A stretch of 31,738 nt of DNA from a virus, in IMG/VR virus record IMGVR_UViG_3300017917_002535, positions 1 through 31,738 of that record; one strand, given 5' to 3'. Shown piece after piece: positions 1-31,738 of this stretch. Under the pieces are notes generated by a model. It was not told the DNA's origin and ran no database searches. It saw only the letters and a list, made by a program, of their open reading frames with translations. The translations under genes were made by a program, and so were the position numbers. Each line of letters begins with the position of its first letter. The first letter of the stretch is position 1.

Positions 1-1359
1 CCAGGCTGGACAGTAAGTACCAGTCGTGGAACAGGCACAGCACCAGAAGTTACACAGAACGGTGACTTTAATGGTGTGTTTGGTGCATACGCCTATACAG
101 GTAGTACAGCAGAGTACAAAGAGATCAGCTCTTGGCGTTATGTTAACCAAGGTACCACTGCTGCTACCAACGGTATTGGTGGTCAAGCACAACTTTGGAC
201 CAAGCGTGACGATGGTGCAAGCACACTGGCATTACGTGTGGATGCTAACCAGACTGCCACATTCTACGGACAGGTGGCAATTGCCAATAGTACAACCAGT
301 AGCACCACCACAGAAGGCGCATTGTATGTGCAAGGTGGCACCAGCATTGGTGGTAACCTAAATGTAAGCCAAGGTGTTCGCATCAACGATCAGCAGAATG
401 CTAACCGTGACTTCCTAGTACGTGGTAGCAATGATGCCACATTGATCTGGGCCAACACTCGCAGTGCATACAATCAGGTATTGATTGGTAACAGTGCAAT
501 TGGTGCAAACTTGGTACTTGGTGCAAAACTACAGATCAACAGTAGCGACAGTATTTTACTACCAGTTGGTGAAGAAGGACAACGTCCGGGCGGATTATCA
601 GGATACGGTACTGCTGTGGCTGGTATGATGCGATTCAACAGCACCAGCGGTGACATGGAATACTACACTGGTTCACAGTGGTTCTCTCCAGCTACTGCGG
701 GTACTACAATTGTAACAGACGATCAGTTTACTGGTAACGGTGTACAAACTCATTTCACTATCAGCCGTGGCGCAACAACCAACGGCACATTCATTACACT
801 AAACGGTGTGGTGCAGCACCCAAGCGTTGCCTACAACACATTTGCTGGCAATGCCACAGTTATCTTTACTGAAGCTCCAGCAGTTGGTGATGCAATTGAT
901 ATTAGAACAGTTACACTGACATCAGAGATTCGCGGTTTAGCCAGTCCGTTGGGTTACGTGCAGATTCTTGCAGAGAACAATGGTGTTCGTATTACTGCTG
1001 GTGAAACAGAAGCCAACACCAGAGTTACAATTCTCAACAGTGGCGCAGTTTTAACAACATCAGCAAACTTAACAGTTGGCACAAGCCCAACTATATTTGA
1101 CTCGTTTGACAAGAGCGTGGTCAGAAGTGCCAAATATTTGGTTAACGTACAAAGTGGCAGCGAGTTTGAAACCAGCGAAGTTATGGTACTGCATGATGGT
1201 ACCACAGCCTATCGCACACAGTACAACAAAATATACACCGGAGCCGCAAGTTTGGGCAGCGTGACTGCCGCAGTGATTGGCGCCAACGTGTATGTGTACT
1301 ACACAGGAGTTGCAGCGACCAATTATGTCAAGCATAAAGCAGATTATGTGGGCGTGTAA
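1..1359 (+). CDS. Tail fibre protein, C-terminal part (5' end outside window)
   Basis: The frame is open from base 1 with no stop, so the gene begins upstream; the first internal GTG at 76 is not taken as the start. About 452 residues are visible. It is Gly/Thr/Asn/Ser-rich with low-complexity beta-strand repeats typical of phage fibres, including a module TTEGALYVQGG...GGNLNV (around 289-369) that recurs in the fibre at 7941-10850. A short aromatic segment (EYYTGSQW, near 658) also recurs in other virion proteins here. The last ~110 residues (from FDSF..SVVRSAKYLV) look like the compact C-terminal domain seen at the end of many cyanophage-type fibres (recalled similarity, not searched). Likely role: distal or side tail fibre contacting the host surface. 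Followed by a late promoter-like element and a small fibre-associated gene. Fibre class is secure; exact structural position is not. Confidence 0.85.
   Translation, partial: PGWTVSTSRGTGTAPEVTQNGDFNGVFGAYAYTGSTAEYKEISSWRYVNQGTTAATNGIGGQAQLWTKRDDGASTLALRVDANQTATFYGQVAIANSTTSSTTTEGALYVQGGTSIGGNLNVSQGVRINDQQNANRDFLVRGSNDATLIWANTRSAYNQVLIGNSAIGANLVLGAKLQINSSDSILLPVGEEGQRPGGLSGYGTAVAGMMRFNSTSGDMEYYTGSQWFSPATAGTTIVTDDQFTGNGVQTHFTISRGATTNGTFITLNGVVQHPSVAYNTFAGNATVIFTEAPAVGDAIDIRTVTLTSEIRGLASPLGYVQILAENNGVRITAGETEANTRVTILNSGAVLTTSANLTVGTSPTIFDSFDKSVVRSAKYLVNVQSGSEFETSEVMVLHDGTTAYRTQYNKIYTGAASLGSVTAAVIGANVYVYYTGVAATNYVKHKADYVGV
289..369 (+). repeat. Fibre module copy 1 (GAL.V.GG.xI.GN type)
   Basis: In-frame coding repeat of the form T-T-x-G-A-L-x-V-x-G-G-x-x-I-x-G-N. 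Related copies lie in the downstream fibre gene around 8911-9006, 9709-9792 and 10048-10140. Boundaries are approximate. Confidence 0.6.
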
Positions 1360-1366
1360 CTAAATA
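1359..1366 (+). promoter_or_regulatory. T4-type late promoter element ACTAAATA
   Basis: Matches the T4 late consensus TATAAATA at 6 of 8 positions with an intact TAAATA core. It ends 20 bases before the ATG of the 67-aa gene, the usual spacing in this window. Its first base is the last base of the upstream stop codon. The downstream leader carries AAGGA. Confidence 0.6.
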
Positions 1367-1386
1367 AGGTATAAGGACGAAACAGC

Positions 1387-1590
1387 ATGGCCAATTCGTA
1401 TTTTGAAGTTGATGTAGGAATGAAAGTGGGCGGAGTAGTTCTGACCGCCGCAAATAACAACATCTCAACCACAGGCAACATTACCACCACTGGTAATTTG
1501 ATCCTGAACAGTTCCCAAATTAGTTACACTGCAAACAGTGTGACTCCAAAGAGTTACGTAGATAATATCTCCATTGTTTTTGGAGTATAA
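1387..1590 (+). CDS. Mini fibre-associated protein (67 aa)
   Basis: ATG preceded by an AAGGA-type ribosome site and a late promoter element. The protein is short, Asn/Thr-rich and beta-prone. Its last ~20 residues (ANSVTPKSYVDNISIVFGV) closely resemble the end of the 69-aa protein at 10861-11070 (ANS.IPKSY.DSISVVFGF), so the two are paralogues by their C-termini while their N-termini differ. Each lies beside a fibre gene, suggesting a virion accessory such as a fibre adaptor, cap or chaperone (inference). The stop codon TAA is part of the next late promoter. No enzymatic motif is seen. Confidence 0.75.
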   Translation: MANSYFEVDVGMKVGGVVLTAANNNISTTGNITTTGNLILNSSQISYTANSVTPKSYVDNISIVFGV

Positions 1591-1593
1591 ATA
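1586..1593 (+). promoter_or_regulatory. Late promoter, exact TATAAATA
   Basis: A perfect match to the T4 late promoter consensus, 28 bases before the ATG of the giant structural gene. Bases 1588-1590 are also the TAA stop of the upstream gene. Confidence 0.85.
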
Positions 1594-1621
1594 AGTAAGT
1601 TATTGACAAGGTAGACAAAAA

Positions 1622-4600
1622 ATGGCAAGAAAATCGATACATAATTATATTTTTACACCAGGTGCAGGTGGCGCAGGTACGGTAACAATTCCGGACCCGT
1701 TTAAATTAAGCGACATCTTAATGGTCACCAACGTGACCAGAAACACGGTGATTTATAACTTTGGTGATCCTAGCAGAGGAGGCACTGTTGCGTTCACTAA
1801 CGCACCAAGCGTGTCTCTCACCAGTGCTGCAGGAACATCACTCAGCGATGGGAAGACTGTTTTTACTAACCTTAACAACGGTTACACTACCTTAACACTT
1901 ACCTTTGATACATCATCGCATAATGCTGCTGATGAACTAATGATCTACGTTGAGTCATCAGAACTAAAAGTTCGTCCATATGACTTTGGAATTGACGCCG
2001 TTGAGCGTATGAAAGTTGCTGCTCCACAGAGCTTGATTGACGCAGACTTTGAATATGGTATGCAGCCAACCAAGTGGGTGAGCTTTGCTACCATGAACGA
2101 TATGCCTACTGTGTACGAAGTACCAGGTAGTGATTTACAACTAGGCGGCAACCTAGGCAGCTATGCCACTTTCTTGTCAGGTGGTGCAGGCACATCAGGT
2201 AACCCAGGACACTGGATTGGTAGTCCAGCACAAACACAAATTTTACCTCAGAACCAAGGCTACGAGCCAGCAACCGGCGGCGCAAGTATGGCCGGTCCTC
2301 GTGCGATTCTCAATGGTTACTACATGATCATTGCACAAGGTCAAGCAGGTCAGCCAAACTGTGCAGCTGGTACAACCAGCATCACACACGAGTTGCCAAT
2401 TGTTCCTGCATACGGCGGTATCTATCAGCGTAGCTTTACAGTTCAAAGCACAGCTGGTTGGAGAGAAGGCGACGTTATGTGCGTGGTAGAAATGCCAGGT
2501 GAAGGAACTTCACCTTCTACTGTATTCCCAACCGCAGTTGGTTTAACTGGTAACAGCGTGGTGGCCACAGCAGCCGCAGTAAGAGGTGCTGGTGAGACTA
2601 CACTGACCGCTAACAACACCGCAATTTCTGCTAACGCAATCATCATGGTTGAAACCACACAGTTTGGTGTTTGGGAAGCCATGGCAATTACCGGTGGTGG
2701 TGGTACTGCATCTCTAACAGTGTTACGTAATCTATGGGGAACAAACGCTGCTAACGCAACTATTCCAGCTGGCGCACGTATTCGTCAGTTGTCCGGTAAC
2801 GTTGGCGCTGCACCTGCAGGATCATTCTTCTCCAATGCCAACGTGGAAATCATGCGTGTGGATTCAGTGGATTCACGCAATCAGTTCACAGTTACACGTT
2901 CATGGTTCAACGTTAACGCTAGTCCAACCTTTGGCGCAAACTCAATTGTGTTCAAAGTCAATCACTCAGCAAATATTGCTGCATCACAAATTGATGATGC
3001 AAACATTGAAATCGTTCGTGCTACCACAGTGTCCGCTGGACACATTGGTACTAACCCGTTCACAGTAATTGAGCGTGGTAGATTAGGCACTAAACCACTG
3101 AGTGCAGCAGGTCCTGGTAGTTTGTACGTCAGTTTAACTGGTGCATTCTTTGCAGGTAATACCTCAAGTCCATCTGTGATGATGTATATTCCTCAGCACA
3201 ACATTGGACTGTTCTCTAACAGTAACCTTGGTAACTGTTTTGTAAGCACACTGAACTTTAGTCAAGCAGTGACAGTAAGTAACATTGAAGGTGTGTTTGT
3301 TAACCAAACTAACGATAGAGACTATATCAAGTACTATCCAAAGGTTACTGTTAATCAGTTGCCTGGATATCAACTGAACACAAACGATGCATCGTCAACA
3401 GTGCGTCGTGGTGGTATCTACACTGGCGCAAACCTACAGGTAGCAAACGTTACATCCAACGTTGGCTCTCCAAGTTTGATCACTATTAATACAGTTTATC
3501 AACATGGTTTAACTCCAGGTCAAGCAATTCAAGTGCAACTGCAACATGGTTTGCAGAGTACTGGTCAGTTTGCTAACGTGTTTGAAGGTGGCAGTGGTCA
3601 GTTTGTGATCACCAGCACACCAACACCAAAGAGCTTTACCTACATTGGTAAACCAAACTTGATCGTGCCAGCCATGCACACTGTTGGATCAATTGGCTCA
3701 GGTGGTCAATTGACTGCTAACGTTATCATGTTCCCAACAGGTTTGGTAAAACACCGTCCGTTTGATGGTGGTAACAACATTGGTACAAACACACCAGCAC
3801 ACGGTTACGAGATGACTCGTCAAACCAAGAAATACTTCCGCTATCAGTCTGGTAAAGGCACAATGTTTACCTCTGGTACACAGTTCTGCCCAACATTCCA
3901 ATTGGCTAACCTAGAAGCCAGCGGAACAACAATAGGCAGCACTGTTACTGTAACTACAGAAAACGAACACGGTTTACAAATTGGTGCTAACGTTACCATG
4001 TACGGTGTAAACACCACTGGTTACAACGGTTTCTACCGTGTGGCATCAGTTACAAACAACAACGAGTTCACATTCTTATCTACTCAAGAATTAGGCAGTA
4101 CACAGCCAGTCTGGACCAGAACCAAGATCAGTACAACTGAATATGCTGGTATGAGTTACCCTCGTGTGACAATTACTAACTGGCACGGCAGTAAAGTACG
4201 TTCTGGTATTTTTGATGATCAGAACGGTGTGTTCTATGAATATGATGGTCAACAGTTTTTTGCTGTAAAACGCAGCAGTGCAATTGACCTAGCTGGTCGT
4301 GCAGCAGTTGGTGCTAACAGTAACTATGTCATTGGTAATCAAGACACACGTTTTGTTGATCAAGTGGCAACAGGCGATCAAATTGTTATCAAAGGTATGA
4401 CTCATACCGTAACAGACGTGGTTGACCAAAATCACATGTACATCACACCAGTGTATCGTGGACAGTTTAACGCTCAAGATGCACGTATTTGCCGTGTGAG
4501 TGAAGAACGTACTCCGCAGAAAGCATTTAACTACGATCGTGCAGACGGTACAGGCCCAAGCGGCTATGTAATGGACCTGCGCAAGATGCAGATGATTGGT

Positions 4601-7600
4601 ATTCAGTACACCTGGTACGGTGCTGGATTTGTGGACTACATGATGAGAGCTATTGATGGTCGTATGATTATCCTGCATCGTAGCAAGGGTAACAACATCA
4701 ATGACGAAGCTTACATGCGTACTGGTAACTTGCCAGCACGTTATCAAGCAGTTAACAAAGGTCCTAAGACCTGGACCAGCAAAGCAGTTACCGCAACAGC
4801 AACTGAAATTCAGTTGTACGATGTGAGTGAATTCCCAGCAGCCAATGCTACATACCCTGTGCATGTACAGATTGACAACGAGTTGATCAGTTACACAGGA
4901 GTGTTTACTGCCAACGGAAACATCACAGGCTTGACTCGTGGTGCAACACTAAGCAACTATGTGTTTAACGAAACACGTAGTTTATGGAAAAACAGCAATG
5001 CTGGTACAACCTGGGCAGCACGTGGTATGCCAGCCAACGTTACCTGGAGTTCTCAAGCATTCAATGCTAGAACTGGTACCTGGGTAGCAGTTGCAGGATA
5101 CGGCAGTGCAAGCGATAGATCGGTATACAGTAAAGATGGACACATCTGGCAAGCAGGTGGTAGTTTACCATCTACATCAACCTGGGTAAGCGTTGCATTT
5201 GGTAAATTAAACGGCGTTGATACATTTGTAGCAGTGTCTAACACCAACGGAACAGCATCTGCATATTCACAAGACGATGGCGTAACCTGGACTTCATTAA
5301 CACTGCCAGCAACAGCACAGTGGAGCAATGTGACATTTGGTTTTGATCAGAACAATGTACCAGTGTTTGTGGCAATTGCAGGACTGGGTTCATCATCGGC
5401 TTCTACTGCTTACTTGAAAGTAATTGGTACAGGATGGGTTTCAGGTGGATCATTGCCAACCAGCCAAAACTGGTCTGCAATGGCATTTGGTAAAACCAAT
5501 GCCAACGTTTCACCTGGCGGTAGCGCAGTAAGTGCCAGAGGCAACTACTTCTACGCAGTTGGTGGTGGCGCAAACATGCAAACAGCATCCACTATTAGTG
5601 CATACTCAACTGACGGTGGTGTGACATGGTTCCAGGGTGCTCTAACTGCACCAACTGCTAGCACCGCGTACAGCGCAATTGCATTTGGTAACAACACCTG
5701 GATTGCAGTAGCAGGCGGATTTGGCGGAACTGCTGATGCACTGATTGGATCATATATCCACGGAAACCCTGCGGTTGCTACATGGGCATCAATGACCACT
5801 CCTGCAGGACGCTGGAGAAGCATTGCCTGGGGCCCAATCTATGGTATGAGCCAATCTTCTACACCAAACGTTGGACAAGCAGGACAATGGATGATGGTAA
5901 GTGAAGCCAGCGGAACCGCAGTGGCTTACATAACCAATCCACACTTATTAGGCCCTGGCGTGGCACCAACTTGGTTAGCAGGTGGTACACTAGGATCAAC
6001 AGCACTACCAACAACAGCAACATGGAGTTCTGTGTGCTGGGGTAAAGGCATGTTCACTGCACTGAGTTCTAACCAGTGGCAAGTGGCTATCAGCACATAT
6101 GGTAACGCATGGGCAACCAGCGAACTTACTGTTGCTGCAAACTGGCAGAGTGTTGCAGCAGGCGCTGGCAATCTGGTAATCCCACAGTTTGGTAGCACTG
6201 GTACACAGGTCAGCTACAACGGTGGACGCACATGGCAAGCAGGTGGCGCATTGCCAAGCAGCAGCAACTGGATTGATGTTGCTTATGCTCCACACATGGG
6301 TCGCGGTAATCAAGGTCGCTTTGTTGCTATTAGTAACACCAGCGGCACAGTAAACGCCTATCAGGATGCAGACAATCTTGGTAGCACATGGATTGCAGGT
6401 GGCGCACTACCAGCAACAGCTACATGGACCAGTATTGCATTCACCAATGGCGCATTTGTTGCAGTTGCATCTGGCACACAAACCAGTGCATTCTCTGCAA
6501 ATGCTGGTATCACTTGGACAGGTGTGAACCTACCGAGTAGCAGTAACTGGCAGAGCGTTGCAGCAGGTCTGGTGCCAAGTTTGGCAGCAACCACAGGTAA
6601 CGTGTATGCAGTGGTTGCAGTTAGTTCAACCAGTGGCACAATTGGCGCATACAGTAATGTGGTAATTAACACATCTGGACAGAGTGCATTGAGCCTGTGG
6701 GGCAGCGCAACATTGCCTGTTACTGCTAGCTGGCAAGCAGTTGGTTACGGATATAACATATACGACAACACTGCTCGATTCATTGCAATCTCAGGTACAG
6801 CCGATAACAAGACAGCAATTTCCACAAACGGTGGAGCAACATGGACGCAAGGCGGTAACTTGCCAAGCAGCAGCAACTGGTACAAGGTTGCATATGGTGC
6901 AAACGGTATTTGGGTTGCAATTGCAAACGATCGCAACACATTTGCTGCTTACTCAGTTGATGAAGGTGTAACATGGACTGGCGCTTCATTGCCAACAGCA
7001 TGTAACTGGACTGATGTAATTTATCATCCACAACATCATCACTTTGTGGCAATCAGCGGCGATTCAACTAATGCAAGTGCAAACGTTTCTATCGCTCGCC
7101 CAACAGCAGGTATTGGACAATCACACACTGCTAACGCAGGTGTTAAGGTTGTGAGTGTAAGTGCAAGTCCAGACTTGAATCACTGGGGTAGTGCAATTAT
7201 CATGGACGGTGGATTTACAGTTGACCGTACATACACATTCACATACAACGTGACCAACTTCCAAGTTCAAGGAACTGCTGGTATACCACAAACCATGTTT
7301 ATGATGAGATTGGCACCAACAATTAGTAACAGTATGACAGGCGAACTGGGCGGTAAAGATCTAATCAACCGCGCACAGGTTCTACTGCAAAGTATGTACA
7401 TTAACGTTGGTTCAGCTGCTGCACGTTTCTTGGTACAAGGTATCTTGAACCCAACAAACTTGTTAAATGCAAACTGGCGACCATTGAATGCACCACAAAC
7501 ATTCTTGCAACCAAGCTTCTCGCAGTTCGTTGCTAACTCGTTGGCAGCAAGCCCAGCAGGTGTACGTCAGATCATATTTGATGCAAACACAACTCCAGCT

Positions 7601-7852
7601 GGTGGTCAAGTTCCACAAGGTGCAGGATCTCATGCTGCAACAGGCGGTGAACAATTGTTCTCAATTCCAGTTACCCAGACCAACTCTGGTTTCTTGGATC
7701 TGAGTCAGATCAAGGAAATTACTTCCATGGTACTGCCAGGACAAGGTAGCTATCCAAACGGTAACGAAGTATTGGCAATTAACATTGTTCCAATTACAGC
7801 GGTTGCTTCAAACGTGGACATTCAGTTAACGTTCATCGAATCACAAGCGTAA
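1622..7852 (+). CDS. Giant tail fibre/baseplate protein with beta-propeller-like repeats (2076 aa)
   Basis: ATG start behind an exact late promoter; 2076 residues, the largest gene in the window. The N-terminal ~200 residues (with DADFEYGMQPTKW) resemble a conserved part of large structural proteins of marine T4-like phages (recalled, not searched). The middle is beta-rich and includes a FCCH/Ig-like domain at about residues 764-831 (nt 3911-4114) closely related to an insert in gp13, and possibly a second at about 600-680. Residues ~1120-1820 hold 14 units of 42-63 residues with Asp-box-like cores (S-x-D-x-G-x-T-W) followed by LP...W..VA(F/Y)G, as in BNR/sialidase-type beta-propellers. The C-terminal ~250 residues are non-repetitive and probably the assembly end. 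Probably a host-binding or glycan-binding tail appendage; catalytic sialidase residues were not identified. A strong terminator follows. Confidence 0.85.
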   Translation: MARKSIHNYIFTPGAGGAGTVTIPDPFKLSDILMVTNVTRNTVIYNFGDPSRGGTVAFTNAPSVSLTSAAGTSLSDGKTVFTNLNNGYTTLTLTFDTSSHNAADELMIYVESSELKVRPYDFGIDAVERMKVAAPQSLIDADFEYGMQPTKWVSFATMNDMPTVYEVPGSDLQLGGNLGSYATFLSGGAGTSGNPGHWIGSPAQTQILPQNQGYEPATGGASMAGPRAILNGYYMIIAQGQAGQPNCAAGTTSITHELPIVPAYGGIYQRSFTVQSTAGWREGDVMCVVEMPGEGTSPSTVFPTAVGLTGNSVVATAAAVRGAGETTLTANNTAISANAIIMVETTQFGVWEAMAITGGGGTASLTVLRNLWGTNAANATIPAGARIRQLSGNVGAAPAGSFFSNANVEIMRVDSVDSRNQFTVTRSWFNVNASPTFGANSIVFKVNHSANIAASQIDDANIEIVRATTVSAGHIGTNPFTVIERGRLGTKPLSAAGPGSLYVSLTGAFFAGNTSSPSVMMYIPQHNIGLFSNSNLGNCFVSTLNFSQAVTVSNIEGVFVNQTNDRDYIKYYPKVTVNQLPGYQLNTNDASSTVRRGGIYTGANLQVANVTSNVGSPSLITINTVYQHGLTPGQAIQVQLQHGLQSTGQFANVFEGGSGQFVITSTPTPKSFTYIGKPNLIVPAMHTVGSIGSGGQLTANVIMFPTGLVKHRPFDGGNNIGTNTPAHGYEMTRQTKKYFRYQSGKGTMFTSGTQFCPTFQLANLEASGTTIGSTVTVTTENEHGLQIGANVTMYGVNTTGYNGFYRVASVTNNNEFTFLSTQELGSTQPVWTRTKISTTEYAGMSYPRVTITNWHGSKVRSGIFDDQNGVFYEYDGQQFFAVKRSSAIDLAGRAAVGANSNYVIGNQDTRFVDQVATGDQIVIKGMTHTVTDVVDQNHMYITPVYRGQFNAQDARICRVSEERTPQKAFNYDRADGTGPSGYVMDLRKMQMIGIQYTWYGAGFVDYMMRAIDGRMIILHRSKGNNINDEAYMRTGNLPARYQAVNKGPKTWTSKAVTATATEIQLYDVSEFPAANATYPVHVQIDNELISYTGVFTANGNITGLTRGATLSNYVFNETRSLWKNSNAGTTWAARGMPANVTWSSQAFNARTGTWVAVAGYGSASDRSVYSKDGHIWQAGGSLPSTSTWVSVAFGKLNGVDTFVAVSNTNGTASAYSQDDGVTWTSLTLPATAQWSNVTFGFDQNNVPVFVAIAGLGSSSASTAYLKVIGTGWVSGGSLPTSQNWSAMAFGKTNANVSPGGSAVSARGNYFYAVGGGANMQTASTISAYSTDGGVTWFQGALTAPTASTAYSAIAFGNNTWIAVAGGFGGTADALIGSYIHGNPAVATWASMTTPAGRWRSIAWGPIYGMSQSSTPNVGQAGQWMMVSEASGTAVAYITNPHLLGPGVAPTWLAGGTLGSTALPTTATWSSVCWGKGMFTALSSNQWQVAISTYGNAWATSELTVAANWQSVAAGAGNLVIPQFGSTGTQVSYNGGRTWQAGGALPSSSNWIDVAYAPHMGRGNQGRFVAISNTSGTVNAYQDADNLGSTWIAGGALPATATWTSIAFTNGAFVAVASGTQTSAFSANAGITWTGVNLPSSSNWQSVAAGLVPSLAATTGNVYAVVAVSSTSGTIGAYSNVVINTSGQSALSLWGSATLPVTASWQAVGYGYNIYDNTARFIAISGTADNKTAISTNGGATWTQGGNLPSSSNWYKVAYGANGIWVAIANDRNTFAAYSVDEGVTWTGASLPTACNWTDVIYHPQHHHFVAISGDSTNASANVSIARPTAGIGQSHTANAGVKVVSVSASPDLNHWGSAIIMDGGFTVDRTYTFTYNVTNFQVQGTAGIPQTMFMMRLAPTISNSMTGELGGKDLINRAQVLLQSMYINVGSAAARFLVQGILNPTNLLNANWRPLNAPQTFLQPSFSQFVANSLAASPAGVRQIIFDANTTPAGGQVPQGAGSHAATGGEQLFSIPVTQTNSGFLDLSQIKEITSMVLPGQGSYPNGNEVLAINIVPITAVASNVDIQLTFIESQA
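4978..7065 (+). repeat. Fourteen Asp-box/BNR-like coding repeats
   Basis: Repeat starts read by eye at about nt 4978, 5115, 5258, 5400, 5590, 5745, 5925, 6085, 6211, 6350, 6487, 6641, 6812 and 6945. The clearest cores are YSTDGGVTW, YSQDDGVTW, YSVDEGVTW, ISTNGGATW and SYNGGRTW; several others are degenerate. Each is followed by a segment such as LPSSSNW..VA. Fourteen units would fit two seven-bladed propellers (inference). Confidence 0.75.
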
Positions 7853-7869
7853 TTGCAGTGTGTACAACC

Positions 7870-7895
7870 AAAAAAGGGCCTCCGGGCCCTTTTTT
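7870..7895 (+). terminator. Strong intrinsic terminator with UUCG-class (UNCG) loop
   Basis: An 11-bp stem pairs 7870-7880 (AAAAAAGGGCC) with 7885-7895 (GGCCCTTTTTT) around the tetraloop TCCG closed by C-G, a stable UNCG loop. The A-tract/U-tract symmetry could also work on the minus strand. It lies 17 bases after the giant fibre gene and just before a late promoter. Confidence 0.93.
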
Positions 7896-7911
7896 GTTAT
7901 CTGCAGATATC

Positions 7912-7919
7912 CATAAATA
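7912..7919 (+). promoter_or_regulatory. Late promoter CATAAATA
   Basis: Seven of eight matches to TATAAATA, 21 bases before the ATG of the 969-aa fibre and 16 bases after the terminator, so it restarts transcription of the fibre segment. Confidence 0.8.
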
Positions 7920-7940
7920 CATTATAATTCTGAGAATGGC

Positions 7941-10850
7941 ATGGCACTTACTAGACCAAGATATAGCAACATTGTTGACACTGACTACAAAGCCAGTTGC
8001 AGGGTAGTAACCACAACAAATATCACACTCAGCAGTGGCGCACCTAGTACATATGATGGTGTAACACTGGCTGCTGGTGATCGCGTGTTGGTTGCTGGGC
8101 AGAACACTGGAAGTCAAAATGGTATCTATGTTGTACTGTCTCTAGGAACCGGTAGCAACGGCACCTGGATACGAGCATTTGACGCAAACGAAGGCGATCG
8201 TATCAGTGCAGGTTTACAAACCAACATTGGTGAAGGTACATACGGAGGCAGAAACTGGCGCCTGACTACCCCTGATCCAATTATCATTGGTACCACTGAG
8301 TTAACATTCCAGGACGCGGTAACTGTAGCTGGTGGCGCAAATCAAAATCTACAGTACAACAACAACGGGTACATTGCAGGTATCACTGGTGTTAACTACA
8401 TTGCAGCCAACACAACGGTTGTGGCCACTGGCAACGTGTATGCTGGCACAGTGTACACCGATCAACTGCGTTGGGCTGCAAACAGTCAAGCAGTTACACT
8501 AACAGGTAACATCAATCCAACGCTGTACATTGGCAGTGTTGCTGCAACAACTGCTACCACGCTGATTGACACTTTGCCAGTGTCTGGAAATCTTTACGTC
8601 AAATGGAATGTGGTCAGCAAGGACACTGTTAACAACAGATACAGATTTGTAACCATTGACACTGTGAACGATGGAACATCAGTTTACTATTCAGAATACG
8701 CTGGTACCAAGTCAAATCCATCTTACAATGTAGCGGTGTTTACCAGCAACATCAGTTCTGGAAACATTAACCTGTGGGCCGTTGGCGACAGCGCCAGCGT
8801 TACAGTAAACTATCAGCGAACCATGTTGGGATCGTCAACACCCACTGGTTACATTAATAACTTTGGACCAATTGGTCCAGCTGGTACCATAGCAGGAACC
8901 AGTAGTAACATTGTTACAACAGCCACCAGTGCTGCTACCAGTACCACAACAGGTGCGTTGCAAATTGCAGGTGGTGCAGGTATTGCAGGCAATATCTACG
9001 TTGGCGAAAATGCAGTCATTGGAACAGATCTAACAGTTCTGGGTAACCTCAGTGTGCTAGGAGAAGTCACCACCTTTAATACTGCCACACTCACAGTTGA
9101 AGATCTAAACGTTACACTGGCCAACGGTGCTGCTACATCAGGTGCTGCCAACGGTGCTGGTATCAGTGTAAGCGGACCAGCAGGCGCACAAATATCATAT
9201 TTCAGTTCCAGCGATGCCTGGAATCTAAACAAGAATACCAGAGTCACTGCGCTGTACACTGGCAGTGGTATATTCTGGGCCGGCAACAGTGCTGTGGTCA
9301 AAACAGGTATTCAATACACAACCAGCGACATTGCTCCCACCGGTGCAAACTATGGCGACAAATGGTACGACACTGGCACAGACATACTGTATGAATGGCA
9401 AACCGGAGATGGTGCCAACGGATTTTGGGTAGACATTGGTAGCCTGGCTATTCAGGCCAATGCCAACTTATCCAACCAAGCATTCAACACTGTGAGCGCA
9501 AACAATGTGGTAGCAGCCGGTAATATCTCTGCAGGCAATATAATACTAGGCGGAGTTGGCAGCGGCGCAGTGTATGCTAACAATTTTGTTTTTAGTCAGA
9601 ATGGCGCCAGCATCTTTGATTCCTTTGGTGTGAACAGTTACGGTAATGTGAACGTTGCGCAATATCTACCAAAGTATACTGGCAATCTACAGGCTGCAAA
9701 CGTGTATGTGGTAGGCAACGACAGTACCAGTATCAGCACAGGTGCTCTGCGTGTGGTAGGTGGAGTTGGTGTTAATGGAAACCTATTTGTAGACGGCAGT
9801 GGTGATGTCAACGGGGGAATTGCTGTAACCGGCTCTCGTGGCCAAATCAGCATTGGTAACGACACACGAGATGGTGTGGCTAGATATGTTCTTAATACCG
9901 CAGTAAACCTATACAGCGGAATGCAGATAAAACGTGCAGGCACTGAGTTATGGTTCGCTGGCGCTAACCAAGCTGAGAAATATGTGGTTAGGTATAACGG
10001 AGCTGTTGATTATGTTACTGTAGACACCACTGGCAATCTAGTGATTGCAACCACAACAACAAGTACCAGCACTACCACTGGTGCATTAGTAGTCAAAGGT
10101 GGCGCAGGTATTGCTGGTAACGTAATCGTTGGCGGAAGTGTAAGCATTGCATCTAATCTGTCTGTTACACAATCAGGTCTGTTCCAAGGGCCATACAATG
10201 AAAATTCAACACTAAGTGGTGTGTTTGTTGGTAACACTGGCGCAGGTGTACCAAGCCCGCGGGTGGGATTCTTTAACGGTAACACTCAACAGAATTGGCA
10301 AATTGACAACTTTAGTGGAGCATTCCGTTGGTTTGTTCCGGGCTCATCCAAGATGACCTTGTACGATACTGGTAACTTGAACGTGTCTGGTGGGTACACA
10401 GTTGGTGGTAAAAAAGCAGTCAACGGTCCTGCGTTCAGAGCCTATGTATCTGTAGGACAAACCATTGCCAGTGCTGGCGCACAGGTAAAAGTAACATTTG
10501 GCGGCGAGACCTTTGACACAGACGGCTGTTTTACCAGTTCCGCATTTACCCCAACAGTGGAAGGATATTATCAACTCAATGCCACAGTTCGTATAAGTGG
10601 TACTGCAGGCACTGGCGAAAACATGTTGGTACTTTACAAAAACGGCGGAGAATACGCTCGAGGTACTAACGGATCAGGTACTGAAATTGGTGCCAGCTTT
10701 TATTCCATGCAGGTGTCCGACATAGTGTACGCCAATGGTACCGGTGACTACTTCGAAGTGTACATACAGCAAGGCAGCGGCAGCAATAGAGATACCACAG
10801 CTGGTACAAACATTTCGTACTTTAGTGGTTGTATGATAAGAGGCGCATAA
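7941..10850 (+). CDS. Tail fibre with C1q-like receptor-binding tip (969 aa)
   Basis: The N-terminal ~130 residues contain the module VVTTTNITLSSG...GVTLAAGDRVLVAGQ...NGIYVV...W.RA, common in phage fibres. The middle is Thr/Gly/Asn-rich, with three copies of the GAL.(V/I).GG.G(I/V).GN module. The C-terminal ~140 residues (from PAFRAYVSVGQ through KVTFGGETFDTD, FTPTVEGYYQLNATV, GDYFEVYIQQGSG, ISYFSGCMI) follow the C1q/TNF-like jelly-roll pattern, a fold known in trimeric phage fibre tips. Likely role: trimeric receptor-binding fibre; the C1q-like head would contact the host. ATG start lies 21 bases after a late promoter; the ribosome site is weak. The next gene starts 10 bases after the stop, so the two are probably co-transcribed. 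Confidence 0.9.
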   Translation: MALTRPRYSNIVDTDYKASCRVVTTTNITLSSGAPSTYDGVTLAAGDRVLVAGQNTGSQNGIYVVLSLGTGSNGTWIRAFDANEGDRISAGLQTNIGEGTYGGRNWRLTTPDPIIIGTTELTFQDAVTVAGGANQNLQYNNNGYIAGITGVNYIAANTTVVATGNVYAGTVYTDQLRWAANSQAVTLTGNINPTLYIGSVAATTATTLIDTLPVSGNLYVKWNVVSKDTVNNRYRFVTIDTVNDGTSVYYSEYAGTKSNPSYNVAVFTSNISSGNINLWAVGDSASVTVNYQRTMLGSSTPTGYINNFGPIGPAGTIAGTSSNIVTTATSAATSTTTGALQIAGGAGIAGNIYVGENAVIGTDLTVLGNLSVLGEVTTFNTATLTVEDLNVTLANGAATSGAANGAGISVSGPAGAQISYFSSSDAWNLNKNTRVTALYTGSGIFWAGNSAVVKTGIQYTTSDIAPTGANYGDKWYDTGTDILYEWQTGDGANGFWVDIGSLAIQANANLSNQAFNTVSANNVVAAGNISAGNIILGGVGSGAVYANNFVFSQNGASIFDSFGVNSYGNVNVAQYLPKYTGNLQAANVYVVGNDSTSISTGALRVVGGVGVNGNLFVDGSGDVNGGIAVTGSRGQISIGNDTRDGVARYVLNTAVNLYSGMQIKRAGTELWFAGANQAEKYVVRYNGAVDYVTVDTTGNLVIATTTTSTSTTTGALVVKGGAGIAGNVIVGGSVSIASNLSVTQSGLFQGPYNENSTLSGVFVGNTGAGVPSPRVGFFNGNTQQNWQIDNFSGAFRWFVPGSSKMTLYDTGNLNVSGGYTVGGKKAVNGPAFRAYVSVGQTIASAGAQVKVTFGGETFDTDGCFTSSAFTPTVEGYYQLNATVRISGTAGTGENMLVLYKNGGEYARGTNGSGTEIGASFYSMQVSDIVYANGTGDYFEVYIQQGSGSNRDTTAGTNISYFSGCMIRGA
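8911..9006 (+). repeat. Fibre module copy 2
   Basis: In-frame coding repeat containing STTTGALQIAGGAGIAGN. Boundaries approximate. Confidence 0.6.
9709..9792 (+). repeat. Fibre module copy 3
   Basis: In-frame coding repeat containing SISTGALRVVGGVGVNGN; more divergent than the other copies. Boundaries approximate. Confidence 0.55.
10048..10140 (+). repeat. Fibre module copy 4
   Basis: In-frame coding repeat containing STTTGALVVKGGAGIAGN, very close to copy 2. Boundaries approximate. Confidence 0.6.
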
Positions 10851-10860
10851 GGATTAACAA

Positions 10861-11070
10861 ATGACATTTCCAGCAGCACCAATCAATGGACAACAAGCCA
10901 CAGTAAACGGCATCACTTATGTGTATGTGAGCTCCAAGAATGCCTGGAACAGAACAACAGGTTCATTTTCGGTGATTGGAGACATTACATTGGCCAACGT
11001 CTCGTATAAAGCAAACTCCGCCATCCCCAAAAGTTACGCTGACTCAATCTCAGTGGTTTTTGGATTTTAA
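10861..11070 (+). CDS. Mini fibre-associated protein (69 aa)
   Basis: ATG 10 bases after the fibre stop with AAGGA upstream. The N-terminal half (P.NGQQATVNGITYVYVSS...AWNR) is a small aromatic module common in phage fibre proteins. The C-terminus (SAIPKSYADSISVVFGF) is paralogous to that of the 67-aa protein at 1387-1590. Probably a virion protein or a fibre assembly factor produced together with the C1q fibre (inference). No signal peptide or membrane segment is seen. Confidence 0.75.
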   Translation: MTFPAAPINGQQATVNGITYVYVSSKNAWNRTTGSFSVIGDITLANVSYKANSAIPKSYADSISVVFGF

Positions 11071-11073
11071 CAA

Positions 11074-11081
11074 GGTAAATA
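11074..11081 (+). promoter_or_regulatory. Possible late promoter GGTAAATA, only 4 bases from ATG
   Basis: The TAAATA core is intact but the first two bases do not match TATAAATA. The last A is 4 bases from the ATG of the DUF115-like gene, so a transcript from it would be almost leaderless. The same spacing occurs at 25784-25791 and 19324-19331 (minus). It may be fortuitous. Confidence 0.35.
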
Positions 11082-11085
11082 GATC

Positions 11086-11823
11086 ATGCAAAAATTAAAA
11101 AAACTTTATCGTTCAACATATGATGGCGAAACAATGACCACAAGCTCCACTTGGACTGGCAGTCAATGGGAGTACACCCAAGAATATATTCCTAACGCAG
11201 TTACTAACGATCAAACTTCAAAACATGCAGTAGTTATTGGAAACGGTAGCAGTAGAAAAAAATATGAACTGCATCTTTTAAAAAATCACAAAGGTGGCGC
11301 ATTTGGATCTCAGGCACTACAAACCTATGGGTGCAATGCGCTGTATAGAGAATTTGATCCAACATTTGTTGTAGCGACAGGTCCTGAAATATGCCGAGAG
11401 ATTGCTGAAAGCGGATACTGTCATGATCATATTGTGTATGCTAATGCAGAAATAATTGCACAGTACCCTGGTAGATTTTATTTGATCCCACAAGATGTAC
11501 ACTACAACTCAGGTGCGCTGGCAGCATACTTGGCCTGCTTTGATGGACACCAAAAAGTTTACCTAATGGGGTTTGATTGTTCTGCAGGCGCCAACTACAA
11601 CAACAACATCTATGCAGGCACCCAGGGCTATGCAGGTCCTAATCACAATTACACAGACAACTTGTTTGTAACCACAATGATGCAGGTAATGGAAACCTAT
11701 GACGACGTGGAGTTTATTAGAGTGATGCCTACAATTGATTGGTACTGCCCTGACGCATGGAAGGGACTGCTGAACTTCAAACAAATCACCTACAACGAGT
11801 TTGCAATAGAAGTGAACCTATAA
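11086..11823 (+). CDS. DUF115/MptE-like Rossmann protein, possible glycan-modifying enzyme (245 aa)
   Basis: After a ~45-residue lead-in, VVIGNGSSRKKYEL is a glycine-rich nucleotide-binding-type strand-loop-helix. It is followed by alternating strands and helices (FVVATGPE, HIVYANAE, YLIPQD) and VYLMGFDC. This order (IGNGxS... and a late Y-L-x-G-F-D) is that of DUF115-like proteins related to MptE and motility accessory/sugar-transferase families, by recollection. It lies directly after fibre genes, which could mean modification of a fibre or of host surface sugar (inference). Its stop overlaps that of the convergent Nudix gene by 6 bases. Substrate cannot be stated. Confidence 0.6.
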   Translation: MQKLKKLYRSTYDGETMTTSSTWTGSQWEYTQEYIPNAVTNDQTSKHAVVIGNGSSRKKYELHLLKNHKGGAFGSQALQTYGCNALYREFDPTFVVATGPEICREIAESGYCHDHIVYANAEIIAQYPGRFYLIPQDVHYNSGALAAYLACFDGHQKVYLMGFDCSAGANYNNNIYAGTQGYAGPNHNYTDNLFVTTMMQVMETYDDVEFIRVMPTIDWYCPDAWKGLLNFKQITYNEFAIEVNL

Positions 11824-12246
11824 CACCTGTTCTAAGGTTTTAATTTTAGTTACCACTGCGCTGAATTCAAAAGTTCTCCACACGCCTGGATGCAAAGGCT
11901 TGGGATAGTTTTCCAGTGGTACCCAACAGTAGCCTTTGTGTTCGTGATTCAATGAAGGAATAAATTCTTCGTCCACAGGAATCAAAAAGGTGTGATATAC
12001 GAATCGTTGATCGTCGCTGGTAAATTGTTCAAGAGGTATGAACTTGTGATTGGTAGTATCCATACCGATTTCTTCTTGAATTTCTCTAGCCAACGCAGCA
12101 CTTACAGTTTCACCAGACTCAACTCCGCCACCTACTAATCCCCAGGAATTTTTGTGTCGCTTCTGTGTTCTAAGTAGAAACAGATATCTATGAGTTTGTT
12201 TACTGTAAATTAAGGCGCCGCATCCAATTATATGATTAGTGTCCAT
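11818..12246 (-). CDS. Nudix hydrolase (142 aa)
   Basis: The complete Nudix box GX5EX7REUXEEXGU is visible at residues 40-62: G40, E46, R54-E55, E58-E59, G61, M62. These glutamates normally bind the divalent metal that drives cleavage of a nucleoside diphosphate linked to a moiety X. Preceding strands (IIGCGALIY, YLFLLRTQK, WGLVGG) and later strands (RFVYHTFLIPV, YCWVPLENYP) complete a normal-length Nudix fold; the layout is reminiscent of GDP-mannose or NDP-sugar-type members but the substrate is not fixed. ATG overlaps the end of gp15 by 19 bases, so it is the third gene of the gp14-gp15 operon and translationally coupled. A role in nucleotide-sugar or NTP housekeeping, or in RNA cap removal, remains open. 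Confidence 0.92.
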   Translation of the reverse strand: MDTNHIIGCGALIYSKQTHRYLFLLRTQKRHKNSWGLVGGGVESGETVSAALAREIQEEIGMDTTNHKFIPLEQFTSDDQRFVYHTFLIPVDEEFIPSLNHEHKGYCWVPLENYPKPLHPGVWRTFEFSAVVTKIKTLEQVL

Positions 12247-13721
12247 TCACCCTCTTTGTAAGCACCTTGGTAACTCCGGACCCAGGCTTCCCCGTTCCAG
12301 CGATATTGTACACCAGTATTTACATTGGTCATGTAGGCCTCGTCAATTATATTTTGACTGTCAAAACTCACAAACCAGCGGGTACCATTGAATTCAATGA
12401 TGTCATTTCTGTTTGCTACCAACGGAAAGCCGTTCACTGTCCATGCCTTAGCAAAGTCTGTGTTATTGATACTGTTGATAGGATTCAATGTTAAAAAGCG
12501 TGTGCCAGCAGCCACTTTATAAGTGTCGGTGATTTTGTCAATCAACAGTGCATCTACGTTTACTTTAAATGGATCAATGATAGCATTAACTGGCTTGGTA
12601 TTGTTAACAGGCACAGTGTCAATGAATGGTTCAAAAATCAACAGTGTGTCGTCGGCAGGATGGAATGCCACAGTACCAATCACTTCTGATCCGTTGTCTT
12701 GCATCAAACGAATCTCGCTGGTGCCTGGATGTAGTACTCCGTACAAGCTGATAAATCCACTCCAACTGTCTGGTGTGCCAGAACGAATAATGTCAAGATC
12801 TGGATCATTGATGTCAGCAATAGTAGCATCATCCTTCTGTGCTTTGTCTATTGCAATGTCATCATACTTCAGCAGTTGTAAGGTATTACCAGAGTAGATT
12901 ACCCCATAGCGCAGCGGATTCCACATGCGTCTGGTAACTGCTCTTTCTGGATCATCTATTGCATCCAGGTACGAATTATCAGATCTGCCAGACGCACTGT
13001 TTGGACTTACACTGCCTGCGCCTGCGCCCACTGCACTCATGTTGCTCATGATTTTTTGCACCACACCCAGCTTTTTAAGTTTAGCAGGAGGACTGATCCA
13101 AATTGGCAATTCAAAACTCATGGTAGCCACACTGATTGCTTCTTCTGTGCCTGTAGGTACACTTCTACTGTCCCAGTTTACATCAGTTAATGTGACCACA
13201 CTCAAGCTGGTCCAATCAATGTAGTTGTCGGTGCTTTGTATTTCTAAACTAGGATTAAACAGTGTACACATCTGTTCAATCAGCTGTAGCTTCTGTTCGG
13301 TGTTACTGGTCCAGATGTCTAACTTTAGACTCAGTCTATAAGGAACCGGCATCATACGTTCAACTGTGAACGCATCACCTTGCTCGCTGGTTGGTAATCC
13401 TGTGTCTGGATCCACACGTCTTTGTCGCAGATGCAGCTTGCTCACATGAAATGGTTCTTGAACTCTATCGCGATCGTACTTGAGTCCACTGATGTATGCA
13501 CTCATAGCAGGCACACTCTGCATGCTGTTTTCACTGCCATTGCGCAAGATGTAGGCTGCTTGTCTACTGGGGTCACCGTAGATAACTGGAACAGTTTGTA
13601 ATGCCAGGTTGCCAGTGGTTGCATCGGTGGTTCCAAATTGCACCTGGAAATTGCTAACCATGCGTATAAATTGCAATAGAAAGCGACGTATTTGTTGATC
13701 GTAGAAAAATTGTACAGCCAT
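12228..13721 (-). CDS. 15: Tail sheath stabiliser/tail terminator, gp15-like (497 aa)
   Basis: Residues ~1-245 follow T4 gp15: FFYDQQIRRFLLQFIRMVSNFQVQFG corresponds to gp15's start (F-Y-N...RRY...F...I), then VPVIYGDPSR, then YRLSLKLDIWTSNTEQKLQLIEQM, then a strand set ending MSFELPIWISPPAKL. In T4, gp15 forms the hexameric ring closing the top of the tail tube and sheath and joins the neck. T4 gp15 is 272 aa; this one is 497 aa, with a ~240-residue C-terminal extension ending in two aromatic segments (IEFNGTRWFV and YRWNGEAWV). Its ATG overlaps the gp14 stop (TAATG), so translation is coupled. The assignment rests on recalled motif similarity and the gp14-gp15 order. Confidence 0.82.
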   Translation of the reverse strand: MAVQFFYDQQIRRFLLQFIRMVSNFQVQFGTTDATTGNLALQTVPVIYGDPSRQAAYILRNGSENSMQSVPAMSAYISGLKYDRDRVQEPFHVSKLHLRQRRVDPDTGLPTSEQGDAFTVERMMPVPYRLSLKLDIWTSNTEQKLQLIEQMCTLFNPSLEIQSTDNYIDWTSLSVVTLTDVNWDSRSVPTGTEEAISVATMSFELPIWISPPAKLKKLGVVQKIMSNMSAVGAGAGSVSPNSASGRSDNSYLDAIDDPERAVTRRMWNPLRYGVIYSGNTLQLLKYDDIAIDKAQKDDATIADINDPDLDIIRSGTPDSWSGFISLYGVLHPGTSEIRLMQDNGSEVIGTVAFHPADDTLLIFEPFIDTVPVNNTKPVNAIIDPFKVNVDALLIDKITDTYKVAAGTRFLTLNPINSINNTDFAKAWTVNGFPLVANRNDIIEFNGTRWFVSFDSQNIIDEAYMTNVNTGVQYRWNGEAWVRSYQGAYKEGEWTLII

Positions 13722-15136
13722 TAGTTGTCTGCCTCTGGTTTGATTACTTGGCTAAGGCTAATGCGTTCTGCAAACACATCTCCTTGCGAGTTGGTAAATG
13801 TATTGGTATTGTTAACAAAGCCGCTACGCTGTGTCTTATTGTCTACTGATCCTGGAGTTAAGCTGGTACGTACGGCATCTTCAATCTTGACCCAACGCTT
13901 GCCATCATATCGGAACAAGCGATTTGGAACAAAGTCCAAACGCAAGAAATAATCGCCAACCTTTTTCTTAGACGGAAACGCAATGCCCATGTTCACTTGT
14001 AGTCCATTTGGTGCTGATCCATCTCCACTTAGATATCCTTGTACCTTTGCCAGCGGCGCAGAATTGCCACTGGTCGCATTGAGCGCAGAGTTTCTGCGTA
14101 GAGTAATAGTCTCTCCTGCGCCAATACTGATGTTGCTACTCAAGATGATTCCGTTGTTGCCAATTATTCCAGTAACAGTGATTTTTGCATTAGCAAGAAT
14201 GTTTGCTGTGGTAACAGTGGCACCAACAATGGCTGAACGAGCATTGCTGACCAATATTCTGTTGGTATTAACACGAGCATTGGCAGTGGTTAGTGTTACT
14301 AAGGTAGAGCCAGACGCATCCACGTTGCTTGTGGTATCTGCTTTGGCTTGACTTTGTAGTCGATTATAAATGTCCTTTGATACCACAAACAGATTGGCAG
14401 TATTGTAACCACTCTTGGGTAATTCCACTTCGGCCTGTGCAATAACTGCTTCGTTGATATCCTTGTATCTGTCGTAGGTACTTACAACTGAGCTCAATGC
14501 AGGGTTGGCATTACTGCCAACGTTGCCAGCAAACGGATCGCTGCTGGCTCCAATCTTGTTAATGATATCCTTGTACTCTTGGCTGTCTACCAATGGCTGC
14601 AATTTTACTCGCCACAGGTGTGGGTACCATGTTGGACTAAATCCTTCTGCTGCCCAACTGGCATCACTGACCACGTAGTAACGTTTGATAGCAAACGGAA
14701 CACTTTGATCCAGACTATGATAGTCTTTAAGGTGCATGAGTTCAAGCACGTCACCTGACATAATTTTACGACCAACAGTTTCTACCATGTCGTTCAAGTG
14801 AAAAGTCATGAACTGTGTGCCAGCAGCCAAAAACAGTCCAAATTGGCTTAGGTCAAAGTCTTGGTCCTGTTTCTGGTAAATTCCCCGTAGTTCGTAAATA
14901 TCGGTGTCGTATTTGCGATCACGGTTTTCAACAAACAGTAGATCCTGTATGTTTAACTCGCTTTGAGTAACATAGTCAGGTTTGGTTGCATCTGTGCCTG
15001 CATTGGTGCTGTCAGTGCCCAAATATTTGTGCAATTGAATGCCGGTGCCGCCCACAGTGAACATTTCACTGATTCGGCGATCAAGAAATTTGTAGTCGTT
15101 ACCTTTGTTTTCACGCCACAGCGACAGTCTTGGCAT
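13721..15136 (-). CDS. 14: Neck protein gp14-like (471 aa)
   Basis: Residues ~60-200 match T4 gp14 in pattern: an early segment SELNIQDLLFVENRDRKYDTDIYELRG (T4: LVAESIQMRGVECYYVPRE), then FLAAGTQFMTFHLNDMVETV, GDVLELMHLKDYHSLDQS (T4: GDLIYFPMDNSLFEI) and PTWYPHLWRVKLQPL (T4: FYQLGQNAIRKITAGKF). In T4, gp13 and gp14 form the neck joining head to tail. It is almost twice as long as T4 gp14 (256 aa), with a beta-rich Thr/Asn/Ala extension and the aromatic segment FRYDGKRWVKI near the C-terminus. ATG is preceded by AAGGAT and a minus-strand late promoter 19 bases upstream. First gene of a three-gene minus operon that is inverted relative to gp13. Confidence 0.82.
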   Translation of the reverse strand: MPRLSLWRENKGNDYKFLDRRISEMFTVGGTGIQLHKYLGTDSTNAGTDATKPDYVTQSELNIQDLLFVENRDRKYDTDIYELRGIYQKQDQDFDLSQFGLFLAAGTQFMTFHLNDMVETVGRKIMSGDVLELMHLKDYHSLDQSVPFAIKRYYVVSDASWAAEGFSPTWYPHLWRVKLQPLVDSQEYKDIINKIGASSDPFAGNVGSNANPALSSVVSTYDRYKDINEAVIAQAEVELPKSGYNTANLFVVSKDIYNRLQSQAKADTTSNVDASGSTLVTLTTANARVNTNRILVSNARSAIVGATVTTANILANAKITVTGIIGNNGIILSSNISIGAGETITLRRNSALNATSGNSAPLAKVQGYLSGDGSAPNGLQVNMGIAFPSKKKVGDYFLRLDFVPNRLFRYDGKRWVKIEDAVRTSLTPGSVDNKTQRSGFVNNTNTFTNSQGDVFAERISLSQVIKPEADN

Positions 15137-15155
15137 TTTTGGATCCTTATTGTGA

Positions 15156-15163
15156 TATTTATC
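15156..15163 (-). promoter_or_regulatory. Late promoter GATAAATA for the gp14-gp15-Nudix operon
   Basis: On the minus strand the element reads GATAAATA, 7 of 8 matches to TATAAATA, ending 19 bases before the gp14 ATG. It stands back to back with the plus-strand early promoter whose -35 begins at 15168. Confidence 0.8.
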
Positions 15164-15167
15164 TAGA

Positions 15168-15196
15168 TTGACTACAAGCCCAAAAGGTGTTACACT
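15168..15196 (+). promoter_or_regulatory. Sigma70-type promoter TTGACT-N17-TACACT
   Basis: The -35 TTGACT (15168-15173) and -10 TACACT (15191-15196) are 17 bases apart. Counting seven bases past the -10 places the expected start at 15203, the A of the ATG of the next gene, giving a leaderless mRNA. Likely used early by host RNA polymerase. Confidence 0.7.
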
Positions 15197-15202
15197 GTGT
15201 TT

Positions 15203-15472
15203 ATGCGTATTAAAACTGCTTTGGATTGGGACCGTGTTAGCATTCCGCTAACAAATCAACTGCACTCGTCGCCGTATGCTGCCCAAAAAGATCTTGCTAA
15301 AATGCTAAGAAGCATACAAGGACTGGTGCAAGAACTAAGTATAGAAGAGATTGAGCTGCGAAGATACCAAAAATTCAGCAGTCCAACCAGCCAGCGTTTG
15401 CTTGCTCAAATTAATCAAGCTCTAGACGAGTTTGAAAAATGGTTAATGTTTGCACAACTTTCGCTTGGTTGA
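15203..15472 (+). CDS. Small helical protein of unknown function (89 aa), probably early
   Basis: I do not recognise it. The chosen start is the ATG at 15203 (MRIKTALDW); the in-frame GTG at 15197 lies next to the -10 and would be upstream of the expected transcript start. The body is strongly helical (SPYAAQKDLAKMLRSIQGLV, EEIELRRYQKF, RLLAQINQALDEFEKWL) with no Cys pairs or membrane segment, so a small cytoplasmic protein or regulator is possible. Its stop codon TGA lies inside the TTGACA of the next promoter. Its early-type promoter separates it from the late structural genes on both sides and hints at a host-takeover role (inference). Confidence 0.7.
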   Translation: MRIKTALDWDRVSIPLTNQLHSSPYAAQKDLAKMLRSIQGLVQELSIEEIELRRYQKFSSPTSQRLLAQINQALDEFEKWLMFAQLSLG

Positions 15473-15497
15473 CACAATTGCCCATTTATTGTATAAT
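15469..15497 (+). promoter_or_regulatory. Consensus sigma70 promoter TTGACA-N17-TATAAT
   Basis: A perfect -35 (15469-15474) and a perfect -10 (15492-15497) with the optimal 17-base spacer. Predicted start near 15504, giving a ~23-base leader with AGGAG before the ATG at 15527. The -35 contains the TGA stop of the upstream gene. It should be a very strong early promoter. Confidence 0.92.
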
Positions 15498-15526
15498 ACA
15501 TATTTCCAACACATATAGGAGCTCGC

Positions 15527-16747
15527 ATGGCTACTGTAGCTAAAAAAACAACTGCAAAAACTGCACCCAAAAAAGGCAACACAGGCAAAACCATAGCCGG
15601 GATAAAGATTGCAAAAAAGAAGCCCACTGTGCGTAGAGCCCATTTGGCTGATGAAAAGTACACAGGCACAGAACCACAGTGGGACACTGAACGTGCGCTG
15701 GCATTTGATGATGCCACATTTGATCATCACCTGCGCCGCAGTTTTACCTATTACAACTATCACTATACCGTTAAGGATCTCAAGTCTGACTTTGTAAAAT
15801 GGTTGCAAGAACAAAAGCATTTTGAAGTTTCAAAAGGTGACCTAAGCAAGGTTATTAAAAGTCGTTGGGTACCGATGACCGCATGCAGCCTGATTGCGGC
15901 ACATGCTGTCGGCATGCCACTCAAACCACGTGCATTGCAGTATCTAGAAACAGCGGTGCGTGATGTTTGTGAGAAGTACGACTACTACAATGAGGAAGAC
16001 GATCAGCCGGTTGTGGCAGAAGACAAGCCGGTGTACAGACAGCCCACTATTCAGGATCGACTGAATGAAAAAACGTCGGCCACCATTGGCGAATTAGAAG
16101 GACACTACGACGACCTCGAACAGATCAAGTTCTATGACTTTCTGGTTGCACAAAATGTTCCGCAAGGACAGTTGGGCAAGATTGAGAAAGTGTACTCTGA
16201 TCGCAAGGCTGAACTAGAACTTGCACAAGCCAAAACAGATGAGCAGGTAACAGAAGGTTACAAGCATCTCAAAGCCGCTGACTTCAAGAAACACTATGCT
16301 TGGTTGGATGAGCTAGCAAAAGCCATTGAACAGTATCGCGGTGTTAAAAAAGCCACCAAGAAAGCTCGTGTAAAGAAGAGCCCTAGCAAGGAAAAGTTGA
16401 TTGCCAAGCTCAAGTATGCCAAGCAAGATACTGTGCTCAAACTGGTTAGTATCAATCCAGTGGACATCATTGGTGCCAGCGAACTGTGGGTTTACAATAC
16501 AAAAACTCGCAAGCTAGGACAGTACATTGCCAGCACCAGTGCAGGGCTTGCTGTAAAAGGCGCCAGCATTGAAAACTACACAGACAAGAGTGTGCAAAAG
16601 ACTCTGCGCAAGCCTGAGCAGCAACTGGCTGAGTTTACAAAAGCAGGCAAGGTGCAATTGCGCAAGTTTATGGACAGTGTAAAAACCACAGAAACACTGC
16701 TAAATGGACGCATTAACGCAGATGTGATACTGCTTCGAGTGCAATAA
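15527..16747 (+). CDS. Lys-rich early protein of unknown function (406 aa)
   Basis: ATG 5-6 bases after AGGAG behind a perfect sigma70 consensus promoter, so strong early expression is expected. I do not recognise a domain. The first ~36 residues are Ala/Lys/Thr/Pro-rich (KKTTAKTAPKK, AKKKPTVRR), like histone-H1 tails or nucleic-acid-binding linkers; another basic stretch occurs near residues 275-290 (KKATKKARVKKSPSK). Between them are aromatic and helical segments (FTYYNYHYTVKDLKSDFVKWL; GDLSKVIKSRWVPMTACSLIAAHAVG) and an acidic patch (YNEEDDQ). The C-terminal third is mixed alpha/beta. A DNA- or RNA-binding protein acting early on host or phage nucleic acid is a reasonable guess, not a demonstrated function. 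A terminator with an embedded late promoter follows. Confidence 0.85.
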   Translation: MATVAKKTTAKTAPKKGNTGKTIAGIKIAKKKPTVRRAHLADEKYTGTEPQWDTERALAFDDATFDHHLRRSFTYYNYHYTVKDLKSDFVKWLQEQKHFEVSKGDLSKVIKSRWVPMTACSLIAAHAVGMPLKPRALQYLETAVRDVCEKYDYYNEEDDQPVVAEDKPVYRQPTIQDRLNEKTSATIGELEGHYDDLEQIKFYDFLVAQNVPQGQLGKIEKVYSDRKAELELAQAKTDEQVTEGYKHLKAADFKKHYAWLDELAKAIEQYRGVKKATKKARVKKSPSKEKLIAKLKYAKQDTVLKLVSINPVDIIGASELWVYNTKTRKLGQYIASTSAGLAVKGASIENYTDKSVQKTLRKPEQQLAEFTKAGKVQLRKFMDSVKTTETLLNGRINADVILLRVQ

Positions 16748-16762
16748 TCCAAGTTAGTACCC

Positions 16763-16800
16763 AAACCCCTGATTGCATAAATACTGCAACAGGGGTTTTT
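16763..16800 (+). terminator. Terminator containing the gp13 late promoter
   Basis: AAACCCCTG (16763-16771) pairs with CAGGGGTTT (16790-16798); after a one-base bulge (A16772), TTGCA (16773-16777) pairs with TGCAA (16785-16789); the loop is TAAATAC (16778-16784) and a T-run occupies 16796-16800. It should stop early transcripts of the 406-aa gene. The late promoter lies in the upper stem and loop, and the 3' arm supplies AGGGG, the ribosome site of gp13. Confidence 0.88.
16776..16783 (+). promoter_or_regulatory. Late promoter CATAAATA inside the terminator loop
   Basis: Seven of eight matches to TATAAATA, 19 bases before the gp13 ATG. With T4-like spacing the transcript would start near 16789, inside the descending arm, so late RNA lacks the 5' arm, cannot form the terminator, and leads with AGGGG (16791-16795) 7 bases before ATG. 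Confidence 0.82.
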
Positions 16801-16802
16801 CT

Positions 16803-17936
16803 ATGGCCGTTATAAAATCAGGACTGAACTACAAACAAGCATTGGTGCCCGAAAGTCTGGGCGGCCCAGGTCCTATTGCGTTTGACGAAACGCAGTACGA
16901 TAGCGTTGCACTAAAACGCAAAGAAATTGAAGACTATATTCGCTATCGTTTGGGCGATGGCATGATTGATGTAGAACTGGATCCAGAGCACTACAAGGTT
17001 GCAATTGATCGTGCAATGTTGCGCTATAGACAGCGAGCTGGCAACGGTGAAGAAGAAAGTTTTGCATTCCTAGAACTATTGCCGGAAACGCAAGAGTACA
17101 TTCTACCGCAGGAAGTAATGACTGTGCGCCAAGTGTTCCGCAGAGGTATTGGTAGTGTAACAGGTACCACAGCCAGTCAATTTGAACCATTTGCATCAGG
17201 CTACTTGAACACATACATGCTGGTAGCAGGGCGTGTGGGCGGCTTGGTTAACTACGAACTGTTCAGCCAATACCAAGAGTTGGCCATGCGCATGTTTGGT
17301 GGTTACATGAACTTCACTTGGAATCCAATGAGCAAAAAGCTCACATTAATTCGCAAGATGCCTGAAACAGGACACACTTACAAACGTATTCAGAGTCTAA
17401 CTGCCAGTGGGACAACAGCGGGCAGCACTATCACAGTGACCATGACCGAACCGTGGACGCAGGTGGTAGAAGGTGGAGTATTGGTAATTACCAATTGTCC
17501 AGTCACTGGTTACAACAATGCCTATGAAGTGATCACTCGTAACGAAACAGCCACAGTGTTCACAGTTGAAGCTGCATCTGCACTGGGCAGCACTTTAGTA
17601 CAAGAAACCAATCTGTCACGCACACAGGTGTACAGTCCAGCAACGGATGAGCCAGCTGAAACAGTACTATTGCAGATCTACAATAAAAAGCCAGACAGTA
17701 TGTTGTTAAACGACAGCAGAATTTTTCCATGGCTACAAGACTACGCACTGGCACTGTGCAAGGACATGCTAGGGCAAGCTCGTGAAAAGTTTGCTACTAT
17801 TGCAGGCCCACAGGGCGGCACAACACTAAACGGCGCAGCACTTAAAACTGAAGCCAAGGCAGAAATGGAAGCACTTGAAGAAGAAATCAAACGATTCTTT
17901 GATGGCAGTATGCCTTATACCTGGGTAATTGGATAA
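16803..17936 (+). CDS. 13: Neck protein gp13-like (377 aa) with FCCH/Ig-like insert
   Basis: The ATG at 16803 is chosen over an upstream in-frame GTG at 16773 because it has AGGGG 7 bases upstream and lies behind the late promoter. Residues ~35-190 and ~275-377 follow the gp13 neck family (KRKEIEDYIRYRLGDGMIDVELDPEHYKVAIDRAMLRYRQR; MFGGYMNFTWNP; a helical C-terminus with LPW-like FPWLQDYALALCKDMLGQAR). In T4, gp13 with gp14 seals the portal vertex and mediates tail joining. Residues ~197-275 look like an inserted domain (ASGTTAGSTITV...VTGYNNAYEV...ALGST) closely matching one in the giant fibre at 1622-7852. T4 gp13 is 309 aa; the insert accounts for most of the extra length. TAATG overlap with the next gene implies coupling. 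Confidence 0.85.
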   Translation: MAVIKSGLNYKQALVPESLGGPGPIAFDETQYDSVALKRKEIEDYIRYRLGDGMIDVELDPEHYKVAIDRAMLRYRQRAGNGEEESFAFLELLPETQEYILPQEVMTVRQVFRRGIGSVTGTTASQFEPFASGYLNTYMLVAGRVGGLVNYELFSQYQELAMRMFGGYMNFTWNPMSKKLTLIRKMPETGHTYKRIQSLTASGTTAGSTITVTMTEPWTQVVEGGVLVITNCPVTGYNNAYEVITRNETATVFTVEAASALGSTLVQETNLSRTQVYSPATDEPAETVLLQIYNKKPDSMLLNDSRIFPWLQDYALALCKDMLGQAREKFATIAGPQGGTTLNGAALKTEAKAEMEALEEEIKRFFDGSMPYTWVIG

Positions 17937-18319
17937 TGAAAGTAAATGAAATCATAGTGGAGCGCAACCTCAAAGCAGGTAAAGTTCCCAAGCGATACAA
18001 ACAGGCTAGCACTGGATTGCATACGTTCAGTGACGGCGAAAGAAGTAACACAGATTACACTCATTACCGTTTGGGACTTGCACTGGCAATGAGCGACGGA
18101 AAGAACTCATTGGATATTGATCCTAAAACATTCTACGGCAAAAAACACACTGCGCATCCTTATACACAAGAAGAAGCAGACATGCTCAAACAAGGATACA
18201 AAGCAGTTGGTGCAAACTATAAAGATCTAAACAAAGGCGATCTGTCCAGTACAGAATTGGACAGTACCAACAAGAAAAGTCCAACTGCACCTAAGAAAAA
18301 GAACAAATACGGCGTTTGA
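17936..18319 (+). CDS. Candidate capsid-targeted protein (127 aa), function unknown
   Basis: ATG overlaps the gp13 stop (TAATG). The N-terminus MKVNEIIVE|R places an I-x-E motif at residues 7-9, similar in position and composition to the T4 capsid-targeting sequence (MKTYQEFIAE|A) that the prohead protease gp21 cleaves after I/L-x-E. The rest is basic and polar, with a central segment (TDYTHYRLGLALAMSDGK) and a Lys/Ser/Pro-rich tail (KKSPTAPKKKNKYGV), as expected for a DNA-associated internal protein. No catalytic motif is seen. The stop TGA is embedded in the -35 box of the following promoter. The capsid role is inference. Confidence 0.78.
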   Translation: MKVNEIIVERNLKAGKVPKRYKQASTGLHTFSDGERSNTDYTHYRLGLALAMSDGKNSLDIDPKTFYGKKHTAHPYTQEEADMLKQGYKAVGANYKDLNKGDLSSTELDSTNKKSPTAPKKKNKYGV

Positions 18320-18344
18320 CATTTGCCGTTTAATTGTGTAAACT
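18316..18344 (+). promoter_or_regulatory. Sigma70-type promoter TTGACA-N17-TAAACT
   Basis: Perfect -35 (18316-18321), 17-base spacer, and -10 TAAACT (18339-18344). Predicted start near 18351. Bases 18317-18319 are also the TGA stop of the upstream gene. It gives the kinase its own early expression within a late cluster. Confidence 0.82.
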
Positions 18345-18370
18345 AGCCTCTATACACTAGGGGCTTTTTT
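18345..18370 (+). terminator. Weak terminator hairpin; 3' arm doubles as kinase ribosome site
   Basis: AGCCTC (18345-18350) pairs with GGGGCT (18360-18365) with one U-G pair around a 9-base loop, followed by a T-run (18365-18370) ending at the kinase ATG. Late read-through from gp13 would form it; an early transcript starting near 18351 lacks the 5' arm and keeps AGGGG (18359-18363) as ribosome site 7 bases from ATG. The stem is short, so efficiency is uncertain. Confidence 0.6.
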
Positions 18371-19036
18371 ATGATCATTGGCATTTGCGGATTCATTGGC
18401 AGCGGCAAAGACACTGCCGCAGACTACTTGGTAGGCTTTCATGGTTTTAGACGAGACAGTTTTGCAGGCACCCTAAAGGATGCAGTAAGCGCAGTGTTTG
18501 GCTGGGATAGGGAACTGATCGAAGGCCGTACTCTTGAAGCCCGTGCTTGGCGTGAACAAGTGGACACTTGGTGGGCACAAAGACTAAACATGCCAAATCT
18601 TACTCCACGATGGATTCTACAACACTGGGGTACAGAAGTATGCCGTAACAGTTTTCATGACGATATCTGGATTGCAGCATTACAGTCTAGACTAGCACGT
18701 CGCAGCGATCACACTGTTATTAGCGATGTACGTTTTCCTAATGAAATCAAAGCCATCAAAGAACAAGGTGGTCGCATTGTTTGGATACAGCGTGGCGAAT
18801 TGCCCAGCTGGCACATCATGGCTGCTAAAGCCAATGCAGGTGATGTAGTTGCTCAAACAAAACTAACCGAGCTGGGTATCCATGCAAGTGAAACCAGTTG
18901 GGTTGGGACTGATTTTGATGCGATTATCGACAATAACGGCACTGTAGAACAGCTTTATAACCAGCTTAAAACCCTGGTACAGACTCCGCCGGCTTCCACG
19001 GTAAACGTTCTCGATATAGTAATGGCTGGCAGTTAA
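18371..19036 (+). CDS. 1: Deoxynucleoside monophosphate kinase, T4 gp1-like (221 aa)
   Basis: The protein opens with a P-loop, GFIGSGKDT at residues 7-15 (K13 and T15 contacting the phosphate), followed by the gp1-family pattern: SFAGTLKDAVSAVFGWDRELIEG, WREQVDTWW, TPRWILQHWGTEVCRNSFHDDIWI and the strand HTVISDVRFPNE. The enzyme phosphorylates dNMPs to dNDPs in the cytoplasm, supplying phage DNA synthesis. Length is normal for the family (T4 gp1 is 241 aa). It has its own sigma70-type promoter, in keeping with early need, although it lies among late virion genes. The last ~24 codons overlap the convergent HNH-like gene by 71 bases. Confidence 0.9.
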   Translation: MIIGICGFIGSGKDTAADYLVGFHGFRRDSFAGTLKDAVSAVFGWDRELIEGRTLEARAWREQVDTWWAQRLNMPNLTPRWILQHWGTEVCRNSFHDDIWIAALQSRLARRSDHTVISDVRFPNEIKAIKEQGGRIVWIQRGELPSWHIMAAKANAGDVVAQTKLTELGIHASETSWVGTDFDAIIDNNGTVEQLYNQLKTLVQTPPASTVNVLDIVMAGS

Positions 19037-19319
19037 GACACACTGTGCGTAGGTTTACTCGATCAATGTTTTTAAGATTACCGTCTACATGATAGACATT
19101 TAACTGTTTATCGGGCATGGTTGCCACAAAACCACAATGCTCGCAATTGGATTTTTTTCTATACCCAGCTCTATACCAAGCTGGGGTTTTCTTGGGTACT
19201 TTCTTGCCTTTGCGTAGGCAAGCATCGCACCTGGTGCGATAGTGTACCACATCTTCTTTGATATAGTTTATAGCCACGTCTCTTGCATTGCAAGCTGGGC
19301 AAATACCTCTGGTTGTCAT
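18966..19319 (-). CDS. Cys-rich HNH-like endonuclease/zinc protein (117 aa)
   Basis: Four CxxC pairs (C7/C10, C31/C34, C59/C62, C94/C97) suggest two zinc sites. Residues 75-97 (VYHVDGNLKNIDRVNLRTVCLNC) follow an HNH pattern: H77, D79, N81, then N89-L and the closing CxxC. By memory it resembles a small conserved protein of T4-like cyanophages sitting near tail genes. It could be a free-standing HNH nuclease (homing or DNA-packaging related) or a zinc-binding nucleic-acid protein. The ATG at 19319 is chosen because homology-like content starts there; an in-frame upstream ATG at 19424 would add a low-quality 35 residues and overlap the gp18 start. Convergent with the kinase (71-base overlap) and divergent from gp18. 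Confidence 0.75.
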   Translation of the reverse strand: MTTRGICPACNARDVAINYIKEDVVHYRTRCDACLRKGKKVPKKTPAWYRAGYRKKSNCEHCGFVATMPDKQLNVYHVDGNLKNIDRVNLRTVCLNCQPLLYRERLPWKPAESVPGF

Positions 19320-19323
19320 ACTG

Positions 19324-19331
19324 TATTTAGC
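19324..19331 (-). promoter_or_regulatory. Possible late promoter GCTAAATA for the HNH-like gene
   Basis: TAAATA core on the minus strand, ending 4 bases before the ATG at 19319. Transcription from it would be nearly leaderless; no other ribosome site is retained in that transcript. Compare 11074-11081 and 25784-25791. Confidence 0.4.
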
Positions 19332-19381
19332 CCCTAAACCTTTGCAAAGGGCACCGTAACAGCCCAAAATTACCACTTCCA

Positions 19382-19389
19382 AATAAATA
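19382..19389 (+). promoter_or_regulatory. Late promoter AATAAATA for the sheath gene
   Basis: Seven of eight matches to TATAAATA, 33 bases before the gp18 ATG, with AAAGGA as ribosome site in between. Confidence 0.72.
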
Positions 19390-19422
19390 TCTATAGCAAG
19401 TTTATTGTCAAAGGAAAATAAC

Positions 19423-22400
19423 ATGGCAACTTTAGTTTCTCCAGGTCTTAGTATTACAGTCAGCGACGAGAGTCAATACGTACCAGCCGGTCCAGGTACC
19501 GTTGGTCTAATTCTGCTCGCAACTGGTCAAGATAAGACATCGCCATCAGGTGGCACAGCAAGCGGCACCACTGCCGCAAAAGCAAACAAATTACAAGCAT
19601 TCGGAAGCCAGCGTGAGTTAATTACTGCATTTGGTTACCCAGAATTTAAGACTGCTGCGGGCAGTCCAATCCATGGCCATGAGCAGAACGAATACGGTCT
19701 GCAAGCTGCATACAGCGCAATGGGCCTAGGCAATCGTATGTTCGTACTACGTGCTGATATTGATATGGATCAGTTAACCGCAACCAGCGTTCGTCCTAAG
19801 GGCACAGTTGACGATGGTTTTGTGTGGTTTGATTTGGCCACTAGCACATACGGTATCTTTGAATGGAATGCAACATCACAAGCATTTACCAACAAGATTC
19901 CAGCAGTACTAACCAGCACAGATGATATTAATAATCCAGGTGGCGCAGGCGAGCCATACACACCAAAAGACAGCGTAGGTGAAATTGGTAGCTATGCTAT
20001 TATCCCAGTTGACCCACACAACAGCATTCACTACAAGAATGCAAACAACGTGTGGACAGCAGTTGGAACAAAAGAATGGCAAAAATCATGGCCTACTGTA
20101 CAAAGCGACAATGCCACTTATGTAGGCAACGAAGTACTGGCAGGTTCAACACTTACAATTAACAGTGTAACAGTTACAATCGCAGCAGCTGGCGCAACTG
20201 CATCAGGTTCTGAGGTTGTTGCAAGTATCAACAGTGCATTTGCTGCCAACTATGGCGACGGTATCCGTGCTGAAATTGACAGCAACGGTCGTTTGATTAT
20301 TCGTGCAACCAGCGACGCAATGAGCGACGGTAGCAACGCAGACGGTAAAGTTATTATTGCTAACACAGCAGATGCTGAAGACTTTGGCTTTGGCGGCGGT
20401 GTTGAAGCATGGGCTCCAATGATGAACTTTGGTAAGTACACCGAAGTACCAACATACGGCACAGGCGACGATACTCCAGCACCAACTGGTAGCTTGTGGA
20501 TCAAAACCAGCGCAACTGGTGGTGGTGCAAACTGGTCACTACAAAAGTTCAGTGCAACCACAGGACAGTTTGCAACTCAAGCTGCTCCAATGTACGCATC
20601 ACGTGCAGCAGCATTGTACGGTCTAGACCCATTGGGCGGCGGCTTTAACCTAGCAGTTGGTACAACATACATTGATTATGATTCGTTGGCAAACTATCCA
20701 GGAACATTCAAACTGTTCTATAGAAACAAGAGCGGCGTAAACAAGATCACTGGTTCAGTGCCTGGTAGCACAACACCATTCACAATTGGTCATACATTTA
20801 CTCTAGCGGTAACACAGCCAGAACAAAGCACAATTGATGCTTACACATTTACAATTGCTGAAACCAGCGTTGACGGTTTCATCAAGTTGATTCTTGGTAA
20901 GGCAATTCCAAACGTGTTTGCACAAAAAGAAGCATCTGGCGCAATCAGCATCACACACAAAGCTGGCGGCGATATCTACCTAGTAGATACAACTGCTGGT
21001 GGTAACCCAATTGCTAACGCTGGCTTTACCAGTGGAACATCGGGTATCGTGGTAGAAACAGTTGGCACTTACGCTGGTTCTTTACTAGCAACCAATTGGG
21101 ACACACTAAGCTATACCTATAGCAGCGAAGAGCCATATGTTGCTCCAGCTGATGGTACATTATGGTACTACGGTAGCGCAGTTGAAGCTGACGTTATGGT
21201 TTGCGGTACAGATGGCTGGAAAGGTTATCGTACAGTGACCAGCGATGCTCGTGGCTACAACTTGAGCAACACTGATCCAAATGGTCCAATCTTCTCTGCA
21301 AGCAAGCCAACACTACAAAGCGACAGTACTTCGCTAGTAGCAGGCGATCTGTGGGTTGACACCAGCGACTTAGAGAACTATCCAGTTATCAGTCGTTACA
21401 ATGGCAGCAAGTGGGTTGCAATTGACAACACAGACCGTATTACACAAAATGGTATCCTGTTTGCAGATGCACGTTGGGACGCTGATGTTGATGGTAATGG
21501 TGACAGCGTTGGTGGTACAGTTGATCCAATCAGCGGCGACTTGCCTGATATCCCAACCATGCTGTTGAGCAACTACACTGATCTAGATTGCCCAGACTAT
21601 CGTTTGTATCCACGTGGTACAATCCTATGGAACACTCGTCGTAACGGCTTTAACGTTAAGCAGTATGTGAGCCAAGCATTTACAGAAGATGCTTATCCAG
21701 ATGCAGCAACCACAGGCAACAACCAAGTTGGTACAATTCCTGATGTTGCAGCTACATGGGTAAATGCCAGCGGTGTGCAAGACGATGGTAGTCCATACAT
21801 GGGCCACAAGGCACAGCGTCGTATGGTAGTTAAAGCACTTCGTGCAGCAATTGACAGCAACACAGAAATTCGTGAAGAACAGTTTGTGTTTAACTTAATT
21901 GCTTGCCCAGGTTATCCAGAGCTGTTATCAAACATGACAGCGTTGAACAATGACCGTGCTAACACAGCATTTATCATTGGCGACACTCCATTGGATTTGA
22001 TCCCAGACACAATTGAGCTAACAAACTGGAGCAACAATGTTGCTACAACAGCAGACGTATACACAGGTATCTTCTATCCAGCAGGTCTAACAAACGACTT
22101 GAATGGTAATGAAGTAGTAGTTCCTGCAAGTCATATGGTACTGCGCACAATGATCCGCAACGATCAAATTGCATATCAGTGGTTCGCACCAGCAGGCGCA
22201 CGCCGTGGATTGATTGACAACGCAACCGCAGTTGGTTATGTTGATTACACATCCGGCTTGTTTAACAAGATTGGTGTACGTCAGAGCTTGCGTGATACAC
22301 TGTACAGTCTGCGTATCAACCCTGTTGCTAACTTGCCAGGTTTAGGTTTGGCAATCTTTGGACAGAAGACTCGTAGTCCAATTGCACAAAGTATGGATCG

Positions 22401-22719
22401 TATTAACGTTGCACGTCTAGTAAACTACATTCGTAGTATCCTAGGTGGTATCAGCAACAGCTTCTTGTTTGAACCTAACGATAAGATCACACGTGATCAG
22501 ATCAAACAGGTCATCGAAGGTGCAATGAATGATCTAGTAGCAAAACGTGGTATCTATGACTACCTGGTAGTTTGCGATGCAAGCAACAACACAAGTGATC
22601 GTATTGCAAGAAACGAACTGTATGTGGACATTGCTATTGAGCCTGTGAAAGCCGTGGAATTTATTTACATTCCAATTCGCTTGAAGAACCCAGGCACATT
22701 GGGAGGCGCCGGCAAATAA
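19423..22719 (+). CDS. 18: Tail sheath protein gp18-like (1098 aa)
   Basis: The start ATG at 19423 follows AAAGGA and matches the usual sheath N-terminus (MATLVSPGLSITVSDES); the in-frame TTG at 19405 is rejected. The N-terminal domain includes GTVGLILLATGQ, the GSQRELITAFGYP segment and MGLGNRMFVLRAD. The C-terminal domain holds the conserved sheath core: HMVLRTMIRNDQIAYQWFAPAG, RRGLIDNATAVGYVD, IGVRQSLRDTLYSLRINPV, GLAIFGQKT, RINVARLVNYIRSIL and a final strand EPVKAVEFIYIPIRL. The protein polymerises around the tube and contracts at infection. It is far longer than T4 gp18 (659 aa); the extra material lies in the middle (about residues 160-720), likely surface domains, and includes beta-rich SGSEVVASINSAF-type segments and an aromatic SRYNGSKWVAID motif. 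Confidence 0.95.
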   Translation: MATLVSPGLSITVSDESQYVPAGPGTVGLILLATGQDKTSPSGGTASGTTAAKANKLQAFGSQRELITAFGYPEFKTAAGSPIHGHEQNEYGLQAAYSAMGLGNRMFVLRADIDMDQLTATSVRPKGTVDDGFVWFDLATSTYGIFEWNATSQAFTNKIPAVLTSTDDINNPGGAGEPYTPKDSVGEIGSYAIIPVDPHNSIHYKNANNVWTAVGTKEWQKSWPTVQSDNATYVGNEVLAGSTLTINSVTVTIAAAGATASGSEVVASINSAFAANYGDGIRAEIDSNGRLIIRATSDAMSDGSNADGKVIIANTADAEDFGFGGGVEAWAPMMNFGKYTEVPTYGTGDDTPAPTGSLWIKTSATGGGANWSLQKFSATTGQFATQAAPMYASRAAALYGLDPLGGGFNLAVGTTYIDYDSLANYPGTFKLFYRNKSGVNKITGSVPGSTTPFTIGHTFTLAVTQPEQSTIDAYTFTIAETSVDGFIKLILGKAIPNVFAQKEASGAISITHKAGGDIYLVDTTAGGNPIANAGFTSGTSGIVVETVGTYAGSLLATNWDTLSYTYSSEEPYVAPADGTLWYYGSAVEADVMVCGTDGWKGYRTVTSDARGYNLSNTDPNGPIFSASKPTLQSDSTSLVAGDLWVDTSDLENYPVISRYNGSKWVAIDNTDRITQNGILFADARWDADVDGNGDSVGGTVDPISGDLPDIPTMLLSNYTDLDCPDYRLYPRGTILWNTRRNGFNVKQYVSQAFTEDAYPDAATTGNNQVGTIPDVAATWVNASGVQDDGSPYMGHKAQRRMVVKALRAAIDSNTEIREEQFVFNLIACPGYPELLSNMTALNNDRANTAFIIGDTPLDLIPDTIELTNWSNNVATTADVYTGIFYPAGLTNDLNGNEVVVPASHMVLRTMIRNDQIAYQWFAPAGARRGLIDNATAVGYVDYTSGLFNKIGVRQSLRDTLYSLRINPVANLPGLGLAIFGQKTRSPIAQSMDRINVARLVNYIRSILGGISNSFLFEPNDKITRDQIKQVIEGAMNDLVAKRGIYDYLVVCDASNNTSDRIARNELYVDIAIEPVKAVEFIYIPIRLKNPGTLGGAGK

Positions 22720-22721
22720 TA

Positions 22722-22761
22722 GTAGTACATAATGGAGCAGTCCAGCTGCTCCATGTACTAC
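22722..22761 (+). other. Long hairpin between sheath and tube genes
   Basis: GTAGTACA (22722-22729) pairs with TGTACTAC (22754-22761), and TGGAGCAG (22733-22740) with CTGCTCCA (22746-22753), with a 3-base bulge (22730-22732) and a 5-base loop TCCAG. Sixteen base pairs but no T-run, so a Rho-independent terminator is unlikely; RNA processing, stability control or a partial barrier is more plausible. Confidence 0.8.
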
Positions 22762-22770
22762 CACATTTGG

Positions 22771-22778
22771 GCTAAATA
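22771..22778 (+). promoter_or_regulatory. Late promoter GCTAAATA for the tube gene
   Basis: TAAATA core, 6 of 8 matches to TATAAATA, 19 bases before the gp19 ATG. The leader contains TAAGGAGA, a strong ribosome site. Own promoter plus upstream hairpin suggests tube protein made at a different level from sheath. Confidence 0.65.
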
Positions 22779-22797
22779 AAAGTAAGGAGACAAAGAC

Positions 22798-23418
22798 ATG
22801 TCCGTAGCAAGTTTAACAAGATTTACAGTACCACTGGCAAGTGATCAAAGTGCAAGCGCACAAGGTCTATTGATGCCAAAACTGGCTTACCGCTTTCGTG
22901 TAAGCTTCGAACAGTTTGGTGTAAGTCAGCCAGTAACTGAATTAACAAAACAAGTCATGGAAGCCAGTCGTCCTAGCGTTACATTTGGCGACATCGTCAT
23001 TGATGCGTATAACAGTAAGATCAAAATGGCTGGTAAACCAGACTGGGGTGATGTCACTGTTAAACTGCGTGATGATGCTGCTGGCAACGTAAGCAAGCTG
23101 GTCGGCGAACAATTGCAGAAGCAATATGACTTCATGGAGCAAGCATCAGCGGCAGCTGGTATCGACTACAAGTTTATCACTCGTTTAGAAATGCTAGATG
23201 GTGGTAACGGTGTTAATCAACCAAACGTACTAGAAGTATGGGAGATGTATGGATGCTACCTACAAGGTGCAAACTACGGAACCGTGAACTACGCTTCTGG
23301 TACTGAAATTGTTACAGTAGATTTAACAATTAAGTATGATAACGCTGTTCAAACACCGTTAGGTTCTGGCATTGGAGCTGATGTTGGTAGACTAAATGGT
23401 GTGACAGCAACTGGCTAA
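22798..23418 (+). CDS. 19: Tail tube protein gp19-like (206 aa)
   Basis: ATG with a strong AAGGAGA site. The protein follows the T4 gp19 tube family: a start leading to LAYRFRVSFEQFG, then TELTKQVMEASRPSVTFGDIVIDAYNSKIKMAGKPDWGDVTVKLRDD, a helix, and a final NVLEVWEMYGCYLQGANYG...VDLTIKYDNAV. Hexamers of it stack to form the tail tube through which DNA passes. Length is close to the family norm (T4 gp19 is 163 aa) with a modest excess. The gene lies directly after the sheath gene, the T4 order, and is followed by a terminator. Confidence 0.93.
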   Translation: MSVASLTRFTVPLASDQSASAQGLLMPKLAYRFRVSFEQFGVSQPVTELTKQVMEASRPSVTFGDIVIDAYNSKIKMAGKPDWGDVTVKLRDDAAGNVSKLVGEQLQKQYDFMEQASAAAGIDYKFITRLEMLDGGNGVNQPNVLEVWEMYGCYLQGANYGTVNYASGTEIVTVDLTIKYDNAVQTPLGSGIGADVGRLNGVTATG

Positions 23419-23437
23419 TACCAGACGAAGCACCTCG

Positions 23438-23464
23438 AAGCCCAGCTTATAACTGGGCTTTTTT
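23438..23464 (+). terminator. Intrinsic terminator after the tube gene
   Basis: AAGCCCAG (23438-23445) pairs with CTGGGCTT (23453-23460) around a 7-base loop, followed by a T-run through 23464. A late promoter starts 5 bases later. Confidence 0.9.
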
Positions 23465-23468
23465 ATGG

Positions 23469-23476
23469 CATAAATA
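23469..23476 (+). promoter_or_regulatory. Late promoter CATAAATA
   Basis: Seven of eight matches to TATAAATA, 18 bases before the ATG at 23495. Together with the terminator it insulates tube expression from the next operon. Confidence 0.82.
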
Positions 23477-23494
23477 TCTAAAATAGGATAAAAC

Positions 23495-24970
23495 ATGTCT
23501 CTAAATGGATTCTTAGGCGAAGTAACACAAGAAGGCACAGTACGTGACTACCAACACGCCAGCCGTATTTTTAGAATAGATAACTTTAGGTTTTCACCTA
23601 AGCTCAGTTTTTTATTCTATGTTCGCATCAATTTGAACCCAGAGTTTACTCTGTTCATGGGGGAGAGTCCAGGTGTGATTGGCTCGTTGGTTAAAACAGT
23701 GAACTTGCCAAAGTTCACCATGGATGTGCGCACACTGAATGCCTACAACAGACCTAACTTGGCCACAACCAAGATCAAGTATGATCCAGTGACCATGAAG
23801 TTCCACGATGATGGCGCAGACATTGTTAGACAGTTCTGGATTGATTACTACAGCTATCATTTTAGAGACACAGACCACTCCAGTGGTTTATACAATGCTC
23901 CACACAAATACGAACCTCGTCCAACAGATCGTTGGGGCTATACATTAAGACAATCGTACGGTGGTGGTGGTCCTAGCACTATGCAAACACGAACAAACTT
24001 GATTGATAGTATTCAGATCTTTTCATTCAATCAGAAAAAATTCAGTGAGTGTACATTACATAATCCTATAATCTCATCGTTCCAACACGGTGATCATGAC
24101 CATGCCAATGGAACCGGTGTGCTAGAACACACCATGACAGTGAACTACGAAAATGTCAGCTATGCAACTGGCTGGTGTACAGAATCAAACTTTGGATCAG
24201 ACATGTTGTTGTACTACGATGCCAGTCCTAGTATTCTTACTCCGTTGTTTGCACTAGGTGCAGTTGGCGGAACACCACGCACAAATGTAACACAGGATGA
24301 ATACGGTAGACCAGTTGAAGTCAGTGACGAAACCACTTACTATAGAGGCGGCCAAGAGTATAGTGGCGACACTTCCAACTCTGGCGGTGATTGGTCTGTA
24401 TCGGGTGTTGCTAACAAGGTTAGTGGATTCTTCAGCGGCGGACAGAACAGTGCATTTAGTAAAGCAACCAGCAGCATTGTTGGCGCTGCATTACAGAGTG
24501 CAATACGAGGTAGAAATCCATTGAGCGCATTTGGTGCACCAACAGTGACTAACCTATTGTATCAGGCAGGTGGTGCAGTTGGTGGCGCAGCAGGACAAAA
24601 ATTAATTGCTGCCGGGGGATTGATCAAAGCAGGCCAGACCATCGGCAAAGGCGGAGTTGGTCCGGGCAACTTAGGCACAGTGGCAGTGGCCATTAGATCA
24701 GCATCTATTCTAACTGGCGTAAGACCACAGGACATATTCAGTAGAGGGCCAGGCAAGTCTGCAACTACCAACGGACAATCAGTTGCACGTTCTGGTAATG
24801 ACTCAGTTACCTATTCAAGTGCGCCAAACTTTCCTTCTGCTAGACCTACATCTGCTGTGGAAACCAGCAAGCAAGGTATATTCTCTACTCCAAGCTACAG
24901 TGATGGTCCGTCAACCATTAATGATTCAAGAGACTCTTACCCAGACAGTAATCAAGGATACATGGCATAA
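23495..24970 (+). CDS. Tail-tube-fold protein, gp48/gp54- or gp19-like (491 aa)
   Basis: ATG behind a late promoter with AGGA upstream. Residues ~20-255 show the tube-type fold: FSPKLSFLFYVRINLNPEF, a segment like T4 gp54 (VKTVNLPKFTMDVRTLNAYNRPNLATTKIKYDPVTMKFHDD), SIQIFSFNQKKFSECTLHNPIISSF and HTMTVNYENVSYATG. In T4, gp48 and gp54 are baseplate proteins that start tube assembly and share this fold with gp19. The C-terminal ~230 residues are Gly/Ser/Ala-rich and disordered or helical, reminiscent of membrane-active or linker regions. Which T4 equivalent it is cannot be settled by eye. TAATG overlap with the next gene indicates coupling. Confidence 0.75.
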   Translation: MSLNGFLGEVTQEGTVRDYQHASRIFRIDNFRFSPKLSFLFYVRINLNPEFTLFMGESPGVIGSLVKTVNLPKFTMDVRTLNAYNRPNLATTKIKYDPVTMKFHDDGADIVRQFWIDYYSYHFRDTDHSSGLYNAPHKYEPRPTDRWGYTLRQSYGGGGPSTMQTRTNLIDSIQIFSFNQKKFSECTLHNPIISSFQHGDHDHANGTGVLEHTMTVNYENVSYATGWCTESNFGSDMLLYYDASPSILTPLFALGAVGGTPRTNVTQDEYGRPVEVSDETTYYRGGQEYSGDTSNSGGDWSVSGVANKVSGFFSGGQNSAFSKATSSIVGAALQSAIRGRNPLSAFGAPTVTNLLYQAGGAVGGAAGQKLIAAGGLIKAGQTIGKGGVGPGNLGTVAVAIRSASILTGVRPQDIFSRGPGKSATTNGQSVARSGNDSVTYSSAPNFPSARPTSAVETSKQGIFSTPSYSDGPSTINDSRDSYPDSNQGYMA

Positions 24971-25350
24971 TGAGTGAAACTATCAACCTAGGCCCTGTTG
25001 TCACCGGCGGCGAAGCTGCTCGTAGCAAGCCACAGACTTATTTTAACAACCTGTCGTTACCACCATTTAACATCACACAAGACGTTGGTGATGCTGTGCA
25101 AAACTTTTTTGAAAAAGTAACCGGTAACAAAGACAGCGCACAAATTCTAGCCAGTGCAGTGGTGTATACCAGCAGTAATCAAGGTATCAACCCAATGGAA
25201 ACTCTTCAAGAATTTCAACAAATGCCGCCAGGGCAATTGAATGAATATCTTGCTGCCTTTTTAAATTTTAATAGAATTGGCACCAGCCTGTTGGGTGTGA
25301 ATAACAATCCATTTGCAAGTGCAGCCATTCGTAGAACAGTTATATTGTAA
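24970..25350 (+). CDS. Probable structural protein of unknown role (126 aa)
   Basis: ATG overlaps the previous stop (TAATG), and the next gene begins immediately after its stop, so it is the middle of a tightly coupled late operon with the tube-like protein and gp4. No recognised motif. It has Pro-rich and polar stretches (LSLPPFNI), a helical centre (DVGDAVQNFFEKVTGN, SAQILASAVVYTS) and a hydrophobic C-terminus (IGTSLLGVNNNPFASAAIRRTVIL). By recollection, similarly sized proteins with a C-terminal TSLLG.....P pattern sit near gp4 in marine T4-like phages. A minor baseplate or neck part such as gp53 is possible but unproven. Confidence 0.75.
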   Translation: MSETINLGPVVTGGEAARSKPQTYFNNLSLPPFNITQDVGDAVQNFFEKVTGNKDSAQILASAVVYTSSNQGINPMETLQEFQQMPPGQLNEYLAAFLNFNRIGTSLLGVNNNPFASAAIRRTVIL

Positions 25351-25788
25351 ATGGCAAGAAATTATGCACAGGGCAAGTTCCAAGTAAAGAACCCTGAGAA
25401 GTACATTGGGCAGGGCTTGCCAACCTATCGCAGCGGATGGGAATTTACTTTCATGCAGTTCTGCGACAACAATCCTGCCATACTGCAATGGGCCAGTGAA
25501 GCTATCAAGATACCTTATCGTAATCCTTTTACCAACAAGCAAACTATATATGTTCCGGACTTTTTGATCATCTATATAGATGCCAAACAGCAGAAACATG
25601 CAGAAGTAATCGAAATCAAACCCAGTACTGAAACCACAATGGAAGCTGCCCGCAGCACCCGCGATCGTGCGTATGTTGCATTAAACATGGCCAAATGGCA
25701 AGCAGCCAATCATTGGTGCAAACAGCAAGGCATGCACTTTAGAGTGGTTACGGAAAATCAAATCTTCCACAAGGGTCAGAAGCGGTAA
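25351..25788 (+). CDS. 4: Head completion protein gp4-like (gp50/gp4), PD-(D/E)xK nuclease fold (145 aa)
   Basis: The sequence tracks T4 gp4: G.FQVKNPEKYIGQ, YRSGWEFTFMQFCDNNPAILQWASEAIKIPYRNP, then IYVPDFLIIYID and EVIEIKP. The residues E31, P69-D70 and E88-x-K90 form the PD-(D/E)xK core of a restriction-endonuclease-like fold, related to TnsA-type nucleases. In T4, gp4 acts after packaging to complete the head before tail joining; a nuclease activity trimming DNA at the portal has been suggested by fold. Length is close to T4 gp4 (150 aa). ATG is directly after the previous stop, so translation is probably coupled. Confidence 0.93.
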   Translation: MARNYAQGKFQVKNPEKYIGQGLPTYRSGWEFTFMQFCDNNPAILQWASEAIKIPYRNPFTNKQTIYVPDFLIIYIDAKQQKHAEVIEIKPSTETTMEAARSTRDRAYVALNMAKWQAANHWCKQQGMHFRVVTENQIFHKGQKR

Positions 25789-25791
25789 ATA
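25784..25791 (+). promoter_or_regulatory. Possible late promoter GGTAAATA, 4 bases from ATG
   Basis: TAAATA core overlapping the gp4 stop (25786-25788) and ending 4 bases before the ATG at 25796. Same arrangement as 11074-11081. Weak by sequence. Confidence 0.35.
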
Positions 25792-25795
25792 CCGT

Positions 25796-26302
25796 ATGAC
25801 CAAAAAATTAGAGCAACTATTCGATCTCCCGCCTTTGCCCGACAGTCCAGTGGATGCTGGCAGCTTTGAGCAGCATCGTACGGCTATTCAAGAAATTGAT
25901 TCTGCATTAGATAAGATTGACGCAGCACTGCCCACTGTGCATGACCTAGAAGCTGCGGACAAAGAAATGGACGATCTTGCCGCACTGGCACAGGACAAGT
26001 TTGAAGATCTTATGGATCTGGGCATGAACGTAGAAGCACGTTATGCAGGCACCATATTCCAAACAGCAGGAGTATTGCTAGGACATGCTATCACAGCCAA
26101 ACAGGCCAAATTGGACAAGAAGCTGCGCATGGTGGACTTGCAGCTGAAAAAGATGAGAATTGACCAGGTTGCTGCTAAAGAAGCCGCAGCCAACGGTGGC
26201 CCTCCGGCTGCGGATGGGCAAGGTGTTGTACTGGATAGAAATGCGTTACTAGCACATATACTAGGCAAAAATCCAGACGATCAAAAAGATAAAAAAGCAT
26301 AA
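25796..26302 (+). CDS. 16: Small terminase subunit gp16-like (168 aa), tentative
   Basis: A nearly all-helical acidic/basic protein. The central region (DLEAADKEMDDLAALAQDKFEDLMDLGMNV, then AGTIFQTAGVLLGHAITAKQAKLDKKLRMVDLQLKKM) parallels the gp16 pattern of an N-terminal helix pair, the 'YxVxxxLixxv' helix and a long coiled coil ending in K-L-(K)-K. In T4, gp16 oligomers bind DNA and regulate the large terminase gp17 during packaging; length (164 aa in T4) agrees. The coiled coil is followed by an Ala/Gly/Pro linker and a short basic tail. It sits next to gp4 and before the candidate internal head genes, consistent with head morphogenesis. gp17 is not in the window. Other coiled-coil head proteins are possible. 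Confidence 0.62.
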   Translation: MTKKLEQLFDLPPLPDSPVDAGSFEQHRTAIQEIDSALDKIDAALPTVHDLEAADKEMDDLAALAQDKFEDLMDLGMNVEARYAGTIFQTAGVLLGHAITAKQAKLDKKLRMVDLQLKKMRIDQVAAKEAAANGGPPAADGQGVVLDRNALLAHILGKNPDDQKDKKA

Positions 26303-26305
26303 ATA
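26298..26305 (+). promoter_or_regulatory. Late promoter CATAAATA
   Basis: Seven of eight matches to TATAAATA, 21 bases before the ATG at 26327; bases 26300-26302 are also the stop codon of the gp16-like gene. It likely drives the internal-head-like operon to at least 30112. Confidence 0.82.
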
Positions 26306-26326
26306 GATATTGTATAGGATCCTGCA

Positions 26327-26959
26327 ATGAAAAAATTTAAAGATTACCTGACAGAAAGTACTAAAACCTACAGTTTCCGGGTACGCCTAGCTGATTGTGA
26401 TTGCAACGGCGAACTCATGGACAAGATAGAACAAGCACTTTCTGCATATAAGTTAAGCGACATTACCAAACCCAAGAGCATGCCAATTGCACGATGCAAT
26501 GAGTTTTATAACCTGGGCCCAGTAGGACGCCACCAGTTTGAAGCAACCACAATGTATCCAGCCAACCCGCCATTGGTACAACAGGCAATTCATAACATTA
26601 CTGGTATTCCCCTAACACACATCTATGTAACCACATCAAGTGCAGATGAACAAGATGTACTAGAAGAACTTCCAACTGAAGCAGGAGGACAGGCACTGTT
26701 GTCTGATCCTGAACTGAAGCAAGCAGACACCAATGCACAGGATCATGTGGGTCTTAAGAAAATTGATAGTCTACTTAAAGAACTAGAAAAGAATCGTGGT
26801 ACTATGACTCAGTACAAAGGTATCAACGATGATATTCTTGCCAAGAATGAACCAAAAGAAAAATCAGCCAAGACATCTGCTGATGCAGCACAGAACAACC
26901 GCAGCCCAGTTAGCGACGCTGGCGCAAAGCAAGCAACTAAAAAAGTAAAGGCCCTGTAA
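26327..26959 (+). CDS. Candidate capsid-targeted internal/core protein (210 aa)
   Basis: The N-terminus MKKFKDYLTE|S aligns residue for residue with the T4 internal-protein targeting signal MKTYQEFIAE|A, with L-x-E at 8-10, the gp21 cleavage rule. After it comes a folded segment (TYSFRVRLADCDCNGELMDKIEQALSAYKLSDI, then MPIARCNEFYNLGPVGRHQFEATTMYP, then IPLTHIYVTT) of alternating strands and helices, and from ~residue 125 a polar, Lys/Asp/Gln-rich tail likely disordered. No enzyme motif. First gene of an operon led by a late promoter. Function in the head is inference; prohead scaffold or internal protein are both possible. Confidence 0.82.
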   Translation: MKKFKDYLTESTKTYSFRVRLADCDCNGELMDKIEQALSAYKLSDITKPKSMPIARCNEFYNLGPVGRHQFEATTMYPANPPLVQQAIHNITGIPLTHIYVTTSSADEQDVLEELPTEAGGQALLSDPELKQADTNAQDHVGLKKIDSLLKELEKNRGTMTQYKGINDDILAKNEPKEKSAKTSADAAQNNRSPVSDAGAKQATKKVKAL

Positions 26960-26960
26960 C

Positions 26961-29522
26961 ATGAGCAAGCACAATGACATTTATAATATCCTAGGCAAGC
27001 TATCTTCATTGCAGCCCAAGGAAGATCCTAAGCCAAGCATACTCAAAGAGTTTGCTGAGCCTCCTAAGATGAAAGATCTTGCAGCACGTTTGAACGAACG
27101 TTACATGGCAGAAAAAGAAGTGGATGAAGACATGCTAACTCCTAAGCAAAAGAAGTTTGCTAATCTTGCTCCTCCTAAAGATAAAATTACCTATGCAGAT
27201 AAAATTGCTGGTGCAAAGAAAAAAGAAGAAGGCAACGAATTCAGTGGCGAGCTTGCAAAAGCAAAAGCACAACACAAAGATGAATTTGAAGTTGATGGTA
27301 AACGTTATCCTGTAAAAGAAAACTTTGACGGTCAAGACGAGATTGAAAACAAAGGCGAGTACGATCAAGAAGGCGACATGGCCGCCGACGACTTAGAAAC
27401 AGCAGCAGATGCAGCAGACGAGCTGCGCAGTATTCTTGACACCGATGAAAATCTACCAGAGTGGGTGCAAGCCAAAATTACCAAAGCAGTTGATTACTTA
27501 GATACGGCACGTGACTATATGAAATCCAATGATAAAGAAGTATCCGAAGATGTTTATGACGATAGCGTAAACAAGAGCAAGATTCCTGCATTCCAACGTA
27601 AAGCCAAAGGCGGCGATGATTGGAAAGTGACACAAAAAGATCTGGATCACGAAGCAGAAAAGAATATCAGTAACAGCAAGAACATGGCACGTCGCAGTGG
27701 CAAGGCAGTTGACGAAGGACAAACAGTTCAAACCAAAACTGGTTTGATTCATAAAGGCACATACGGCAGTGACTACCAAGGCAGTGACGGCGACGATGAT
27801 GACTACGATGAGTGGGGCAATGCCAAGAAGAAAAAAGCAGCAGCTACATCTGATGCACCTAAGAAGCGTGGTCGTCCTAAGAAAAACACAGGCCCAGAGC
27901 GTGTGACCGCCAAAGCATGGAAACACAAGAGTGGACGTTTAGGCGAAGCAATCAAACTAGGCACCTTTGTTGAAGACACCATGGCAGAGATGGACGCATT
28001 GCTACTGACAGAAAAAGCAAAAAGCAAAGCACAACAAAAGTTCATGGGCATGGTTCATGCTACACAAAAAGGCGAAAAGGCCCCTAGTAAAGAAGTTGCT
28101 AAAGCAGCCAAGGGCATGAGCAAGTCAGATGCTAAAGACTTTGCTAAGACCAAGCACAAAGGATTGCCAGAAAAAGTAACCGAAGCCATTGCATACGAGG
28201 CAGCAGAGCCAGGCTTGAATGCTATCTGTCATCGTTATGGTAAAGAATGCAAAGACTTCATGACCACTGGTGAGTTAGACGACGACCTATTCCATGCACT
28301 GTACGATCACTACTTTGACGACATGCCATATGGTGTGAAGAAAGCTCGCGACGGAGATCCGTACGAGTGGGTAGCAGACCGTTTCTACGACGACATGGGT
28401 GGATCCAAGTATGATGGCGGCCCAGATTCACTATCACCAATTCCGCCAAGTATTGATATTAAAAAAGATCGTGAACTCAGCGAACTGGCTAAACTAGCAG
28501 GCCTGGGAGAAATGGATCGCAGCGAGTATATTCAACAACAGGATGCAAAAGCAGAACGTGCAGGCCGCGACCACTTTAATGCGTTCAATCAGTTGTTCAG
28601 CACAGACGAAGTAAAAGAAGGTGCCTGCAACATGACAGCCGAAGGCGAGTACTGCCCAGAGCACGGTATGAATGAGTGCGGTGGCGGCATGATGTACGAA
28701 GGTACAAAGTCGGAGCCTTACAAACCAGATCCAAAGTATGCAAAGCCTGCAAGCACACACAAGTATCGCGATATTTCTCCAGAAGAACTCAAAGCCAGTC
28801 GTGAGGAATACGAGAAAAAGCATGGCAAGACCAAGCACTGGGCAGAAACTCCGCATGCAGATTCTTTGAAAGAGGATTTGCAAGCCGATGACGGTGAACA
28901 CTACGAAGACTCAGATGACTTCTTTGGTAAATTTGAAGCAGATCACTTTGACAAAGAAGAAGAGAGTGATGACGGAATGGAAGTGCGTGGCTACATTGAT
29001 GGAGTGAATGTTATGGCATGGCGCTTTGATGATGAATCCAAGACCAGCGGTTACGGAGTGTACAATGACGACATGTTGTCTGAGTGCGGCATGCCAGGCA
29101 GTATGGGTCCTGCAGAACAAGACAGCGGCATGAACATCAACAGCAGCATGGATACTAAAACTGGTCGCAAAACTCTCAGCGTAACAGCTGATGGTGAAGC
29201 AGCAGAGCAACTGGCACAGGTACTCAAGATGGCAGGACTTGCTGGTACTCACGATCATGACCATGACCATGAAGGACATGGCAAAGTGGTATTGGTTACT
29301 AGAGGCGGCGGCGAAGAAGTTGCTGAAGATTTTGCCAATGAACCAAATCAACAGTACGCAAGCACAGACACAATCGTTGATGCCGGACAAGATTTAAACC
29401 GCAAGAAGAAGCAGTATGCTGACAAACCCAAAGCAGGCGATAACCCAATGGCAACAGAGGATATTGAACTGGAAGGGCGTTTGGCAGCACTATACAATAG
29501 TTTAAAGATCACAACCAAATGA
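26961..29522 (+). CDS. Large Lys/Asp/Glu-rich mosaic protein with DUF3008-like domain (853 aa)
   Basis: The first ~60 residues are helical and basic (with ILKEFAE at 27-33, a possible late protease-type site). Acidic and basic disordered stretches dominate. Residues ~352-405 (KSKAQQKFMGMVHATQKG...MSKSDAKDFAKTKHKGLP) match the DUF3008 pattern known from small phage and bacterial proteins. Around 554-572 is a Cys/His cluster (C...YCPEHGMNEC), and at ~764-773 a His/Asp run (HDHDHDHEGH), both possible metal sites. The C-terminus (SVTADGEAAEQLAQVLKMAGL; GDNPMA) resembles parts of proteins in marine T4-like phages. Likely virion- or prohead-core-associated, packed with the neighbours (inference). 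It starts one base after the previous stop and overlaps the next ATG (ATGA). Confidence 0.82.
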   Translation: MSKHNDIYNILGKLSSLQPKEDPKPSILKEFAEPPKMKDLAARLNERYMAEKEVDEDMLTPKQKKFANLAPPKDKITYADKIAGAKKKEEGNEFSGELAKAKAQHKDEFEVDGKRYPVKENFDGQDEIENKGEYDQEGDMAADDLETAADAADELRSILDTDENLPEWVQAKITKAVDYLDTARDYMKSNDKEVSEDVYDDSVNKSKIPAFQRKAKGGDDWKVTQKDLDHEAEKNISNSKNMARRSGKAVDEGQTVQTKTGLIHKGTYGSDYQGSDGDDDDYDEWGNAKKKKAAATSDAPKKRGRPKKNTGPERVTAKAWKHKSGRLGEAIKLGTFVEDTMAEMDALLLTEKAKSKAQQKFMGMVHATQKGEKAPSKEVAKAAKGMSKSDAKDFAKTKHKGLPEKVTEAIAYEAAEPGLNAICHRYGKECKDFMTTGELDDDLFHALYDHYFDDMPYGVKKARDGDPYEWVADRFYDDMGGSKYDGGPDSLSPIPPSIDIKKDRELSELAKLAGLGEMDRSEYIQQQDAKAERAGRDHFNAFNQLFSTDEVKEGACNMTAEGEYCPEHGMNECGGGMMYEGTKSEPYKPDPKYAKPASTHKYRDISPEELKASREEYEKKHGKTKHWAETPHADSLKEDLQADDGEHYEDSDDFFGKFEADHFDKEEESDDGMEVRGYIDGVNVMAWRFDDESKTSGYGVYNDDMLSECGMPGSMGPAEQDSGMNINSSMDTKTGRKTLSVTADGEAAEQLAQVLKMAGLAGTHDHDHDHEGHGKVVLVTRGGGEEVAEDFANEPNQQYASTDTIVDAGQDLNRKKKQYADKPKAGDNPMATEDIELEGRLAALYNSLKITTK

Positions 29523-30112
29523 AAAAACTAACAGACTACATAGCTGAATCAGCATTTGCAATAGAAAATCCAGTTCCAGGTGATGTATTTTCATTGGAAC
29601 TGGACACTGATACACTTATTGAAAGTCTGGTGACAGAACTTCGTGAAGACGGGTCTCCTGTTATAGACCTAGACGAAACAGCAATATCTATCATGGAAAG
29701 CATGGGATGGGTATTTGAAGATTCAAATATGCCCATGGCCAACGACAGTACTAGCCCAATTCATGGCAACGCATTTGCACCTTATCATCGCAAGCATGAT
29801 CCACGAGAGTGGTTCCGTAAAGACGTTCACGAGGAAGAGGATGAAACAACTGAGGACATTGAAGAAGTCACAGAAGCAAAGTATCGTGGACGCACCGTTC
29901 CGCTAGGCAAGAAAATGGCGGGCGATGTAAAAAAGAGCAAAGTGTATGTTCGTAAGCCAAATGGAAACATAGTAAAAGTAAATTTTGGCGACAAGAACAT
30001 GCGTATTAAAAAGTCAAACCCTAAGCGTCGCAAGTCGTTTAGGGCTAGACATAACTGCGCCAACCCAGGCCCAAGATGGAAAGCACGTTATTGGTCTTGC
30101 CGTAGTTGGTAA
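29519..30112 (+). CDS. Candidate capsid-targeted protein with basic Cys/Arg C-terminal motif (197 aa)
   Basis: ATG overlaps the previous stop (ATGA). The N-terminus MKKLTDYIAE|S is again like T4 MKTYQEFIAE|A, with I-A-E at residues 8-10. The middle is acidic (EEEDETTEDIEEVTEA). The last ~65 residues are highly basic (KVYVRKPNGNIVKVNFGDKNM, then SFRARHNC...GPRWKARYWSCRSW) and recall a widespread phage C-terminal module ending in FRARH.C...P....A.YWSC..W. The acidic half plus DNA- or protein-binding basic half would suit an internal head or scaffold-linked protein. A prohead role is inference. Confidence 0.82.
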   Translation: MKKLTDYIAESAFAIENPVPGDVFSLELDTDTLIESLVTELREDGSPVIDLDETAISIMESMGWVFEDSNMPMANDSTSPIHGNAFAPYHRKHDPREWFRKDVHEEEDETTEDIEEVTEAKYRGRTVPLGKKMAGDVKKSKVYVRKPNGNIVKVNFGDKNMRIKKSNPKRRKSFRARHNCANPGPRWKARYWSCRSW

Positions 30113-30133
30113 GTGATCCTTAGAAAGAATTCA

Positions 30134-30967
30134 ATGAAAAAACTATTATCAATCCTAGCATTAACACTATTCGCGACCGCAGCACAAGCATGGGAACAAT
30201 GGCCACCCTTGCCAATCAATGCCTGCAATGTGCAAGCACCATATGGTTTTCCTAAAGCCAGTCGCGGCGATCTAATGAACAACAGCCAGGCCATTTGCCG
30301 TCATGCTTATGTTACACTGCACGACAATGTGGCCAAGATTCCAGTATGGGTCAGCTACACACTACAACCTCAAAATGCACTAGGCTGTGTGCCACGTTCA
30401 AACGGATTCATGGCAGACAACAGTTTACCCAAAGGCAAACGTGCTGAACTCACAGACTATGCTAAAAGCGGATATGATATCGGTCATGTGGCACCCAATG
30501 GTGACATGAGCTTTGATGATCGTGCGGAGAAAGAAAGTTTTTTGCTAACCAACATGTACCCACAACTGCCTGGTCTCAACCGTGGCATCTGGAAGTTGTT
30601 GGAGACTGCTACTCGTGGTTGGGCCGTGCAGAGAGGACATCCAATTGTGGTGTACGTTGGAGCTATATATGGGCCTGGTGACAAAACCATTGGTGCTAGT
30701 CAAGTGGTAGTTCCACGCATGTTCTACAAGATTGTCACTGACACAGTGACCGGTGAAGTAATGGCGTTTGCATTTAAACACGAAGGTGGACAGGGCAACG
30801 ATCTTGTTAAAGTTCGCGCCAGTCTAGATGCAATTGAAAAGGCCAGTGGCGTAGCGTTTTCGTTTCCGGCCAATGCTAAAGAAGTTCCACTAACACAAAT
30901 ATGGCCAGTGGACTACGGCGCATTAACCAATGCAAAACGTGCCAAGTGCAAAGGTGCCGCAGAGTAA
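30134..30967 (+). CDS. Secreted DNA/RNA non-specific endonuclease, NUC family (277 aa)
   Basis: The ATG at 30134 is chosen over an in-frame GTG at 30113 because it begins a textbook signal peptide (MKKLLSILALTLFATAAQA, cleavage after AQA at residue 19). The mature enzyme shows the betabetaalpha-metal nuclease motif: YDIGHVAPNGDM with catalytic His118, and TNMYPQLPGLNRGIW with Asn140 and Asn149 (metal ligand region) and PQ at 143-144. The usual DRGH is DIGH here, losing the Arg. It should cut DNA and RNA in the periplasm or outside. In a phage, degrading competing DNA, recycling nucleotides or releasing progeny are possible roles (inference). It sits among capsid-protein genes, and its stop overlaps a mini-ORF (TAATG). 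Confidence 0.9.
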   Translation: MKKLLSILALTLFATAAQAWEQWPPLPINACNVQAPYGFPKASRGDLMNNSQAICRHAYVTLHDNVAKIPVWVSYTLQPQNALGCVPRSNGFMADNSLPKGKRAELTDYAKSGYDIGHVAPNGDMSFDDRAEKESFLLTNMYPQLPGLNRGIWKLLETATRGWAVQRGHPIVVYVGAIYGPGDKTIGASQVVVPRMFYKIVTDTVTGEVMAFAFKHEGGQGNDLVKVRASLDAIEKASGVAFSFPANAKEVPLTQIWPVDYGALTNAKRAKCKGAAE

Positions 30968-31044
30968 TGGGCCCAAACGATTACCCAGTGTATCCTGAGG
31001 ATGATGGTTACGATAGACCAGTAAATCCTTATGGACCGCACTAA
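30967..31044 (+). CDS. Tyr/Pro/Asp-rich mini-ORF (25 aa)
   Basis: The ATG overlaps the nuclease stop (TAATG), the same coupling seen at 13721, 17936, 24970 and 31598. The peptide MGPNDYPVYPEDDGYDRPVN continues to YGPH, acidic and rich in Tyr and Pro. Its stop TAA (31042-31044) lies inside the next late promoter, a further hallmark of real genes in this window. It is too short for homology reasoning and no function is proposed; it may simply be a chance ORF within a 100-base gap. Confidence 0.45.
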   Translation: MGPNDYPVYPEDDGYDRPVNPYGPH

Positions 31045-31047
31045 ATA
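31040..31047 (+). promoter_or_regulatory. Late promoter ACTAAATA
   Basis: TAAATA core, 6 of 8 matches to TATAAATA, 20 bases before the ATG at 31068. The leader contains AGGAG at 31057-31061. Confidence 0.65.
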
Positions 31048-31067
31048 TACGATAACAGGAGATGGTC

Positions 31068-31598
31068 ATGGACCCAAAATTTTTTAGAAAATACGCAGAC
31101 ATTATTACAGAAGCAGAAGCTGCACCGGCAGCTGATCCTCAAGAAATAGCACAAACCTTGCAAGCTAAATTAAAGCCCGAAGAGCAACAAGCAGTAATAG
31201 CGATGGCTCAAAAAATTGTAGGCAAGCCACTAGATCAGCTCACTCCACAAGAAGCACAAAAGTATGGCCCTCAGGTTATGAAAGCCATGCAAGGTGGACT
31301 AGCAGAAGAACAATTAACAGAAATCAACTGGAAAGCAGCATGGGACACAGCAAAAACTAAACTAGGCAGTTTAGGTTTTTTAGGAGCCATGGGGGCCACA
31401 TCGGCTGCAATGATGGCAGGCGGCGATGCGTTATCGGCTGGATATCCAGGCGGAGCATTTCTTTTAGGCTTAGCCGTGTTAGCCGGTAATCTTGGTAGTT
31501 TCAAAGATGAATACGAAACACACAAAAAACTGCAAACTACAAACGATCCTGATCAACAGGCACAGTTGAAAGACAAACTTTATCGCCTGAGTCTGTAA
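31068..31598 (+). CDS. Candidate capsid-targeted membrane-type protein (176 aa)
   Basis: The ATG at 31068 is chosen over that at 31062 because AGGAG (31057-31061) abuts the first and leaves 6 bases before the second. The N-terminus MDPKFFRKYADIITE|A places I-T-E at residues 13-15, like the T4 capsid-targeting/gp21 cleavage signal but longer. Residues ~17-80 are helical and Gln/Ala-rich. Two hydrophobic segments (LGSLGFLGAMGATSAAMM and GAFLLGLAVLAGNLGSF) could span or insert in membranes or pack as helical hairpins. An internal head protein ejected with DNA and inserting into the host membrane is a possibility. The stop overlaps the next ATG (TAATG). Confidence 0.75.
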   Translation: MDPKFFRKYADIITEAEAAPAADPQEIAQTLQAKLKPEEQQAVIAMAQKIVGKPLDQLTPQEAQKYGPQVMKAMQGGLAEEQLTEINWKAAWDTAKTKLGSLGFLGAMGATSAAMMAGGDALSAGYPGGAFLLGLAVLAGNLGSFKDEYETHKKLQTTNDPDQQAQLKDKLYRLSL

Positions 31599-31738
31599 TG
31601 AGACAGCGTGTGTTCACCAGAGCAGATTTTGGCCTAGCCGATAACGAAACTGGACACGAAGATGCAGTACTGGATCCAAACGATCCTATTTACGAAATGA
31701 TGGCACTTGCGGGCGTACAACGTCCGCATTTTGCTGAG
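31598..31738 (+). CDS. Partial CDS, function unknown (runs off the window)
   Basis: The ATG overlaps the upstream stop (TAATG), and the frame is open for 47 codons to the end of the window. The visible sequence (MRQRVFTRADFGLADNETGH, then DPNDPIYEMMALAGVQRPHF) is acidic with no recognised motif. The repeated DP/NDP and LAGV segments recall the LAGL-type short linear motifs seen in neighbouring internal proteins, but that is weak. Co-transcribed with the upstream gene. Confidence 0.6.
   Translation, partial: MRQRVFTRADFGLADNETGHEDAVLDPNDPIYEMMALAGVQRPHFAE

Follow-up and report, generated by a model that had tools for sequence, protein, structure and literature searches.

A late-promoter box between the arms of a hairpin

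Why should a late-promoter box lie between the two arms of a hairpin whose 3′ arm carries the ribosome-binding site of the next gene, and what would this arrangement do to that gene early and late in infection? We addressed this question in a 31,738-base IMG/VR virus fragment (IMGVR_UViG_3300017917_002535; hereafter the window), which contains the myovirus genes for neck, sheath, tube and head-closure proteins. The genes and elements of the gp13 and dNMP kinase regions described below lie on its + strand. The gene of interest (16803–17936), with its ATG at 16803, is presumed to be late and encodes a gp13-like neck protein, or head–tail adaptor Ad2 (phrog_211, E 6.5e-33; relatives are annotated as neck protein). 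The gene for deoxynucleoside monophosphate kinase (dNMP kinase; 18371–19036; phrog_139, E 2e-54) is presumed to be early. Judged by the gp13 protein, the nearest named relatives are jumbo phages, for example, Atu_ph07, XaC1, PA5oct, Munch, GAP32, CBB and 121Q, and the gene order gp13–dNMP kinase–tail sheath is common to several named jumbo relatives. A near-identity DNA search of phage records returned no match to the window, and an exact-match search of IMG/VR returned no copy of the hairpin element. Elsewhere in the window, 1622–7852 encodes a 2076-amino acid protein with BNR/Asp-box repeats, and tail-tube families are matched by two adjacent genes, 22798–23418 and 23495–24970, of which the second exceeds twice the length of the first.

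The hairpin (16763–16798) lies directly 5′ of the gp13-like gene and folds into 9 bp, a bulge and 5 bp. Its 5′ arm comprises the lower-stem strand AAACCCCTG (16763–16771), which is the anti-Shine–Dalgarno side and is defined by the fold and by covariation, followed by the bulged A16772 and the upper-stem strand TTGCA (16773–16777; fold). The loop is TAAATAC (16778–16784). The 3′ arm (16785–16798), assigned from the fold and from a partner-swap test (see below), consists of the upper-stem strand TGCAA (16785–16789) and the lower-stem strand CAGGGGTTT (16790–16798). Within this arm lies AGGGG (16791–16795), the Shine–Dalgarno site of gp13 as judged from its opening cost and from the paired core Gs in relatives; an earlier reading made from the sequence alone (the sequence-only reading) had placed it 7 nt before the gp13 ATG, which was borne out. 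A terminator-like tail of five Ts follows (16796–16800). The same reading had placed the late box, CATAAATA (16776–16783), across the upper stem and the loop; TAAATA does lie in the loop, whereas the upper stem holds only the CA of the box.

The predicted folding energy of the hairpin was −19.4 kcal/mol (z −3.3), which none of 200 shuffles equalled. When TAAATA was kept fixed and both flanks were dinucleotide-shuffled, 26 of 5000 shuffles paired equally well (p ~0.005, for the window alone). Of all 17 scored TAAATA sites of the window, the one at gp13 also had, by a wide margin, the strongest flanking pairing (−21.9; next, −14.6).

Conservation and covariation in relatives

Relatives were gathered with gp13 peptide patterns alone, and the hairpin played no part in their selection. 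Across 59 distinct upstream regions, the pairing of a region's own arms across TAAATA averaged −16.3 kcal/mol, compared with −7.9 kcal/mol when partners were swapped between regions. The sequence-only reading had proposed a search of related genomes for hairpins with TAAATA in the loop; the relatives showed paired arms around TAAATA, and 44 of the 59 passed a shuffle test (equalled by no more than 5 of 200 shuffles). The 15 of 59 that failed it were mostly more distant relatives, including PA5oct, Atu_ph07 and Phosso, and the strong hairpin is mostly missing in the most distant ones. Retention of gp13 with loss of the pairing, which that reading had named as evidence against its proposal, was seen only among more distant relatives. 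GAP32 and XaC1 differ in having the box in the 5′ arm and not in the loop.

Base pairs were counted in 43 relatives with a clear hairpin, which were picked by eye and chosen because they fold. Because MAFFT did not align the arms of these 43 leaders correctly, pairs were counted in each fold relative to the GG of the Shine–Dalgarno site. TAAATA was invariant in 43/43 aligned relatives, and both core Gs of the Shine–Dalgarno site were paired in all 43, at 7–11 nt 5′ of the ATG. By contrast, the pairs surrounding this core occurred in up to six types, with G–T pairs tolerated. On the gp13 protein tree, at offsets −8 to −1 and +2 to +5, the 5′ base of a pair changed 6–16 times and the 3′ base 5–15 times, the two changing nearly in step. 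As judged from these 43 sequences, the box is constant, the arms drift jointly and the ribosome site always lies in one arm. In the light of this comparison between relatives, a chance origin of the hairpin around TAAATA is untenable. Fold, window shuffles and relatives all agree that the nested element of hairpin and late box, as first described, is real.

The box as a late promoter

T4 late boxes span −13 to −6, and phage Aeh1 uses CTAAATA (PMC1524935). Since the T4 rule places the box at −13 to −6, the predicted late RNA start is 16789, in the descending arm. The sequence-only reading had put late initiation near 16789; the position of the box agrees with it, and the start itself is a prediction. 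We assigned the box as a T4-type late promoter from this rule, from its invariance and from the over-representation of its core. In a close relative with a 355-kb genome (G001), TAAATA occurs at −50 to −12 of 53 out of 375 ORFs, compared with an average of 16 for permuted motifs, and the reverse complement occurs there only 7 times. In the window, 9 of 31 ORFs have TAAATA in this interval. The 355-kb relative encodes a gp55-type late sigma factor (phrog_12791, E 2e-71), from which we know the late sigma, the window being a fragment without that gene; a search with the T4 gp55 protein gave weak matches in five other records.

An invariant loop on a drifting stem is also what many protein-bound hairpins look like, and TAAATA might accordingly be an RNA loop motif for a phage repressor, with the hairpin serving as a protein operator on gp13 mRNA and no promoter being involved. 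This we regard as highly improbable, given that TAAATA stands upstream of many other ORFs that have no hairpin, that it is enriched on the sense strand only (53 occurrences in the 355-kb relative, versus 7 of the reverse complement), and that it agrees with the late box known from T4-like phages, with a late sigma gene present. Alternatively, the inverted repeat, with the box at its centre, might act as DNA, binding a dimeric protein as an operator of the late promoter, the RNA pairing then being incidental. Here, too, the chances seem very slim: the repeat is missing at almost all other TAAATA sites, the 3′ arm always contains the Shine–Dalgarno core, and the arms tolerate G–T pairs and lack the sequence conservation expected of a protein site.

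Predicted hiding and freeing of the ribosome site

The switch requires a source of early RNA that reads into gp13. Upstream of the hairpin lies an early-type sigma70 promoter, TTGACA-17-TATAAT (15469–15497), a perfect 12/12 match at the place from which the sequence-only reading had derived its early RNA, followed by a 406-amino acid gene (15527–16747; phrog_11903) that is presumed to be early and to be the source of the read-through RNA. A homologue of this gene stands directly 5′ of gp13 in most relatives, and the early-type unit of promoter and 406-amino acid gene, co-directional with gp13, is conserved in most close relatives; the promoter at the same place scores 11–12/12 in most of them, and TAAATA is absent there.

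RNA from the early promoter that reads into gp13 would carry both arms, so that the Shine–Dalgarno site would be base-paired and gp13 would stay untranslated; in this phage, the T5-tailed hairpin would probably also end part of this RNA. At late times, polymerase carrying the gp55-type sigma would recognize TAAATA between the arms and start near 16789 in the descending arm. The lower-stem 5′ arm (16763–16771) would be missing from such late RNA, which would have ACAGGGG at its 5′ end, 14 nt upstream of the ATG, and would be translated. In folding predictions, opening AGGGG costs 12.0 kcal/mol in the read-through RNA, where it is essentially never free, compared with 2.7 kcal/mol in RNA from 16789 (2.6–2.9 kcal/mol for starts at 16786–16791). 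Two further points count against the switch. The opening cost in late RNA is above zero, at 2.7 kcal/mol, and the upstream gene ends so close to the hairpin, its stop codon lying only 15 nt away, that a terminating ribosome might disturb the fold.

Resting on the hairpin, the box, the Shine–Dalgarno pairing, the covariation, the upstream early-type promoter and the gp55-family gene in a close relative, all of which are seen directly, an early/late expression switch of the T4 gene e kind at gp13 is in our judgement very probable; its start site, timing, silencing and termination are predictions.

Termination as a probably optional part

The GC-rich stem to 16798 and the T5 tract directly after it (16796–16800) give the window's hairpin the canonical form of an intrinsic terminator. 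We therefore considered whether its chief role is to terminate transcription of the upstream early gene, the overlap with promoter and Shine–Dalgarno site being a consequence of the short intergenic space. A run of at least four Ts also follows the hairpin in 21 of the 43 relatives, and strong terminators precede separate late boxes elsewhere in the window. Yet a terminator has no need of the Shine–Dalgarno core inside its 3′ arm in every relative, and the 22 of 43 without such a T-run, for example, L012, L017, L019 and L051, keep the hairpin, the box and the paired core. Hairpin and T-tract are thus not conserved together among relatives, and the T-run undergoes 13 state changes on the gp13 tree. 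A hairpin that is chiefly a terminator is, on this evidence, unlikely. With only 21 of 43 relatives keeping the T-tract, the constant function would be the hiding of the ribosome site, undone by late initiation, and termination looks like an optional extra that is likely in the window given its T-tract.

The proposal that early RNA both terminates and has its AGGGG hidden therefore fared unevenly: pairing and opening cost support the hiding, whereas the terminator did not hold up as a conserved feature (21/43). Likewise, comparison with relatives strengthened the proposed switch, with its late promoter between the arms, its 3′ arm as Shine–Dalgarno site and its early-type gene upstream, and left the terminator half weaker.

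At two other places in the window, 7869–7919 and 23437–23476, strong terminators are followed closely by separate late boxes, a non-nested alternative to the gp13 arrangement.

A possible mirror element before the dNMP kinase gene

Between a 127-amino acid ORF that follows gp13 and the dNMP kinase gene, an early-type sigma70 promoter, TTGACA-17-TAAACT (18316–18344; promoter match and relatives), is immediately followed by a possible mirror hairpin (18345–18365) whose 3′ arm contains AGGGG (18359–18363), and a T-run extends to 18370; fold, accessibility and relatives point to this element (18345–18370). The predicted early start at ~18351 drops most of the 5′ arm and lowers the opening cost from ~10 to 1.9 kcal/mol. 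An early sigma70 start inside the hairpin would then silence late read-through into dNMP kinase. In the window alone, the mirror element was not significant: with the split made at the predicted start, 2029 of 5000 shuffles did equally well. What supports it is a set of relatives that differ in sequence and fold alike (L001, L031, L039, L043 and L057); it is absent from other relatives. The sigma70 score of the dNMP kinase leaders of relatives averaged 10.0/12, compared with 7.3 in shuffles, and in the 355-kb relative the mirror element was the best paired of 38 sigma70 sites.

The −10 element ends 5–7 nt from the ATG in a further group of dNMP kinase leaders. Two groups can be distinguished among consensus sigma70 promoters, with −10 elements ending either ~19–38 nt or 5–8 nt (mostly 6) before the ATG, in the 355-kb relative (L089–L106) and in a 210-kb relative (L142–L152), and this two-group pattern is also seen among dNMP kinase leaders (L019, L022–L024, L026, L027, L032, L037 and L041). 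For genes of the group with the shorter distance, leaderless early mRNA is predicted.

These features raise the tentative possibility, which we hold to be somewhat less probable than its opposite, of two-way insulation between alternating early and late genes on the same strand: a late promoter in a hairpin at gp13 and an early sigma70 promoter in a hairpin at dNMP kinase, each of which would hide the ribosome site, and often terminate, in RNA of the wrong class. In some relatives, RNA from the early version would start, leaderless, at an AUG that lies inside the hairpin or at its edge.

Relation to known switches

Read-through RNA from outside hides the transposase start in IS10, IS50 and IS200, and RNA from the promoter of the element itself begins within the hairpin. 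Unlike the gp13 element, these cases involve no temporal sigma switch and belong to mobile elements. The closest precedents are in T4. According to two reviews (PMC3014915, PMC2988022), the late promoters of e, soc, 49 and I-TevI lie in the DNA of the hairpin's 5′ part, early and middle read-through RNA hides the Shine–Dalgarno site, and late RNA without the 5′ strand is translated; I-TevII is likewise described as a switch of the promoter-in-hairpin type (PMC2988022). The gp13 element shares with e, soc, 49 and I-TevI a late box, a hairpin over the Shine–Dalgarno site and late RNA without the 5′ arm, the last of these being predicted here, and it has every sequence feature of a T4-type switch that we tested. 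It differs in that it controls a neck gene for virion assembly, in jumbo phages, with the box in the central loop, in that the window and about half of the relatives have a canonical T-tract in addition, and in that it is known from sequence alone.

Late promoters with hairpins over the ribosome site are also described, in PMC2988022, for the homing-endonuclease genes mobE (phage Aeh1) and segB, an arrangement in common with ours. As given there, mobE also has an internal intrinsic terminator, a separate structure in the coding region, whereas here one hairpin could do both jobs. The principle is thus already known from T4; the new aspects are the virion gene in jumbo phages, the central-loop box, the optional fusion with a terminator and the possible mirror element before dNMP kinase. 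In the open-access literature, we found the T4 precedents and no report for this jumbo lineage.

Our results suggest that the promoter-in-hairpin switch, described for a few genes of T4, has been under long selection in jumbo phages, where it is placed on a virion-assembly gene. They also offer a signature with which early-to-late borders can be computed for uncultured phages. Should the mirror form prove real, one simple part would insulate gene classes in both directions.

Selective use at other late boxes

The gp13 element had the strongest arm pairing of the 64 late-box sites in the 355-kb relative, and in the 210-kb relative (G003) it was the strongest of 34 and the only one at p 0.005. 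Hairpins as the general setting of late promoters were rejected, as only 1–5 of the 33–64 sites per genome reach p 0.005.

The second-strongest site in the 355-kb relative, at ~L090:6090–6137 (AAAAAAGCCCTCCTCGGTGTAAATACCAAGGGGGGCTTTCTTATG), is a second example of this design, a terminator-like hairpin whose loop contains TAAATA and whose 3′ arm contains the Shine–Dalgarno site; its 5′ neighbour gene has a sigma70-like promoter and its 3′ gene encodes a protein with an HEMVH motif. In Munch, arms flank TAAATA at gp13, too, and also at an Rz-like spanin gene (L111:17955), the tail sheath gene (L113:1438) and a gene of unknown function (L118:19064); the spanin site did not pass a stricter shuffle test. 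The sheath version is also found in GAP32, 121Q, XaC1 and Kaldavass.

The same scan applied to T4 as a control recovered two known switches, lysozyme e and I-TevII, together with gene 51. At gene 51 (L138:16479), which the consulted portions of the reviews PMC3014915 and PMC2988022 do not name, a hairpin around the late box hides the Shine–Dalgarno site.
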